From contig NZ_ANFZ01000009.1 of NCBI RefSeq assembly GCF_000331245.1, positions 372,001 through 436,000 on the forward strand: a DNA stretch of 64,000 bases. The letters are read 5' to 3'. The position numbers and the translations under genes were made by a program. The DNA comes from Blastomonas sp. AAP53 (GTDB lineage Bacteria; Pseudomonadota; Alphaproteobacteria; Sphingomonadales; Sphingomonadaceae). The notes below the pieces were generated by a model. That model was given only the letters and a program-made list of their open reading frames with translations, was not told the DNA's origin and did not search any database. Within the stretch, counting starts at the first letter, position 1. Each line of letters opens with the position of its first letter. Shown in pieces: positions 1-64,000 of the stretch.

Positions 1-2048
1 TCGCGGTCAAGCCGCTGTACACGGCGGACGATGTGTCGGTCGATCCCGGCCTGCCGGGCTTTGCGCCGTTCACCCGCGGGGTGCGCGCCAGCATGTATGC
101 GGGCCGCCCCTGGACGATCCGTCAGTACGCCGGCTTCTCCACCGCCGAGGAATCGAACGCCTTCTATCGCCGCAACCTGGCTGCGGGTCAGAAGGGGCTG
201 TCGGTCGCGTTCGATCTGGCCACGCACCGCGGCTATGACAGCGACCACCCGCGTGTCACCGGCGATGTCGGCAAGGCGGGCGTCGCCATCGACAGCGTCG
301 AGGACATGAAGATCCTGTTTGACGGCATCCCGCTCGACAAGATGTCGGTCAGCATGACGATGAACGGCGCGGTGATCCCGATCCTCGCGTTCTTCATCGT
401 TGCGGGCGAGGAGCAGGGCGTTGACCGCAAGCTGCTCGACGGGACCATCCAGAACGACATCCTCAAGGAGTTCATGGTCCGCAACACGTACATCTACCCG
501 CCCGAACCGTCGATGCGGATCATCTCGGACATATTCGGTTACACGTCGCGCGAAATGCCCAAGTTCAACAGCATCTCGATCTCGGGCTATCACATGCAAG
601 AAGCCGGCGCGACGCAGGTGCAGGAGCTCGCCTTCACCATCGCCGATGGCATGGAATATGTGAAATACGGCGTTGCCTCGGGGCTGGACATCGACAAGTT
701 CGCCGGGCGCCTCTCGTTTTTCTTCGCGATCGGCATGAACTTCTTCATGGAAATCGCCAAGCTGCGCGCCGCGCGCGTTCTGTGGCACCGGGTGATGACG
801 CAATTGGGCGCGCAGGACGATCGCTCGAAGATGCTGCGCACCCACTGCCAGACATCGGGCGTGTCGCTGACCGAGCAGGACCCGTACAACAACGTCATCC
901 GCACCACGATCGAGGCAATGGCCGCGATGTTGGGCGGTACGCAATCGCTGCACACCAATGCGCTGGACGAAGCCATCGCATTGCCCACCGATTTCTCCGC
1001 ACGCATCGCCCGCAACACGCAGATCGTGCTGCAGGAAGAGACCGGGATGACCAAGGTGGTCGATCCGCTGGGGGGCAGCTATTATATCGAGAGCCTGACG
1101 CAGGAGCTGGTCGACAAGGCGTGGGAGATCATCGAGCGCGTCGAGAGCGAAGGCGGAATGGCCAAGGCCGTGGCGGCTGGTTGGCCCAAGGCGATGATCG
1201 AGGAAGCCGCCGCCGGACGCCAGGCACGCGTCGATCGCGCGGAGGACGTCGTGGTGGGCGTCAACAAGTATCGCCTGCCGAGCGAGGACCAGCTCGAGAC
1301 GCTCGATGTCGACAACGCGAAGGTTCGTGAAGGCCAGGTCGCACGGATCGCGGCGGTCAAGGCCTCGCGTGATGAGGCTGCGTGCCAGGCCGCGCTCAAT
1401 GCTTTGCGCGAAGGTGCAAAGGGCGATGGCAATTTGCTCGCGCTCGCGGTCGATGCCGCGCGTGCCCGCGCGACGCTCGGCGAAATCAGCCAGGCGATGG
1501 AGGACGTATTCGGGCGCTATGCAACCGTCCCGACCCCGGTCAAGGGCGTGTACAGCGCGCCGTATGTCGATGATGGCCGCTGGGCGCAGGTGGTCGAGGG
1601 CGTAAAGGCCGTTGAGCGGCGGTTGGGTCGCAAGCCCAAATTGCTCGTCGCAAAGATGGGGCAGGACGGGCATGATCGCGGAGCGAACGTGATTGCCTCG
1701 GCGTTCGGCGACCTCGGCTTCGAGATCGTCTCGGGGCCATTGTTCCAGACGCCCGAGGAGACCGTCGTGCTTGCGCTCGAGAGCAACGTCGATGTTGTCG
1801 GCGCATCCTCGCTCGCCGCCGGGCACAAGACGTTGATCCCTTCGCTGATCGCAGGTCTCAAGGATGCCGGGCGCAACGACATCAAGGTGATCGTCGGCGG
1901 CGTCATCCCGCCGCAGGATTATGACTTCCTCCGCGATGCCGGGGTGCAAGGCATCTACGGCCCCGGATCGAACGTCGTCGAGTGCGCAGCCGATGTGCTG
2001 CGTCTGCTGGGGCATAACATGCCACCAGTTCAGGAAGCTGCAGAGTGA
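1..2048 (+). CDS. mutA: Methylmalonyl-CoA mutase, large subunit (5' partial)
   Basis: Adenosylcobalamin-dependent isomerase converting (R)-methylmalonyl-CoA to succinyl-CoA, the last step of propionyl-CoA breakdown. The frame is open from base 3, where it reads [10 protein letters not shown], so the gene starts upstream and about 35-40 N-terminal residues are missing compared with the usual ~715. The catalytic TIM barrel contains [18 protein letters not shown]. The C-terminal cobalamin domain begins near base 1630 and carries the base-off motif DGHDRG (about 1663-1680) and a late GVIPPQDY loop. It lies upstream of bioB and of a biotin-dependent carboxylase, consistent with one propionate module. 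Single-chain form; no separate small subunit is visible. Confidence 0.96.
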
Positions 2049-2068
2049 TAGCCCCAACCACCCCCACC

Positions 2069-2133
2069 CGTTTGTCCCGAGCGACGTCGAGGGACCTGCC
2101 GCATACGTGTCTCGACTTCGCTCGACACAAACG
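2069..2133. repeat. REP-like inverted repeat between mutA and bioB
   Basis: Two imperfectly complementary arms of about 26 bases (2069-2094 and 2108-2133) are separated by a 13-base loop. The core of each is CGAGCGA-CGTCGAG or its complement. Such CGTTTGTCCCGAGCG-type palindromes are common intergenic repeats in sphingomonads. The right arm runs into the GGAG ribosome binding site of bioB (2133-2136), so folding could mask translation initiation; that last point is inference. Confidence 0.7.
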
Positions 2134-2143
2134 GAGATTTTGA

Positions 2144-3142
2144 GTGACCACCGAAATGAGAACCGACTGGACCCGCGAAGACATTACCGCGCTGTTCGAC
2201 CTGCCGTTCAACGACCTGATGTTCGAGGCGCAGAGCGTCCACCGCGCGAACTTCCCGCGCAACGAAGTGCAGCTTTCGACGCTGCTGTCGATCAAGACCG
2301 GCGGCTGCCCCGAGGATTGCGGCTATTGCAGCCAGTCCAAGGACGCTGACAGCGGCGTCAAGGCGACCAAGCTGATGGACGTGCAGGCGGTGCTGCAGGC
2401 AGCCGCCCAGGCCAAGGACCATGGATCGGGCCGGTTCTGCATGGGCGCTGCGTGGCGCAACCCCAAGGACAAGGACATCCCCAAGCTCGCTGCGATGGTC
2501 AAGGGCGTGCGCGAGATGGGCATGGAAACTTGCATGACGTTGGGGATGCTCACCGCTTCGCAGGCCAAGCAACTCGCCGATGCGGGGCTGGATTACTACA
2601 ACCACAATATCGACACCGCGCCCGAAAACTACGCCAACGTCATCACCACCCGCACCTTCGAGGACCGGATGGAGACGCTGGACAATGTCCGCTCGGCGGG
2701 CATCAACGTATGCTGCGGCGGCATCGTCGGCATGGGCGAGACACGCTCGGACCGCATCGGCTTTATCCACGCGCTCGCCACCATGCCGCACCCGGAAAGC
2801 GTGCCGATCAATGCGCTGGTGCCTGTCAAGGGCACGGTGCTGGGCGACATGCTCGCCGATACGCCGCTCGCCAAGATCGACGAGATCGAATTCGTCCGCA
2901 CGGTCGCGGTCGCGCGTATCACGATGCCGCACTCGATGGTGCGCCTCAGCGCGGGCCGCGAAAGCATGTCCGAAAGCTGCCAGGCCCTGTGCTTCATGGC
3001 GGGCGCGAACAGCATCTTCACCGGCGACAAATTGCTCACCGCACCCAATGCCGGCGATGACAAGGACGGCGCGCTGCTGTCCAAGCTCGGCATGAGGGCG
3101 ATGGCCGCGCAGCCGCACGGGCATCTGGAGGCGGCGGAGTGA
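2144..3142 (+). CDS. bioB: Biotin synthase
   Basis: Radical-SAM enzyme inserting sulfur into dethiobiotin. The radical-SAM cluster motif CPEDCGYC is at residues 55-62 (Cys55, Cys59, Cys62), followed by the conserved [11 protein letters not shown] and the [10 protein letters not shown] segment of BioB. 332 residues is family length. The GTG start at 2144 is preferred because GGAG (2133-2136) sits 7 bases upstream; an ATG at 2156 is the alternative. It lies between mutA and the biotin carboxylase gene, apart from any other bio gene in the window, so it may supply biotin for the neighbouring carboxylase. Confidence 0.97.
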
Positions 3143-3160
3143 AATCCCGTTTGCCTTTCC

Positions 3161-3251
3161 GTCCCCCTGAACTTGGTTCAGGGCCCATTTCTCCCCACGC
3201 GGCTTCGGCTGTTGGGGCGGGATGGATCCTGAAACAAGTTCAGGATGACGG
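3161..3251. repeat. REP-like palindrome pair downstream of bioB
   Basis: Contains a self-complementary unit CCTGAACTTGGTTCAGG (about 3166-3182) and a second related unit CCTGAAACAAGTTCAGG (about 3228-3244) in inverted arrangement around a C/G-rich spacer. This is a different repeat family from the one at 2069-2133. It may act as a transcription terminator or mRNA stabiliser after bioB. Confidence 0.65.
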
Positions 3252-3275
3252 ATTGGTGATGGCAGAAGCCCGCGC

Positions 3276-4142
3276 ATGAATTTCGTCCGATCGGCCTTTA
3301 TTGCGATCGCACTCGCCTGCGCTGTGCCCGCCGCTGCGCAGCCGGTGCCGATCACCATCGGCGAGACCCACACTTTGGCGTCGAAACCGCTGGCGCAGGA
3401 GCGGGCGGTCAACGTCTATCTGCCCGCTGATTACGCGACTTCGGGCAAGACCTATCCGGTGCTGTACCTGATCGACGGCGGGCTGGATCAGGACTTTCTG
3501 CACATCACCGGCACCAGCGCGCTCGGCGCATTATGGGCGCGGTCACGGGATGTCATTGTCGTGGGGGTGGCGACGCAGGACCGCAAGCGGGAGCTGATCG
3601 GACCGACACAGGATACGACGCTGCTCAAGGAGTTTCCGACCGCAGGCGGTGCTGCGGCGTTCCGCGCATTCATCCGCGATGAGGTCATGCCGCTGGTCAC
3701 CAAGACCTATCGCACCAGTGGCGAAACCGCCGTGATCGGGGAATCGCTCGCCGGGCTGTTCATCGTCGAGACCTACCTCACCGAGCCCGACCTGTTCGAT
3801 CACTATGCTGCGATCAGCCCCAGCCTGTGGTGGGAGGGCGGCAAGCTCGCCAAATCTGCTGCCAGCTTGCTCAAGACACCAACATCACGGCCGCATCGGC
3901 TGTATCTCACGATCGCCAATGAAGGCGGCCAGATGCAGGCGGCCATGAACCAGCTGGTCAAGGCGCTTGCCGCCAGCCCGCGCGAGGGCCGTACCTGGTG
4001 CTATGCGCCGCACCAGAAGCTGACCCACGCCACCATCTACCACAGCGTCTCGCCCGAGGCGTTGCAGTATCTGTTCCCAACCGAGGTCGACCATGACCCG
4101 CAAAGTGGATTTGACGTATCATGCCAATCACCAAGATCCTGA
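3276..4142 (+). CDS. Exported alpha/beta-hydrolase, putative esterase family
   Basis: 288-residue protein with a signal peptide (MNFVRSAFIAIALACAVPAAAQP, cleavage probably near residue 22). The body matches the esterase D/ferri-siderophore esterase-like fold: strand-turn VLYLIDGG near residue 65, nucleophile elbow GESLAG near residue 157, then LFDHYAAISPSLWW, and a late His in the C-terminal third. Substrate cannot be deduced. Its 3' end overlaps the following carboxylase gene by 22 bases, so the two are probably cotranscribed. Confidence 0.8.
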   Translation: MNFVRSAFIAIALACAVPAAAQPVPITIGETHTLASKPLAQERAVNVYLPADYATSGKTYPVLYLIDGGLDQDFLHITGTSALGALWARSRDVIVVGVATQDRKRELIGPTQDTTLLKEFPTAGGAAAFRAFIRDEVMPLVTKTYRTSGETAVIGESLAGLFIVETYLTEPDLFDHYAAISPSLWWEGGKLAKSAASLLKTPTSRPHRLYLTIANEGGQMQAAMNQLVKALAASPREGRTWCYAPHQKLTHATIYHSVSPEALQYLFPTEVDHDPQSGFDVSCQSPRS

Positions 4143-6118
4143 TTGCCAACCGCGGCGAGATCGCCTGCCGCGTCATCCGCACCGCCAAGAAGATGGGCAT
4201 CAAGACCGTCTCCGTCTATTCGGATGCCGATGCGCGCTCGCCCCATGTCGAGATGGCCGATGAGGCCGTGCACATCGGTCCGTCGCCTGCCGCGCAGTCC
4301 TATCTGCTGGCGGACAAGATCATCGAGGTATGCAAGGCGACCGGCGCGGATGCGGTGCATCCCGGTTACGGTTTTCTGTCCGAACGCACGAGCTTTGCCG
4401 AGGCGCTGAAGGCAGCCGGCATCACTTTCATCGGCCCACCCCCCGGCGCGATTGCCGCGATGGGCGACAAGATCGAATCCAAGAAGCTCGCGCTGGAAGC
4501 GGGCGTCAACGTCGTCCCCGGCTTCGTCGGCGAGATCGACGATACCGAGCACGCGGTGCGGATTTCCGAGGAGATCGGCTATCCGGTGATGATGAAGGCG
4601 TCGGCAGGCGGCGGCGGCAAGGGCATGCGCCTAGCCTATAACGAGCAGGACGTGCGCGAAGGCTTCGAGGCGACCAAGCGCGAGGGGCTCGCCAGCTTCG
4701 GCGATGATCGCGTGTTCATCGAGAAGTTCATCCTCCAGCCGCGCCATATCGAAATCCAGGTGCTGGGCGACCAGCATGGCAACATCGTCTATCTGGGTGA
4801 GCGCGAATGCTCGATCCAGCGCCGCCACCAGAAGGTGGTCGAAGAAGCACCGTCGCCCTTCGTCACGCCCGAGATGCGCAAGAAGATGGGCGAACAGGCT
4901 GTCGCACTGGCGCGCGCAGTCGGCTATTATAGCGCGGGCACGGTCGAACTGATAGTCTCGGGCGCGGACAAGACCGGCGATGGCTTCTACTTCCTCGAGA
5001 TGAACACCCGGCTTCAGGTGGAGCATCCCGTCACCGAACTGGTCACCGGTCTCGATCTGGTCGAACAGATGATCCGCGTCGCCAATGGCGAGCCGCTCGC
5101 CTTCACGCAGGACGATGTGAAGCTCACCGGCTGGGCGGTCGAGAACCGGGTGTACGCCGAAGACCCGTATCGCGGCTTCCTGCCCTCGATCGGCCGTCTG
5201 GTGCGCTACAATCCGCCGAAGCAGAAGAAGGGCGTGCGCGTCGATGATGGCGTCGAAGAGGGCGGTGAGGTCTCGATCCATTACGACCCGATGATCGCCA
5301 AGCTGATTACCTATGGTGAAACGCGGCTTGAGGCGATTGACCGGCAGATCCTCGCCATCGACCGGTTCGAGCTGGAAGGCCCGGGGCACAATCTCGATTT
5401 CGTCTCGGCGCTGATGCAGCATCCGCGCTTCCGCTCGGGCAACATCACCACCGGCTTCATCGCCGAGGAATATCCCGATGGCTTTCATGGGAGCCCGGCA
5501 TCGCCCGAACTGCTCCAGCGGCTGGCGGCGATGGCGGCGTTCATCGCCACCGCCGAAGCTGACCGCGCACTGCGGATCAGCGACCAGCTGGGCAACCGGC
5601 TCACCCCGCCGTCCGAGTGGCGCATCCGCCAGGGTGATATCGCGATGGAGGTCTCGGTCAGCGAGGACGCGATCGTGGTCGATGGCGCGATCGTCGACAT
5701 GAGCATGGGCTACACGCCGGGCGACCGCATGGCCGTGGCCGATTTCGGTGACGAGGAAGACAGCGACGAGCTGGCGGTCAAGGTGCAGCGCACCCGCACC
5801 GGCTTTGCGCTGACCGCGCGCGGCGCGACGCACCGGTTCGAGGTCCTGCCCGCGCATGTTGCGCAGCATGCCCGGCACATGATCGAGAAGGTGCCGCCCG
5901 ATCTGTCGCGCTTCCTGCTGTGCCCGATGCCGGGCCTGCTGGTGAAGCTGCACGTGGCTGAAGGCGACAAGGTACAGCCCGGCCAGCCGTTGGCGATCGT
6001 CGAAGCGATGAAGATGGAGAACATCCTGCGCGCCGAAAAGGCAGCGACGGTCAAGACGATCAGCGCTGCCGAAGGGGATAGCCTTGCTGTCGATGCAGTG
6101 ATACTCGAACTCGAATAG
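4121..6118 (+). CDS. pccA: Propionyl/acetyl-CoA carboxylase, biotin-containing alpha subunit
   Basis: Biotin carboxylase plus biotin carboxyl carrier in one 665-residue chain; it carboxylates biotin with ATP and bicarbonate for transfer to propionyl-CoA (or another acyl-CoA). N-terminal ITKILIANRGEIACRVIRT and the ATP-grasp glycine loop KASAGGGGKGMR (about residues 159-170) are clear, as is EMNTRLQVEHPVTE. The biotinylation site EAMKMEN puts the modified Lys at residue 631. The beta (carboxyltransferase) subunit is not in the window. Proximity to methylmalonyl-CoA mutase favours propionyl-CoA as substrate; methylcrotonyl- or geranyl-CoA carboxylase is less likely. Confidence 0.92.
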   Translation: MPITKILIANRGEIACRVIRTAKKMGIKTVSVYSDADARSPHVEMADEAVHIGPSPAAQSYLLADKIIEVCKATGADAVHPGYGFLSERTSFAEALKAAGITFIGPPPGAIAAMGDKIESKKLALEAGVNVVPGFVGEIDDTEHAVRISEEIGYPVMMKASAGGGGKGMRLAYNEQDVREGFEATKREGLASFGDDRVFIEKFILQPRHIEIQVLGDQHGNIVYLGERECSIQRRHQKVVEEAPSPFVTPEMRKKMGEQAVALARAVGYYSAGTVELIVSGADKTGDGFYFLEMNTRLQVEHPVTELVTGLDLVEQMIRVANGEPLAFTQDDVKLTGWAVENRVYAEDPYRGFLPSIGRLVRYNPPKQKKGVRVDDGVEEGGEVSIHYDPMIAKLITYGETRLEAIDRQILAIDRFELEGPGHNLDFVSALMQHPRFRSGNITTGFIAEEYPDGFHGSPASPELLQRLAAMAAFIATAEADRALRISDQLGNRLTPPSEWRIRQGDIAMEVSVSEDAIVVDGAIVDMSMGYTPGDRMAVADFGDEEDSDELAVKVQRTRTGFALTARGATHRFEVLPAHVAQHARHMIEKVPPDLSRFLLCPMPGLLVKLHVAEGDKVQPGQPLAIVEAMKMENILRAEKAATVKTISAAEGDSLAVDAVILELE

Positions 6119-6141
6119 GGACGCATTTGGGGAGATGCTGG

Positions 6142-7758
6142 ATGACCGCAACGGTCGCAGCGGACGGGGATATCGTGACGCCAAGCAAGTCGGAAATCCG
6201 GCTGGTGATCGGCGCATCATCGCTTGGCACCATTTTCGAATGGTATGATTTTTTCATCTACGGCACGCTGGCCGCGATCATCGGGCGCACGTTCTTCCCC
6301 AGCGGAAACGTGACGCTCGAGACGCTGCTGGTCTGGGCGGGCTTTGCTGTCGGCTTTGGCTTTCGTCCACTGGGCGCGATCCTGTTCGGCTTTCTGGGTG
6401 ACAGGCTGGGGCGCAAATATACCTTCCTCGTCACGGTCACGCTGATGGGAATTGCCACCGCCGGCGTCGGCCTGATCCCGTCTGCCGACACCATCGGCAT
6501 CGCCGCGCCGATCATCATCATCTTGCTGCGCATCCTGCAGGGGCTGGCGCTGGGCGGTGAATATGGTGGGGCGGCGATCTATGTTTCCGAGCACGCGCCG
6601 CCTGAAAAGCGCGGTTTCTATACCAGTTTCATCCAGGCCAGTGTTGTCGGCGGTTTCGTGCTCAGCCTCGTGGTCGTGCTCGGCTGCAAGGCGATCATGA
6701 GCGACGAGCTGTGGAACGACTGGGGCTGGCGGGTGCCGTTCCTGCTCTCGCTGCTGCTGCTCGCGGTGTCGCTATGGATGCGCCTCAAGCTGTCCGAAAG
6801 CCCGGTGTTCAAGGCGATGAAGGCGGGCGGCGAGCTCGCTGGCAACCCGTTTGTCGAAAGCTTCACCTATCCCGGCAACAAGCAGCGGCTGTTCGTCGCG
6901 CTGTTCGGGATCGCAGCGGGCCTGACGGTGATCTGGTACACCGCGATGTTCTCTGCATTGTCGTTCCTCAAGGGGCCGATGCGGGTCGATGATACCGCAG
7001 CGGAAATCATCGTCGGAGCGTCCGCCTGCATCTCGATGATGTTCTACATCTATTTCGGTTCGCTGTCGGACAGGGTCGGTCGCAAGAAGCCGATCGTATG
7101 GGGCTATGCGCTCACCCTGGTGCTGGTGTTCCCGCTATTCTGGCTGATCGGCAGCGTCGCCAATCCCGCGCTCAATTCCGCCATGGAGCGCGCTCCGGTG
7201 GTGATCTCGGGCCCGCAATGCACCTACTCGCCCTTTGCCAAGGAGCAGGAGACCGATTGCGGCAAGCTGCTCGCCCAGTTCACCGCCAAGGGTGTTGGCT
7301 ATACGCTGACGCAGGGGCCGCGGGTCGCGGTCAAGATCGGTGATACGGTGGTGGCCGATACCAGCAGCACAGGCGTCGATGCGGCGCTGGCTGCTGCGGG
7401 CTATGATTTCACCCCGCGTGTTCCCCCGGCGCTCAGCATATTGGTGATCGTGCTGGCGCTGGCGGGCCTCGGCGCCCTGTCGGCCGCTACCTACGGCCCG
7501 GTCGCAGCCCTGCTGTCGGAAATGTTCCCGCCGCGCATCCGCTATAGCTCGATGTCGATCCCCTATCATTTTGGCACCGGCTATTTCGGTGGGTTCCTGC
7601 CGTTTATCGCGAGCTTCATCATCGCCAAGACGGGCAATCCCTATTCGGGGCTGTGGTACACCTGGGCCGTGGTGCTGATGGCGTTCCTGGTCTCGATGTT
7701 CATGCTGCGCGAGACGCACCATCCCGGCAGCCCGGGGACCGCCCCGGCGAATTACTGA
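6142..7758 (+). CDS. MFS transporter, metabolite:H+ symporter type
   Basis: 538-residue inner-membrane secondary transporter. The signature GASSLGTIFEWYDFFIYGTLA followed by FRPLGAILFGFLGDRLGRK and LRILQGLALGGEYGGAAIY is that of the metabolite/H+ symporter (sugar porter-like) family. The start at 6142 is chosen because GGGGAGA (6129-6135) is correctly spaced. Unusual is a soluble insertion of about 85 residues between late transmembrane helices (about residues 340-428) with two Cys. Substrate unknown; position after the carboxylase suggests a short-chain or dicarboxylic acid. Confidence 0.85.
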   Translation: MTATVAADGDIVTPSKSEIRLVIGASSLGTIFEWYDFFIYGTLAAIIGRTFFPSGNVTLETLLVWAGFAVGFGFRPLGAILFGFLGDRLGRKYTFLVTVTLMGIATAGVGLIPSADTIGIAAPIIIILLRILQGLALGGEYGGAAIYVSEHAPPEKRGFYTSFIQASVVGGFVLSLVVVLGCKAIMSDELWNDWGWRVPFLLSLLLLAVSLWMRLKLSESPVFKAMKAGGELAGNPFVESFTYPGNKQRLFVALFGIAAGLTVIWYTAMFSALSFLKGPMRVDDTAAEIIVGASACISMMFYIYFGSLSDRVGRKKPIVWGYALTLVLVFPLFWLIGSVANPALNSAMERAPVVISGPQCTYSPFAKEQETDCGKLLAQFTAKGVGYTLTQGPRVAVKIGDTVVADTSSTGVDAALAAAGYDFTPRVPPALSILVIVLALAGLGALSAATYGPVAALLSEMFPPRIRYSSMSIPYHFGTGYFGGFLPFIASFIIAKTGNPYSGLWYTWAVVLMAFLVSMFMLRETHHPGSPGTAPANY

Positions 7759-7759
7759 T

Positions 7760-8794
7760 ATGGCGAACATGCGGCTGGTTCTCGATGGCGCAGCGCTGGC
7801 CGAAAACTGGCGCGCGCTCGATCGACTGAGCGGTGCTGCCACCGCCGGCGCGGCGGTCAAGGCCGATGGCTATGGTCTGGGCGCGACCGATGTCGTCCCC
7901 CGGCTCGCGCGGGCAGGCTGTGCCGACTTCTTCGTGGCGCATTGGCATGAGGCGCAGGCGTTGGCAGGGCTGGTCGATCCGGCGCGCCTCGCGGTGCTGC
8001 ACGGCATCGCGCCGGGCGAGGAAGCAGTCGCGGTATCAGGGATTGCAGTCCCTGTGCTCAACAGCGCCGATCAGATCGCCCGCTGGAAACAGGCAGGCGG
8101 CGGGCGCTGCCATGTGATGATCGACACCGGGATGAGCCGCCTGGGCCTCGACTGGCGCGACGATATTGCTGGACTGTGCGCAGGGCTGGACGTCGACCTG
8201 TGCCTCAGTCACCTTGCGTCCGCCGACGAGGACAGCGCGCAGAATGCGGCGCAACTCCAGCGGTTCGAGCAAGTGCGAAATCAGGTGGCGGCGCGGCGCT
8301 ACAGCCTGGCCAACAGTGCCGGAATTGCCCTGGACGGCGCGTATCATTTCGACTGCACGCGCCCCGGGCTCGCGCTGTATGGCGGAGTACCCTGCGCGGC
8401 GCTGGCCGAACAAATTCAACCGGTGATGCGGTTGGAAGCGCGGGTCCTGCAGGTGCGGCAGGTGCGCGCGGGCGACACGGTCGGCTATGGTGCGACGTTC
8501 GCCGCATCGCACGACATGCGCACTGCCACCGTCTCGCTGGGCTATGCGGACGGCTTCAAGCGCGCGCTTTCGTCCATAGGTGGTTTTGTCGGCGCAGCGC
8601 AGCACTTGCCGCTGCTCGGCCGTGTGTCGATGGACCTGACCTGCATCGACATCACCGCTGCGCCAGGCCTGGGCGAGGGCGACTGGATCGCCGCCGACCT
8701 GGACCTTCTGAAGGTCGAGGCCGCGACCGGGGTCAGCCAGTATGAATGGCTGACCCAGATCGGACGGCGGTTCGACAGGCTTTGGGTGGACTGA
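7760..8794 (+). CDS. alr: Alanine racemase
   Basis: PLP enzyme interconverting L- and D-alanine for peptidoglycan. The PLP lysine is in AVKADGYGLG (Lys34). The catalytic tyrosine segment appears as DTVGYGATF, and the C-terminal domain ends with WLTQIGRRFDR. 344 residues is slightly short for Alr but complete. It starts one base after the transporter's stop (TGATATG), so it is probably translated from the same message. Convergent with the thiolase gene, 4 bases between stops. Confidence 0.92.
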   Translation: MANMRLVLDGAALAENWRALDRLSGAATAGAAVKADGYGLGATDVVPRLARAGCADFFVAHWHEAQALAGLVDPARLAVLHGIAPGEEAVAVSGIAVPVLNSADQIARWKQAGGGRCHVMIDTGMSRLGLDWRDDIAGLCAGLDVDLCLSHLASADEDSAQNAAQLQRFEQVRNQVAARRYSLANSAGIALDGAYHFDCTRPGLALYGGVPCAALAEQIQPVMRLEARVLQVRQVRAGDTVGYGATFAASHDMRTATVSLGYADGFKRALSSIGGFVGAAQHLPLLGRVSMDLTCIDITAAPGLGEGDWIAADLDLLKVEAATGVSQYEWLTQIGRRFDRLWVD

Positions 8795-8798
8795 GCCT

Positions 8799-9971
8799 TT
8801 ATCGCTCGATGCAGACCGCGATGCCCATGCCACCGCCGATGCACAAGGTCGCCAGACCCTTCTTGGCGTCGCGGCGGCCCATTTCGTAAAGCAGCGTGGT
8901 GAGCACGCGCGCGCCGCTGGCGCCGATCGGGTGACCGATGGCGATCGCGCCTCCGTTGACGTTCACCTTCTCCGGATCCCAGCCCATTTCCTGCGTGACC
9001 GACAAAGCCTGCGCGGCAAAGGCTTCGTTGGATTCGATCAGGTCGAGCTCCTCGACGCTCCAGCCGGCCTTGGCGAGCGCACGGCGGCTGGCTGACACCG
9101 GGCCGATGCCCATGATCGAGGGGTCGACGCCCATCGATGCCCAACTGGCAATCCGGCCCAGCGGCGTGAGCCCGCGCTTGGCGGCATCTTCCTCGCGCAT
9201 CAGTACCAGCGCGGCTGCGCCATCGTTGAGGCCGCTGGCATTGGCGGCGGTAACGGTGCCGTCCTTCTTGAACGCAGGCTTCAATCCGGCGACGCTTTCA
9301 TAGGTTGCGCCCGCGCGGATATACTCATCATCGGTGACGACGGTATCGCCCTTGCGGCCCTTGATGGTGACCGGGGCGATCTCGTCCATGAAGCGGCCGT
9401 CGGCGCGCGCGTGCTCGGCCAGGTTCTGCGAACGGACGGCAAAGCGGTCCTGCGCCTCGCGGCTGATCTGGTACTTTTCGGCGAGGTTTTCAGCGGTGAT
9501 GCCCATGTGATACTGGTTGAACACATCGGTCAGGCCATCATACACCATGGTGTCGACGAGCTTGAGGTCGCCCATCTTCTGCCCGGCTCGCAGCATCTGG
9601 CAGTGCGGCGACATCGACATGTTTTCCTGGCCGCCGGCGATCACGACATCGGCATCGCCATTGGCGATCGACTGGAAGCCCAAAGCTACCGCGCGCAGAC
9701 CCGATCCGCAGACCTGGTTGACGCCATAGGCGGGCACTTCCTTGGGGATGCCGGCGTTGATCGACGCCTGGCGCGCCGGGTTCTGGCCCTGACCTGCAGT
9801 GAGCACCTGGCCCAGGATGACTTCGGAAATCTCTTCGGCGCTCAGGCCCGATTGCGTCAGCGCGGCCTCGATCGCGATCCGGCCCAGTTCGTGCGCGGGC
9901 GTTGCGGCATAGGCCCCCAGAAAGCTGCCCACAGGCGTGCGCTTGGCGGCGGTGATGACGATGCTGGACAT
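8799..9971 (-). CDS. phaA: Acetyl-CoA acetyltransferase (thiolase)
   Basis: Condenses two acetyl-CoA to acetoacetyl-CoA, the entry step to polyhydroxybutyrate, or works in reverse in beta-oxidation. 390 residues. All three catalytic elements are present: nucleophile in NQVCGSG (Cys88), [10 protein letters not shown] (His347) and CIGGGMG (Cys377). The start at 9971 gives the family N-terminus [17 protein letters not shown]; the frame is open for a further 89 codons upstream, but these do not resemble any thiolase. Next to PhaR and a PhaC-like protein, so the PHA role is favoured; atoB would be an equally valid symbol. Confidence 0.93.
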
Positions 9972-10012
9972 GGCCTGGAAACTCCATTTGCGTAAAGGAA
10001 AGTTCGTTCCTG

Positions 10013-11128
10013 CTAGATAGAGCCTTCGTGTGACAATATCCACCGTTTGAGCATCGGCCACAATGTTCGGGGCGCGCTGCCGCCGATGACCATGCCGACA
10101 TGTCCTGAGGCCATAACCTCGCGCCCGGGCATGTCGGGCGAGCAGGCCAGCGGGACGATGGCATCGCTCGCCGAAGCGAATTCCATCACCGGCCCGCGGA
10201 TCGCGCCGGGGGCAATGGCAATGTCGCCCACCGTCCACTGGCCCTTGCCGGTGATATCGTCACGGTAGAGCTGCTCGAACAATTGTTCCCCCAGCGCAAA
10301 GGGCAGGGGCTCGCCCCCATTGGCCCAGTCCTCCACCGCAACGAATCGCTGGGCGCTGGCGCTGTCCGGTGGCATCGCACCGAATTTGAGATATTTCTCC
10401 ATCAGCTTGTCGGGTGAAAGTGTCCAGAAACCGTGCTGCATGACCTCCATCGGGACGAGTCCCATGGCTTCGCAGCTTGAGCGGTGGTGCTGCCACATTC
10501 GGGTCAGCTCTTCGCGCCTTGCAGCGGGATAGCCGCTGAAATGCCAGGGCGTGGCGATCAGCGACAAGCTGCGCACCGGCAGGTGACAGGCTGCTGCCCA
10601 GGCAATCAGCCCGCCCAGGCAATAGCCGACCAGATGCACCGGCCCATCCACTGCCTGCAGCAGCGGGAGCAGCCTGTGCATCACGAAGCTGTCAAGGGTA
10701 TCGGCGCGATCTTCGGGCGTTATCGGCCCCCAATCCAGCAGGGCGCACCGAACACCCTGTTCCTCCAGCCATCCCATGAGCGAGCATTGAACGTCCATAT
10801 CCAGCACATCAGGCGCATTGATGGGCGACGGAACGAACACCACGCGCGGGGCACCAGGTGTACCAGTATCGGACGCAGTTGATCCTGCTGCGCTGCGCAA
10901 CATGGCCTTGCCGTGCTGCAGCAATGGTCGACCAGGCGGGCGCAAAAAGCCTCGATCGGTTCGCTGATAGCGGTCAAGCGCCTGCAAAAGCTGGATCAAC
11001 CTGGCAGGATCATCAGCCAGCTGCTGTCGCGCCAGCGCGAGGAAAAGTGGCAAAGGGCGGGGTGCATGTTGCAGTGCACTATACTGCGGTGCTACAGTGC
11101 GGCAGGATATAGCGGGAGACGAACGCAT
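10013..11128 (-). CDS. Short PhaC-type alpha/beta-hydrolase
   Basis: About 360-370 residues with the PHA-synthase form of the lipase box, GYCLGG, in which Cys replaces the usual Ser. The other expected acid and base are in SDAIVPL and SGHVGMVIG. Length matches class III/IV PhaC rather than class I (~570). No PhaE or PhaR-subunit partner of those classes is seen, so it could be a synthase or an intracellular PHB depolymerase/thiolase-like enzyme. The start is uncertain. The ATG at 11128 overlaps the phaR start by 2 bases. Sequence similar to the family begins only at [11 protein letters not shown] (about base 11070), where just CTG or TTG codons are available. Divergent from phaR. Confidence 0.7.
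11069..11104. promoter_or_regulatory. TGC-rich putative PhaR operator
   Basis: The interval between the divergent PhaC-like gene and phaR contains TTGCAGTGCA (11069-11078), then CTGCGGTGC and ACAGTGCGGCA. PhaR repressors of alphaproteobacteria bind TGC-rich imperfect palindromes and repress their own gene. A TATACT (11080-11085) lies within the cluster and could be part of a -10 element. Binding is inferred from motif and position. Confidence 0.5.
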
Positions 11129-11708
11129 GGCCAAATCTGGCACCTCGGATTCGGATGATGTCATCATCATCAAAAAGTACGCCAATCGCCGTCTTTATAA
11201 TACCCGGTCGTCGAGCTATATCACGCTCGATTTTCTGGCCAAGCTGACGCGTGAAGGCAAGGACTTCCAGGTTGTCGATGCCAAGACCGGCGACGACATC
11301 ACGCACAACATCCTCACCCAGATCATCATGGAAGAAGAGTCCAGCGGCCAGCAGATGCTGCCGGTCGGCTTCCTGCGCGAACTGATCTCGATGTATGGTA
11401 ACTCGATGCAGTCGATGATACCCCAGTATCTGGAAGCTTCGATGGATGCATTCCGCAAGAACCAGGAAAAGTTCCAGAGCGCGATGGAAGGTAGCATCAA
11501 GAACAGCCCGTTCGCGCAGCTCGCCCGCCAGAACCTGGCCATGTTCGAAGCGGCATCGAGCGCCTTCAATCCGCGCAAGGACAAGCAGGCTTCCGCTTCG
11601 ACTGTGGTTCAGCCGTCGTCCGGCTCTTCCGACGATGAAATCGCTGCGCTTAAGGCCGAACTGTCGGCGATGCAGCGCAAGATCGACAGCCTGGTCGACA
11701 AGAGCTGA
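11127..11708 (+). CDS. phaR: Polyhydroxyalkanoate synthesis repressor PhaR
   Basis: DNA-binding regulator that senses PHA polymer and represses phasin genes and itself. The N-terminal PHB accumulation domain is unmistakable: IIIKKYANRRLYNTRSSSYI near residues 13-32, followed by LAKLTREGKDFQVVDAKTGDDIT. The second domain (about 65-130) contains the amphipathic LISMYGNSMQSMIPQYLEAS. A Ser-rich linker leads to a C-terminal coiled coil (EIAALKAELSAMQRKIDSL). 193 residues. ATG at 11127 is supported by GGGAG at 11114-11118. Confidence 0.95.
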   Translation: MAKSGTSDSDDVIIIKKYANRRLYNTRSSSYITLDFLAKLTREGKDFQVVDAKTGDDITHNILTQIIMEEESSGQQMLPVGFLRELISMYGNSMQSMIPQYLEASMDAFRKNQEKFQSAMEGSIKNSPFAQLARQNLAMFEAASSAFNPRKDKQASASTVVQPSSGSSDDEIAALKAELSAMQRKIDSLVDKS

Positions 11709-11825
11709 CCGGTTTATCGACGAACAGCATCGGGGCCCGCGCAGCACGCAAACTGGTGATTGCCTGTTGGGTTTCATCGGCCTAGGCACGCGGGCCTTGT
11801 TCTACAGCATCAGGACTGAATTCAA

Positions 11826-13358
11826 GTGACCCAGAAGAACGCACTGCCCGTCACCCGGCAGGAAGATTTTGCCGCATGGTATCAGGCCGTGATCCAGGAA
11901 GCCGATCTCGCCGAGGAATCGGGTGTGCGCGGTTGCATGATCATGCGGCCCTGGGGCTATGGCATCTGGGAACGCATCCAGATGCTGCTTGATCGCAAGA
12001 TCAAGGAAACCGGTCACGAAAACTGCTATTTCCCGCTGTTTATCCCGTTGAGCTATTTCGCCAAGGAAGCCGAGCATGTCGAAGGCTTTGCCAAGGAAAT
12101 GGCGGTGGTCACCCACCACCGGCTGAAGATGGAAGACGGCCAGCTGGTCGTCGATCCCGAAGCCAAGCTGGAAGAGCCTCTGGTGGTTCGTCCGACCTCG
12201 GAAACCGTCATCGGCACGGCGTTTTCACGCTGGCTGCAGAGCTGGCGCGACCTGCCGATCATGGTCAATCAATGGGCGAACGTGGTGCGCTGGGAAATGC
12301 GCACGCGCATGTTCCTGCGCACCTCCGAATTCCTCTGGCAGGAAGGTCATACCGCGCACGAGAGCGAAGCCGATGCGATGACTGAGACGCTGACCATTCT
12401 GGCGATGTACCGCGATTTCGCGCAAGGCGCGCTCGCCATGCCAGTGATCGCGGGCGAAAAGCCCGAGAACGAACGCTTCCCCGGTGCCGTTGCGACCTAT
12501 TCGATCGAAGCGATGATGCAGGATGGCAAGGCGCTGCAGGCCGGCACCTCGCATTATCTGGGCCAGAATTTCGCGCACGCGCAGAACATCCGCTTCCAGG
12601 ACCGCGAAGGCCAGTTCCAGTTTGCGCACACCACCAGCTGGGGCGTTTCGACGCGTCTGGTCGGCGGTGTGATCATGACGCACGGCGATGACGATGGCCT
12701 CAAGGTTCCGCCGCAGGTCGCGCCGCACCAGATCGTGATCATCCCGATGCTGCGCGAAAATCCCGAGGACGAGGCGCTGCTCGCCTATTGCGCAAAGATT
12801 CGCGCGGCCCTGCTCGATGCCTCGGCGTTCGGCGAGCCGCTGCGCGTGCTGATCGACAAGAAGGCAGGCAAGGCCGGACCCAAGCGCTGGGGTTGGGTCA
12901 AGAAGGGCGCGCCGATCATCCTCGAGATCGGTGGCCGCGATGCCGCAGGCGAGCAGGTGACCATGCTGCGCCGCGATTCGCTGTACGGCGAGGACGGCAA
13001 GCTTGCCAACCAGGCGATGCACTGGGAATCGTTCGTGGGGCAAGCGCCTGCGCTGCTCGACCAGATTCAGACCCTGATGTTCTGCGCTGCCAAGCAACGC
13101 CTGGACGCCGAGGTGCGTAGCGATGTCACAGACATGGAACAGCTCAAGACACATTTCGAGGGCAGCAAATACCCCGGCTGGGTCGCGGTCGATTGGTGCC
13201 GCCCGACCGGCGAGGCACTCGACAAGGTCGTCGAGCAGTTGAAGGCGCTCAAGCTGACCATCCGCAACACGCCCGAAGGCTCGTCGCCTACCGGATCGAC
13301 CTGCTTCTTCACCGGTGCTCCGGCGGTCGAGCGCGTGCTGCTCGCCCGGGCCTATTGA
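11826..13358 (+). CDS. proS: Prolyl-tRNA synthetase, archaeal/eukaryote-like type
   Basis: Class II synthetase charging tRNA-Pro. 510 residues. It lacks the ~180-residue editing insertion of E. coli-type ProRS and ends with the C-terminal extension of the short type (TCFFTGAPAVERVLLARAY). Class II motif 2 is visible in NQWANVVRWEMRTRMFLRTSEFLWQ and motif 3 near GVSTRLVGGVIMTHGDDDG. The start is GTG at 11826. The 117-base gap after phaR holds an 8-bp inverted repeat (11734-11741 with 11789-11796), too widely spaced to call. Confidence 0.93.
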   Translation: MTQKNALPVTRQEDFAAWYQAVIQEADLAEESGVRGCMIMRPWGYGIWERIQMLLDRKIKETGHENCYFPLFIPLSYFAKEAEHVEGFAKEMAVVTHHRLKMEDGQLVVDPEAKLEEPLVVRPTSETVIGTAFSRWLQSWRDLPIMVNQWANVVRWEMRTRMFLRTSEFLWQEGHTAHESEADAMTETLTILAMYRDFAQGALAMPVIAGEKPENERFPGAVATYSIEAMMQDGKALQAGTSHYLGQNFAHAQNIRFQDREGQFQFAHTTSWGVSTRLVGGVIMTHGDDDGLKVPPQVAPHQIVIIPMLRENPEDEALLAYCAKIRAALLDASAFGEPLRVLIDKKAGKAGPKRWGWVKKGAPIILEIGGRDAAGEQVTMLRRDSLYGEDGKLANQAMHWESFVGQAPALLDQIQTLMFCAAKQRLDAEVRSDVTDMEQLKTHFEGSKYPGWVAVDWCRPTGEALDKVVEQLKALKLTIRNTPEGSSPTGSTCFFTGAPAVERVLLARAY

Positions 13359-13365
13359 GCGGCAG

Positions 13366-15681
13366 GTGGCGCAGGATCGTCCCGGCAAGGCCAAGGCTCC
13401 CCGCTCGCACGACGGTGGCATGCCCGATCGTGCGGCGATCCTGAAGTTCATTACCGAGTCCTACGAGCCTGCGGGCAAGCGCGAGATCGCCAAGCACTTC
13501 AAGCTGCGCGGCGCAGAGAAGATCGCGCTCAAGGCACTGCTCAAGGACATGGCCGATGAGGGCCTGATCGACAGTGCTCCGGGCCGGGCGTTCCACAAGA
13601 TGGGCGGCCTGCCCAAGGTCACCGTGCTCAAGATCATCGAGGTCGAAGGCCGCGAACTGATCGGCGTTCCCGACAACTGGCAGGCCGAGGGCATGCCCGC
13701 GCCCAAGGTGCGGATATCAGAGCGCGGCCGTTCAGGCGCGCTGGCCGTGGGTGACCGGGTGCTGGCACGCACCGAAGAGGCCGGCAGCGGCTATCGCGCG
13801 TTCGTGATGAAGAAGTTGCAGCGCGCCGGTGAGCAATTGCTGGGCGTGGTCGAACGCGACGATGCGAATGGCAAGCTGTGGCTCAAGCCGGTGGACAAGC
13901 GCATCCGGCGGCTGGTGCCGATTTCCGATCCCGGCAAGGCCGAACCTGGCCAGCTAGTGCTCGCCGAGCAGAGCGGCCTGCGCGACCGCGTATCGGCCAA
14001 GGTGACCGAAGTGCTGGGCGAACCCTTTGCGCCTCGGTCGTTCAGCCTGATCGCGGTCCACAAGTTCGGCATTCCGCTGGAGTTCCCCGAAGAGGCGATC
14101 ACCGAGGCCGAGCGCGCGGCGAAGCTGCCGCTGACCCCTGACATGCGCGAAGACCTGCGCCATGTGCCGATCGTCGCCATCGATCCGGTCGATGCGCGCG
14201 ACCATGACGATGCCATCTGGGCCGCGCCCGACGAGGACCCCGCCAATCCCGGTGGCTATCGTGCGATCGTCGCCATCGCCGATGTCTCCTATTATGTCCG
14301 CCCCGGCGGCGCGATCGACCGGTCTGCGCGCAAACGCGGCAACAGCGTCTACTTCCCCGACCGCGTCGTGCCGATGCTGCCCGAGGTGCTGTCGGCCGAC
14401 ATGTGCTCGCTCAAGGCCGGGCAGGATCGCGCCGCGATGGTCTGCCATCTGGTGATCGACGCCAAGGGCAAGCTGACATCGTGGAAATTCACCCGCGCGA
14501 TTGTCCGGCTCGCAGGAAACATCGCTTATGAGGACGCGCAGGCGGCGATCGATGGCGAAAAGCCGCACGATCTGACCGACAGCGTCCTGCGTCCACTCTG
14601 GGCGTGCTGGAAGCTGCTGTTCAAGGCGCGCGAGGCGCGCGAACCGCTCGATCTCGATCTGCCCGAGCGCCGCATCGTGCTCGACGAGGCGGGCCGCATC
14701 GTCAGCGTCGCGACACGCGAGCGGCTCGATGCGCATCGGCTGGTCGAGGATTACATGATAGCGGCCAATGTCGCGGCGGCAAAGGCACTGGAGGCCAAGA
14801 AGGCGCCCGTCGTCTACCGCGTCCACGAACCGCCATCGCGCGAAAAGCTGGTCGCGTTGAAGGATTACCTCGAAACCTTCGAGATTTCGTTCGCTCTGGG
14901 CCAGGTCGTGCGACCTTCGACGTTCAACGGCATCCTGGCCAAGGTGACGGACGAAACCGTCAAGCCCCTGGTGATGGAGCAGGTGCTGCGCAGCCAGACC
15001 CAGGCCTATTACGGGCCACGCAACATGGGGCATTTTGGCCTGTCGCTGGCGTCTTATGGCCATTTCACCAGCCCGATCCGCCGTTATGCCGATCTGCTGC
15101 TGCATCGCGCGCTGGTCGATGGCTTTGGGCTGGAACAACCCAATACGCCCAAGCTCGACCTGCCGCCGACCACCGGGCTCGCGGACCACGACGCTGCCTC
15201 GCTCGACCGCATCTGCCAGCTGATCAGCCAGTTCGAGCGGCGCGCGATGGAGGCCGAGCGCGAGACCGTAGATCGCTATGTCGCCGCGTTCCTGGCGACG
15301 CGTGTTGGCGAAATCCACAAGGTGCGGATTACCGGCGTGCAGAATTTCGGTTTCTTTGCGACGATCGAGGAGTTCGGCGGTGACGGGCTGGTCCCGGTGT
15401 CGACGTTGGGTGCGGAACGTTTCTGGTACGATGAAAAGGCACAGACGCTGACCGGCGAGACGACGGGCGAGCAATATGCGGTCGGCCAGCGGCTGGAGCT
15501 GCGATTGGCAGAAGCCGACCCGATCACCGGCGCGGTCAAGTTCGAGCTTCCCGAGGGCGGCAATTTCATGCGCACGCCCTATCGCGGCAGACCCGATGGC
15601 AAGCCGGGCGGAAATCGTCCGGGCCGCCCGCCGATCAAGCGGCGCGGCAGGCCATCGAACATCCGCCACCAGAGCCGCTAG
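13366..15681 (+). CDS. rnr: Ribonuclease R
   Basis: Processive 3'-5' exoribonuclease of the RNB family, active on structured RNA. About 771 residues: N-terminal winged-helix region (AAILKFITESYEPAGKREIA), cold-shock-like domain, RNB core with the Mg-binding signature IDPVDARDHDDAIWAAP (about residues 270-287), later HFTSPIRRYADLLLHRAL, then an S1 domain (GEIHKVRITGVQNFGFFATI) and a basic tail rich in Arg/Pro/Gly. GTG at 13366, 8 bases after the proS stop, is preferred; an open frame extending into proS is probably untranslated. Confidence 0.93.
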   Translation: MAQDRPGKAKAPRSHDGGMPDRAAILKFITESYEPAGKREIAKHFKLRGAEKIALKALLKDMADEGLIDSAPGRAFHKMGGLPKVTVLKIIEVEGRELIGVPDNWQAEGMPAPKVRISERGRSGALAVGDRVLARTEEAGSGYRAFVMKKLQRAGEQLLGVVERDDANGKLWLKPVDKRIRRLVPISDPGKAEPGQLVLAEQSGLRDRVSAKVTEVLGEPFAPRSFSLIAVHKFGIPLEFPEEAITEAERAAKLPLTPDMREDLRHVPIVAIDPVDARDHDDAIWAAPDEDPANPGGYRAIVAIADVSYYVRPGGAIDRSARKRGNSVYFPDRVVPMLPEVLSADMCSLKAGQDRAAMVCHLVIDAKGKLTSWKFTRAIVRLAGNIAYEDAQAAIDGEKPHDLTDSVLRPLWACWKLLFKAREAREPLDLDLPERRIVLDEAGRIVSVATRERLDAHRLVEDYMIAANVAAAKALEAKKAPVVYRVHEPPSREKLVALKDYLETFEISFALGQVVRPSTFNGILAKVTDETVKPLVMEQVLRSQTQAYYGPRNMGHFGLSLASYGHFTSPIRRYADLLLHRALVDGFGLEQPNTPKLDLPPTTGLADHDAASLDRICQLISQFERRAMEAERETVDRYVAAFLATRVGEIHKVRITGVQNFGFFATIEEFGGDGLVPVSTLGAERFWYDEKAQTLTGETTGEQYAVGQRLELRLAEADPITGAVKFELPEGGNFMRTPYRGRPDGKPGGNRPGRPPIKRRGRPSNIRHQSR

Positions 15682-15684
15682 GGC

Positions 15685-16140
15685 TCAGCTCATCCGGTCG
15701 ACGTCTTCGTCGCTGAGGCTGCCCGGAACGATCGTCAGCGGGCAGGGCAGGGCGCCGGCATCGGCTCCGGCGAAGTGTGTGATCAGCGGACCGGGTGCGC
15801 CGGTGGCCGCAGCGCCCAGTACGAGCATCGCCAGGTCCGGGCACTCCTGCATGTAGTTGCGGATTTCACGCGTGGCATCGCCCATGCGCACGGTGATGAC
15901 CGGGCGCTGGCCCATGTCCTCGAACAAAGCGCCCGCGGCATCGGTAACCAGTGCCTCGGCACGGCTGTGCGCCTCATCCTCGATCGTGGCCTGCACGCCG
16001 CCCCAGGCGACGAAATCCTGCTTGGGAACCAGCGCCAGGATATGCACCTGGCCGCCGGTATGCTGCGCCCGGCGCGAGGCAAAGCGCAGCGCGGTCAGCG
16101 CCTCGCTCGTTTCGTCCATGATGACCAGATATACCCGCAT
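15685..16140 (-). CDS. Universal stress protein family
   Basis: 151-residue UspA-fold protein beginning MRVYLVIMDETSEALTALRFAS, with the nucleotide-binding-type ending LVLGAAATGAPGPLITHFAG followed by LPCPLTIVPG. The G-2x-G-9x-G(S/T) loop is only approximately kept, so ATP binding is uncertain. The start at 16140 is taken because the conserved first strand begins there; 19 further upstream codons are open. Convergent with rnr, 3 bases between stops, and divergent from the E2 gene. Confidence 0.82.
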   Translation of the reverse strand: MRVYLVIMDETSEALTALRFASRRAQHTGGQVHILALVPKQDFVAWGGVQATIEDEAHSRAEALVTDAAGALFEDMGQRPVITVRMGDATREIRNYMQECPDLAMLVLGAAATGAPGPLITHFAGADAGALPCPLTIVPGSLSDEDVDRMS

Positions 16141-16272
16141 GTTTGGTTCGCCCCGTTTGTTGCGCGAGAGCCTGCGCCAAAATGATAGGTGTGGCAAGGG
16201 CGTGCCCTCTTGACCCTACGGCTTGAAGCGCCGAGAACGGCCCCGATCCGTGAATCAGGGGAAAAGAACCCA

Positions 16273-17565
16273 ATGCCTATTAATCTGAAAATGCCTGCCC
16301 TCTCGCCCACGATGGAGGAAGGCACCCTTGCCAAATGGCTGGTCAAGGAAGGCGATACCGTCGCGTCCGGCGATCTTCTGGCGGAGATCGAAACCGACAA
16401 GGCGACGATGGAATTCGAGGCAGTCGACGAGGGCGTGGTCGCCAAGATCCTGATTCCTGCCGGAACCGACAATGTGAAGGTCGGTGAGATCATCGCGATC
16501 ATCGCGGCTGAAGGCGAAGAGGTGAGCGATGCCGCTCCCGCGCCTGCTCCGTCGCCCGCACCGGCTGCGAAGGAAGAGGCTGCCGCGTCAGCACCGGCGC
16601 CAGCGCCCGCCGCAACCCCGACGCCTGCATCGGCCAGCGCGGGCGATGAAAATCGCATCAAGGCCAGCCCGCTGGCCAAGCGCATCGCCGCTGCCAAGGG
16701 CATCGATCTTGCCGCCATCAAGGGTACCGGCCCCGGAGGCCGTATCGTCAAGGCCGATGTCGAGGACGCCAAGCCCGGCCAGGCGACTGCCGCTGCGCCG
16801 CAAGCTGCTGCTGCTCCCGCCGCCGCCACGCCTGCACCGGCTCCCGCCGCAGCGCCTGCTCCGTTCACCACCGATATCCCGCACGAGGCATCCAAGCTCT
16901 CGAACATGCGCAAGACGATCGCGCGTCGCCTGACCGAGGCCAAGCAGACGATCCCGCACATCTATCTCACCGTCGATATCCAGCTCGACAAGCTGCTCAA
17001 GCTGCGCGGCGAGCTCAACAAGGCATTGGAAGCGCAGGGCGTCAAGCTGTCGGTCAACGACCTGCTGATCAAGGCGCTGGCAAAGAGCCTGATCCAGGTG
17101 CCCAAGTGCAACGTCAGCTTCGCCGGCGACCAGCTGATCAGCTATAGCCGCGCGGACATCTCGGTCGCGGTCAGCACCCCTGCGGGCCTGATCACGCCGA
17201 TCATCGTCGGCGCGGAAACCAAGGCGGTAGGCGCGATCTCCACCGAGATGAAGGAACTCGCCGGCCGCGCCAAGGACGGCAAGCTCCAGCCGCACGAATA
17301 TCAGGGCGGCACCGCCAGCCTGTCGAACATGGGCATGTTCGGCATCAAGCACTTCGAAGCGGTGATCAACCCGCCGCAGGCGATGATCATGGCGATCGGC
17401 GCGGGCGAAAAGCGCCCGTATATCGTCGACGACGCGCTCGGCATCGCCACCGTGATGAGCGCCACCGGCAGCTTCGACCATCGCGCCATCGACGGCGCCG
17501 ACGGCGCGCAGCTGATGGCCGCGTTCAAGGATCTGTGCGAGAACCCGCTGGGGATGCTGGCTTGA
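16273..17565 (+). CDS. pdhC: Pyruvate dehydrogenase E2, dihydrolipoyl acetyltransferase
   Basis: Core of the pyruvate dehydrogenase complex; transfers acetyl from lipoyl arms to CoA. 430 residues: one lipoyl domain with the lipoylated Lys in [11 protein letters not shown] (about residue 43), an Ala/Pro linker, the E1/E3-binding domain ([16 protein letters not shown]), a second Ala/Pro linker, and the acetyltransferase domain ending with the active-site [15 protein letters not shown]. Sequence [17 protein letters not shown] is of pyruvate rather than oxoglutarate type. The E1 genes are absent from this window; E3 follows about 900 bases downstream. Confidence 0.95.
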
Positions 17566-17584
17566 TGAGATCGTGACACTCAAG

Positions 17585-17623
17585 CCCCTCTCCCCTTGCG
17601 GGAGAGGGGTTGGGGAGAGGGGG
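17585..17623. repeat. Left 39-bp terminal inverted repeat of DUF559 cassette
   Basis: Begins CCCCTCTCCCCTTGCGGGAG and is itself a hairpin (CCCCTCTCCC / GGGAGAGGGG around a short loop) plus a tail TTGGGGAGAGGGGG. It matches the reverse complement of 17999-18037 at 38 of 39 positions. It starts 19 bases after the E2 stop and ends 1 base before the DUF559 ATG. No target-site duplication is evident outside the pair. Confidence 0.85.
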
Positions 17624-17624
17624 C

Positions 17625-18068
17625 ATGCGTGAAAGTGCGGGAAATGCTCAGCAGGAATTTCTCCGCCGGCGTGCCAAAGCCATGCGCAGTGAGCCCACCG
17701 ACGCTGAATTGAAGCTCTGGCAAATCTTACGCGGAAAACGTCTAGCAGGGTTCAAGTTCAAACGTCAGGTGCCGGTTGACCGCTACATCGCCGATTTCGT
17801 CTGCTTCTCTCGCAGGCTGATCATCGAAGCGGATGGCTCCCAGCATGTGGACAGCGAGTACGACACCCAGCGCGATGCCTATCTACGCAGCCAAGGCTTT
17901 GAGATAATGCGGTTCTCGAACTATGACATCCTGACCAATGACGAAGGTGTCGCGGAGATGATCTTGGCGGTTTTGGACAAATTTGAGTATGGTGCGAGCC
18001 CCCTCTCCCCAACCCCTCTCCCGCACGGGGAGAGGGGCTCTAATGGCGCTGAGGGCACCGCATCATGA
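17625..18068 (+). CDS. DUF559 protein, PD-(D/E)XK nuclease-like (Vsr-related fold)
   Basis: 147 residues. The DUF559 core runs from FLRRRAKAMRSEPTDAELKLW through FKFKRQVPVDRYIADFVCFSRRLIIEADG to QRDAYLRSQGFEIMRFSN. The nuclease-like acids are in the IADF...LIIEADGSQH stretch. Function of the family is not established; its fold resembles very-short-patch repair endonucleases. The C-terminal residues SPLSPTPLPHGERG are simply a translation of the right inverted repeat. The gene lies between two near-identical inverted repeats inside the pdh locus. Its TGA overlaps the next ATG (ATGA). ATG at 17625 is the first codon after the left repeat; a TTG at 17610 lies within it. Confidence 0.85.
   Translation: MRESAGNAQQEFLRRRAKAMRSEPTDAELKLWQILRGKRLAGFKFKRQVPVDRYIADFVCFSRRLIIEADGSQHVDSEYDTQRDAYLRSQGFEIMRFSNYDILTNDEGVAEMILAVLDKFEYGASPLSPTPLPHGERGSNGAEGTAS
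17999..18037. repeat. Right 39-bp terminal inverted repeat of DUF559 cassette
   Basis: Reverse complement of 17585-17623 with a single mismatch (the loop base G for T). It overlaps the 3' coding end of the DUF559 gene. Together the two arms could fold into a long-range hairpin enclosing the gene, or individually act as terminators. Confidence 0.85.
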
Positions 18069-18472
18069 CGATCCTCACCCTCATCCTGCGCCGTCTGCTG
18101 CTGCCTACCGCCATCGCCACGCTCGCCAGCCGCTTCGTGTTCACGCTCTTTCAACTGGGCACGGCGAGCCTGTCGGACATGTTCGTCGGGGTGGAAGACG
18201 CGTATTACACCTTCATCATGGTGTTCGTGATCCTGCTTGGCGTGACTGTGGTTGCGTATGGGTTCGCACGGTTCAACGTGCCGCCATGGCTGCGCATCCT
18301 GCTGCTGCTGGGTGTCGCGGCCGAGAGCGGGTTCCTGCTCGTCCTGTTTCTCACCGAAGTTGTTGCCTACGCAGAGCTTGCTTATGCTCCCGCCGTCGCT
18401 GCGGGCCTCGTGTGGATGCTCTGCAATCCTGATCTTCTGAAACGCCGAAAGAAAGTGACCGTTCATGGCTGA
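18065..18472 (+). CDS. Small integral membrane protein, unknown function
   Basis: 135 residues with four likely transmembrane segments: TILTLILRRLLLPTAIATLA, YTFIMVFVILLGVTVVAYGF, LRILLLLGVAAESGFLLVLF and YAELAYAPAVAAGLVWML. A basic tail (LKRRKKVTVHG) follows. Start overlaps the DUF559 stop and its own stop overlaps the lpdA start by 8 bases, so it appears translationally coupled into the pdh operon. No family recognised. Confidence 0.7.
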   Translation: MTILTLILRRLLLPTAIATLASRFVFTLFQLGTASLSDMFVGVEDAYYTFIMVFVILLGVTVVAYGFARFNVPPWLRILLLLGVAAESGFLLVLFLTEVVAYAELAYAPAVAAGLVWMLCNPDLLKRRKKVTVHG

Positions 18473-19859
18473 AAGTTTTGACCTCATCGTGCTGGGCTCG
18501 GGCCCTGGCGGCTATGTTTCCGCGATCCGCGCGGCGCAGCTGGGCCTCAAGGTCGCGATCGTCGAGCGCGAGAAGCTGGGCGGCATCTGCCTCAACTGGG
18601 GCTGCATCCCCACCAAGGCGCTGCTGCGCACCTCGGAAATCTTCCACTACATGACCCATGCGGGCAATTACGGCCTGACCGCCGACAAGGTGGGCTATGA
18701 ACTCGACAAGATCGTCGCGCGCAGCCGGCAGGTCTCCGGCCAGCTCAACGCGGGCGTGAAGGGCCTGATGAAGAAGAACAAGATCGCGGTGGTCGAAGGC
18801 ACCGGCAAGCTGACCGGCAAGGGCAAGCTCACCGTCACGCAGGGCGACCAGACCCGTGAGCTCGAGGCCAAGGAGATCATCGTCGCCACCGGCGCGCGCG
18901 CGCGCGACCTGCCGTTCGCCAAGGCCGATGGCAAGCGCGTGTGGACCTATCGTCACGCGATGACCCCGACCGAAATGCCGAGCAAATTGCTGGTCATCGG
19001 ATCAGGCGCGATCGGCGTCGAGTTTGCCAGCTTCTACAGCGACATGGGCGCGGAAGTGACCATCGTCGAGATGCTCGACCGCATCCTGCCGGTGGAAGAC
19101 GCCGATGTCAGCGCGTTCATGGAAAAGGCGCTCAAGAAGCAGAAGATGACGATCCTCACCGGCGCGGGCGTCGAGGCGCTGGCCGACAATGGCAAGGGCG
19201 TCACCGCCAAGATCAAGACGAAGGACGGCAAGAGCGAGGAACACCAGTTCAGCCACGCCATCGTCGCGATCGGCATCGTGCCCAATACCGAGGATATCGG
19301 GCTCGAGGCGCTGGGCGTCGAGACGAACCGCGGCCATATCGTGGTCGACGGTTTCGGCCAGACCAACGTCCCCGGCATCCGCGCGATCGGCGATGTCACC
19401 GGCCCGCCGTGGCTGGCGCACAAGGCGAGCCACGAGGGCATCATCGCGGTCGAACATATCGCAGGGAAAAACCCGCACCCGTTCGAAACCTGGAACATCC
19501 CCGGCTGCACCTATTCGCGCCCCCAAGTCGCCAGCGTCGGGCTCACCGAGGCCAAGGCCAAGGAGGCCGGGCACGAGGTCAAGGTCGGCAACTTCCCCTT
19601 CATCGGCAACGGCAAGGCGATCGCGCTGGGCGAGGCCGAAGGCTTCATCAAGACCGTGTTCGACGCCAAGACCGGCGAACTGCTGGGCGCGCACATGATC
19701 GGCGCGGAAGTGACCGAACTCATCCAGGGCTATGTCATCGCCCGCCAGCTCGAGACCACAGAGGAAGAGCTGATGCACACAGTCTTCGCACATCCCACGC
19801 TGAGCGAGATGATGCACGAGGGTGTGTTGTCAGCTTATGGGCGGGCGATTCACTTCTAA
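18465..19859 (+). CDS. lpdA: Dihydrolipoyl dehydrogenase (E3)
   Basis: FAD/NAD flavoprotein reoxidising dihydrolipoamide in the pyruvate dehydrogenase and related complexes. 464 residues: FAD-binding LIVLGSGPGGYVSAIRAAQ at the N-terminus, redox disulfide GGICLNWGCIPTK (Cys42, Cys47), NAD-binding LVIGSGAIGVEFASFYSDMG, and the dimer-interface His-Glu in FAHPTLSEMMHEG near the C-terminus. It is downstream of the E2 gene in the same direction, with the DUF559 cassette and a membrane protein gene in between. Confidence 0.96.
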   Translation: MAESFDLIVLGSGPGGYVSAIRAAQLGLKVAIVEREKLGGICLNWGCIPTKALLRTSEIFHYMTHAGNYGLTADKVGYELDKIVARSRQVSGQLNAGVKGLMKKNKIAVVEGTGKLTGKGKLTVTQGDQTRELEAKEIIVATGARARDLPFAKADGKRVWTYRHAMTPTEMPSKLLVIGSGAIGVEFASFYSDMGAEVTIVEMLDRILPVEDADVSAFMEKALKKQKMTILTGAGVEALADNGKGVTAKIKTKDGKSEEHQFSHAIVAIGIVPNTEDIGLEALGVETNRGHIVVDGFGQTNVPGIRAIGDVTGPPWLAHKASHEGIIAVEHIAGKNPHPFETWNIPGCTYSRPQVASVGLTEAKAKEAGHEVKVGNFPFIGNGKAIALGEAEGFIKTVFDAKTGELLGAHMIGAEVTELIQGYVIARQLETTEEELMHTVFAHPTLSEMMHEGVLSAYGRAIHF

Positions 19860-19873
19860 TTGATGGGCAGGGC

Positions 19874-19902
19874 GCGGAGGGCATCGGAACCTTGCCCTCC
19901 GC
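19874..19902. terminator. Hairpin between convergent lpdA and LuxR/DUF4019 genes
   Basis: Perfect 10-bp stem GCGGAGGGCA (19874-19883) with TGCCCTCCGC (19893-19902) and a 9-base loop, lying between two stop codons. It lacks a strong T run on either strand, so termination may be weak or Rho-assisted. Confidence 0.55.
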
Positions 19903-19915
19903 TGCTTGTCCAAAA

Positions 19916-20722
19916 TCAGCCTACAGTAACTCCCACAACGACCCATTTCCCATCCTCGCGGTCGAGCGTCACCGTTTCCACCGCCTGCTGCCTGTTCGCA
20001 TAGACCGTGCGGAACTTGATGACTTCGTAGCCTGCGGGCGGGGCGGGGAGGTTTTGTTGGCTGATCAGGGTGCGCGAGACGGTGGTGCCGTAGCGGGCGA
20101 AGACCTCTTCGGAGACCTGGGTCCAGATCTGCAGCGTGTTGAGCTTGCGGAAGGCGGTGCCGGTGGCGGCGTAACTGTCTTCCCAGCGTTTCTGTTCGAT
20201 CATCGTCAGGAAGGCGCGGGCGGCGTTCACCACTTCGGGGGTTACCGGCTCCGATGGCGCATCCTGCCCCACATCCTGAAACGCGATCTGGGTCGGGGCA
20301 GGGGTGGCGTTCGTCGGCGCCGTAGTGGTGAACGGCAATGTCGTGAGGGCCAGCAGGCCGAAGGCGAGGGTCATGAGAACTCCTGTCAGGATCAGGGAGC
20401 GGTTTCGCTCCGCGCCGGGGGTCGGCGCACTCTCCTGATCGGCGGTCGGCGCGCGCAGATCATCCCCGATTGCGTTGTGTCCCAAATATTCGGGGGTAAC
20501 ACTCCCGCCCTCGGCGGCCAGCAACAGCCGCGCGGCCTCTCGGCTGCTCGAGACCGCCATCTTGCGCCGCGCATCGCGCAGCCGCTCGTTGATCGTGTGC
20601 ACCGACAGCCCCAGCGTGCGCGCAATCGACTTGGCGTCGTGCCCGCGCACGATCAGGCGGAGCGTCTGCTTTTCCTTCTCGGTCAGCGATCCGAGCCAGT
20701 CCGTCATCGATGTGTCCATCAT
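19916..20722 (-). CDS. Membrane-anchored LuxR-type HTH regulator with DUF4019 domain
   Basis: 268 residues. N-terminal LuxR/GerE helix-turn-helix: LTEKEKQTLRLIVRGHDAKSI, then ARTLGLSVHTINERLRDARRKM. A linker of about 45 residues follows, then one transmembrane helix (SLILTGVLMTLAFGLLALTTL, about residues 110-130) and a C-terminal region of about 130 residues resembling DUF4019 (AARAFLTMIEQKRWEDSYAAT... IKFRTVYANRQQAVETVTLDR), predicted periplasmic. There is no receiver domain. ToxR-like topology suggests an envelope signal read directly to DNA. Start chosen at 20722 (MMDTSMTDW); 23 more codons are open upstream. Divergent from a secreted amidohydrolase gene. Confidence 0.8.
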   Translation of the reverse strand: MMDTSMTDWLGSLTEKEKQTLRLIVRGHDAKSIARTLGLSVHTINERLRDARRKMAVSSSREAARLLLAAEGGSVTPEYLGHNAIGDDLRAPTADQESAPTPGAERNRSLILTGVLMTLAFGLLALTTLPFTTTAPTNATPAPTQIAFQDVGQDAPSEPVTPEVVNAARAFLTMIEQKRWEDSYAATGTAFRKLNTLQIWTQVSEEVFARYGTTVSRTLISQQNLPAPPAGYEVIKFRTVYANRQQAVETVTLDREDGKWVVVGVTVG

Positions 20723-20872
20723 GGCATCGATGCTAGGCCGCAGCGATCGGGCCAGCCACCCCCAAAAATTTGTAGGTTCAGTGCAGTCCACCCGGTTTCG
20801 CTTGCCAGTGCCGTAGGGCGCTGTAATCCTCGGGTCATAGAATATGCGGCAGGGGCCGATCAGGGGATCATC

Positions 20873-22165
20873 ATGAAAACAGAAGCTTTTTCCATCGCAG
20901 CGGCGCTCGCCATGTCAGTCCTCGCAGCGCCGGTGCACGCGCAGGATGCTCCGCAACGATCGGTCATCACCGCAGCGAACATGATCGATGTCACCACCGG
21001 CAAGGTGACCGAGTTCCCCGCAATCTTCACCGAAAACGGCCGCATCACCTCGATCGCCGATGCGCGCACGGTGCGCTGGGGATCGGACGTCACGCATATC
21101 GACCTGTCGGGCAAGACGCTGCTGCCGGGCCTGATCGACATGCACGTGCACCTCGACAGCTCGCCGACCTATGGCGGGTACAACAGCCTGCAGTTCACCG
21201 ACCGCTTCTGGAGCTTCGTCGCCGCATCGAACGCACGCGCGATGCTCGACGCCGGGTTCACCACGGTGCGCAATGTGGGCTCCGAAGGCTATAACGATGT
21301 CGCGCTGAAGCAGGCGATCGGCGAGGGCTGGGCGATGGGTCCGCGCATCGTGCCCGCTGCGCACTCGATTGGCGCGACCGGTGGCCATTGCGACCAGACG
21401 TACCTGCCGCCCTCGTTCGCGGCAAAGTCGCCTGCGGTCGGCGATGGCCCTGTCGAACTGCGCCAGAAGGTGCGCGAGCAGCGCAAATATGGCGCAGAGG
21501 TGATCAAGGTCTGCGCCACTGGCGGGGTGTTCTCGCGCAACACCGAGCCCGGCCAGCAGCAGCTGTCCGAAGAGGAACTGCGCGCGATTGCCGATGAGGC
21601 GCATCAATGGGGTCTCAAGGTCGCAGCGCACGCGCATGGTGCCAGCGGCATCAAGGCGGCGATCCGTGCGGGCATCGACACCATCGAGCATGTCAGCCTG
21701 GTCGATGACGAGGGGATCAGGCTCGCGACCGAACGCAAGCAGCCGGTGTGGTTCGCGATGGACATCTTCAACACCGATTACACCCAGGCCGAAGGCGCCA
21801 AGAACGGCGTGATGGAAGACAATCTGCGCAAGGACCGCGAAGTGGCGCAGATCCAGCGCGACAACTTCCGCAAGGCGCATCGCGCGGGTGTGAAGATGGT
21901 GTTCGCCACCGACGCCGGCGTGATGCCGCATGCCACCGCTGCGGGCCAGTTCAAGGTGATGGTCGAATACGGCATGACCCCGCTGGAGGCGATCCGCGCG
22001 GCGACGGTGAACGCCGCTGAGGCGCTCGGCCAGACGGCGGATGTCGGCGCCATTGCGGTCGGGCGCTATGCCGATATCATCGCGGTGGATGGCGATCCGC
22101 TGGCCGATGTGCGCGAGCTGGAGACCGTCGACGCGGTAGTGCAGGGGGGCGTGCAAATCCGCTGA
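20873..22165 (+). CDS. Exported amidohydrolase (imidazolonepropionase/Xaa-Pro dipeptidase-like)
   Basis: 430 residues with a signal peptide ending APVHAQ (about residue 24). Metal-dependent amidohydrolase hallmarks are intact: LIDMHVHLDS (HxH), carboxylated Lys in AEVIKVCATGG, metal His in KVAAHAHG and TIEHVSL, and the catalytic Asp in FATDAGVMPH. The GGHCDQTYLP segment is typical of the exported dipeptidase/prolidase-like subgroup. ATG at 20873 is preceded by AGGGGAT. The frame stays open for nearly 2 kb upstream, but this is antisense- or shadow-type sequence over lpdA and the LuxR gene. Substrate unknown; peptides or lactams are likely. Confidence 0.87.
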   Translation: MKTEAFSIAAALAMSVLAAPVHAQDAPQRSVITAANMIDVTTGKVTEFPAIFTENGRITSIADARTVRWGSDVTHIDLSGKTLLPGLIDMHVHLDSSPTYGGYNSLQFTDRFWSFVAASNARAMLDAGFTTVRNVGSEGYNDVALKQAIGEGWAMGPRIVPAAHSIGATGGHCDQTYLPPSFAAKSPAVGDGPVELRQKVREQRKYGAEVIKVCATGGVFSRNTEPGQQQLSEEELRAIADEAHQWGLKVAAHAHGASGIKAAIRAGIDTIEHVSLVDDEGIRLATERKQPVWFAMDIFNTDYTQAEGAKNGVMEDNLRKDREVAQIQRDNFRKAHRAGVKMVFATDAGVMPHATAAGQFKVMVEYGMTPLEAIRAATVNAAEALGQTADVGAIAVGRYADIIAVDGDPLADVRELETVDAVVQGGVQIR

Positions 22166-22269
22166 TCGGTTGTGCGGTAAATTGCCGCAACACCTGCGCA
22201 AATCCGCTTTCACGCCACCCAGCGCGGTGCTAATTGCTGCGCACAATTTGCTTTCTGGGGAGATAAGCA

Positions 22270-23569
<1,300 letters not shown>

Positions 23570-23590
23570 ACCCGCTGGCGCTCAGCGGCC

Positions 23591-24778
23591 TCAGTTGCCG
23601 TGCTTGCGCACCAGCTCGCGCATCGCATCGTCCAGCCCTTCGATCGTCAGCGGATACATGCGGTCCTTCATCAGATCCTTGATCATCCGCACCGACTGCG
23701 AATAGCCCCACTGGTTCTCCGGCACGGGGTTCAGCCAGGCGGCGGCAGGATAGGTGTTGGCAACCCGCTGCATCCACACCGCGCCCGCCTCGTCGTTGAA
23801 ATGCTCGACCGATCCGCCCGGATGGCTGATCTCATAGGGGCTCATCGAGGCATCGCCGACGAAGATGACCTTATAGTCGTGCCCGTATTTGTGCAGGATA
23901 TCCCAGGTGTTGGTCCGCTCGGTAAAGCGGCGGCGGTTATCCTTCCACACGCCTTCGTACAGGCAGTTGTGGAAATAGAAGAATTCGAGATTCTTGAACT
24001 CGGTCTTCGCTGCCGAGAACAGCTCCTCGCACAGCTTGATGAACGGGTCCATCGATCCGCCGACATCGAGGAACAGCAGCAGCTTGACCGCATTGTGCCG
24101 CTCGGGCCGCATGCGGATATCGAGCCAGCCCTGACGCGCGGTGCCATCGATCGTGCCATCGATGTCGAGCTCGTCCGCAACGCCCTCGCGCGCGAACCGG
24201 CGCAGGCGGCGCAGCGCGACCTTGATGTTGCGGGTGCCCAGCTGCCGGGTGTCGTCGAGGTTCTGGAACTCGCGCTTTTCCCAGACCTTGATCGCGCTCT
24301 TGTGCTTGCTCTCGCCGCCGATGCGCACGCCTTCGGGGTTGTAGCCGGAATTGCCGAACGGGCTGGTGCCGCCGGTGCCGATCCACTTGTTGCCGCCCTG
24401 ATGGCGCTTTTCCTGCTCCTCGAGCCGTTTCTTCAGCGTCTCCATGATCTCTTCCCACGATCCCAGCGACTTGATCTTTTCCATCTCCTCTTCGGAGAGG
24501 AATTTTTCGGCAACCGCCTTCAGCCAATCTTCGGGAATTTCGGCGCTGTCGTTGCCCTGGAACGTGGTCTCCAGCCCCTTGAACACCTTGGCGAACACCT
24601 GGTCGAACCGGTCGAGCAGGCCTTCGTCCTTCACCAGCGTGGCGCGAGAGAGATAATAGAATTCTTCCGGGCTGCGATCGATGACCTCGCTGTGCAGCGC
24701 CTCGAGCAGGACCAGATGCTCCTTCAGCGACACCGATATGCCGGCGCTGCGCAATTCGTCCATGAAAGAAAAGAACAT
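23591..24778 (-). CDS. VWA domain-containing protein, CoxE-like
   Basis: 395 residues. N-terminus FFSFMDELRSAGISVSLKEH is characteristic of the CoxE/YehP-like family. The von Willebrand A domain occupies the C-terminal half, with a MIDAS-like motif changed to LFLDVGGSMDP (D-x-G-G-S; canonical D-x-S-x-S has Ser where Gly occurs here). These proteins usually work with a MoxR AAA ATPase in metal-enzyme or complex maturation. The MoxR gene here is about 1.6 kb upstream on the same strand, with a chemoreceptor gene on the other strand between. Confidence 0.85.
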   Translation of the reverse strand: MFFSFMDELRSAGISVSLKEHLVLLEALHSEVIDRSPEEFYYLSRATLVKDEGLLDRFDQVFAKVFKGLETTFQGNDSAEIPEDWLKAVAEKFLSEEEMEKIKSLGSWEEIMETLKKRLEEQEKRHQGGNKWIGTGGTSPFGNSGYNPEGVRIGGESKHKSAIKVWEKREFQNLDDTRQLGTRNIKVALRRLRRFAREGVADELDIDGTIDGTARQGWLDIRMRPERHNAVKLLLFLDVGGSMDPFIKLCEELFSAAKTEFKNLEFFYFHNCLYEGVWKDNRRRFTERTNTWDILHKYGHDYKVIFVGDASMSPYEISHPGGSVEHFNDEAGAVWMQRVANTYPAAAWLNPVPENQWGYSQSVRMIKDLMKDRMYPLTIEGLDDAMRELVRKHGN

Positions 24779-24888
24779 CGGTCGCGCTTCCCTGCTATTG
24801 CTGCTTTACGTTCGCGTTAGGGGCACGATGCCGATTGCCAGGCGATCTGGCAAGCTCCAAGCGCACCGGCACATGGTCTTCACGCCAC

Positions 24889-24915
24889 CTTAACCATCTT
24901 GGCGTAAGGGTTAAG
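24889..24915. promoter_or_regulatory. TTAACC inverted repeat, CtrA-like half-site
   Basis: Perfect 7-bp inverted repeat CTTAACC (24889-24895) and GGTTAAG (24909-24915), 13 bases apart, ending 24 bases before the chemoreceptor-like start. TTAACCAT is the half-site form of the CtrA box known in alphaproteobacteria. Assignment to CtrA is inference. Confidence 0.4.
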
Positions 24916-24939
24916 TCATTGCACTGACAAGGGTCAATC

Positions 24940-26340
24940 ATGCATCAGCATCGCACCGTCAATCCCGAGAGCGATGCCATTCAGGACATGGCCGAAGGCT
25001 GCGGCGAATCGGTGATCGGGTCTAGCCGGGTCGGTGGGATCGTCGGATCTGTCCGCGAGCGAATGGCCCTGCTGGGTGAAAAGCGCTCCTATCTCGAAAC
25101 GATTGCCCGCAACCTGTCGGATGAGCAGGAACAGGTGGTCATTGCCACCAACACCGCCCGCCGCAAGAGCCAGGCCGCTTTCGACAATCTGGAGATAAGC
25201 TCGGAGACGATGCAGGTGTCTGCTTTGGAGCTGCACGATCTGATTGCGCTGATCCAGGGCCTGGGCGAGGATGTCAAGCGGTTCGCCAACGCCATGGCAG
25301 ACGTGGTGACCGCCAGCCAGACCATCGACTCGATTGCACGATCGACCAACATGTTGGCGCTGAATGCCGCGATCGAGGCGGAGCGTGCGGGCCCAGCGGG
25401 CGCGACCTTCGCGGTCGTGGCAGCCGAAGTGAAGAAGCTCGCGCAGGATACGCGGCAGGTTACCGACCGGATATCGACAACCATGCATTCGCTCGGCACC
25501 GAGGCAAGCCGCTTTGTGTCGCAAGTCGAACGCGGCGTCGATCAAAGCCGCAGCGCGCAACGGCATTTCGAGACGATAGATGCCGCGATCAAGCAGGCCG
25601 GAGCCATGGTGCGCGATGTCGCGACCCAGACCGACGCCATTGCCGAATCCAGCGCCGGTGTTCGTTCGGACACCGGAGAACTGTGCGACAACCTGTTTGT
25701 GTTCATGGAGGATGTCGCCGGATGCAGCTCGCATCTCGACGATGCTCTCGGGCAGACGGTTGCGCTGGAGGCGCTGTCGAACGTGGTGTTCAACAAGCTG
25801 CTGCACACCGGCCTTTCGCACCGCGACAATCCGTTCGTCGAGCTGGCGATCGACACATGTGACGAGATCAGGGGGATTATCGAGACCGCGATCGACGACG
25901 GATCACTGGCGATGGAGGATGTCTTCGACCGCGAGTACAAGCCGCGCAGCGAACCCAACATCGAGCGGTTCGACAATCGTTTCAACCAGTTTGCGGATGA
26001 CCGCATCCGTCCGATCCTCAACCGCTTCTGGGGCGAGGATACGCAAACATACGGGGCGGTCATTTCCAACCAGGATGGCTATCTGCCCACCCACATCACC
26101 GCGCGCTCGCACGCGCCGACGGGCGATGCGCAGCACGATACCGCACATTGCCGCAACCGCATGATCGTGCTGGACCGGACAACGCGTGAAGCGCTCGCGC
26201 ACAGGGCCGACCGATATTACGCCGGAGTGTATCGCTTCGAACCTGTCGCCGGTGAAGGGTCCATCCTGCGCAATATCTTCGTGCCGCTCTGGATCAAGGG
26301 CCAGTATTGGGGCAATTTCGAGCTTGCCTATATCCGCTGA
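24940..26340 (+). CDS. Soluble methyl-accepting chemotaxis-like protein
   Basis: 466 residues, no transmembrane helix. The conserved hairpin-tip region of MCPs is present as IARSTNMLALNAAIEAERAGPAGATFAVVAAEVKKLAQDT (about residues 128-170). The last ~120 residues form a PAS/Cache-like ligand domain seen at the C-terminus of some cytoplasmic receptors: YGAVISNQDGYLPTHI, GDAQHDTAHCRNRMIVLD, then YRFE...GSILRNIFVPLWIKGQYWGNFELAY. No cheA/cheW/cheR genes are nearby. It lies between the MoxR and VWA genes on the opposite strand. Confidence 0.88.
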   Translation: MHQHRTVNPESDAIQDMAEGCGESVIGSSRVGGIVGSVRERMALLGEKRSYLETIARNLSDEQEQVVIATNTARRKSQAAFDNLEISSETMQVSALELHDLIALIQGLGEDVKRFANAMADVVTASQTIDSIARSTNMLALNAAIEAERAGPAGATFAVVAAEVKKLAQDTRQVTDRISTTMHSLGTEASRFVSQVERGVDQSRSAQRHFETIDAAIKQAGAMVRDVATQTDAIAESSAGVRSDTGELCDNLFVFMEDVAGCSSHLDDALGQTVALEALSNVVFNKLLHTGLSHRDNPFVELAIDTCDEIRGIIETAIDDGSLAMEDVFDREYKPRSEPNIERFDNRFNQFADDRIRPILNRFWGEDTQTYGAVISNQDGYLPTHITARSHAPTGDAQHDTAHCRNRMIVLDRTTREALAHRADRYYAGVYRFEPVAGEGSILRNIFVPLWIKGQYWGNFELAYIR

Positions 26341-26361
26341 GCAGCGGCGGCTGAAGGCCGA

Positions 26362-27204
26362 TCAGCTGTTGCGGCGGGACATGAAGGCCAGTCGCTCGAA
26401 CAGCATCACATCCTGTTCGTTCTTCAGCAGCGCGCCGTGCAATGGCGGGATCGCCTTGCTGGGATCGCGTGACTGAAGGACTTCCAGTGGCATGTCTTCG
26501 TGCAGCAGCAGCTTGAGCCAGTCGAGCAGTTCGCTGGTCGACGGCTTCTTCTTGAGGCCGGGCACCTCGCGAACATCGTAGAAGATTTCGAGCGCCTTCT
26601 GCACCAGGATCTTCTGAATGCCGGGGAAGTGGACGTCGATGATCGCCTGCATCGTCTCGCGGTCAGGGAACTTGATATAATGGAAGAAACAACGGCGCAG
26701 GAACGCGTCGGGCAGTTCCTTTTCATTGTTCGAGGTGATGACGACGATCGGGCGTTCCTTGGCCTTCACCAGCTCCTTGGTCTCGTAGACATAGAATTCC
26801 ATGCGATCGAGTTCCTGCAACAGATCGTTGGGAAACTCGATATCCGCCTTGTCGATCTCGTCGATCAGCAGCACGGGCAGTTCGGGCGCGGTGAACGCCT
26901 CCCACAACTTGCCCTTCCGGATGTAATTGGCAATGTCATGGACGCGCTCGTCACCCAGTTGGCCGTCGCGAAGCCGCGCGACCGCATCATATTCGTACAG
27001 GCCCTGTTGCGCCTTGGTGGTGGATTTGATGTTCCATTCGATCAGCGGCGCCTTGGCCGCGGCGGCGATCTGGTGTGCCAGCACGGTCTTGCCGGTGCCA
27101 GGCTCACCCTTGACGAGGAGCGGACGACGAAGCGCAACTGCGGCGTTCACCGCTACCTTCAGATCGTCGGTTGCAACGTAATCGCTGGTGCCTTCAAAGC
27201 GCAT
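26362..27204 (-). CDS. MoxR-family AAA+ ATPase
   Basis: 280 residues. Walker A VKGEPGTGKT (residues 31-40), Walker B PVLLIDEIDKAD, sensor 1 VVITSNNEKELPDAFLRRC. Members act as chaperones inserting cofactors or remodelling complexes with a VWA partner, here presumably the CoxE-like protein further downstream on the same strand. Convergent with the chemoreceptor gene (21 bases between stops). Confidence 0.92.
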   Translation of the reverse strand: MRFEGTSDYVATDDLKVAVNAAVALRRPLLVKGEPGTGKTVLAHQIAAAAKAPLIEWNIKSTTKAQQGLYEYDAVARLRDGQLGDERVHDIANYIRKGKLWEAFTAPELPVLLIDEIDKADIEFPNDLLQELDRMEFYVYETKELVKAKERPIVVITSNNEKELPDAFLRRCFFHYIKFPDRETMQAIIDVHFPGIQKILVQKALEIFYDVREVPGLKKKPSTSELLDWLKLLLHEDMPLEVLQSRDPSKAIPPLHGALLKNEQDVMLFERLAFMSRRNS

Positions 27205-27226
27205 GACGAGGGCCTTCCTGCCGCTG

Positions 27227-27242
27227 TTAACTGGTTGGTTAA
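27227..27242. promoter_or_regulatory. Paired TTAA motif upstream of moxR-like gene
   Basis: TTAA (27227-27230) and TTAA (27239-27242), both within GTTAAC/GGTTAAG context, 22 to 38 bases before the MoxR start. Spacing is 8 bases, one more than the canonical CtrA TTAA-N7-TTAA, so CtrA binding is doubtful. Confidence 0.25.
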
Positions 27243-27324
27243 GCGATAGGGGCGTTGCTGCGGATTGGCAAGCGTGCAGACGATCTGCGCTTTACGTTTA
27301 CGTTTGCGTCAGGCGGAGGAGCGC

Positions 27325-28017
27325 TCAGACGCCGTCCTGCAAGCGGCGCGCCATCGCGCGTTCGGCCAGCATGTCCCAGAACTGGCGATGCTGCAGCAGC
27401 ATTTGGGACGCGCCAAACCCGATGGCGCGGCCGATTGCGCCATTGGCACTGAGCTCGTGTGCCATTTCCAGGGTTTCATCGGGCGTAGGCAGCGCGCACG
27501 GGCGAACATCCAGGCTGGTGCGATCAGCGATGATGTCCATCACGGTGCGGACATGGACCCAGTCGAGCGCCAATGCAAAGGCAGCGCCCAGTGCGCATCC
27601 CTGCCGGTCGGACTGCGACAGGGCATTGAGCGCGCCGCGCAGGTTGATGATGGCAGGGGTGCATTTGTCTTGCCCCGGTGTGCTGGTGATCGGACCTGCG
27701 GCGACGGTCAGCCGGGTCAGCAATGCGCGCTCACCGACAAAGGCTTCACAGGCATGGGCCAGCCATTTGCCTACATTCGGGTCGGCGCTGCGCGTTGCGG
27801 CATAATCGATCAGGCCAGGATAGCGCCCGTGCAGCAGGCACAGGTAATGCGCGGCGTCGGCCAGATCGACGGCACGGGCCGGGTTGGCCCGGTCGGTCAG
27901 TGCGATGACGAAGTCATGCGTCGCGCTCGTTCCCTGATCGAGCGCAGCCACCAGCGACCGTGGTGAAACGGCTTCTGGCTGAGCGCGATCGAAGGCTCCG
28001 GGCGAAATGAACGACAC
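27325..28017 (-). CDS. Conserved hypothetical protein, sphingomonad type
   Basis: 230 residues, mostly alpha-helical, no signal peptide or membrane segment. Contains LADAAHYLCLLHGRYPGLIDYAA near residue 55 and a long central helix pair. It looks like a family restricted to Sphingomonadales that I believe is catalogued as DUF6975, though I am not certain. Monocistronic between moxR and aroB; function unknown. Confidence 0.68.
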   Translation of the reverse strand: MSFISPGAFDRAQPEAVSPRSLVAALDQGTSATHDFVIALTDRANPARAVDLADAAHYLCLLHGRYPGLIDYAATRSADPNVGKWLAHACEAFVGERALLTRLTVAAGPITSTPGQDKCTPAIINLRGALNALSQSDRQGCALGAAFALALDWVHVRTVMDIIADRTSLDVRPCALPTPDETLEMAHELSANGAIGRAIGFGASQMLLQHRQFWDMLAERAMARRLQDGV

Positions 28018-28136
28018 GATGCACTATCCCTGCATGGTTGGGCGCGGCGGCGATACGGTGTGGTAGGCAAGCGCGCAGCCTGCCCCCACAGGTCCGCCCT
28101 AACCGATCAGCCTAAAGAGTTCGTTTACGCCGGCCG

Positions 28137-29252
28137 TCATTCTGCGGCGCGACGGTGCTCCTGGTCGAGGAACTGAGCGACATCGTCCAAATCGACGTCG
28201 TGACAGACGAAAGTCTGGCCGATCCCGCGCAGAAGCAGGAAGGGGAGTGTCCCTCCGGTCATCTTCTTGTCGTGGCGCATGTGATCCACCAACGCTGCTC
28301 CATCGGCAGTGACACCTGCTGCTGCAAGTGTGGTCGGCATGTTGCAGGCAGTCAGGTGCGCCGCGAGCCGATCCGCATCGGATGGGGCGCACAGGCCGCG
28401 CCGCGCCGAATAGCGCAACGCCAGTACCATCCCGGTTCCGACAGCCTCGCCGTGCAACAGCCTGTCGCCAAAGCCGGTATCGGCCTCCAGAGCGTGTCCG
28501 AACGTGTGCCCCAGATTGAGCAGCGCCCGGCGATCCTTGGTCTCGCGCTCGTCTTCGCCGACGATCCTTGCCTTCGCAGCCACGCTGGTCACGATCGCCT
28601 GCTTGAGCGATGAGGCTTGCCGGGCCAGGACGTTCTGGCCATGCGTCTCGCACCAGTCAAAGAAGGGTGCATCGTCGATCAGGCCATATTTCACGATTTC
28701 GGCATAGCCCGCCCGCATTTCGCGCGGAGGCAGCGTGGCCAGGACCAGCGGGTCGATCAGCACGAATCGCGGCTGGTGGAAGGTCCCGACCAGATTCTTG
28801 CCTGCTGCAGTGTTAATCGCGGTCTTGCCTCCCACAGAGCTGTCCACCTGCGCCAACAGGGTCGTGGGGATCTGCACGAATTCACACCCGCGCTTGACGA
28901 TCGACGCGGCAAACCCGGTGAGGTCGCCGATCATGCCGCCGCCGAGCGCAAAAATGGTGTCGCTGCGCTCGACGCCTTTCTCGAGCAGCCAGTCGATGAT
29001 GCGCGCCAGCTCCGCCCAGCTCTTGCTCGCCTCGCCTGCTGGCACGATGTGGAGATGCGCCGCGATCCCGGCTGACGCCAGCTGGGCTTCGATTTTGGGC
29101 CAATGATGCCGTGCTACCTGGCTGTCGCTGATCCACAAGGTGCGACCGCGCTTGATCCAGGGGCTCAGGTGATCGGAGATCCGGTCAAGGGTGCCGGCTT
29201 CCACCAGGATATCATAGCTGCGCTGACCCAGCGCGATGTTCAGCTGTGCCAT
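28137..29252 (-). CDS. aroB: 3-dehydroquinate synthase
   Basis: Second step of the shikimate pathway; NAD- and metal-dependent cyclisation of DAHP. 371 residues. NAD-binding FALGGGMIGDLTGFAASIVKRG, VQIPTTLLAQVDSSVGGKTAIN, and metal ligands in LNLGHTFGHALE and LLHGEAVGTGM are all present. Its start overlaps the 3' end of aroK by 13 bases, the standard aroK-aroB coupling. Confidence 0.96.
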   Translation of the reverse strand: MAQLNIALGQRSYDILVEAGTLDRISDHLSPWIKRGRTLWISDSQVARHHWPKIEAQLASAGIAAHLHIVPAGEASKSWAELARIIDWLLEKGVERSDTIFALGGGMIGDLTGFAASIVKRGCEFVQIPTTLLAQVDSSVGGKTAINTAAGKNLVGTFHQPRFVLIDPLVLATLPPREMRAGYAEIVKYGLIDDAPFFDWCETHGQNVLARQASSLKQAIVTSVAAKARIVGEDERETKDRRALLNLGHTFGHALEADTGFGDRLLHGEAVGTGMVLALRYSARRGLCAPSDADRLAAHLTACNMPTTLAAAGVTADGAALVDHMRHDKKMTGGTLPFLLLRGIGQTFVCHDVDLDDVAQFLDQEHRRAAE

Positions 29253-29812
29253 TGGGTCAATGCCTCCAGAATGGAAAGAACCGTGCGATTGTGCGGGCCG
29301 TCCTTGCTGCGGACATGCAGTTGCGCCTGCGCGTAGATCGGGTTGCGGACGTCCGCCAGCCGCGCGAGCACTTCTGCGGGGTCGCCATTGCGCAGCAACG
29401 GCCGGGTATTGCGGCGGCTGACCCGGTCGACCAGTGTCTGAAGATCGGCATTCAGCCAGATCGCGATCGCGCCGCCGAGGATCAACGTGCGGGTTTCGTC
29501 ATTCATGAAAGCGCCACCGCCGGTGGCGATGACTCGCGGTGTGCCATCGATCAGCCGTGAGATCACCCGCCGCTCGCCATCCCGGAAATAGGGCTCGCCG
29601 AATTTCTCGAAGATCTCGGCGATGCTCATCTGCGCAGCCTTTTCGATCTCCTCGTCGGCATCGATAAAGTCGATTCCCAGATCGCCTGCCAGTCGCTTGC
29701 CAACGGTCGATTTGCCCACGCCCATCAGGCCCACCAGCACGATGGGCCGGTCAAGCCAGCGCATGATATCGCCCGCCAGCTGCGCGGGGTCTGATTTTCG
29801 GTTCTGCAGCAT
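29240..29812 (-). CDS. aroK: Shikimate kinase
   Basis: Phosphorylates shikimate at the 3-hydroxyl. 190 residues. P-loop GLMGVGKST, shikimate-binding DADEEIEKAAQMSIAEIFEKFGE and GGGAF, lid-region Arg in SRRNTRPLL. The start at 29812 (MLQNRK) is taken, but MRWLDRPIVLVG starting at 29764 would also give a complete enzyme. First gene of the aroK-aroB pair. Confidence 0.94.
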   Translation of the reverse strand: MLQNRKSDPAQLAGDIMRWLDRPIVLVGLMGVGKSTVGKRLAGDLGIDFIDADEEIEKAAQMSIAEIFEKFGEPYFRDGERRVISRLIDGTPRVIATGGGAFMNDETRTLILGGAIAIWLNADLQTLVDRVSRRNTRPLLRNGDPAEVLARLADVRNPIYAQAQLHVRSKDGPHNRTVLSILEALTQWHS

Positions 29813-29820
29813 TGCCGCGC

Positions 29821-29836
29821 AGCCTATAAATAGGCT
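29821..29836. promoter_or_regulatory. AT-rich 16-bp palindrome in aroK divergent promoter region
   Basis: AGCCTA-TAAA-TAGGCT, a perfect 6-bp inverted repeat around TAAA. It lies 9 bases upstream of the aroK start and 48 bases before the downstream membrane-protein gene on the other strand. Could be an operator, or a -10 element (TATAAA/TATTTA) readable on both strands. Confidence 0.35.
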
Positions 29837-29883
29837 AGGCGGTGGCGCAAGCTATCTTGACCTATACGGAGCATATCCTGGCC

Positions 29884-30093
29884 ATGGCCATTCTGGGACA
29901 GAATTACGGACGACGCAGACGGCCTGTGGGGCCGATCATCCTGGCAGCGCTGGGCGTGGTGTTGATCGCGTTCGTGGTCCTCGCCTGGTCGCGCGGCGGC
30001 GAAGTGCCGACCGAGCGCGTCGAAAAGACGATCCCGCTGCCGACTGCCGCTGCGAGCAGCGCCGGTCCGGACGCTTCACTGCCTGAAGGCTGA
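29884..30093 (+). CDS. Small single-span membrane protein
   Basis: 69 residues from ATG 29884: a basic N-terminus (GQNYGRRRRPVG), one transmembrane helix (PIILAALGVVLIAFVVLAWS) and a short periplasmic Ala/Ser/Pro tail. A GTG at 29842 would add 14 residues. It ends 4 bases before the next gene, so the two are probably cotranscribed. Function unknown. Confidence 0.6.
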   Translation: MAILGQNYGRRRRPVGPIILAALGVVLIAFVVLAWSRGGEVPTERVEKTIPLPTAAASSAGPDASLPEG

Positions 30094-30097
30094 TACA

Positions 30098-31921
30098 ATG
30101 CGGCGGGGGATGTATCTGGCCTGCGCCAGCCTGTTGGCGTTGGCATTCGTTTCGGCACCGGTGATTGGACAGAACGAGGCCCCTGAATCGCTTCTGCCAC
30201 CGGGGTTCAACGATCCCGCGCCAGCACCCTCCCAGGCTGAACCACTGCCGCTCGCAGAACCCGGCAGGGCAGTACCGGCGCCCGGCCCGGCCGTGCCTGT
30301 GCCTGTGGTGCCGCTGCCTTCGGTTGCCGAGCAGGAACCCACTGACGAGGAACTGAGCGCGGAGCTGGCGAAGCTGCAGGAAGAGATGGCAGCGCAGCTG
30401 GCGTTGACCCAGGCGCTTCCGCCCAGCGCCCGCCGTTCGCTCGATCGGATCGGCCCGCTGACCGAAAGCCACGGCGGCTATGCCGCAGCTTCGCTCGGCA
30501 ATATCGGCGGTGCCTATGCACAGACACTGGTGCGCCGGACGGGCGGACGCATAGTCTCCCGTTGGGCTTCACTGGGTCTGCAAAAGCTGCTTCTGAGCGA
30601 ACTTGCGACACCGCAGGGGCTCAACGGCGCGAACTGGGCCGCTGAGCGTGCGGCATTGCTGTTGCGGATCGGGTCCGCCGATGGCGCGGTGCGCATGGTG
30701 CAGGCGGTCGATCCGCCAGCAGCCACTCCCCGCCTGCTCAACGTCGCGCTCGACAGCTATGTGGCATCTGCCGACCCGTTGGGCATGTGTCCGCTGATCC
30801 CGTTCGTCGGTGCCTCTGCCAAGGGCAACCAGTGGCAGCTGATCCGTGCCATCTGCTCGGGCTTTTCGGGCGAGGGCGGTTCGGCGCGCGAGCAGATCGA
30901 CCGCGCCAGGCGTCAGGCCGATATCGACCGGATCGATGTCGTGCTGGCCGAGAAGATCGTCGGGGCCAGCCAGAACGGCAGGCGCGCGGTGACCGTGCAA
31001 TGGGACGACGTCAATCAGCTCACCCGCTGGCGCTTTGGTCTGGCGATGACCGCAGGGGTAGAGCCGCCCGAGGCGTTGTACGCCCGAGCCGACCGTAATT
31101 ATCAGGCATGGCGCGCCCGCGCTCCCATGGCGCCGCTCGCCTCGCGCGTGCAGGCCGCCGACATGGCAGCGGCGATGGGTGTGCTGTCCAGCGCCGACAT
31201 GATCGACCTTTATGGTGCGACGTTTGACGATCCAGGGACCAATGAGACCTTACGCGATCGCACCGCCCTGCTGCGCACAGCCTATGTCGCCGCCGACGTC
31301 GACGATCGCATTCGGGCGATGCAGGCGCTCTGGAACCGTTCGGAAAATGCGTTTGTCCGTTATTCGGCCCACATCCTGACTGCACATGCCGCCGCGCGCG
31401 TCGCGCCGTCTGAAGAACTGTCCGATTACGCAGACGACCTGATCGTTTCGATGGTCTCGGCAGGGTTCGATACCAGCGCTTCGCGGTGGATGCAGGTTGC
31501 TCCACAGGGCAGCCTTGGCTGGGCCGTGCTTGCGGTGGCGCTCCCCGGGCGCTCGCAGCTATCCGCGTCGGACGTCGGCGAGTTCTTCGACAACGATGAC
31601 AGTGAAAGCGGGCGCAAGAGTGCGTTTCTGGTCGCTGGCCTTGCCGGACTCGGGCGCATCAGTGGAGCAGACCGGGATTCGCTGGCCAGTGACCTGGGCA
31701 TCGCGTTCGGTGGTGAATCGCGCTGGTCGCGCGCCATCCGGGCTGCGGCTTCCGAAGGGAATGACGGCCTGGTGACCTTGCTGGTCGGCATGGGCATGCA
31801 GGGCAATGACTGGTCGGCGATGACCCCGCGACAGCTGTATCATGTTGTCGCTGCGCTTCGCGTTGCCGGACGGCAGGCCGAGGCCCGGATGATCGCCGCA
31901 GAAGCCGTCAGCCGCGCCTGA
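30098..31921 (+). CDS. Large exported alpha-helical protein, unknown function
   Basis: 607 residues: signal peptide (MYLACASLLALAFVSAPVIGQ), a Pro/Ala-rich linker (about 27-85) and a long helical body with regular Ala/Leu/Arg pattern resembling TPR/Sel1-type solenoids but without clear repeat consensus. No catalytic motif seen; two Cys close together near residues 228-250. It starts after a small membrane protein and ends 3 bases before xerD. Such a gene at this position beside aroK and xerD appears to be a sphingomonad feature. Confidence 0.72.
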   Translation: MRRGMYLACASLLALAFVSAPVIGQNEAPESLLPPGFNDPAPAPSQAEPLPLAEPGRAVPAPGPAVPVPVVPLPSVAEQEPTDEELSAELAKLQEEMAAQLALTQALPPSARRSLDRIGPLTESHGGYAAASLGNIGGAYAQTLVRRTGGRIVSRWASLGLQKLLLSELATPQGLNGANWAAERAALLLRIGSADGAVRMVQAVDPPAATPRLLNVALDSYVASADPLGMCPLIPFVGASAKGNQWQLIRAICSGFSGEGGSAREQIDRARRQADIDRIDVVLAEKIVGASQNGRRAVTVQWDDVNQLTRWRFGLAMTAGVEPPEALYARADRNYQAWRARAPMAPLASRVQAADMAAAMGVLSSADMIDLYGATFDDPGTNETLRDRTALLRTAYVAADVDDRIRAMQALWNRSENAFVRYSAHILTAHAAARVAPSEELSDYADDLIVSMVSAGFDTSASRWMQVAPQGSLGWAVLAVALPGRSQLSASDVGEFFDNDDSESGRKSAFLVAGLAGLGRISGADRDSLASDLGIAFGGESRWSRAIRAAASEGNDGLVTLLVGMGMQGNDWSAMTPRQLYHVVAALRVAGRQAEARMIAAEAVSRA

Positions 31922-31924
31922 CCG

Positions 31925-32845
31925 ATGGCTGGCGACGACGCCCGGCTGATCGAACGGTATCTGGAGATGATGGCGGCAGAGCGCGGCGCATCCGCCAACA
32001 CTTTGGCCGCCTATCGCCGCGATCTGGAGCAGGCATCCGATGCGCTGGGTGGCAGGCTGTGCCAGGCAGAAGATGATGCGCGCGCGGTACTCGATCACCA
32101 CTGGCGCACCCTTGCATCGAGCACCCTGGCCCGCAAAAGTTCAGCACTGCGGGGTTTCTTCGCGTTTCTGAAAGACGAAGGGCTGGGGACGTCGCCCCGG
32201 CAGGCGCAGGCCATGCTCGCGCGCCCGAAGGTGCAGCGGCCGTTGCCGAAGATCCTGAGCCATGACGATATCGCCAAGCTCTTTACCCTTGCCGAAGACC
32301 GGGCATCGGCGCCCGACGCACGCCCGGCGGATATCCGCCTGTTGGCGCTGATCGAACTGCTCTACGGGTCAGGCCTGCGGGCGAGCGAGCTCGTCAGCCT
32401 TCCGCGCGGTGCGGCGCACGCCGGACGGCCACTGCTCGCGATCACCGGCAAGGGCGGCAAACAGAGACTGGTGCCGATATCGTCGCGCGCGCGCGCGGCG
32501 CTGGCGCGCTGGCTGGATGTGCCGGTCGCAGATCCGCGCTGGCTTTTTCCATCGCGCACCGGGCACATCAGCCGCATCAGGTTGTACCAGCTGGTCAAGG
32601 AGTTCGCCGCCGGTGCCGGGATCGATCCGGCGCGAGTCAGCCCGCACGTGCTTCGCCATGCCTTTGCCACGCATCTGCTCGAAGGCGGGGCTGATCTGCG
32701 CACCTTGCAAACCTTTCTCGGCCATGCCGACATCGCCACGACGCAAATCTACACGCATGTCGATAGCCGCCGCCTGATCGAACTCGTCAACAGCCGCCAT
32801 CCCCTTGCGCAAATGAACCTTGCCGATACGCGGCGGCATGGCTAG
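31925..32845 (+). CDS. xerD: Tyrosine recombinase XerD
   Basis: Resolves chromosome dimers at dif together with XerC. 306 residues. N-terminal SAM-like domain (LIERYLEMMAAERGASANTLAAYRRDL). Catalytic residues: Arg in GSGLRASELVSLPR, Lys in ITGKGGKQR, His-x-x-Arg in HVLRHAFATHLLEGGADLR, then GHADIATTQIYTHV with the His and nucleophile Tyr. No att sites or other mobile genes nearby, so a housekeeping Xer is favoured over a phage integrase. Confidence 0.92.
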   Translation: MAGDDARLIERYLEMMAAERGASANTLAAYRRDLEQASDALGGRLCQAEDDARAVLDHHWRTLASSTLARKSSALRGFFAFLKDEGLGTSPRQAQAMLARPKVQRPLPKILSHDDIAKLFTLAEDRASAPDARPADIRLLALIELLYGSGLRASELVSLPRGAAHAGRPLLAITGKGGKQRLVPISSRARAALARWLDVPVADPRWLFPSRTGHISRIRLYQLVKEFAAGAGIDPARVSPHVLRHAFATHLLEGGADLRTLQTFLGHADIATTQIYTHVDSRRLIELVNSRHPLAQMNLADTRRHG

Positions 32846-32857
32846 CAGGACTGCATC

Positions 32858-33811
32858 ATGACTATCACAAGCTATCTGGAATTCGAGAAACCGATCGCCG
32901 CGCTCGACGCGCGCATTGCCGAACTGCGCGAAACCGCAGACACCGGCGAGATCGACATCGAAAGCGAAATCGAGCGGCTCGCGGCCAAGTCGCGCAAGCT
33001 GCTGGCCTCCACCTATGCGGGTCTGACCCCGTGGCAGAAGACGCAGGTGGCCCGCCACCCTGCGCGCCCGCATTTCAAGCATTATGTCGCCGGCATGTTC
33101 GATGATTTCCTGCCGCTAGCTGGCGATCGCGCCTTTGGCGACGACAAGGCGATCATGGGCGGCTTTGCGCGCCTGGGCGAGCTGCGGGTGATGGTGATCG
33201 GGCATGAAAAGGGCGACACGACCGAAAGCCGCATCCGTCACAATTTCGGCATGGGCAAGCCCGAAGGGTATCGCAAGGCCATCCGGATGATGGATCTCGC
33301 TGACCGGTTTGGCCTGCCGGTGGTCACGTTGGTCGACACATCGGGTGCATTTCCCGGTGTTCAGGCCGAGGAGCGCGGACAGGCCGAGGCGATCGCCCGG
33401 TCGACCGAACGCTGCCTGACGCTGGGTGTGCCCATGGTTTCGGCCATCGTCGGCGAAGGTGGATCGGGCGGCGCGGTCGCTCTGGCCTCTGCCGAGCGCG
33501 TGCTGATGTTCGAACATGCTGTCTATTCGGTGATTTCGCCCGAAGGCTGCGCCTCGATCCTGTGGCGCACCGCCGACCGGGCTGCCGATGCGGCAGAAGC
33601 CATGCAGGTGACGGCAGCCGACCTCAAGCGGCTCAATGTCATCGACCGCATCGTCAAGGAACCAGTGGGCGGTGCCCATCGTGACCACGCCCAGGCGATC
33701 CGCGACCTTGGCAAGGCCATCCGCGAGGAGCTGGAAACGCTCAAGGCGCTCAGCCCTGGCGAGCTCAAGGCCGCGCGCGAGGCCCGGTTCCTTGCCATCG
33801 GCGCGCTCTGA
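32858..33811 (+). CDS. accA: Acetyl-CoA carboxylase carboxyltransferase subunit alpha
   Basis: Forms with AccD the carboxyltransferase producing malonyl-CoA for fatty acid synthesis. 317 residues. Diagnostic segments: YLEFEKPIAALDARIAELRE at the N-terminus, RPHFKHYVAGMFDDFLPLAGDRAFGDD, TLVDTSGAFPGVQAEERGQAEAIARS, and IVGEGGSGGAVALASAERV. Follows xerD in the same direction after 12 bases. Confidence 0.96.
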   Translation: MTITSYLEFEKPIAALDARIAELRETADTGEIDIESEIERLAAKSRKLLASTYAGLTPWQKTQVARHPARPHFKHYVAGMFDDFLPLAGDRAFGDDKAIMGGFARLGELRVMVIGHEKGDTTESRIRHNFGMGKPEGYRKAIRMMDLADRFGLPVVTLVDTSGAFPGVQAEERGQAEAIARSTERCLTLGVPMVSAIVGEGGSGGAVALASAERVLMFEHAVYSVISPEGCASILWRTADRAADAAEAMQVTAADLKRLNVIDRIVKEPVGGAHRDHAQAIRDLGKAIREELETLKALSPGELKAAREARFLAIGAL

Positions 33812-33940
33812 CCCAGCTGTAAAATCACGCAACCGCAGCGCTCCTGCATCGTTGTGCGGGCAACGCCATTTGATCCTGCGACCGCAAGGCGGCATCATGC
33901 AGGCAAAGGGCAGGGGCCCGTAACAATGAAGGAGAGCAAC

Positions 33941-35422
33941 ATGGCGCGTCGAACCAGGCATTTGGCGATCATGGCAGCGGCAGGCGCGAGCGCGCTTGTC
34001 CTGTCGAGCGGCGGCATCGCGCCGCGGGCCGAGGCGCTGGTAGCGCAGGCTCAATCGATCACTGCGGCTGAAAAGAAGCAGGGATCAGAGGTTCACCCGA
34101 AACTGCTGGAAGAGTTCGGCGGGGCCTATCAGGTGCCGCAGACCGCTTATGTGGTGCAGGTGGGCAAGGGAATCGCCGTGCAGTCTGGCCTCGGCAATGC
34201 GCGTGATGATTTCACCGTCACATTGCTCAATTCACCGGTCAACAACGCCTTCGCGATCCCCGGTGGCTATGTCTATGTCACCCGCCAGCTGATGGCGCTG
34301 ATGAACGACGAGGCCGAACTGGCAGGCGTTCTGGGCCATGAAGTCGGCCACGTTGCTGCGCGTCATTCGGAAAAGCGGCAAAAGGCCGCGCAGCGCAACA
34401 GCATCATCGGCCTGCTCGGCCAGATTGGTGCTGCAGTGCTGCTGGGCGATGGCGCTGCTGGGCAGCTCGGCCAGCAGGTGTTCGGCACCGGCAGCCAGCT
34501 TTTGACGCTGAAATATTCGCGCAAGCAGGAGGAAGAGGCGGACGATCTGGGTGTGCGCTATCTCAGCACCGCAGGCTATGATCCGCAGGCTCTGTCCTCG
34601 ATGCTCGCCTCGCTGGCAGCGCAACAGGCGATCGATGCCCGCGCACAGGGCGGCGATGCGCGTTCGGTGCCGGCTTGGGCGAGCACGCACCCCGACCCTG
34701 CACGCAGGGTCAGCCGCGCGGCGACCAACGCCCGAAAATTCGGTGGTACGAATCGCAATCGCGATGTGTTCCTGACCCGGCTGGACGGGCTGCTCTATGG
34801 CGATGATCCCAAGCAGGGCATGGTGCAGGGCAGGGAGTTCCTGCATCCCGAACTGGGGCTGAAGTTTGCGGTGCCGGCAGGCTATGCAATGCAGAACGGG
34901 ACATCGGCAGTCACGATCAGCGGCCAGTCGGCCCAGGCGCAGTTTACTACAGCGGCGTATTCGGGCGATCTTGCGCGCTACATCGATCAGGCTTTCGCCT
35001 CTGTCGGTGGCAACACGCGGATCAATTACGACCAGATCCGGCGCACGACGGTCAATGGCCTGCCGGCCGCCTATGCCACGGGCCGGGTGACCGCCAATCG
35101 TCAGGTTCTGGATGTGACGGTGTTCGCCTATGCGTTCGCCAACAACCGCGCCTATCATTTTGTGGCGCTGGCCCCCGCCGGGCAAAGCGGTGTGTTCACG
35201 CCGATGTATCAGAGCGTTCAGCGTCTGAACGGAGTGGAAGCTGCGCAGATCAAGCCAAAGCGGGTGCGGATCGTTACTGTCCAGCGCGGCGACACCATTC
35301 AGCGGCTGGCGTCACGCATGGCCTTCGATGACCTGAAGACCGAGCGCTTCATCGCGCTGAATGGCCTGGCCGCCAACAGCACGCTCAATCCCGGCCAGAA
35401 GGTGAAGATCGTCACCTTCTGA
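33941..35422 (+). CDS. Exported M48-family metalloprotease with C-terminal LysM-like domain
   Basis: 493 residues. N-terminal signal sequence (AIMAAAGASALVLSSGGIA), then an M48 zinc protease domain with HEVGH (His133, Glu134, His137) and the third-ligand Glu in KQEEEADDLGVRYL. The last ~50 residues (VQRGDTIQRLASRM... NPGQKVKIV) resemble LysM, suggesting cell-wall association. BepA/YfgC-like proteases of this kind help outer-membrane protein quality control. Start at 33941 is preferred: AAGGAG is placed 6 bases before it, while an earlier ATG at 33926 would include that sequence. Confidence 0.88.
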   Translation: MARRTRHLAIMAAAGASALVLSSGGIAPRAEALVAQAQSITAAEKKQGSEVHPKLLEEFGGAYQVPQTAYVVQVGKGIAVQSGLGNARDDFTVTLLNSPVNNAFAIPGGYVYVTRQLMALMNDEAELAGVLGHEVGHVAARHSEKRQKAAQRNSIIGLLGQIGAAVLLGDGAAGQLGQQVFGTGSQLLTLKYSRKQEEEADDLGVRYLSTAGYDPQALSSMLASLAAQQAIDARAQGGDARSVPAWASTHPDPARRVSRAATNARKFGGTNRNRDVFLTRLDGLLYGDDPKQGMVQGREFLHPELGLKFAVPAGYAMQNGTSAVTISGQSAQAQFTTAAYSGDLARYIDQAFASVGGNTRINYDQIRRTTVNGLPAAYATGRVTANRQVLDVTVFAYAFANNRAYHFVALAPAGQSGVFTPMYQSVQRLNGVEAAQIKPKRVRIVTVQRGDTIQRLASRMAFDDLKTERFIALNGLAANSTLNPGQKVKIVTF

Positions 35423-35436
35423 TCCAGGCACATGAA

Positions 35437-35466
35437 AAAGGGCCGGTGATCGCTCACCGGCCCTTT
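35437..35466. terminator. Strong hairpin between M48 protease and flp genes
   Basis: Perfect 13-bp stem AAAGGGCCGGTGA / TCACCGGCCCTTT with loop TCGC. On the minus strand it is followed by five T residues, so it fits as the terminator of the flp transcript. On the plus strand only three T follow, but it may also end the protease message. Confidence 0.8.
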
Positions 35467-35503
35467 CGCAAAAGCTGTAAAGGTTTGGAGTATCAAGCGA
35501 TAC

Positions 35504-35674
35504 TCAGTTGCCCTTTGCCACTTCCGAGCCGACCTTGTTGAAGGTGCCCGACAGCTTGGTGCCCAGGCTGCTCATGGCAGTGATGGCGGCGACGGCGATC
35601 AGAGCGGCGATCAGGCCGTACTCGATGGCGGTGGCGCCCTTGTTGTTCTTGATCAGGTTACGAATGGTCGTCAT
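35504..35674 (-). CDS. flp: Flp/Fap-type pilin subunit 1
   Basis: 56-residue type IVb pilin precursor: MTTIRNLIKNNKG, then ATAIEYGLIAALIAVAA, then a short tail ending SEVAKGN. The Flp motif has Gly at -1 and Glu at +5 / Tyr at +6 relative to the predicted prepilin peptidase cut, followed by the hydrophobic helix that polymerises. AGGAG lies 7 bases before the ATG. Too short for many gene callers. No tad/cpa assembly genes are in the window, so assembly would need genes elsewhere. Confidence 0.92.
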   Translation of the reverse strand: MTTIRNLIKNNKGATAIEYGLIAALIAVAAITAMSSLGTKLSGTFNKVGSEVAKGN

Positions 35675-35709
35675 GTCAGGTCTCCTGTAAGGCTATCTTC
35701 ACTTCCCCG

Positions 35710-35740
35710 CTGGCTCCGGCGTTCAATCCGGATGAGCCAG
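35710..35740. promoter_or_regulatory. Stem-loop in the flp1 leader
   Basis: CTGGCTC (35710-35716) pairs with GAGCCAG (35734-35740), and inner CCGG units (35716-35719, 35728-35731) can extend the stem. It lies 36 bases before the pilin start in a long (139-base) intergenic leader. It could be the terminator of flp2 or a leader structure controlling flp1 expression. Confidence 0.4.
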
Positions 35741-35812
35741 AACGGTTTATTTCAGATTGGTTTTGAATTGGTTAAAGTGCGGCAGTTATAAAATTTCTCG
35801 ACAGTTTTTGGA

Positions 35813-35983
35813 TCAGTTGTTGGTCACTTCTGAGCCGACCTTGTTCCACATATCGGTTGTTTCGGACGCGACCGATTGGATTGCCGTCATGGCAGCAACA
35901 GCGATCAACGCAGCAATCAGGCCGTATTCGATGGCCGTTGCCGCTTTTTTGGATCTGGCAATTTTCATGATTTTCTGGCGCAT
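35813..35983 (-). CDS. Flp/Fap-type pilin subunit 2 with altered cleavage site
   Basis: 56 residues from ATG 35983 (MRQKIMKIARSKKA, then ATAIEYGLIAALIAVAA, ending GSEVTNN) or 51 from ATG 35968. Closely similar to the adjacent flp1 in the hydrophobic helix and C-terminal VGSEV. The residue before the predicted cut is Ala where flp1 and most Flp pilins have Gly, so processing could be slow or absent. No good ribosome binding site is seen for either ATG. Divergent from mutT. Confidence 0.85.
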   Translation of the reverse strand: MRQKIMKIARSKKAATAIEYGLIAALIAVAAMTAIQSVASETTDMWNKVGSEVTNN

Positions 35984-36071
35984 TGCGGTTCCGAAACTTG
36001 CCGGGGACCAGTTTGCCCCCGCGTGAAAATCGCTCGAAATTCTTGTAAAAAGGTTAAACCCGGTTGTTGTG

Positions 36072-36527
36072 ATGGAAAATAGTCCGACACTTTTCCCCGT
36101 TGTGGCGGCATTGCTGTGCGACTCCCGCGGTCGCGTGCTGGTGCAGCAGCGCCCCGAGGGCACAGCGATGGCAGGTCTTTGGGAGTTTCCCGGCGGAAAG
36201 ATCGAGCCTGGTGAATCGCCAGAAATCGCCTTGGCGCGCGAACTGGCCGAAGAACTGGGCATTGCGGTAGACCCTGCCGATTGCGTGCCGATGACCTTTG
36301 CCAGCGCGCCATTGGGCGGCAAGCATCTGGTGCTGCTGCTGTTTCGCTGCGTTGCCTGGCAGGGCGAACCGCAGGCACTGCACGCCACGGCGTTGCAATG
36401 GGCTAGCGTGGAAGAGTTGTATGCGCTGCCGATGCCGTCTGCGGACCTGCCGCTGCTGGCAATCATTCAACAGATGCAAGGGGCAGGCCCCACGCCTGCG
36501 GGCACCGTGGAGGGCACATGCATTTAA
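36072..36527 (+). CDS. mutT: 8-oxo-dGTP diphosphatase (Nudix)
   Basis: Sanitises oxidised guanine nucleotides. 151 residues. Complete Nudix box in GKIEPGESPEIALARELAEELGI preceded by GLWEFPGG, and the N-terminal VAALLCDSRGRVLVQQRP. The C-terminal ~15 residues (AGPTPAGTVEGTCI) are not typical. ATG 36072 chosen over the adjoining GTG 36069. Divergent from flp2. Confidence 0.88.
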   Translation: MENSPTLFPVVAALLCDSRGRVLVQQRPEGTAMAGLWEFPGGKIEPGESPEIALARELAEELGIAVDPADCVPMTFASAPLGGKHLVLLLFRCVAWQGEPQALHATALQWASVEELYALPMPSADLPLLAIIQQMQGAGPTPAGTVEGTCI

Positions 36528-36552
36528 TTCTTGCCGGGGCCACAAAAAGGTG

Positions 36553-36581
36553 TTGCCAAGCTGAAAACCTGTGTCTATCTG
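36553..36581 (+). promoter_or_regulatory. Sigma-70-type promoter of tRNA-Arg
   Basis: TTGCCA (36553-36558) and TATCTG (36576-36581) are 17 bases apart, and the -10 ends 12 bases before the mature tRNA 5' end. Confidence 0.6.
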
Positions 36582-36593
36582 CGCCACTCCAAC

Positions 36594-36670
36594 GCGCCCG
36601 TAGCTCAGCTGGATAGAGCATCAGACTACGAATCTGAGGGTCGGACGTTCGAATCGTTCCGGGCGCACCA
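36594..36670 (+). tRNA. tRNA-Arg(ACG)
   Basis: 77 bases with encoded CCA. Acceptor GCGCCCG pairs with CGGGCGC. D-arm GCTC/GAGC. Anticodon stem TCAGA/TCTGA with loop CTACGAA giving anticodon ACG (reads CGU, and CGC/CGA after deamination to inosine). T-arm GGACG-TTCGAAT-CGTTC. It is followed by a rho-independent terminator. Confidence 0.97.
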
Positions 36671-36700
36671 TTTTCCTTCACCGGAAAAATGAGGACTGAA

Positions 36701-36726
36701 AAGGCGGGCAATTTGCCCGCCTTTTT
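36701..36726 (+). terminator. Rho-independent terminator after tRNA-Arg
   Basis: AAGGCGGGCA and TGCCCGCCTT form a 10-bp GC-rich stem around ATT, followed by a T run (TTTTTC). It starts 31 bases past the tRNA 3' end. Confidence 0.88.
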
Positions 36727-36833
36727 CTGTTTGTGCAGCTCCCTTGGGGCCATCTGCAATATGGTTTCATTTGACACCAGTTTGGTCGCGGACTATCCTT
36801 CAGCGACAACAGTGGCGCGAAGAGGATGATGTC

Positions 36834-37937
36834 ATGGCCGATCTATTCGAGAATCCCCTGGGACTGGACGGGTTCGAGTTCATCGAATTCTGTGCCCCAG
36901 AAAAGGGTCTGCTCGAGCCGGTCTTCACGGCCATGGGCTTCACCCGCATCGCACAGCACCGATCGAAAGACGTCCATCTGTGGCGGCAGGGCGACATCAA
37001 TCTGATCGCCAATTACGAACCTGCCAGCCCCGCAGCCTATTTTGCCGCAGAGCACGGCCCGTCGGCCTGTGGCATGGGCTTTCGCGTACGCAATGCCCGT
37101 GAGGCGTATCAGGAAGCACTCGCACGCGGCGCAGAACCGGTGGAAACCCGTACTGGCCCGATGGAGCTGCGCCTGCCCGCCATTCGCGGAATTGGCGGCG
37201 CGATGATCTATCTGATCGACCGGTACGCATCGCTCGATGCTCCCGAGGCGCTGTCGATCTATGACATCGATTTCGAATTCCTACCCGGCGTCAACCGCCA
37301 TCCGGTAGGCGCGGGCTTCCGCATGATCGATCACCTCACCCATAATGTCTATGGCGGCCGCATGAACCATTGGGCGAAGTTCTACGAGCGTGTGTTCAAC
37401 TTCCGCGAAATCCGCTTCTTCGACATCAAGGGCGAATATACCGGCCTCACCAGCCGCGCGATGACCGCGCCCGATGGCAAGATCCGCATTCCGTTGAACG
37501 AAGAGGGCGCCAAGGGCGGCGGCCAGATCGACGAATTCCTGCGCGCCTATAATGGCGAGGGCATTCAGCATATCGCGTTCATCTGCGACGACCTGATCGC
37601 CTGTCTTGACCGGATCAGGGCGCTGGGCGCGCCCTTGATGACTCCGCCGCCGGCCACGTATTACGAGGCGCTCGAGGAGCGTCTGCCGGGCCATGGCGAG
37701 CCTGTCGAGGAACTGCAGATGCGCGGTATCCTGCTCGATGGATCGACCGAGAACAACGATCCGCGTCTGCTGCTTCAGATATTCGGCCAGCCGGTGATTG
37801 GCCCCGTGTTCTTCGAGTTCATCCAGCGCAAGAAGGACGAAGGCTTTGGGAACGGCAATTTCACCGCGCTGTTCAAGTCGATGGAAGAAGACCAGCTGCG
37901 CCGCGGCGTGCTGAAGGTTCAGGAACCGGCAGAATGA
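36834..37937 (+). CDS. hppD: 4-hydroxyphenylpyruvate dioxygenase
   Basis: Fe(II) dioxygenase converting 4-hydroxyphenylpyruvate to homogentisate in tyrosine breakdown. 367 residues, two VOC repeats. Iron ligands by comparison with Pseudomonas HPPD: His167 in IDHLTHN, His246 in QHIAF, Glu328 in FFEFIQR. RNPWF-like C-terminal gate appears as [25 protein letters not shown] 36834 follows GAGGA. The next gene overlaps by 4 bases (ATGA). Homogentisate dioxygenase and fumarylacetoacetase are not in the window. Confidence 0.95.
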
Positions 37938-38482
37938 CCGCGCCTTTCGCTCTCTCGCGCATTCACCACGTTGCCTATCGCTGCAGGGATGCCAAGCAGA
38001 CGGTGGAATGGTACGAAAGGGTGCTGGGCATGACCTACACCAGCGCCTTTTCCGAGGACCATGTGCCGTCCACCGGGGCCTATGACCCCTATATGCATGT
38101 CTTCCTCGACTGCGGCGGTGGCAATGTGCTGGCGTTTTTCGAGCTGCCCGAGCAGCCCGAAATGGGCCGCGATGCCAATACGCCCGAATGGGTGCAGCAT
38201 ATCGCCTTCGAGGTCGCGGACCTGGACGCTCTTCTCGCCGCAAAGACCCATATCGAGGGGCTGGGCATCGACGTGCTGGGGCCGACGTTCCATGGTATCT
38301 TCCGCTCGATCTATTTCTTCGATCCCAATGGCCACCGCGTCGAGCTGGCGTGCAACATCGGCAAGCCCGAGCATTACGCCGAGCTCAAGCGGGTCGCGCC
38401 CCTGATGCTGGAGGAATGGAGCCAGACCAAAAAGGCTCCGCGTCATGCGGACTGGTTGCACAAGGATCCCGATGCGTCCTAA
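37934..38482 (+). CDS. VOC (glyoxalase/bleomycin resistance/dioxygenase) superfamily protein
   Basis: 182 residues with paired beta-alpha-beta-beta-beta units: [26 protein letters not shown] and, after [32 protein letters not shown]. Metal-ligand candidates are the His in HHVAY, His in MHVFLD or QHIAF, and Glu in HRVELA. Translationally coupled to hppD, so a role in aromatic amino acid catabolism is plausible. Exact activity unknown. Confidence 0.85.
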
Positions 38483-38493
38483 GGGTGCTCGCC

Positions 38494-38757
38494 ATGACCT
38501 TCGAAGACCAGCTTGAGCGCTATTTCGGCACGCGCAACCCGACTGCCATCGCCCCTCAGGCCGTACCTGCAGCTATCGAGCGCATGCAGGTCGATCTGGG
38601 GCTTTGCACGGTTTCAGGCGAGCGCTTTGCCATCTGGTGCATGCTGTTTATGTTTGGTCAGGCCCCCGATATCGATGAAACCTTTGCCGAGCGCTCAGAG
38701 CGCGATCTGGCGCGCGACTTCATCGAGATGTCGGAACAGGCCGAGCAGGGGGGGTGA
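38494..38757 (+). CDS. Small hypothetical protein
   Basis: 87 residues starting MTFEDQLERYFGTRNPTAI, soluble and helical, no signal. 11 bases after the VOC gene. It ends overlapping the first potential start of the DUF4169 gene. No family recognised; the compact, coupled arrangement argues that it is real. Confidence 0.6.
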   Translation: MTFEDQLERYFGTRNPTAIAPQAVPAAIERMQVDLGLCTVSGERFAIWCMLFMFGQAPDIDETFAERSERDLARDFIEMSEQAEQGG

Positions 38758-38759
38758 TC

Positions 38760-38939
38760 GTGGCAGAGATCATCAACCTGAGGCAGGCGCGCAAGGCGCT
38801 CAAGCGTAGACAGGGCGAGACCATTGCCGCTGCCAATCGCGCCAAATTCGGTCGCACCAAGGCCGAGCGCTTGAGCCAGACGAGCGATCAGGACCGGGCA
38901 GCGCGGCTGCTTGAAGGTGCACGGCGGGAGCAGGATTGA
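38760..38939 (+). CDS. DUF4169 family protein
   Basis: 59 residues beginning AEIINLRQARKALKRR with the family motif AAANRAKFGRTKAER. Highly basic and helical. GTG start at 38760 taken because family members begin MAEIINLR; GTG 38754 would add two residues. Its stop overlaps the next ATG by one base (TGATG). Alphaproteobacterial family of unknown function. Confidence 0.82.
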   Translation: MAEIINLRQARKALKRRQGETIAAANRAKFGRTKAERLSQTSDQDRAARLLEGARREQD

Positions 38940-39142
38940 TGCGATCGACCGGAGACAGCGTCAGCGTGCGCCTTTACCATCTGGATGGAGAGGCGGAAGG
39001 CGGGGCGGCCAGTACGCTGTTCTACGGTCCGTTGGTCGAAGCGCTTCGCCTTGCCGATCAGCAACCTGCCGAGGTGCAGGAAGGGCTGTTCATCGCCACC
39101 GACAATGATGTTGTGGCGTATCTCGACCTGATCGAGACCTAG
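38939..39142 (+). CDS. Small hypothetical protein
   Basis: 67 residues (MRSTGDSVSVRLYHLDGEAEGG... ending DNDVVAYLDLIET), acidic, likely a small alpha/beta domain. Translationally coupled to the DUF4169 gene. Its stop overlaps that of the convergent haloalkane dehalogenase by 4 bases. Confidence 0.6.
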   Translation: MRSTGDSVSVRLYHLDGEAEGGAASTLFYGPLVEALRLADQQPAEVQEGLFIATDNDVVAYLDLIET

Positions 39143-40044
39143 GCTCTGGCCTGCTCCGCAACATCGAGTATGCATTCGACAAAGCCCTGCGGGTCATCCT
39201 CCTGAATGAAGTGACTGCCGCTCAAGGTGCAGTGTTTCTGCCCCTCGGTGCCGGGCACCCGCCCGACAAACAGCGCGTCGCCGCCGCGGGTGATCGGGTC
39301 ACGGTCGCTGAAGCAGCACAGGAACGGCTTTTCCCAGCGATCAAGAACCTCCCATGCCTTCAGCTGATCGGGCACCGCAACGTTCGGGCCCAGAGGTACA
39401 AAGCTCGGGAAGATGCGCGCGCCAGCCTTGGTGCTGCCATTGGGGAAGGGGGCATCATAGGCCGCAATCTCGGCCTGTGAAAGCTCGCGCGAGGTGCCCT
39501 TGGCGATGATCTTGCCGATCGGGAACACAGGGCTCCATTTGGAGAACGCCCGCCAGATGGCAAACGCGCGCGGCGCATCCTGACCGGCGGGCAGTCCGCC
39601 GTTGGACAGCACCACACCATTGAACCGTTCGGGCATTTCGGTGACGAGGCGCAGTCCGATCAGGGATCCCCAGTCCTGGCAGGCCAGGGTGATGTTGGTG
39701 AGGTCGAGCTTTTCGATCCAGCGCCGCATCCAGCCCACATGCCGGGCATAGCTGTAGTCGCTCTTGCGCGCGAGCTTGTCGGATTTGCCGAAGCCGATGA
39801 GATCAGGCGCGATGGCGCGATAGCCAGCAGCCGCAATGGGCCCGATCATGTGACGATAGAGATAGCACCAGCTGGGTTCGCCATGGAGCATCAGCACCAC
39901 CGGAGCATCGCGCGGACCTTCGTCGACATAATGCACGCGTAGCCTCGTGCCATCGGTCGGGTCAGCAATTTCGGCGTAATGCGGTGCAAACGGGAAATCC
40001 GGGATCGCTGCAAATCGTTCGTCCGGCGTCCGTAAAACTCGCAT
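39139..40044 (-). CDS. dhmA: Haloalkane dehalogenase, subfamily I
   Basis: Hydrolytic cleavage of carbon-halogen bonds in haloalkanes. 301 residues. Residue numbering coincides with the model enzyme DhlA: nucleophile Asp124 and halide-binding Trp125 in ACQDWGSLIG, Glu56 in HGEPSW at the oxyanion loop. The catalytic acid is probably in FSDRDPITRG and the base is His278 in SGSHFIQED. The cap region (KWSPVFPIGKIIAKGTSRELSQ) is of HLD-I type. No other halo-compound genes adjoin it, so the natural substrate is unknown. Confidence 0.9.
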   Translation of the reverse strand: MRVLRTPDERFAAIPDFPFAPHYAEIADPTDGTRLRVHYVDEGPRDAPVVLMLHGEPSWCYLYRHMIGPIAAAGYRAIAPDLIGFGKSDKLARKSDYSYARHVGWMRRWIEKLDLTNITLACQDWGSLIGLRLVTEMPERFNGVVLSNGGLPAGQDAPRAFAIWRAFSKWSPVFPIGKIIAKGTSRELSQAEIAAYDAPFPNGSTKAGARIFPSFVPLGPNVAVPDQLKAWEVLDRWEKPFLCCFSDRDPITRGGDALFVGRVPGTEGQKHCTLSGSHFIQEDDPQGFVECILDVAEQARA

Positions 40045-40063
40045 ATGTCCTCTCCTTCAATCT

Positions 40064-40084
40064 AATGACATAGCAAATGACATA
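40064..40084. promoter_or_regulatory. Tandem AATGACATA direct repeats
   Basis: Two copies of AATGACATA begin at 40064 and 40076, one about every helical turn (12 bases). They sit 20-40 bases upstream of the dehalogenase start (minus strand) in an AT-rich patch between two divergent genes. Operator-like; regulator unknown. Confidence 0.35.
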
Positions 40085-40229
40085 TTACGTTAGTGGGTGC
40101 AACGCACTGTGTCGCGGCGCCAAGAATTTCCCGGTGCTCACGTGGACAGCAACTGTTGACCATCCCGGCAGGACGAAGTTGCTCCAGCCGATCGCCGGAT
40201 CGATCACTGGCGTCAGGTGTAGACGCACC

Positions 40230-40865
40230 ATGCCCATGTCCATCTCTCCCGAATGGCAGCAGCTCGCCATTTATGCCGCCGCAGCGGCAGTGCTGCTCGT
40301 CGTGTTGTTCAATCTGCCCTATGTCGGGCGTGCGCTGCGGTCGCTGTTTTCGGTTGCGCTGCTGGCGTTGTGCCTGTTCGTGCTGCTGCAGCAGGCTCCA
40401 TTCGACCCCACGCTTTCGCGCGTGGCGGGGCAGCTTGGGATCGACGGCCAAACGGTGCAAGGCAACGAGGTCCGGCTGCAAATGGCCGGTGACGGTCACT
40501 TCTGGGCGCAGGCATCGATCAACGGGATCGAGCGGCGCATGCTGGTGGATAGCGGCGCGACAGTGACTGCATTGTCGAAGGCTACCGCCGACGAGGCGGC
40601 GGTCGCGCTGGGAACAGGGTTGCTACCGGTGATGCTGCGCACGGCCAATGGCACGGTGCAGGCGAACACCGGCACCGTAGATCAGTTCAATCTTGGAACC
40701 ATCGAGGCGCGCAATCTGAAAGTCGTGGTCTCACCGGCGTTGGGCGATGTCGATGTGCTGGGCATGAACTTTCTATCGCAGCTGGAATCCTGGCGGGTCG
40801 AGGGCAGAACCCTGGTGCTCGTTCCCAAGGTTTCCGGGGCCGAGAGCAAAGTGACGCACGAATAG
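40230..40865 (+). CDS. Membrane-anchored retropepsin-like aspartic protease
   Basis: 211 residues. Two N-terminal hydrophobic helices (about 9-50) followed by a single-lobe aspartyl protease domain of the clan AA type: catalytic MLVDSGATVTALS, then FNLGTIEARNLKVVVSP and the conserved DVLGMNFLSQLESWRVEG. Acts presumably as a dimer. The frame is open from 40077, but the region upstream of ATG 40230 does not look protein-like. Confidence 0.82.
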   Translation: MPMSISPEWQQLAIYAAAAAVLLVVLFNLPYVGRALRSLFSVALLALCLFVLLQQAPFDPTLSRVAGQLGIDGQTVQGNEVRLQMAGDGHFWAQASINGIERRMLVDSGATVTALSKATADEAAVALGTGLLPVMLRTANGTVQANTGTVDQFNLGTIEARNLKVVVSPALGDVDVLGMNFLSQLESWRVEGRTLVLVPKVSGAESKVTHE

Positions 40866-40960
40866 GCCGGATTTTTAGCCGCCTTGAAGGAACCGCTGGC
40901 GCAGTGTGCCGTAGCCTTTGTTGCCGGGCAGCATCCCAACAACGAAGGACCAAGCGGACG

Positions 40961-41698
40961 ATGGTTTCCGAAACGTTACTTGCGGTGCCATATTGCGGGC
41001 TCACCGCTGCGGATCGCTGGATGGGCAGCTGGAACCTCGACCCGGGGGTGATCAGCCTCATTGGCGTTGTCATGGTCTTGACGGTTCGAAGGCCCGCAGG
41101 CGCGCTCCGATGGCGTTGGGCTGCGGTTGCGTTGATGGCGCTGTTATGGGTTTCGCCCTTCTGTGCGGCATCTGCCAGCCTGCTTTCCGTGCGGGTCGCG
41201 CACCATATGGTCGCAATGCTGCTGCTCGCCCCCGCGCTGGCGCTGGGTTGGCCGAAGGTCCACATCGGCGATATGACAGGTTGGGCGATCGTCGCCGCCA
41301 TCTCGCTGAGTGCCTGGTTCGTGCCTGCAGCCTATAGTTTTGCCTGGGAATGGGCTGCAGGCTATTGGGTGCTGCAGCTGGCTATGGTCGGCGCTGCGTG
41401 GCAGTTCTGGTCCAACTGGTTCCATCCTGCTGCAGAAGGCCGGCCGCTGGTCATGGCGGGCACCCCGGCGTTGCTGGCAATGGTGATGGGCTTTGTCGGC
41501 GCGCTGCTGACCTTCGCGCCCCGGCCTCTTTATGCCGAGCACATCTTTACCACCGTCCAGTTCGACGTCTCGGCGTTATGGGATCAACAACTCGCCGGAT
41601 TGCTGATGTGGACCATCGGGATGGTGCCGATGGCGGTGCTTGCATTCGTGCGGCTTGGCAAAATGGCAGGTGCCACAGGTGAACGCGCCGCATGCTGA
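40961..41698 (+). CDS. ctaG: Cytochrome c oxidase assembly protein, caa3-type CtaG
   Basis: 245 residues with about seven membrane helices. Family features: LLSVRVAHHMVAMLLLAPALALG with paired His, WLQ-like region WVLQLAMVGAAWQFWSNWFHP, and TFAPRPLYAEH. PF09678-type CtaG, needed for copper-centre assembly in caa3/ba3-like oxidases; unrelated to Cox11. First gene of the oxidase cluster; overlaps the next gene by 7 bases. Confidence 0.82.
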   Translation: MVSETLLAVPYCGLTAADRWMGSWNLDPGVISLIGVVMVLTVRRPAGALRWRWAAVALMALLWVSPFCAASASLLSVRVAHHMVAMLLLAPALALGWPKVHIGDMTGWAIVAAISLSAWFVPAAYSFAWEWAAGYWVLQLAMVGAAWQFWSNWFHPAAEGRPLVMAGTPALLAMVMGFVGALLTFAPRPLYAEHIFTTVQFDVSALWDQQLAGLLMWTIGMVPMAVLAFVRLGKMAGATGERAAC

Positions 41699-42192
41699 TC
41701 ATCTGGTCGACCCTGATATTCAAGGCACTGCATATTTCGACAATATCGTTGTGGGCGGTGGGTCTGGTGATGCAGCCGCTGCTCTTTCGCGGATATCGAC
41801 CCCAGATGAGCGACACTGCTTATATCCGGTTCCGCCAGCTCACCCATTACAGCTACATCCGTTTTCTGACCCCCGCAGCCGTGATCGCAGTGGGGACCGG
41901 CATCGTGCTGATCCTGCTGCGCGGCATTTTCGAGCCGTGGCTGTTCGCCAAGCTGGCACTGGTCTCGCTGCTGGCGATGCTGCACGCCTATGTCGGTCAC
42001 ATGATCGTGCTGACCGCCGAGACGCGCGGGTCGGTACGGTTGCCGTCGCCCCTCATGGTGCTTGGACCGGTGCTGCTGGTGCTGACGGGAATACTGGTTC
42101 TGGTCCTGGCCAAGCCGGTGGTGACGGTCGAATGGCCGCAATGGATGACCGAACCTCAGTCCTTCTCGCTGCCGCGCTGGGTGCCGATTTGA
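41692..42192 (+). CDS. CopD-like integral membrane protein
   Basis: 166 residues, four hydrophobic spans. N-terminal KALHISTISLWAVGLVMQPLLF with a conserved His, then LTHYSYIRFLTPAAVIAVGTG and FAKLALVSLLAMLHAYVGHM. Resembles the CopD/HemJ-like family. In the oxidase cluster it could help copper or haem handling. It overlaps the 3' end of the opposite-strand DUF2231 gene by 37 bases. Confidence 0.68.
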   Translation: MLIIWSTLIFKALHISTISLWAVGLVMQPLLFRGYRPQMSDTAYIRFRQLTHYSYIRFLTPAAVIAVGTGIVLILLRGIFEPWLFAKLALVSLLAMLHAYVGHMIVLTAETRGSVRLPSPLMVLGPVLLVLTGILVLVLAKPVVTVEWPQWMTEPQSFSLPRWVPI

Positions 42193-42668
42193 TAATCGAA
42201 CACCAGCTTGCCGCCGTGCCATCCGGTCAGGCCCGTCATGATGACGCACAGCGCAGACAGCATGACGCCGTAGGGCAGCACTGCGCCTGCCGGATCGGCG
42301 AGCCGCACGCCCCAGTTTCCGCCCAGCACGGACAGCAGTGTCATGGCGAGGATGAAATGCGTCCAGCTTGCCGCCCGCACCCGGATGCCGGGGACGGCCA
42401 GCAATTCCACCGTGCCGACAATTCCGGCCAGAACGCCGAAGACAAAGCCCGATCCGATCGCCCACAAGGCGGCGCGCGCCCAGAAAACGTCGCCGGTGGC
42501 CCAATAGAACAGGTCCGCGCCAAAGGTGCCGAAGGCGGCGGTGATCGGGAAGGCGACCATCATCGCGTGGATCGGGTGGCTGGCGATAGCCATGCGCGAT
42601 TCGGTCTCGTTGAACATGCGGCTCGACAGGATTGGGTCGGCCCGCAGAGCCTCGGTATCTTCGGTCAT
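42156..42668 (-). CDS. DUF2231 membrane protein
   Basis: 170 residues. DUF2231 hallmarks: ASHPIHAMMVAFPITAAFGTFGADLFYWATGD and FGVLAGIVGTVELLAVPGIR, four membrane spans. Family members often accompany respiratory or cytochrome genes. It is on the strand opposite to the rest of the oxidase cluster, inserted between the CopD-like gene and coxB. Confidence 0.82.
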   Translation of the reverse strand: MTEDTEALRADPILSSRMFNETESRMAIASHPIHAMMVAFPITAAFGTFGADLFYWATGDVFWARAALWAIGSGFVFGVLAGIVGTVELLAVPGIRVRAASWTHFILAMTLLSVLGGNWGVRLADPAGAVLPYGVMLSALCVIMTGLTGWHGGKLVFDYQIGTQRGSEKD

Positions 42669-42704
42669 CGCACGAAATCATCCTTCAGCCGGTTGCATCA
42701 GGTA

Positions 42705-43400
42705 ATGCGCGCATCACTTATCGGTTCCCTCGGGCTGCTGGCGGCATGCCAGGGGCCGCTCTCGACGCTCGATCCGGGCGGCCCGCAGGCACAGTCGGTT
42801 TTCGTGTTCACCTCGGTCATGGTCGGGGTGGCGTGCCTTGTCTTCGTCATTGTCATCGCCCTGTTCGCGATCGCGCTGCGGCGCCGCCGGCGAACCGCGC
42901 GCAGCCGGGATGCTGATCAGACGGATGCTACGGCATCGCGTGCGGAGCGTCGCTGGATGCTGGGACTGGGCATTGCCTTTCCCATGAGTGTGCTCACCAT
43001 CTTGCTGGCTGCGACCTTGTGGGTCGGCGAGAAACAGTTCTTCCGGAACGACAATCTGCCGATATGGCGGGCAACTGCTTCGCAATGGGGATGGCGCTTC
43101 GCGCCGCTCCGTGGCGATGGGTCGGTCGGGGCGAGCGCCGAGAGGCTGGTCATCCCCGCTGGGCAACCGGTGATTGTCGAGATCGTCTCGACCGATGTGA
43201 TCCACAGTTTCTGGGTTCCGCGCCTCGCGGGCAAGATGGATGCAGTGCCCGGCAAGCCCAACCGCCATCTGATCGAGGCCGATCAGCCGGGCACCTATCT
43301 GGGCCTTTGCGCCGAATATTGCGGCATCGGGCATGACCGGATGCGCTTCGAAGTGGTGGCGACATCCCCACGGGCAACAGCTGCCGGGGGCATGCGATGA
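42705..43400 (+). CDS. coxB: Cytochrome c oxidase subunit II (lipoprotein form)
   Basis: 231 residues. Lipoprotein-type signal with LLAAC near residue 15, two transmembrane helices (VFVFTSVMVGVACLVFVIVI and LGIAFPMSVLTILLAATLWV), then a cupredoxin domain. The CuA site is complete: His in VIHSFWVP, then CAEYCGIGHDRM giving C-x3-C-x3-H-x2-M. No fused cytochrome c domain. ATG 42705 sits 36 bases from the DUF2231 start on the other strand. Overlaps the subunit I gene by 4 bases. Confidence 0.92.
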   Translation: MRASLIGSLGLLAACQGPLSTLDPGGPQAQSVFVFTSVMVGVACLVFVIVIALFAIALRRRRRTARSRDADQTDATASRAERRWMLGLGIAFPMSVLTILLAATLWVGEKQFFRNDNLPIWRATASQWGWRFAPLRGDGSVGASAERLVIPAGQPVIVEIVSTDVIHSFWVPRLAGKMDAVPGKPNRHLIEADQPGTYLGLCAEYCGIGHDRMRFEVVATSPRATAAGGMR

Positions 43401-45922
43401 CGACCGATCAACTTCAGCATCAACCGCCAGCGCAGCCGCGTGATCCTGCTGCGCTGCATGCAGAGCTTGATGCGGTCTGGAAGGCTCTGCCGGGCTGGCG
43501 TGGGTTCGTGTGCGAGGTAAACCACGGCGCGATCGGCCTGCGCTTCATGGCGACCGCGATCGTGTATTTCGCGATTGGCGGGGTGCTTGCGATGCTGATC
43601 CGCGTCCAGCTGGCCAGCCCGCGCGCGGCCTTCATCGGGCCGGACATCTACAACCAGTTGTTCACGATGCACGGCACGATCATGATGTTCCTGTTCGCTA
43701 TCCCGATGCTGGAGGGGCTGGCGCTTTACCTGCTGCCCAAGGTGATGGGCGCGCGTGACATGGCCTATCCGCGGCTCTCGGCTCTGGGCTGGTGGTGTTA
43801 TGCGCTGGGCGGGCTGATCCTGCTGGTGGCGATGCTCGCGGGCGTTGCGCCCGATAGCGGGTGGTTCATGTACACGCCGCTGTCGGACAAGGTGCACACA
43901 CCGGGGATCAATGCTGATGTCTGGCTGCTTGGCATAACCTTTGTCGAGATATCGGCGATCTGCGCGGCGGTGGAAATCACCGTGTCGATCCTCAAGCTGC
44001 GCGCAGAGGGCATGGCGCTGACGCGTCTGCCGCTGTTTGCCTGGTACATGCTGGGCACGGCGGCGATGATGCTGATCGGCTTTCCGCCGCTGATCCTGGG
44101 ATCGATCCTGCTCGAGGCGCAGCGGGCGTTCGATTGGGCGTTCTTCGATCCCGCGCGCGGCGGCGATCCAATCCTGTGGCAGCACCTGTTCTGGCTGTTC
44201 GGCCATCCTGAGGTGTATATCATTTTCCTGCCCGCAGCAGGCGCGCTCTCGATGATGATCGCAACCTTCGCGCGCCAGCCGCTGATCGGCCATGCGATGA
44301 TCGTTGCTGCGATCTGGGCGATGGTGTTCCTGAGCTTCGGGCTGTGGGTGCACCACATGTTCACCATCGGCATCCCGCATCTGGCGCTGGCGTTCTTTTC
44401 CGCCGCCTCCATGCTGGTCGCGGTGCCGACATCCGTGCAGATCTTCGCTTGGATCGGCACCTTGTGGAGCGGCAGGCCGCGCTGGTCGCTGCCGATGCTG
44501 CACATCACCGGCTTTTTCCTGACCTTTGTGCTGGGCGGACTCACCGGTGTTATGCTCGCCGCGGTGCCGTTCAACTGGCAGGCACACGACACCGCGTTCG
44601 TCACCGCGCATCTGCACTATGTGCTGATCGGCGGGTTCGTCTTTCCGATGCTGGCAGCGATCACTTACTGGATGCCGCATTTCACCGGGCGCGCGCCCGT
44701 GCGCGGGCTCAGCACGGCGGCGTTCTGGTTGATCTTCACAGGCGTGCACGGCACGTTCCTGGTGATGCACCTGACCGGCCTGCTCGGCATGCCGCGCCGG
44801 GTGAGCATCTATCCCGACAATCCCGAATGGGAGCTGCTCAACCTGATCTCATCGGTCGGTGGGTTCATCATGACCGCCGGCTTCGCGCTGTTTGCGGTCG
44901 ATATGGGGCTGCAACTGTTCATGGGGCGGCGCACGCGGCGTAACCCATGGCGGGCGACCAGCCTGGACTGGGCGATGCGGCTACCACCGCCCTCATACAA
45001 TCTCGCGTCACTGCCGCGCGCGGACACGGAAACCGACGAGCGCAAGCTGACGCCATCCCGGCTCGATACGCTGGCCACATCGCTGGCGATGGGTGAGGGG
45101 ATGCTGGCCGGCGCTCCGCGCGGCGTGCGTGAAACGCTGATGATCGATGCGGTCAGCGGCAAGGCTGAGGCAGTCGCGGTACTGCCGGGCAACACGATGC
45201 GTCCGTTCATGACCGCGCTGACGATCGGGCTGTTCTTCCTGTCGATGCTGGCGGGCTTCTACTGGGCTGCGGCAGCGGCGTTGGTGCTGGTCGCGATTGT
45301 CTGCGCCAGCTGGATCCGTCCGGTCGTGCCGGCTGACCCGGACTATGGCGCTGTCGCTGATCGGATCGAAGGACTGCCGGCAACGCCATTCTATTCGCAT
45401 GGGCCGGGCTGGTGGGGCTCTGCCGTGCTGCTACTCGCCAATAGCAGCCTTTTCCTCTCGTTGCTGTTCGCGGTCGCGTTTCTGGCGGTCGTCGCTCCAG
45501 GCTGGGACACTGTGCCAGCGGATAATGCTCTCAGCGCTGGGCAGCTGGCCGGATTGCTGGTCACGGCCATTGGCGGTGCACAGCTTCTATGGGCTGCGAT
45601 GTGCTCAAGGTCGCATGGCGGCATGGCAAGCCGGGCATTGGCATGGTCGGGCATTGTGGTGGTCGCTGCCGGGGCGCTGGTATCTGCCGTGCTGCTGGAC
45701 GGGTCCCCGACGACCCATGCGCGCTATGCGGTGCAAGGCGCGATTTTGGCGTATCTCGTCATCCACGTCCTGATCCTGGTGACCATGCATCTGGCTGCTG
45801 CGCGCGCGCATCGCATCGGCGTTCAGCGCATCGTCACCCACGGCGTCCTTGCGCAATGGCACAGCTATACCGGTCTGGCGGCGATCATCGGCGCGCTCGC
45901 TCTTGGAGTGGAGGCGCTATGA
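43397..45922 (+). CDS. Fused cytochrome c oxidase subunit I-III
   Basis: 841 residues. Subunit I portion (about 1-560): GAIGLRFMATAIVYFAIGG, TMHGTIMMFLFAIP with haem ligand His, GARDMAYPRLSALGWW carrying the D-channel Asp, GHPEVYIIFLP with the Cu-B His, cross-linked Tyr and channel Glu, VHHMFTIG with two Cu-B His, and TAHLHYVLIGG with the haem a3/a ligands. These place it among type A haem-copper oxidases pumping protons. Residues about 600-841 form a divergent subunit III. Fusion of I and III is known in caa3-type enzymes. Confidence 0.92.
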   Translation: MTTDQLQHQPPAQPRDPAALHAELDAVWKALPGWRGFVCEVNHGAIGLRFMATAIVYFAIGGVLAMLIRVQLASPRAAFIGPDIYNQLFTMHGTIMMFLFAIPMLEGLALYLLPKVMGARDMAYPRLSALGWWCYALGGLILLVAMLAGVAPDSGWFMYTPLSDKVHTPGINADVWLLGITFVEISAICAAVEITVSILKLRAEGMALTRLPLFAWYMLGTAAMMLIGFPPLILGSILLEAQRAFDWAFFDPARGGDPILWQHLFWLFGHPEVYIIFLPAAGALSMMIATFARQPLIGHAMIVAAIWAMVFLSFGLWVHHMFTIGIPHLALAFFSAASMLVAVPTSVQIFAWIGTLWSGRPRWSLPMLHITGFFLTFVLGGLTGVMLAAVPFNWQAHDTAFVTAHLHYVLIGGFVFPMLAAITYWMPHFTGRAPVRGLSTAAFWLIFTGVHGTFLVMHLTGLLGMPRRVSIYPDNPEWELLNLISSVGGFIMTAGFALFAVDMGLQLFMGRRTRRNPWRATSLDWAMRLPPPSYNLASLPRADTETDERKLTPSRLDTLATSLAMGEGMLAGAPRGVRETLMIDAVSGKAEAVAVLPGNTMRPFMTALTIGLFFLSMLAGFYWAAAAALVLVAIVCASWIRPVVPADPDYGAVADRIEGLPATPFYSHGPGWWGSAVLLLANSSLFLSLLFAVAFLAVVAPGWDTVPADNALSAGQLAGLLVTAIGGAQLLWAAMCSRSHGGMASRALAWSGIVVVAAGALVSAVLLDGSPTTHARYAVQGAILAYLVIHVLILVTMHLAAARAHRIGVQRIVTHGVLAQWHSYTGLAAIIGALALGVEAL

Positions 45923-46239
45923 GAGAGGGCCCGACCTTGTTCCGCGTGACCTTGGCGCTGCTGTCTGGGCTGCTGCTGTGGGCGGCCTGGTTTGCGCTCG
46001 CCTATGCGCTGCACGGTGCGCAATGTGCCGGGTCCACAGGCCTTTCGCAGACAGGGGGCCAGATCGCGCAGGTGGCATTGCTGCTCGCCACCCTGGTCAT
46101 CATCATTCTGCAGGCGCGCTGGGTAACCCAGCCACAGACGGCTAGCGGTCTGCACCGCACGGCGCGGTATCTTCAGGTGACGGCGATCGTGGCGACGGCG
46201 TTTGTCGGGGTGCCGATTTTCGTGCTCGCACCCTGTTGA
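45919..46239 (+). CDS. Small membrane protein of the oxidase cluster
   Basis: 106 residues, three hydrophobic spans (VTLALLSGLLLWAAWFALAYAL, IAQVALLLATLVIIILQA, LQVTAIVATAFVGVPIFVLAP). Start overlaps the subunit I-III stop (ATGA), so it belongs to the same transcript. May be a small accessory or subunit IV-like component; no family recognised. Confidence 0.68.
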   Translation: MREGPTLFRVTLALLSGLLLWAAWFALAYALHGAQCAGSTGLSQTGGQIAQVALLLATLVIIILQARWVTQPQTASGLHRTARYLQVTAIVATAFVGVPIFVLAPC

Positions 46240-46254
46240 TCAGATGGCCCGCGT

Positions 46255-47058
46255 TCAGGAGTTGGCGCTGGCGACCCTGCCCAGGGTCGCGTGTCCGTAG
46301 GCGATAGCCAGACCCAGCGTCGCGCCGCCTGCGATATTGCCCAATGTGCTGAACACCAGATTGGCGAGCATGGCCCCAAGATCGGGCGCAATCGATGGAT
46401 CGGCAAGCCAGCCCAGCGGCAGGATCGACATGTTGGCGACCGAGTGTTCCAGCCCGGCTGCCACGAAGATCATCACCGGGCCGAGGATGACCAGCAGCTT
46501 GGTGACGATCGATTTCGTGGCCATTGCCATCCACACCGCAAGGCACACCAGCACGTTGGCCAGCACACCCGAACAGAAGGTGGCGAGCGGGGTCTTGTCA
46601 AGCTTGGTGTCTGCCAGGGCGGCCGCCGCATCGCCCACACCTGCCGACAAGCCACCGGCTGCCCAGAACAATAGCGCGAGCATGACAGATCCGACCAGAT
46701 TGCCGATCCAGACCATGGTCCAGGCACCGATCATGCGGCGAACCTTCAGGTCACCGGTCGAGACGGGAAGAACCATCAGCGTGTTGCCGGTGAACAGTTC
46801 TGCACCCACGACCATCACCAGCATCAGGCCGACCGAAAATGCTGCACCTGCCAACAACTGGACAGCGCCGCCGTCCCCCATGTCCGACTGCGCAACCAGC
46901 GACACAATTGATCCGAACCCGATGAACACGCCTGCCAGAATCGCCAGTACCAGCATCCGGGGCCAGGCATGGCCAGCCTTGGCGGCAAGAAGCTCTGGCG
47001 CCACCTCTGCAATGGCATCGCCGACCGGATCGATGATAGCCTGCTGAGCGATGTTCAA
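46255..47058 (-). CDS. Formate/nitrite transporter family channel
   Basis: 267 residues, six membrane spans. FNT signatures: GVFIGFGSIVSLVAQSD (first half-helix region), VVGAELFTGNTLMVLPV and CSGVLANVLVCLAVWMAMAT, plus GLEHSVANMSILPLG with the central pore His. Passive or proton-coupled channel for formate, nitrite or related anions. Its start overlaps the stop of the molybdoenzyme gene (ATGA), linking it to that enzyme. Confidence 0.9.
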   Translation of the reverse strand: MNIAQQAIIDPVGDAIAEVAPELLAAKAGHAWPRMLVLAILAGVFIGFGSIVSLVAQSDMGDGGAVQLLAGAAFSVGLMLVMVVGAELFTGNTLMVLPVSTGDLKVRRMIGAWTMVWIGNLVGSVMLALLFWAAGGLSAGVGDAAAALADTKLDKTPLATFCSGVLANVLVCLAVWMAMATKSIVTKLLVILGPVMIFVAAGLEHSVANMSILPLGWLADPSIAPDLGAMLANLVFSTLGNIAGGATLGLAIAYGHATLGRVASANS

Positions 47059-49343
47059 TCTCCGGCCGAGATTCGAACAGGCACGGCCTTGCTCGCCGGG
47101 GTCTTCGATGCGCGATCGTGATGCGACAAGGCGATCAGCGGATTGAGCTCGGGATAATAGCCAACGATCGTGCCCGAAGGCAGATCGAACGGCACCACCT
47201 CCAGATTGTCGATCCGCCGGTTGTGGCCGTCCTCGGCGTCGCCCAGCAGCGAGATACGTTGCCCCGCAACCAGTCCTGCCGCCTCAATGTCGTCGTGACT
47301 GATCAGCACCACATCGCGCTTGCCTTCAATCCCGCGCAGCCGATCGCTGTAGCCATAGATGGTGGTGTTGAACTGGTCGTTGGAGCGGACCGTCACCAGC
47401 CGGTACCGCCCGGGATTGTCTGCCTTGTCCGTCGCGGCGAGCATGGCGGGGGAAGTGAACGACGCCTTGCCGCTCTCCGTTTTCCAGATGCGCTCGCGGG
47501 CACCATTGCCACGATAAAAGCCGCCCGGCTCGAACATGCGCGCGTTCATGTCATGGAATTCGTCATGATAGGTTTCGGCAATCAAGTCGCGGATCAAGCC
47601 ATAATCGCATGTCCATGCATCCCAGCGGACCTTGGGATTGGGCGCAAGCGTCGCCTTGGCGATGCCGGCAACGATCGCAGTCTCTGACAAGAGGTGCTCG
47701 CTCGCAGGTGTGCGGTGGCCGAGCGATCCGTGGATGTGGCTGAAACTGTCCTCGACCGTCACCGTCTGCGGGCCGGAGGCCTGGATGTCCTCTTCGCTGC
47801 GACCCAGGCAGGGGAGCAGATAGGCCGTGCGACCGTTGAACAGATGGTTGCGGTTGAGCTTGGTGGCGATCTGCACGCTGAGCTGCAGCTGCTCCCATGC
47901 CGGCTCGACCCGGCTCTGATCGGGAATGGCGCGCAGGAAATTACCGCCCAGCCCGATAAAGGCCTTGGCGCTTCCGTCCAGGATCGCCTCGCAGACCTCG
48001 ACCGTGGTCATCCCGGTATCGCGCGGCGGTTCGAAACCGAATTGCTCGGCGATCTTGTCGAGCGGCACCAGCTCGGGCTTTTCGGATATGCCGACCGTGC
48101 GCTGGCCCTGAACGTTGGAATGCCCCCGCACCGGGCAAATGCCTGCGCCCTTGCGCCCGATATGCCCGCGCATCAGCAGCAGGTTGACCAGCATCGCGAT
48201 ATTTTCAAATCCGTGGACGTGCTGGGTCAATCCCATGCCATAGACGCCGATCACGCGCTCTGCTTCGACATAGACCCGGCCGGCCTCCTCGATGTCGGAA
48301 CGGCTCAAGCCAGACTCCGCCTCGATTTTCTCCCACGAGGTCGTCTCGGCCAGCGTGCGGAACTCCTCGAAGCCCGTGCAGTGCTCGGCGATGAACGCGG
48401 TATCGATCAGACCGCCGCCGCGGGCCTGGTCCTGCGCAAACACATATTTGCACAGGCCCATGATGGCGGCGATATCCCCGCCGGCCCGCACCTGAAGATA
48501 CTGGCAGCTGATATCGGTATCGCCGCCTGTCAGCATCTGCCCCGGACGCTGGGGATTGGTGAAGCTGAGCAGTCCTTTTTCGCGGATCGGATTGAAGGTG
48601 ACGATCTTGCATCCACGCTCGACTGCCTTTTGCAGCGGGTGCAGAAAGCGAGGGCTGTTGGTGCCTGTATTCTGACCGAAGAAGAATATCGCATCGCACG
48701 CCTCGAAATCCTCGAGGATGCATGTGCCCACGGGAGAGCCGATCAGTTCGTTGAGCGTGACCGACGTCGTCTCATGGCACATGTTCGAGCTGTCGGGCAG
48801 ATTGTTGTGCCCATATAGCCGCGCGAACAGCGCGTAGAGATACGAGGTTTCCAGGCTTGCCCGGCCAGAGGCGTAGAACACCGCTGATTTGGGATCGATG
48901 GCCTGGAGTTCGGTGCCGATTGCGGCAAAGGCCTCGTCCCAGCTGCATTCGACATAATGGTCGCTGGCGGCATCATAGCGCAACGGATGGGTGAGGCGGC
49001 CGACATGTTCCAGATCATGGTCGCTCCATCCGCGCAGTTCGCTGACGGTGTGCTTGGCGAAGAATTCTGGCGTGCACCGGTGGCTGGTCAACTCCCAGAG
49101 CGTTGCCTTGGCACCATTCTCGCAAAATTCGAACGCATGCGGGTGCTTGGGCTTTCCCCATGCACAACTGGTGCACATGAACCCGCCCGTCTTGTTCTGC
49201 GACGACAGTGTCGCGAGCGCTCCGGGGGACGACATCTCGCGGGCCATGGTCTGTACCATGCCGCGCATCGAGCCCCATCCGCCCGCAGAGCTGTCGTACG
49301 AAACCGTGTCGGGGTCTTGTTCGGTGCTCGAATGCTTCGTCAT
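47055..49343 (-). CDS. FdhF/YdeP-family molybdopterin oxidoreductase
   Basis: 762 residues. N-terminal SSAGGWGSMRGM and GFMCTSCAWGKPKHPHAFEFCENGAKAT are typical of the YdeP-like branch of formate-dehydrogenase-type enzymes. Molybdopterin-binding segments include FFFGQNTGTNSPRFLHPLQKAVERG, GMGLTQHVHGFENIAMLVNLLLMRGHIG and VRSNDQFNTTIYGYSDRLRGI near the C-terminus. The E. coli homologue is linked to acid resistance but the reaction is undefined. ATG 49343 chosen (MTKHSST); GTG 49370 is possible. Operon with the FNT channel points to formate as substrate. Confidence 0.88.
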   Translation of the reverse strand: MTKHSSTEQDPDTVSYDSSAGGWGSMRGMVQTMAREMSSPGALATLSSQNKTGGFMCTSCAWGKPKHPHAFEFCENGAKATLWELTSHRCTPEFFAKHTVSELRGWSDHDLEHVGRLTHPLRYDAASDHYVECSWDEAFAAIGTELQAIDPKSAVFYASGRASLETSYLYALFARLYGHNNLPDSSNMCHETTSVTLNELIGSPVGTCILEDFEACDAIFFFGQNTGTNSPRFLHPLQKAVERGCKIVTFNPIREKGLLSFTNPQRPGQMLTGGDTDISCQYLQVRAGGDIAAIMGLCKYVFAQDQARGGGLIDTAFIAEHCTGFEEFRTLAETTSWEKIEAESGLSRSDIEEAGRVYVEAERVIGVYGMGLTQHVHGFENIAMLVNLLLMRGHIGRKGAGICPVRGHSNVQGQRTVGISEKPELVPLDKIAEQFGFEPPRDTGMTTVEVCEAILDGSAKAFIGLGGNFLRAIPDQSRVEPAWEQLQLSVQIATKLNRNHLFNGRTAYLLPCLGRSEEDIQASGPQTVTVEDSFSHIHGSLGHRTPASEHLLSETAIVAGIAKATLAPNPKVRWDAWTCDYGLIRDLIAETYHDEFHDMNARMFEPGGFYRGNGARERIWKTESGKASFTSPAMLAATDKADNPGRYRLVTVRSNDQFNTTIYGYSDRLRGIEGKRDVVLISHDDIEAAGLVAGQRISLLGDAEDGHNRRIDNLEVVPFDLPSGTIVGYYPELNPLIALSHHDRASKTPASKAVPVRISAGD

Positions 49344-49554
49344 GATATGCTGTTCTCCCAGGAGGCCCACGACAATTAAGCTTCACACGGCGTTGAGTTC
49401 CGGCGTTTTTTCCCGGGGCTCGGTACGATGGCAGCATCATGGGCCATGCGGTTGCGAACCATCCGAAAATCCAGCTTTCGATGTGACACGGCGTCGAGGG
49501 GCTTCGGTATTGGACGGCTCGACAATTCCCGCAGCTTCGCCCAGTGTCCGGCAG

Positions 49555-50679
49555 ATGCAGCCGTTGTCGCACTCCAAGCCCTTGTCCCGTCCCTGTCTTG
49601 CATGGTTCGTCGCAGCGATGTTCGGGATTGCAGCGCCCGTCGTGGCGATGCTGATGCTTGTGGAGGCACCGGCGCCGGCACCGCTGGCATTGGTCAGTGG
49701 CCCGATCCTGGCTCTCGGCCTGATGGGCACCGGCATGATCGCGGCGGCCATTGCCGGCCGACTGTGGGTGGGCGTTGGTCTGGCGCTGCTCGCCGGTGCC
49801 GGGCTGATCACGATGGCCCGTGCGCTGGGCATGCCGCCGCTACCGCATCCGTTCTCAACCGGCCTGGCCGTCATCATCGCCAGTTTCAGCTTTGCTGCAC
49901 GGGGCAGCCTGTTTGCCCGCTCGGCTTCCGACAAGGGCTGGTGGATCGCCGTCTTCGTCGTCGGCGGCGAGGCGGCGATGCTGTTGACTGCCTCTGCCAT
50001 GCCGGGCGCCTTGCCGGATTGGCTGTTGGTGCTGCTGCCGGCGCAATGGGCCAGCGTGGCGATCCAGACCGCGCTCACCGGCACCGGTACGCGCGCGGCC
50101 AGCGCGGCCTTGCTTGCCCTGGCGGGCACCGGAGGTGTGACAGTGCTGGTCGCCCGGCTATGGCCGCGTCGCTGGCCCTACCTGCTGATGTTTTCAGCGT
50201 GGCTTGGCCTGTCTGCGCTTGTCTGGCACCAGCCCGGCCCGCCGATGCCGCGCGCCGATTTGGTAATCGCCGCTGCACCCGTCGGACCGATCGCGCCGTT
50301 TGCGAAGACGCCGCCGGATGCCGCAACCGCCAGTGCACTCGCGCGCGTTCAGCGTCAGGTCGCCAAATGGCCTCCCGCTGCCGAACCCGACCTGACGCAG
50401 CGTGCGCGCAACCTGCTGCTGATCGCAGCCGTCGCCGATCTGTACGACACCGAACCCTTGCAATCCCATCTGCCGGTGCTGGTCGCCGCCGAACTTGAAG
50501 CGCGCGTGCCTGCCGAACAGCGCGCCGCGATCCTTGCCGCCATCGCCGCCGATCCGGCTGCCGGGAGCGTTGCCGCGCGCGAATCCCTGGCGATGCTGGG
50601 CCTGCCAGCAAATGTCGGGGATGCAGCGCCGGTGCGGAACCGGATGGGGCTGTATGCAGCGCGACTGGCCCGTAACTAG
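49555..50679 (+). CDS. Multispanning membrane protein, unknown function
   Basis: 374 residues. Seven or so hydrophobic spans in the first ~240 residues (for example CLAWFVAAMFGIAAPVVAMLML, LALVSGPILALGLMGTGMIAA, FVVGGEAAMLLTASAMPGA), then a soluble Ala-rich helical C-terminal domain of about 130 residues. Start at 49555 (MQPLSHSKP) is tentative. No known family recognised. Divergent from the molybdoenzyme and convergent with the response regulator. Confidence 0.58.
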   Translation: MQPLSHSKPLSRPCLAWFVAAMFGIAAPVVAMLMLVEAPAPAPLALVSGPILALGLMGTGMIAAAIAGRLWVGVGLALLAGAGLITMARALGMPPLPHPFSTGLAVIIASFSFAARGSLFARSASDKGWWIAVFVVGGEAAMLLTASAMPGALPDWLLVLLPAQWASVAIQTALTGTGTRAASAALLALAGTGGVTVLVARLWPRRWPYLLMFSAWLGLSALVWHQPGPPMPRADLVIAAAPVGPIAPFAKTPPDAATASALARVQRQVAKWPPAAEPDLTQRARNLLLIAAVADLYDTEPLQSHLPVLVAAELEARVPAEQRAAILAAIAADPAAGSVAARESLAMLGLPANVGDAAPVRNRMGLYAARLARN

Positions 50680-50795
50680 TACGCCCCGGGCGCGATCGGC
50701 CGTCTTGCGGATTGCTGCAGTGCCAAGGCTCAATGCGCACACGATGGCGCAAGGGATGGTCGCAGCCACCCCGCAGCGTCACCTTACCATGCGCT

Positions 50796-51458
50796 CTACG
50801 TCTGTCCGGTGCGCAAGGCTGCTCGGATCGCGTCGCTGCGTGAGTTGACTTCGAGCTTGCGGTAGATGGATTTGACGTGCGTGCCGATGGTGTGGGGCGA
50901 GATCGCCAGCGTGCGGGCGGCCTCCTTGTAGCTTTGTCCCTTGGCAAACGCCTGCAACAATTCGGTCTCCCGGGCGGACAGGCGGTTTTCGGGTTTGGCT
51001 GGGGCGGTTGCGGCGGCCAATGGCTCCGCGCGCAGAAAGCTCAACAGGTAGATCGCGGCAGACGGGCTGACCGGCGCTCCGCCTTCCAGCGTGGCGGCGA
51101 TGCCGTCCAGGATGACTTCCGGGCTGCTGTCCTTGAGCAGATAGCCATCTGCTCCGGCGACGATCGCCTTCACCACCGTATCACGGTCTCCGAAGGTGCT
51201 GATGATCAGCGCCTTGGCCTGGCTGCGCGCCTTGATTTGCGGGATCAAAGTGTAGCCAAGCCCATCGGGCAAGCCGATGTCGAGCAGGAAAAGGTCCGGT
51301 GACTGGTCCAGCAGCGCATCGGCGCTGGCAAGATCGGGCGCCATGCCGATGATCTCGAAGTCTGGCTGCATGGCGATGATGCCCTGGAAATACTGGCGCA
51401 CGATCGGATCGTCCTCGACGACGGCGATGCGGACAGCAGGGGATGACGACTCGCTCAT
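50796..51458 (-). CDS. NarL/LuxR-family response regulator
   Basis: 220 residues. Receiver domain with acidic pair EDDP near residue 16, phospho-acceptor Asp in LFLLDIGLPDG (about residue 56), and KALIISTFGD...KAIVAGADGYLLKD. LuxR HTH at the C-terminus: LSARETELLQAFAKGQSYKE, then AARTLAISPHTIGTHVKSIYRKLEV. Downstream partner of the histidine kinase gene 54 bases upstream on the same strand. Confidence 0.93.
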   Translation of the reverse strand: MSESSSPAVRIAVVEDDPIVRQYFQGIIAMQPDFEIIGMAPDLASADALLDQSPDLFLLDIGLPDGLGYTLIPQIKARSQAKALIISTFGDRDTVVKAIVAGADGYLLKDSSPEVILDGIAATLEGGAPVSPSAAIYLLSFLRAEPLAAATAPAKPENRLSARETELLQAFAKGQSYKEAARTLAISPHTIGTHVKSIYRKLEVNSRSDAIRAALRTGQT

Positions 51459-51512
51459 GGGCGCATTATCGACCAGTTCGCATGCGCTGCGAAGATACCA
51501 TGATATGGCATG

Positions 51513-53417
51513 TCACAGCGCCACATCCGCCCGTTCCAGCGGCAGTGCCAGCACGATCCTGGTGCCCCGGCCATCCTGACCGGGCAGGATGCTGGCAACA
51601 CCGTTCACCGATTGTGCGCGCGATTTCATGTTGGCCAGGCCGCGACCGACACTCTCGTCGGTGCCCAGACCTTTGCCGTCATCGGCCACTTCAAGCACCA
51701 GCCCGTCGTCACTACGTGCCGCCGTGACCGCGATCCGGCTGCACTGGGCGTGCTTGAGCGCGTTCGTCACAGCCTCTTGCAACACACGGAAAATCTGGAG
51801 CACATCGCGTGGGCCAAACACGCTGATCGCGCCGATGCTCTCGTCTTCCTTCCAGACGAAGTCGATCCCCACCGCCTGAACCCGGGGCTGAACCCGCGCC
51901 TTGAAGGTCGCCAGCGCCGATCCCAAGGATTCCCCGACAGAGTCCATGGAATCGACCATCAACCGCATCTCGTCGATCACCGATTGCAGCCCTTCTGCCA
52001 CCGTCGCTGGTTCGGCGATGCCCACCCTTGCCGAAAGCATGATCGACATCAGCTGGCTGCCCAGGCCATCGTGGAGATCGCGCATGATGCGGCGGCGTTC
52101 CTCGTCGAGCGCCTGTTCGCGGACCAGCGCCCGTTCGCGCTGCGCAGCCTCGGCCAACTCGGCCTCGCGCAACGCCACCTTCGCCTGCAACATGTCGTTG
52201 AGCGCGCCCTGCGACTGGAACAGGCGGAAGTTGCGCGCAAGGAAAGCCGCCATCATGGCCAGGATCAGGAAGGCCGACGAATAGCGGACATTGCCCGCCG
52301 GCAGGTGCTGCTCGGGAAACCAGGCCGAACTCGCATCAAGAAATAGTGCCGCCGCCATCACCGTCAGCAGGCTGCTCTCGAGCAGCCGGTCTTCCTGCGT
52401 GGTAACAAAGTGCCACAGCAGACGGGCAGCCACGGCAATCGCCGAGCCCATCAGGTGCCAGATCCAGATCAGCGTGGGCACATCAAAGCCCTCAGGCATC
52501 GGGACCGTATAGATATACCAGCCGATCACCGCGATCACGGCGGCATAGACCGCCATGGCGGCGGGCTGGAGCCATGGCACCGGCCTGCCGGTCCAGCTAT
52601 CGACAAAACACAGCATTGTTGCGGGAATCAGCCCGGAGATTGCGAAGAAGGCTAGCATTCGGCCCCAGCCATCAACCGGGGGATCGAGCCACAGGAAATA
52701 GCCGAACAGGGCGACGAACGAACCGCACAGCAGGCTGAGCCAGGCGGCAAACCGCCAGTCGTCCGAGCGAAACACCATGATCGTTGCAAGCAGGCCGAGC
52801 AGGCCCAACAGGGTTCCGCTGACCAATGGGAAACCGGAGGCAAGGAACAAGCTGCGCGCGCTATAGGCTTCAAGCGCTCGGTAATCGGCGATCTTGGGTG
52901 CAAGGATGTCGGTATAGGGAAAACCATCACGCAAGGTGATGTAGGTGAGGGTGTTGTCTCCGGGTCGCAGCAGACCGGAAGGTATGCGCGTAAGCGTGCG
53001 GATCTGCCCATCGAAACTGCCCGCTCCCGGTTCCATGCCGCCGCGTTCGACAATGGGTGTCCCGTTGACGGCGAGAATGTAGTTGTCGACTTCAAGATAG
53101 GAGATGATGCCAAGGCCATTTGCGGGCACGCTATCGACCGCAAAGGACATGCGAACCGCGAACAGGGCGGTGTCGCAGCAATATGTCCATGGCAAGGTCA
53201 CGGGCTGGTAGCTGGCGGTCGCGGCTTCGGCGAGAGTGGGTTGCCTGATCCGGGCGATCTCGACATCGCTGATCTGTGCCATCGCCGGGGCATCGCCTGG
53301 ATCGGCACGAAACACCAACTGGTCAATCACCACCCAGTACAGGGCCTGCGCCATGCCAATCGCCAGCGTCAGCATGGCCAGCTGCCGCCAGTTCATCCGC
53401 CTCAAAACCAGTGCCAC
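51513..53417 (-). CDS. Membrane sensor histidine kinase, HisKA_3 type
   Basis: 634 residues. N-terminal membrane helix, then an extracytoplasmic jelly-roll-like domain of about 150 residues (YCCDTALFAVRMSFAVDSV... YITLRDGFPYTDILAP), about seven further helices (190-400), a coiled coil, phospho-acceptor in EERRRIMRDLHDGLGSQL, and an ATPase domain with NALKHAQCSRI and VADDGKGLG. This layout is that of 7TM-DISM-like sensors. GTG 53417 with a G6 ribosome-binding tract five bases upstream is preferred; ATG 53396 is an alternative. Divergent from the exported-protein gene cluster. Confidence 0.9.
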   Translation of the reverse strand: MALVLRRMNWRQLAMLTLAIGMAQALYWVVIDQLVFRADPGDAPAMAQISDVEIARIRQPTLAEAATASYQPVTLPWTYCCDTALFAVRMSFAVDSVPANGLGIISYLEVDNYILAVNGTPIVERGGMEPGAGSFDGQIRTLTRIPSGLLRPGDNTLTYITLRDGFPYTDILAPKIADYRALEAYSARSLFLASGFPLVSGTLLGLLGLLATIMVFRSDDWRFAAWLSLLCGSFVALFGYFLWLDPPVDGWGRMLAFFAISGLIPATMLCFVDSWTGRPVPWLQPAAMAVYAAVIAVIGWYIYTVPMPEGFDVPTLIWIWHLMGSAIAVAARLLWHFVTTQEDRLLESSLLTVMAAALFLDASSAWFPEQHLPAGNVRYSSAFLILAMMAAFLARNFRLFQSQGALNDMLQAKVALREAELAEAAQRERALVREQALDEERRRIMRDLHDGLGSQLMSIMLSARVGIAEPATVAEGLQSVIDEMRLMVDSMDSVGESLGSALATFKARVQPRVQAVGIDFVWKEDESIGAISVFGPRDVLQIFRVLQEAVTNALKHAQCSRIAVTAARSDDGLVLEVADDGKGLGTDESVGRGLANMKSRAQSVNGVASILPGQDGRGTRIVLALPLERADVAL

Positions 53418-53656
53418 GTTATCCCCCCGAATTACGCTGGCGTGATGCAAGAAATGCATGCCCTTGGGAAGGAACAAAATTTCTGCCGTGCATCAATGAC
53501 CATCGCGGGGTGTGCCTGTCAGGCACTGCCCCTTCAGGGTGAACCGATCAGGGCGTCGATATCCCATGTTATGGGAGCCATAAGTCATGGGGTATCGTGC
53601 CGCCCAGCCTGCCTCTAGCTCTGCTGCCACAGCATTGATTGCCCAGAGGACAAGCC

Positions 53657-53965
53657 ATGAGAAAAGCCTTCATCGCAGCAGCCCTTTCACTCGCCAACCT
53701 GGCTCTGCTCGGCGGTATCATCGTCGCCAGTGCGAACCTGCCGGCCCATGCGCAGGGACAGAATCGCGAAGGTGTCAAGAAAACGAGCAAGGCTGTTGCC
53801 TGCCCCAGCGGCTGGAGCAGCACCAAGAACAGTGAAACCGACGTCTCGATGTGCTTCCCGCTGGGGTCATCCTCGCCAAAGCTGTACGCCAAGAGCGAAA
53901 AGGAAACCTGTGCCGAGGGCTATCATGAAGTGTCGCGTCTGTGGTGCTCTACCAAGAAGCCCTGA
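53657..53965 (+). CDS. Exported four-cysteine protein (single CPxGW module)
   Basis: 102 residues. Signal peptide (ALSLANLALLGGIIVASANLPAHAQ), then one module with four Cys: CPSGW, 12 residues, CFP, 15 residues, CAEGY, then WC near the end. The same module occurs twice in the next gene. Probably periplasmic or secreted with two disulfides. Start MRKAF at 53657 follows AGAGGAC. No known family recognised. Confidence 0.65.
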   Translation: MRKAFIAAALSLANLALLGGIIVASANLPAHAQGQNREGVKKTSKAVACPSGWSSTKNSETDVSMCFPLGSSSPKLYAKSEKETCAEGYHEVSRLWCSTKKP

Positions 53966-54296
53966 GGCTCCGTTCCGGATGAGCTGAAGACACACAAGGA
54001 TGTTGACCGCACCGGTTGAATGCGACCCGGACCAGTGCGGCCGACCGGCAGCGCGGCCACCCCGCCGCGCTGCCAAAATCACACCTCGCTGGCCACTGCG
54101 TTACGACGCGGGCTGTGGTCGCGGCGGTCGATCCAGGTCCGCGGGGTCGTTGCGACCCGGCCCCGTGGGACACTTGCGGGGGCGCTGCCGCGACGCGGCG
54201 CTCCTGCGTTTTTATCCAGTTACCAAGCAGGCAACCAGCGCGATTGCATCAGCATGGGAGCCATCTGTTACCACGTTCACATCAGGGGAATATTCG
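53966..54296. other. 331-base non-coding stretch with a perfect hairpin
   Basis: No convincing gene. It contains a perfect 11-bp stem GGCAGCGCGGC (54047-54057) / GCCGCGCTGCC (54064-54074) with a 6-base loop, a further GC-rich GGCGCTGCC-type element near 54181, and an AGGGGA ribosome binding site just before the next start. The hairpin has no T run, so it is not a clear terminator. The short open frames here lack a start signal and show no family resemblance. Confidence 0.5.
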
Positions 54297-55136
54297 ATGC
54301 GTTCACTTTCATCCAAGACCATGCTGGCTGCTGCCGGGCTTATCCTGTGCGCCGCCGGTTCGCTGGCAACTGCCCCATCGGCTGGGGCGCAGGGACGCAC
54401 AACGGGGCGTCTGGAATTGCCAAGGGAAAGGGGCCTATGCCCTTATGGATGGAATCGTGAGACTGACACTTTTTGTGTGCCATCTATAGTCGTCAAACCA
54501 ATGCCAGCGGTTTATGTCCGAGAGAACAAGAGTACTGCGTGCAATCAGGGCTATTTTGTCGATACAATCAATGATCTGGTGTGCACCTCATATGACAGGA
54601 TGACCGTGCGCTTTGCCGACGTATCCGGCGGCATCGCGAGGGCCGGCATCCTCAACCGCTGCCCAACCGGCTGGCGCGCATCGACCAATAACAAGCAGTG
54701 CTTCACGGAAATCAAAAACGCGCCCATTGCGCGCTTGAAGAACGGCAAGCCGTGTGCGCCGGGTGAGCTGGACGATTGGGGCATCTGGTGCACATCGAAT
54801 TACGAGCACCTATCCTATGCTGAAGTTGATCTCGCTGCGACCAGGGACTTCAACGACATCTACGCGAACGCCATGAACGATGGGCTGGATTATAACTCGA
54901 TCCCATCAGGCCTGTCTCCCGATGCCAAGGCCTTCTTCAAGGGCGCAGACAAGTCTTCGGGCGCATCCTCCGCTGCGCCTGCTTCGGCAAGCGAACCTGC
55001 CACCACAGCAGCCGATTGCATCTCCGGATCGGACGTTGGTGCAGCTGTCGGCGGCGTGCTCGGCGGCCGCACCGGGGCGGCCCTGGGCGGCGCGCTCGGC
55101 GGGCTTGGCAAGAAGAAGAAAAAAGGCGGTTGCTGA
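54297..55136 (+). CDS. Exported protein with two four-cysteine CPxGW modules and glycine zipper
   Basis: 279 residues. Signal peptide to about residue 32 (SLATAPSAGAQG). Module 1: CPYGW...FCVP...ACNQGY...LVCTS (about 48-97). Module 2: CPTGW...QCFTE...PCAPGE...IWCTS (about 121-165). Then a linker of about 80 residues, a Ser/Ala stretch, a glycine-zipper segment (GAAVGGVLGGRTGAALGGAL) that may insert in or associate with a membrane, and a KKKKKGGC tail. ATG 54297 is preceded by AGGGGA. Bases 54481-54600 are about 45% G+C by hand count, well below the neighbours. Confidence 0.65.
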   Translation: MRSLSSKTMLAAAGLILCAAGSLATAPSAGAQGRTTGRLELPRERGLCPYGWNRETDTFCVPSIVVKPMPAVYVRENKSTACNQGYFVDTINDLVCTSYDRMTVRFADVSGGIARAGILNRCPTGWRASTNNKQCFTEIKNAPIARLKNGKPCAPGELDDWGIWCTSNYEHLSYAEVDLAATRDFNDIYANAMNDGLDYNSIPSGLSPDAKAFFKGADKSSGASSAAPASASEPATTAADCISGSDVGAAVGGVLGGRTGAALGGALGGLGKKKKKGGC

Positions 55137-55145
55137 ACCAACGGC

Positions 55146-55199
55146 GGCGCTGCCGGCGTCCGCATCCCCCCAGGGAAATGGGACGATCAAGGCAGCGCC
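55146..55199. repeat. GGCGCTGCC inverted repeat between exported-protein genes
   Basis: GGCGCTGCC (55146-55154) and its exact complement GGCAGCGCC (55191-55199) are 36 bases apart, immediately after the four-cysteine gene. The same core recurs in the gap at 53966-54296. Confidence 0.4.
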
Positions 55200-55240
55200 T
55201 CTGTTACAGCATCAAGCCAAGGTAACCGAAGGAATTCAGA

Positions 55241-56002
55241 GTGAAGCGCCGATTTTCGATGGCTGCAGTGGCAATGCTGACGGCGTTGGTCGCCGTCCCC
55301 GCTGCGGCACAAAATCCGCAATCCGCCAAGGTGGTCCAATCATTCCCGGCGAAGGACGACGTGCTGAAAGAACAGCCGCTCACCGCAGTGCGGTTGGAGT
55401 TCGATAAGCCGGTCGAACTGGTCCTCTTAAGCATCTATGACCCGTCGGGCGAGGAGATCAGCGTCTATCCCCCGGACAACGATTTCTCCCAAAGCACGGC
55501 GCCTGCCAAGGTTTTCGAGCTGCCGCTACCCGCTGCGCTGACCGAAGTGGGCAGATACAAATTGTCATATCTTGTGTCCGGAAAATCGGTCAAATCGCTG
55601 AACGGCTACATCTATTTCGAATTGCAGGGAAAATATCCCCCGCCCAAGTTTTATGTGCAGATGCCTCAAAATGGTAGCTATCTGTCGGAACCGCTCACCG
55701 AGATTGTGATGAACCTGGACCAGGTCATTACGCTGCAAAGCCTTGATCTGGTGCGGATGGTGGAGGTCGATGACGGTGTCTCCATTGAAACCGTCATGGA
55801 AACCATCGCAACGATTGTTGGTGCCGATACGCCGGTCACAGGCGAGCTGACCGGGCAGAAGTTCAAATTTCCCGTCGACCCCAGCCTGACGCCTCCGGGC
55901 AAGTATGGCATCAAATACAGCTTTACCGTGTCGCATCCCGACGGCAGCGTATCGGAGACGACAAGCACCGCCAAATTCACGGTCAGTGGTCCCGGCGAAT
56001 GA
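55241..56002 (+). CDS. Exported protein with two CopC-like Ig-fold domains
   Basis: 253 residues. Signal peptide ending VPAAAQ. The first domain (SFPAKDDVLKEQPLTAVRLEFDKPVELVLLSIYDPSG... GRYKLSYLVSG) matches the CopC/YobA pattern, and the second (MPQNGSYLSEPLTEIVMNLDQVITLQSLDLV... PGKYGIKYSFTVSHPDGS) repeats it. The N-terminal copper-ligand His of true CopC is not present, so copper binding is doubtful. Followed by a single-domain paralogue. Confidence 0.75.
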   Translation: MKRRFSMAAVAMLTALVAVPAAAQNPQSAKVVQSFPAKDDVLKEQPLTAVRLEFDKPVELVLLSIYDPSGEEISVYPPDNDFSQSTAPAKVFELPLPAALTEVGRYKLSYLVSGKSVKSLNGYIYFELQGKYPPPKFYVQMPQNGSYLSEPLTEIVMNLDQVITLQSLDLVRMVEVDDGVSIETVMETIATIVGADTPVTGELTGQKFKFPVDPSLTPPGKYGIKYSFTVSHPDGSVSETTSTAKFTVSGPGE

Positions 56003-56146
56003 CATGTAAATGGCAACGTGTCGGCAGTAATCGCCTGCCCGTCGCCCCCCTGTCGTTCCCATGAAACTGATCGATCAGCTTATGCCAGCGGCGGCCAGGC
56101 CGACGCTAGCGCTGTTCAGACACCAACCCGACTGGAGACAGAACTC

Positions 56147-56587
56147 ATGAGACTTGCCAAATCCTTGCTGGCGATCGCGCCCCTGTTTTGCGCAGCACCC
56201 GCCTTTAGCCTGCCTGCGAAGACAGATCTGACCTATTCCTCCCCGAAAGCCGACAGTATCGAGCGGGAGGAAGTGCAATTTGTGCAAATCGGATTTGAAG
56301 GCACCGTGGATCTGGTGTCTGTGACAATCGTCAATCCCGATACGACCCAGACTGAAGTCTACAATGCAGAGACGGCCTTCTTTCCGAAGAAAGGCGAGAT
56401 GTTTGCGTTCACCTTACCCAAATCTTTGACCGTGCCCGGGCAATACCAGATCAGCTACGCGGTCGCGGTTGCAGGCACAGGTAGCACCGCCGATCCGAAG
56501 TCTGGCTCGTTCAGCTTCACCCTCGACCTGCCCGTACCGCAATCTGCAGTCGGATCGGACGAGGCCAAGCCCGCCGACCCCGGCTGA
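56147..56587 (+). CDS. Exported single-domain CopC-like protein
   Basis: 146 residues. Signal peptide (LLAIAPLFCAAPAFS), then one CopC-like beta domain: SSPKADSIEREEVQFVQIGFEGTVDLVSVTIV... PGQYQISYAVAVAG... SGSFSFTLDLP. No His or Met cluster for copper. Paralogue of the preceding gene. ATG 56147 preceded by TGGAGACAG. Confidence 0.7.
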   Translation: MRLAKSLLAIAPLFCAAPAFSLPAKTDLTYSSPKADSIEREEVQFVQIGFEGTVDLVSVTIVNPDTTQTEVYNAETAFFPKKGEMFAFTLPKSLTVPGQYQISYAVAVAGTGSTADPKSGSFSFTLDLPVPQSAVGSDEAKPADPG

Positions 56588-56611
56588 CATGGCGCTTAGC
56601 CGGCGCAGGCG

Positions 56612-56628
56612 CCTGTAGTGGATACAGG
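56612..56628 (+). terminator. Small hairpin after CopC-like gene
   Basis: CCTGTA / TACAGG with loop GTGGA, 25 bases after the stop. Short stem and no T run, so only tentative. Confidence 0.25.
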
Positions 56629-56703
56629 GCGTCAGTGTGATGCGAGTGATGGAATGGCGAGAACAAGCGGGTCGTCCGTTTTCAAGTAGTTGGAGGAATT
56701 TGC

Positions 56704-57102
56704 ATGCTCAAGACATCGTCGCTGGTATTGATGGCAAGCCTTGTTGCCGCCCCCGTGTCGGCGCAACCGCGATATTCGGGTGGCAACGAGCCTGTTACCC
56801 TGAGCGCGACGGGCACTGACCCTTGCAGCTATGGTGTCATCGCGGATCAGCCACCAGAAAGCGCTGTGGGCGTATACCCGGGTTACAGCACAGATCTGGA
56901 GATTGTTGATTATCTGGCAGCCGGAAACCCCGTCTGGGTGTGCGAACACAGCATTGACGGATCGATGGTCGGCATTGTTTACAGCATGTTCCCCGACATT
57001 GATTGCGGGGTCACCACGCCGGTAGAGACAGAGACCGATTACCTCGGAGAGTGCGATTCTGGCTGGGTCGAAGCTGTTGAAGTCAAGCTGCTGGCTGGCT
57101 GA
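56704..57102 (+). CDS. Exported SH3-like domain protein
   Basis: 132 residues. Signal peptide (LVLMASLVAAPVSAQ), then a segment resembling bacterial SH3-type repeats: YPGYSTDLEIVDYLAAGNPVWVCEH, DGSMVGIVYS, IDCGV, and GECDSGWVEAVEVKLLAG. Four to five Cys likely form disulfides. ATG 56704 is preceded by TTGGAGGAATTTGC, a good ribosome binding site. Confidence 0.65.
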   Translation: MLKTSSLVLMASLVAAPVSAQPRYSGGNEPVTLSATGTDPCSYGVIADQPPESAVGVYPGYSTDLEIVDYLAAGNPVWVCEHSIDGSMVGIVYSMFPDIDCGVTTPVETETDYLGECDSGWVEAVEVKLLAG

Positions 57103-57196
57103 TACCCGGCATGCTGCCCAGCGAAAACCCAGCCCGAGCAGTCCGTTAGAAATGCAATGCCAATCGCCACCGCAGATCCGCTCGAGGTTCTGCAGG

Positions 57197-57286
57197 TGGC
57201 GGAAGAGGTGGGATTCGAACCCACGGAGAGCTTGCACCCTCGCCGGTTTTCAAGACCGGTTCCTTAAACCACTCGGACACTCTTCC
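57197..57286 (-). tRNA. tRNA-Ser(TGA)
   Basis: 90 bases on the minus strand with encoded CCA. Acceptor GGAAGAG pairs with CTCTTCC, long variable arm typical of tRNA-Ser, anticodon stem CCGGT/ACCGG with TGA in the loop TCTTGAAAA, T-arm GTGGG-TTCGAAT-CCCAC. Its 3' end faces the exported-protein gene cluster. Confidence 0.96.
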
Positions 57287-57493
57287 ACTGACCAGCGCGG
57301 GGCAGGGCGTGCAGCCTCGCGCTGTGCGGCGCGTTTGTTAGCGGAGGCGGTAAAATCTGCAAAGCGAAACTTGTAAGGCACCGCGCAACGTGGTTCAGCG
57401 CCGGTCAAGCGTGGCCATGGCGGGATGGGTGACCGATGTTCGCTCTTTCCCCTTCGTCGCATTGTGTGGCACAACCGGTGCCGGGAGTATCGC

Positions 57494-58588
57494 ATGGATT
57501 TCAATATCGTACACAGGCTTGGCAACCGCCTGGCCGTCGCCATTGGCACTACGGCGCTGCTGGCTTGCGGGTCGCCCAGCACGGCGCAGCGGGAGATCGT
57601 GCAGCCGCTGCCGGGTGTGGATACCCAGGTTTCGCAAGGGTTCCGGGCCTATCTGGAAGGGAGCGTCGCTGCACGCGCGCGGCGCGAGGGCGTATCGCAG
57701 CGGACCATCGATGCGGTTCTGCCCGGCCTCAGTTTCGACGACAGCGTAGCTGCGCTCGATCGCCGCTTTGCGCCGACGCCTGCAGGACAGGCGTTCCCCT
57801 CTTTCGGGCCCGAAATGGCCAAGCGGATCAACGCTGCCAAGATCCGGCAGGGACGCCAGGTCTATGCCGATGAGGCCGCCCGGCTGGTCGGGATCGAGCA
57901 GCAGACCGGCGTGCCGGCGTCGATCATGGTGTCGATCTTCGGGCATGAGACCAGCTATGGCACGATCATGGGAAAGACCGATCTACCGCGTGCGCTGGCC
58001 ACCCTGGCGTACGAAGGCCGTCGGCGCGAGCTCTTCGAGGGCGAGCTGATCGCGGTGCTCAAGATGGTCGACATGGGTGTGCCGCGCTCGGTTCTACGGG
58101 GCAGCTATGCCGGGGCGTTCGGCTATCCCCAGTTCCTGCCCTCGGTGTATCTCAAGCTCGCCAAGGACGGCGATGGCGATGGCAAGGCAGAGATCTGGTC
58201 GAGCCGGGCGGATGCCTTTGCATCGATCGCGAATTACATGGTGGCGGCCGGCTGGCGGCGGGGCGAGCCCTGGGGCTTTGCGGTATCTGTACCCTCGAGC
58301 CTCAACGTCGATGCCATCGCCAACCGCGAGCCAGTGCGCAAATGCGCGCGTGCGGTCGAACGGCATAGCGAGTGGAAGACGATGCGCGAATGGAAGGCGC
58401 TGGGCGTGTATCCGGCGGGCGGCGTCTGGCCCGATGACGACAAGGTGCAGGCATCCTTGCTGATCACGCTGGGGCTGGATGCGCAGGGCTATCTTCTGAC
58501 GCGCAACTACCGGGCGATCCTCGACTATAACTGCTCCAATTATTATGCGATGTCGGTCGGCCTGCTGGCAGATGGCGTACGCAACTAG
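57494..58588 (+). CDS. mltB: Lytic murein transglycosylase, MltB family
   Basis: Cleaves peptidoglycan to 1,6-anhydromuropeptides. 364 residues, lipoprotein-type signal with LLACG. SLT_2 domain: LVGIEQQTGVPASIMVSIFGHETSYG with catalytic Glu, then RELFEGELIAVLKMVDMGVPRSVLRGSYAGAFGYPQFLPS and a Ca-loop-like DGDGDGK. C-terminal ITLGLDAQGYLLTRNYRAILDYN. ATG 57494 supported by GGGAG 7 bases upstream; an ATG at 57425 would lengthen the N-terminus without a proper signal sequence. Followed by rlpA. Confidence 0.92.
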   Translation: MDFNIVHRLGNRLAVAIGTTALLACGSPSTAQREIVQPLPGVDTQVSQGFRAYLEGSVAARARREGVSQRTIDAVLPGLSFDDSVAALDRRFAPTPAGQAFPSFGPEMAKRINAAKIRQGRQVYADEAARLVGIEQQTGVPASIMVSIFGHETSYGTIMGKTDLPRALATLAYEGRRRELFEGELIAVLKMVDMGVPRSVLRGSYAGAFGYPQFLPSVYLKLAKDGDGDGKAEIWSSRADAFASIANYMVAAGWRRGEPWGFAVSVPSSLNVDAIANREPVRKCARAVERHSEWKTMREWKALGVYPAGGVWPDDDKVQASLLITLGLDAQGYLLTRNYRAILDYNCSNYYAMSVGLLADGVRN

Positions 58589-58612
58589 GCCTGTGGCCAA
58601 GGGGGACGGGTT

Positions 58613-59740
58613 ATGAAGACATGGATGATCGCAAGCGCGGGTGCAACGGCGCTCCTGCTGTCGGGCTGTGGCGGCGGCAGCAATGTCAGCCGCAGCCTGG
58701 ATACGGCGCCTCCCCAAGTGGCTGGCAGCGTCGCAGACTATCCCGTCAAGCTGGGCGAGCCCTATGAACTGGGCGGTATTACCTACATTCCGGTCGATGT
58801 GTTCAATTACGACGAGGCCGGTTATGCCAGCTGGTACGGCAAGGAACTGAACGGCCGCAACACCGCCAATGGCGAGCTGTTCAACCCCGATGGGATCACC
58901 GGTGCGCATCGCACCTTGCCGCTGCCGAGCTATGTCGAGGTGACCGCACTCGATACCGGCAAGACCATTCTGGTGCGTCTGAACGATCGTGGTCCTGCAG
59001 CCTCCAACCGGTTGATCGACCTGTCTTATGGCGCGGCACGGCAGTTAGGCGTTCTGGAGAAGGGGGCGTTCCCGGTGCGGGTCCGCCGCGTCAACCCGCC
59101 AGAAGCAGAGCGTGCGATGCTGCGCACCGGTCAGCCGGTGGCGATGCGGATGGATACGCCTGAATCGCTGCTCGTGCCGTTGCGGCTTAGGCTCGAAGGC
59201 AAGGATCGCCCGTCGAACACCGCGGCCGCACCGGTCGCGGCTCCTGTTGCTGCAGCAACGCCGCCCGCCGCCACACCCGGCAAACCCGGCAAGCTGCCGA
59301 GGCCAGCAAAGACTAAGCCCGTCAGCCAGGTCGACAGCCAGGCAGCAACGGCTCAGCCTGTGCCCGCGACACGACCTGCCCCGCAGCCGCCGCGCGCGCA
59401 GAGCGGGGACCGGTTTATCGTCGAGGGCGGGCCGCAGCGCCCAGTGGCATCGGAAAGCAACGCCAGCGGCAACCGGCCGTCGGCCGCCTCGACACCATCG
59501 GCACAGCCTGCTGCTGCCAGCGCCTCGTATTTCGTTCAGGTCGCCGCCTTTTCATCCAAAGCACGCGCCGATGAACTGGCCAAGCGCATAGGGGCAAAGG
59601 CGCAGCCCAGCGGCGATGGCAAGATATTCCGCGTGCGTTATGGCCCTTATCCCAGTGCCGATGCTGCTCAGCAGGGGGTTACTCTGGCCAAGAGGAACGG
59701 CTATCAGGGGGCTCGAATCCAGCAAGACTCCGGTCGCTGA
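58613..59740 (+). CDS. rlpA: RlpA-like septal ring lytic transglycosylase
   Basis: 375 residues. Lipobox LLSGC near residue 20; double-psi beta-barrel RlpA domain (GYASWYGKELNGRNTANGE... VLVRLNDRGP, about 70-165); long Ala/Pro linker; C-terminal SPOR domain binding denuded glycan (YFVQVAAFSSKARADELAKRI... KIFRVRYGPYPSADAAQQG). Acts at cell division. Between MltB and DacC, forming an envelope cluster. Confidence 0.93.
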   Translation: MKTWMIASAGATALLLSGCGGGSNVSRSLDTAPPQVAGSVADYPVKLGEPYELGGITYIPVDVFNYDEAGYASWYGKELNGRNTANGELFNPDGITGAHRTLPLPSYVEVTALDTGKTILVRLNDRGPAASNRLIDLSYGAARQLGVLEKGAFPVRVRRVNPPEAERAMLRTGQPVAMRMDTPESLLVPLRLRLEGKDRPSNTAAAPVAAPVAAATPPAATPGKPGKLPRPAKTKPVSQVDSQAATAQPVPATRPAPQPPRAQSGDRFIVEGGPQRPVASESNASGNRPSAASTPSAQPAAASASYFVQVAAFSSKARADELAKRIGAKAQPSGDGKIFRVRYGPYPSADAAQQGVTLAKRNGYQGARIQQDSGR

Positions 59741-59797
59741 AGAGAACGGGCTGGAGCCAAGGCCCGCGCCCCTGAACAAGCAAACCATGGAATACTG

Positions 59798-60943
59798 ATG
59801 AAAACCCCGATTCTCGGCCTCGCTCTGCTTTCGCTGCTCGCAACCCCGGTCGTCGCCGCTGCACCCGCTTATGTGTCTGAAGCGCCCATCGCCTATATGA
59901 CCGACCTGTCCTCTGGCGCCGTGCTGTTCTCGCGCGACGCGGACAAGCCCATTCCACCGGCGTCGATGGCCAAGATGATGACCGTCTATGTCGCCTTCGA
60001 TCTGCTCAGGAAGGGCGAGATCAAGCTAGACCAGACGATGACCGTGTCGCCCGAGACATGGCGCAAGTGGAACAACCAGGGATCGAGCATGTTCCTGGCG
60101 GTCGGCAGCAAGGTGACCGTTGCCGATTTGCTCGACGGCATCGTCACCCTGTCGGGCAATGACGCATGCGTGGTCCTGGCCGAAGGTATTGCCGGGTCCG
60201 AAGAAGCCTTCGTCGACATGATGAACAAGAAGGCCAAGGAAATCGGTCTCGACAACAGCCGGTTCGGCAACAGCAACGGCTGGCCCGACGAAGGGGTGAC
60301 GATGGTCACCGCGCGCGACCTGGGCACATTGGCAACCGCGACGATCCGCAACCACCCCAAGCTGTACAAGCGGTTCTATTCCAAGGGCAGCTTCACCTGG
60401 AACGGCATCACCCAGCCCAATCGCGATCCGCTGCTGGGCCGGGTGGATGGTGCGGATGGCCTGAAGACCGGGCACACCGACGAGGCAGGCTATGGCTTTA
60501 CCGGTTCGGCCGAACAGAACGGCCGCCGTCTGGTGATGGTCGTTGCGGGGCTCGACAGCTTCAACGGACGTGTCGATGAATCGGTCAAGTTCATGAACTG
60601 GGGCTTCCGCTCGTGGAAGTCTGTTCCTTTGTTCACCAAGGGCAAGACCGTCGATACCGCGCCCGTGCAACAGGGGAGCGCCCGCGCGCTGCCACTGGTG
60701 GCACCGCGTGATCTGTCGCTGACTCTGCCGCGCACCGCCGATACCGACAAGGTCTCGCTCAAGGTCATTTATCAGGGTCCGCTCAAGGCGCCGATCGCAA
60801 AGGGCCAGCAGGTCGCCAGCCTCGTCGTGTCAGCGCCGGGCATGGACCGCCAGGTGATGCCGCTGGTGGCTGGCGAAGCGGTCGAGGAGGCTGGATTCTT
60901 CGGGCGCATCTGGGCCGGAATCCTCTCCTTCTTCGGCGCCTGA
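59798..60943 (+). CDS. dacC: D-alanyl-D-alanine carboxypeptidase (PBP5/6 type)
   Basis: 381 residues. Signal peptide ending TPVVAAAP; serine-type motifs SMAK (SxxK), SGN in LSGNDACVVLAEG, and KTG in DGLKTGHTDEAGYG. The C-terminal PBP5_C beta domain (about 275-365) is followed by an amphipathic helix FFGRIWAGILSFFGA that anchors it to the membrane. The symbol could equally be dacA. Confidence 0.93.
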   Translation: MKTPILGLALLSLLATPVVAAAPAYVSEAPIAYMTDLSSGAVLFSRDADKPIPPASMAKMMTVYVAFDLLRKGEIKLDQTMTVSPETWRKWNNQGSSMFLAVGSKVTVADLLDGIVTLSGNDACVVLAEGIAGSEEAFVDMMNKKAKEIGLDNSRFGNSNGWPDEGVTMVTARDLGTLATATIRNHPKLYKRFYSKGSFTWNGITQPNRDPLLGRVDGADGLKTGHTDEAGYGFTGSAEQNGRRLVMVVAGLDSFNGRVDESVKFMNWGFRSWKSVPLFTKGKTVDTAPVQQGSARALPLVAPRDLSLTLPRTADTDKVSLKVIYQGPLKAPIAKGQQVASLVVSAPGMDRQVMPLVAGEAVEEAGFFGRIWAGILSFFGA

Positions 60944-60949
60944 CGCGCA

Positions 60950-61576
60950 ATGCGCGGTCGCTTCATCTCGATCGAAGGTGGCGAGGCGGTCGGCAAGTCG
61001 ACTCAGATCAGGTTGCTCGCACAGCGGCTGCGCGATCGGGGGCTCAGCGTCACCATCACCCGTGAGCCGGGCGGTACCGACAGCGCAGAGGCCATCCGCA
61101 GCCTGTTGCTCGAAGGTGGTGCAGACCGCTGGAATGCGCGTAGCGAAGCGCTGCTGTTCGCCGCCGCTCGCGCCGATCATGTGGCCCGGTTGATCCGTCC
61201 AGCGGTCGAGGCTGGGGGCTGGGTGATCTCCGACCGGTTTCTCGACAGCAGCCGCGCCTATCAGGGCGTCGCAGGCGGCCTTGGCGATGAGGCAATCCTG
61301 AGCCTGCACCGCTTCGGGTCCGAGGGCTTCCTTCCCGATTGTACCTTGCTGCTCGAGCTCCCGGCTGACGAGGCAGCGCGCCGTGCGGTGCTGCGCGATG
61401 GGGCAGACAGCGACCGGATCGGCGGGCGCGATGCAGATTATCACGCGAAGGTGGTTGCCGCGTTTCGCAGCTTTGCCGAGGCCGAACCCGAACGGTTCCG
61501 TCTGATCGACGCGAGCGGGACCAGCGACGCCGTGCACGCCCGCATCGTTGCGGCGCTGCAGCCGTTGATGGCATGA
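60950..61576 (+). CDS. tmk: Thymidylate kinase
   Basis: Phosphorylates dTMP to dTDP. 208 residues. P-loop FISIEGGEAVGKSTQ, TREPGGTDSAEAIR, DRFLDSSRAYQGVAGG, and the lid region RDGADSDRIGGRDADYH. Glu-Ala replaces the more common Gly/Asp-Gly/Ala within the P-loop. Starts 6 bases after dacC and is followed by holB after 4 bases, the usual tmk-holB pair. Confidence 0.95.
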   Translation: MRGRFISIEGGEAVGKSTQIRLLAQRLRDRGLSVTITREPGGTDSAEAIRSLLLEGGADRWNARSEALLFAAARADHVARLIRPAVEAGGWVISDRFLDSSRAYQGVAGGLGDEAILSLHRFGSEGFLPDCTLLLELPADEAARRAVLRDGADSDRIGGRDADYHAKVVAAFRSFAEAEPERFRLIDASGTSDAVHARIVAALQPLMA

Positions 61577-61580
61577 CGTC

Positions 61581-62591
61581 ATGACGCCATCGACCGCCCA
61601 ATGGCAGGGCCATGCAGAGCCCGAAGCCACGCTGTTGCGGGCGTTCCAGGCGCGCCGCCTGCATCATGGCTGGCTGCTTGCCGGGCCCGAAGGTATCGGC
61701 AAGCGCAGCTTCGCACTGGCTGCCGCTGCACATCTTCTGACCCGCAGCCCCCATGACCAGGGCGATCATTTCAACGGCAACCTCGAAGGGCCCGAAGGGC
61801 GTCTGCTGGTGCAGGACAAGCATCCGGACTGTCACTACATCACCCTGGGGCCGCAGAACGACAAGGAAGCGCGCAAGGCCGAAGACGGCAAGCCCTATGA
61901 TCTGGCGCGCAACATCAAGGTCGATCAGATCCGTGCGCTGCAGCGCCGGCTGACCGTACGCCCCAGCCTGGCCGATCGGCGCGTGATCATCTTCGATTCA
62001 GCCGATCTGCTCGAACGCAACGCCGCCAATGCTCTGCTCAAAAGCCTGGAAGAGCCGCCGGCGGACACCGTTTTTCTGCTGATCGCGCATAATCCGGGGC
62101 GGCTTTTGCCCACCATACGCTCGCGCTGCCTGGTGCTCGATTTTCCTGCGCTCAGCGATACCGACATGGCTGATGCGCTGCGGGCGGCGCGGCCTGAACT
62201 GCCCGATGCCGAAATTGCAGCGCTGGTCCGGCTGGGGCAGGGTGCGCCGGGCCAAGCGCTCAAGTTTGCAGGGCTCGATATGGCGCGGATCGATGCGCTG
62301 CTCACCGAAATTGCCGATCATGGCGATCCGGGGCACCGCGCGCGCATCGCTCTGGGCGCGCTGGTGGCCAACAAGGCCAACCGTGACCGTTTTCAAGCGC
62401 TGCTGCATTATGCGCCGCGTTTTGCCGCACGGCGCATACGCAACCTGCGCGACGACCGGCTGCCTGGTGCGATCGCCGCCTGGCAGGAGATCGGCGCGCT
62501 CGCCTCGCGTGCGGTGGTGCTGAATCTGGACGCGGCAGCGGTCGCCTTTCAAATTGGCGGCTTGCTGGCGCGGCTGGCCCCGCCTAGATAG
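61581..62591 (+). CDS. holB: DNA polymerase III subunit delta'
   Basis: Clamp-loader component. 336 residues. P-loop-like GPEGIGKRSFALAAA, IKVDQIRALQRRLTVRPSLADRRVIIFDSADLLERNAANALLKSLEEPP, and the SRC motif in IRSRCLVLDFP. The four-Cys zinc module usual in gamma/delta' subunits is not seen. Same operon as tmk and metG. Confidence 0.93.
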   Translation: MTPSTAQWQGHAEPEATLLRAFQARRLHHGWLLAGPEGIGKRSFALAAAAHLLTRSPHDQGDHFNGNLEGPEGRLLVQDKHPDCHYITLGPQNDKEARKAEDGKPYDLARNIKVDQIRALQRRLTVRPSLADRRVIIFDSADLLERNAANALLKSLEEPPADTVFLLIAHNPGRLLPTIRSRCLVLDFPALSDTDMADALRAARPELPDAEIAALVRLGQGAPGQALKFAGLDMARIDALLTEIADHGDPGHRARIALGALVANKANRDRFQALLHYAPRFAARRIRNLRDDRLPGAIAAWQEIGALASRAVVLNLDAAAVAFQIGGLLARLAPPR

Positions 62592-62642
62592 CAGCCATCC
62601 AGATCCGGCCAACCTCAGCAAGAACGGCAGAAACGCAACGCC

Positions 62643-64000
62643 ATGGGCGAACCTTATTACATCACCACCGCGATCAGCTATCCCAATGGACGCCCGCATA
62701 TCGGCCATGCCTATGAGGCGATCGCTGCCGACGTGATCGCCCGCTTCCAGCGGCTGATGGGGCGCGATGTGCGCTTCCAGACCGGCACCGATGTTCATGG
62801 CCTCAAGATGCTGCAAAAGGCCCGCGAGCTCGAGACAACGCCGCGCGCATTGGCGGATGAAATGTCGCAGTATTTCAAGGAAATGTGCGACAAGCTTGAT
62901 GTCAGCTATGATCGTTTCATTCAGACATCGGAAGACGATCATCACGCTGCCAGCCAGGCGATCTGGCAGGCGATGGAAGCCAATGGCGACCTGTACCTCG
63001 ACCGCTACGAGGGCTGGTATTCGGTGCGCGACGAGGCGTACTATGCCGAGGATGAGCTGATCGACGACGGGCAGGTGGGCAAGCTCTCGCCGCAGCAGAC
63101 GCCGGTCGAATGGACGGTCGAGGAGAGCTGGTTCTTCCGGCTCGATCAGTATCAGGACAAATTGCTGGCGCTGTACGAGGAGCATCCCGAGTTCCTCCAG
63201 CCCGACACGCGCCGCAACGAGATCGTCAGCTTCGTCAAATCGGGTCTGCGTCCGCTGTCGGTCTCGCGCACCAGCTTCGACTGGGGGGTCAAGGTGCCCG
63301 GCAGCGATGGCCATGTGATGTATGTCTGGGTCGATGCGCTGACCAACTATCTCACCGGGTTGGGCTATCCCGATGCGGACAGCGACCTGATGAAATACTG
63401 GCCGGCGGACCTCCACCTGATCGGCAAGGATATCGTGCGTTTCCACGCCGTTTACTGGCCAGCCTTCCTGATGAGCGCAAACATCCCGCTGCCCAAGCAG
63501 GTCTTCGGCCATGGCTTCCTGCTCAACAAGGGCGAGAAGATGTCGAAGTCAGTCGGCAATGTCGTCGATCCGATGGCGCTGGCGGATGCCTTCGGCGCCG
63601 ACCAATTGCGCTATTTCCTGCTGCGCGAAGTCAGCTTCGGACAGGATGGCAGCTATTCGCCGCAAGCCATTGCGATGCGGTCGAATGCCGATCTGTCAAA
63701 CAGCTTCGGCAATCTGGCGCAGCGCATCCTGAGCTTCATCGCCAAGAACCTCGACGGCAATCTGCCCGCGATCCATGGCCACCAGCCCGCCGATACCGCG
63801 CTGTTCGAGGTTCTCTCTGACGCGCTCCAGGTCGAGATGCCCAAGGCGATGCAGGACCTGGCGCTGTCACAGGGCATCGAAGCGTGGATGCGTGCGGTGT
63901 TCGCCTGCAACGCCTATGTTGACGAGCAGGCCCCCTGGGCGCTCAAGAAGACCGATCCCGAGCGCATGCAGACCGTGCTCGCGACGCTGTATATCGCCAT
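62643..64000 (+). CDS. metG: Methionyl-tRNA synthetase (3' partial)
   Basis: Charges tRNA-Met. About 452 codons visible before the window ends. HIGH-type motif YPNGRPHIGHAYEAIAADVIARF, GTDVHGLKM, then VDALTNYLTG, LIGKDIVRFHAVYWPAFLM, and KMSKS in GEKMSKSVGN. The connective peptide region (YSVRDEAYYAEDELIDDGQV) contains no Cys, so this is a short type lacking the zinc knuckle. ATG 62643 taken; the frame reads through base 64000 without a stop. Confidence 0.96.
   Translation, partial: MGEPYYITTAISYPNGRPHIGHAYEAIAADVIARFQRLMGRDVRFQTGTDVHGLKMLQKARELETTPRALADEMSQYFKEMCDKLDVSYDRFIQTSEDDHHAASQAIWQAMEANGDLYLDRYEGWYSVRDEAYYAEDELIDDGQVGKLSPQQTPVEWTVEESWFFRLDQYQDKLLALYEEHPEFLQPDTRRNEIVSFVKSGLRPLSVSRTSFDWGVKVPGSDGHVMYVWVDALTNYLTGLGYPDADSDLMKYWPADLHLIGKDIVRFHAVYWPAFLMSANIPLPKQVFGHGFLLNKGEKMSKSVGNVVDPMALADAFGADQLRYFLLREVSFGQDGSYSPQAIAMRSNADLSNSFGNLAQRILSFIAKNLDGNLPAIHGHQPADTALFEVLSDALQVEMPKAMQDLALSQGIEAWMRAVFACNAYVDEQAPWALKKTDPERMQTVLATLYIA

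Follow-up and report, generated by a model that had tools for sequence, protein, structure and literature searches.

A putative two-cysteine hairpin repeat in adjacent, apparently exported proteins of Blastomonas sp. AAP53 and its conserved genetic setting

Two adjacent genes of Blastomonas sp. AAP53, here called A and B, encode apparently exported proteins that share a real and conserved cysteine module. The elementary unit of this module is a two-Cys beta-hairpin (CPxG[WY]...C, the hairpin fold being a prediction), and a module consists of two such units. The genes lie in a window of 64,000 nucleotides, that is, the whole stretch of DNA that was analysed, to which all positions refer. They belong to a conserved gene neighbourhood characterized by divergent two-component genes and CopC-like partners, and the interval that holds them also contains a conserved RNA-like element. 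Judged from the sequences, it is quite possible, though short of an even chance, that a two-component system controls the exported proteins of the set, that these assemble into an envelope or surface complex stapled by disulfides, and that the element tunes their expression.

Cysteine hairpins of proteins A and B

Gene A (53657..53965, + strand) encodes a 102-aa protein with one four-Cys module (C49-C97; 53801..53947, +), composed of hairpin 1 (C49..C66) and hairpin 2 (C85..C97). Gene B (54297..55136, +) encodes a 279-aa protein with two modules, a predicted helix, a Ser/Ala linker, a glycine zipper and a KKKKKGGC end; its module 1 (C48-C96) occupies 54438..54584 (+) and its module 2 (C122-C165) 54660..54791 (+). 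The coordinates and reading frames that a first-pass annotation had given for both genes are correct, and all three modules conform to the four-Cys CPxGW pattern it had described, including the Cys spacings, the CxxG and the W or V before the last Cys. The modules start with CPSGW in A and with CPYGW and CPTGW in modules 1 and 2 of B. Their Cys are C49, C66, C85 and C97 in A (16/18/11 residues between Cys), C48, C60, C82 and C96 in B module 1 (11/21/13), and C122, C135, C153 and C165 in B module 2 (12/17/11). In the same order, the third Cys stands in CAEG, CNQG and CAPG and is preceded by the reported [KR]xxK stretch (KSEK, RENK and KNGK), while the residue before the last Cys is W, V and W. 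Both N-termini look like the signal peptides that had been proposed: a hydrophobic run is followed by AQG, which is invariant in the aligned proteins (9/9 A-type, 12/12 B-type), and this suggests export.

Whole-protein similarity identifies relatives in Blastomonas natatoria, two Porphyrobacter strains, Erythrobacter colymbi, Sphingomonas ursincola and several metagenome-assembled genomes. Because of these relatives and of dN/dS values of 0.07-0.35 in six comparisons of A or B with relatives, which indicate purifying selection, A and B can be considered real genes. All four module Cys are retained in the nine A-type relatives found in this way (9/9); in the B-type relatives, C48, C60, C122, C135, C153 and C165 are kept in 12/12, and C82 and C96 in at least 90%. 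A broader module alignment, A1, has 31 rows selected by the four-Cys pattern and excludes half-modules; its invariant Cys are therefore no independent test. Profile and genome searches, which had been suggested as a check, link the modules of A and B to no known Pfam domain over cut-off, and they reveal relatives and a three-hairpin family. In the window's own genome, the A1 profile matches only the three modules of A and B at E ≤ 10. The distribution is narrow: at least one module occurs in 7 of the 9 genomes of the window's genus, and among 296 genomes of the order, with the best ≤22 candidates per genome scored, at least five have matches, three being of the genus and two having three-hairpin relatives. 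Protein B has no match at E ≤ 0.01 in a plasmid collection. One metagenome-assembled genome has a second B-type gene with its end out of frame (L026:3553-4467); this frameshifted copy was used as read in the alignment and scans and was excluded from the alignment used for folding.

The first-pass annotation was right in recognizing a shared module, but its four-Cys domain is not an indivisible unit, as the two-Cys hairpin is used two or three times. A profile of first halves scores second halves with a set mean of 3.2 bits, against a maximum of 0.5 in 100 Cys-fixed shuffled sets; the reverse comparison is weaker (0.6 bits, against a maximum of 0.1), and only 16/31 and 5/31 single halves, respectively, exceed the 95th percentile of the shuffles. 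Furthermore, in three B-type proteins (L004, the second of L015, and L032) module 1 has kept just its C1 and C2, with other sequence instead of the remainder. C3 and C4 have thus been lost together, half a module being a Cys pair, and 8 Cys are left. The Cys count is even in 29/29 mature proteins, namely 13 A-type proteins with 4 and 16 B-type proteins with 8, 10 or 12; this count leaves aside the frameshifted L026 copy and, in L015, the first of the B-type proteins.

Structure prediction, also recommended at the outset, is in line with this. AlphaFold2 gives two hairpins per module at modest confidence, with strands 53-58/63-68 and 90-93/96-98 forming hairpins at the Cys pairs of A, and strands 52-54/59-62 and 157-160/164-167, among others, in B. 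The pLDDT lies at 65-74 for the module of A and mostly at 75-90 for those of B (about 80-90 in module 2), falling below 50 over most of the tail of B; the pTM is 0.40 for both models, whose alignments have only 9 (A) and 12 (B) rows. Given the Cys parity and the predicted hairpins at the Cys pairs, pairing of C1 with C2 and of C3 with C4 within a module is likely, which agrees with the two disulfides per module that had been postulated. Fold searches against the PDB with both models give no significant match to solved folds: Foldseek reaches a best E of 3.4 (B) and 0.83 (A), and VIA, used with the B model, a best Z of 2.1. The models are of modest confidence, and the lack of a match does not speak for a new fold. 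A zinc ribbon was considered and rejected, since the modules have no CxxC pairs, are apparently exported and have even Cys counts.

Beyond module 2, protein B continues with the predicted helix (174-194), the Ser/Ala-rich linker and a tail (55017..55133, +) in which C241 and the terminal C279 flank a GxxxG zipper and five Lys. The zipper, the Lys run and the Cys at the very end, all noticed earlier, are thus present, and they are conserved. Among the sequences compared, every protein end that fits the tail pattern belongs to a B-type protein, except that of one 99-residue fragment in L026, beside the frameshifted copy. A C241-C279 disulfide, which is probable, would close the zipper. Some weak whole-protein matches align only to this end, in proteins of different make-up. 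The Pfam family Gly-zipper_Omp (PF13488) is matched at E ≤ 1 by 6 of 12 B-type members (best E 0.0069), and the window's own B has no match to it at E ≤ 10.

The tail also recalls two-component glycine-zipper bacteriocins, which insert in competitor membranes, and it could be imagined that A and B are secreted together as a small antibacterial pair, B inserting into the membranes of competitors by means of its zipper and its Lys tail. The glycine zipper, the cationic end and the pairing of apparently exported genes would fit. However, the signal peptides are ordinary-looking, no exporter or immunity-like gene was recognised among the ORFs read and the ten proteins scanned, and A occurs alone, without B, in several clusters, so that this role seems very unlikely. 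We prefer to regard the tail as part of an envelope or surface complex.

Gene neighbourhood

In the window, A and B are flanked by a divergent sensor histidine kinase gene (51513..53477, − strand; HisKA_3, HATPase_c) and a LuxR/NarL-type response regulator gene (50796..51458, −; Response_reg, GerE). On the other side follow a CopC-domain protein, apparently exported (55241..56002, +), in which a single His and no Cys follow residue 20, a second CopC-domain protein (56018..56587, +; likely start 56147), which, numbered from that start, has neither His nor Cys after residue 20, and a 132-aa apparently exported protein (56704..57102, +) that has no Pfam match at E ≤ 0.1 and has relatives in L024, L025 and L026.

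This arrangement was compared over 17 distinct clusters, all located via module genes (the window, L024-L032 and L082-L088); L024 comes from Blastomonas natatoria DSM 3183, a type-strain relative. A match to the histidine kinase is present on the opposite strand in 15/17 clusters and one to the response regulator in 13/17. Of the four clusters that miss the regulator, those of L026, L028 and L032 lie where a contig or locus ends, and that of L084 has neither kinase nor regulator. At E ≤ 1e-40, 6 of the 9 genus genomes have a close kinase, and these are exactly the six with an A-type gene; more distant kinases, which share 33-36% identity along part of their sequence, adjoin the clusters of L082, L083, L087 and L088. 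CopC-like genes accompany 13 of the 14 clusters with a B-type gene, the exception being L087, and none of the three without one. These three have A without B, and four lack A (L025, L083, L084, L087). The neighbourhood is therefore conserved, and control of the gene set by the two-component system can be inferred from it.

The CopC-like genes bring to mind copper or metal handling, in which these proteins and the Cys proteins would bind or buffer extracytoplasmic copper and the two-component system would be a metal sensor. Besides the adjacency of CopC-like and B genes, the window and L027 both have CopC domains that exceed the cut-off of Pfam. CopC binds copper via its mature N-terminus. However, when Cys and His after residue 20 were counted in 12 CopC-like sequences, each had 0-3 His and none had a Cys, and no His stands at the mature N-terminus; this speaks against copper binding of the classical kind. 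Moreover, the even Cys counts of A and B point to disulfides rather than thiolate ligands, and no CopA-, CopB- or CopD-type gene was noticed alongside. A role in copper handling is accordingly quite unlikely.

Other genes vary among the clusters. A DUF4424 gene is found in nine of the 17 (L027, L028, L030, L032 and L082-L086) and, alongside it, an LprI-like gene in six (L027, L028, L030, L032, L082, L083). Their position upstream of the module genes in several clusters, together with the adjoining two-component system and the exported look of the products, would suit a function in envelope defence, in which the set, including LprI-like lysozyme-inhibitor proteins, would shield the wall or the outer membrane of the cell from lytic enzymes or from stress. 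Against this stand the limited occurrence of both genes, neither of which is in the window's cluster, and the fact that, of two genes scanned for the LprI family, one scores under the cut-off of Pfam. Envelope defence therefore remains an unlikely, though not far-fetched, explanation, and an envelope or surface complex is the one we favour.

The RNA-like element between A and B

The 331-base spacer between A and B holds two copies of an RNA-like element. Copy 1 (54002..54078, +) has a covarying stem, P1, around the loop CGACCCG, then a GC hairpin, P2, with no T run behind it; in copy 2 (54134..54217, +), the second hairpin (54175-54208) is followed by TTTTT. This architecture is general: P1 surrounds a fixed loop (CGACCCG in 16/16 elements) and precedes a GC-rich P2, often with a T run. 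An eight-row model gives 16 strong matches in 14 of the 17 clusters, eight of these matches being its own training rows, and does not find the element in clusters L031, L084 and L087. The element mostly lies after an A-type, a B-type or a second LprI-like gene and mostly behind stop codons; in L025, which lacks A, it precedes B.

At least eight pairs span P1 in 16/16 elements. With regard to stability, nine of the 16 elements are equalled by no more than 7 of 200 shuffles and the other seven by 10 to 130 of 200, among them the window's copies (11 and 12), one L024 copy (60) and the L026 element (130). Among the nine best-aligned elements (eight distinct) of the 16 known, which are mutually related, 7 of 25 pairs have changed on both sides, compared with a mean of 2.4 in shuffled alignments, none of 500 shuffles reaching as high, and with at most 3 for slid partners; the relatedness of the elements favours this covariation figure, and so does the derivation of the structure from the same sequences, which gives it an advantage over the slid controls.

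The element is closely tied to the gene set. In the nine genus genomes, searched with model R1 by scoring the best 150 candidates per genome, 11/11 matches at E ≤ 1.9e-5 are inside module clusters, seven of them outside the model, and four weaker matches are outside module clusters. A second model, R2, scored on the best 12 candidates per genome in 397 genomes of the family, gives at least 10 matches in 6 genomes, nine being its own training rows in module clusters. The tenth (L114:8169-8244, E 1.5e-7) is in the window's own genome, on contig C14, intergenic between unrelated genes and with no cluster gene nearby at E ≤ 0.01. A dispersed element was considered and rejected, as this is the one copy that R2 finds outside module clusters in the 397 genomes. 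In Rfam, only a tRNA passes its gathering score in 53400-57400, and the five matches to 53960-54310 at E ≤ 10 are all far under theirs.

The element may act as an attenuator, a terminator or the source of a small RNA. Since some copies, including the first of the window, have no T run after P2, termination is not general for the element.

A possible envelope system and its likeness to known systems

The following mechanism could be imagined. A and B would be exported by Sec and built from a small repeated beta-hairpin, each hairpin being closed by one disulfide from a Cys before the first strand to a Cys in the second. The divergently encoded two-component system would control the gene set, and the CopC-like proteins, presumably of Ig fold and encoded on the same strand, would be working partners of B, which may be held at the membrane or in an oligomer by its glycine zipper, its Lys5 run and its terminal Cys (probably paired with C241). 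Together they could make up a disulfide-stapled envelope or surface complex with the hairpins as binding or assembly faces, while the two-hairpin RNA elements would probably terminate transcription in part or otherwise set the expression of A relative to B and CopC. A more far-reaching version, in which the two-component system drives exported hairpin-repeat, CopC-like and helper proteins of an undescribed envelope system and a dedicated structured RNA element, lying between or behind the genes and including a terminator-like hairpin, sets their relative amounts, with both repeat and element new to the catalogues searched, is possible but rather doubtful. The repeat itself is an addition to the disulfide-hairpin repeats of exported bacterial proteins, so far absent from the catalogues searched, for which a culturable freshwater bacterium offers a testable genetic setting and a structured RNA-like element that is easily tested.

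The first-pass annotation had recognised no described domain. Indeed, the window's A and B give nothing over threshold in Pfam, NCBIfam or the PDB sequences, and a Pfam scan of A-type and B-type relatives, with E-values only, has the above Gly-zipper_Omp match as its best. The module is hence undescribed as far as families over cut-off are concerned, but it is not isolated, given its neighbourhood, the RNA-like element within the same interval and a weak, partial resemblance to CPW_WPC (PF09717). In Pfam and NCBIfam alike, B reaches no other family than this at E ≤ 10 (E 0.0099 and 0.017).

The resemblance could be taken to mean that A and B are bacterial members of the apicomplexan CPW-WPC family, shared by gene transfer, the more so because E ≤ 1 is reached by 4 of the 12 B-type members and E 0.001 by one three-hairpin relative. 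The scores of B and of the three-hairpin relative are below curated cut-offs, however, that of B being 17.2 bits against 23, and the best stretches of B cover only positions 8-24 and 8-26 of the 59 in the profile, that is, the first hairpin. A has no match, nor has any of nine A-type proteins at E ≤ 10. The CPW-WPC domain is defined, in the accessible parts of the published accounts, by six conserved Cys and a WxC/WPC end, with 4-6 Cys in single domains, and the hosts described there are eukaryotes only (PMC3637178, PMC11285972). Membership of A and B thus fails, both on score and on the six-Cys/WPC definition, and this reading is highly improbable. When PF09717 was searched against 289 genomes of the class, no match was over the cut-off. 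There were two sub-threshold matches: that of L037 looks like chance, within a long oxidoreductase-like ORF, and was rejected, and that of L036, a 76-aa ORF aligned to positions 12-57 with 21.0 bits against the 23-bit cut-off, is either chance or a real bacterial relative.

Leaving membership aside, the hairpin repeat may, by analogy, work like a CPW-WPC-type surface repeat. As far as the source could be consulted, CPW-WPC proteins are secreted, and two members are on the surface of the Plasmodium ookinete without a membrane anchor (PMC3637178). Like the CPW-WPC domain (PF09717 / TIGR01492), the modules of A and B are tandem Cys domains of apparently secreted proteins with a CPxxW start; unlike it, they have four Cys and no WPC end, the last Cys standing in WC, VC, FC or YC. 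The literature searched yielded no report of this bacterial repeat.

A further set of relatives consists of unnamed, apparently secreted proteins with three CPxGF..SGxYC hairpins (L040, L041, L051 and L066-L074), from Sphingomonadaceae and one other alphaproteobacterium. Each of the two weak matches in the order is an ORF of 104 residues that contains three CPSG[FWY]..SG.YC units. A search with one such protein matches in 9 of 298 genomes of the family and 3 of 349 of the phylum, two of the latter matches being portions of large proteins of other kinds; the one three-hairpin protein scanned gives nothing over threshold in Pfam, NCBIfam or the PDB sequences. To judge from the sequences, this family is related to the module beyond Cys spacing: the module profile scores 9/9 tested members, which are mutually related, above all 200 of their own Cys-fixed shuffles, and profile-profile comparison with hhalign gives a probability of 90.7% (E 1.2e-6). 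L040 and L041 are an exception to even parity, with seven Cys, the odd one near the signal peptide; in this count, L073 is miscut. Around the three-hairpin genes (12 loci, about 3 kb), no partners of the A/B clusters were found but one weak regulator match. Similar CPxGY...C repeats are also carried by L052 and L053, which we take to be large TraN-like and RHS-like proteins, and here both relation and convergence are possible. The three-hairpin proteins share with A and B the hairpin unit and the linker strand, but have three units with a C-to-C step of 11 in each and no glycine zipper that could be seen.

The remaining components show a similar mixture of likeness and difference. The neighbouring CopC-like proteins have the domain of CopC (PF04234) copper-resistance proteins, over cut-off, but those counted have no His at the mature N-terminus and no cop operon was recognised. 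B resembles Gly-zipper_Omp envelope proteins in its GxxxG-rich tail and differs from them in that no lipobox is seen and the zipper lies between two Cys and is followed by Lys5. Finally, the RNA-like element is reminiscent of intrinsic terminators and attenuators, with a second hairpin that often has a T run and is mostly located after stop codons; in contrast to these, this hairpin is preceded by a conserved stem-loop whose stem covaries and whose loop is fixed as CGACCCG, and the element is tied to this particular gene set.
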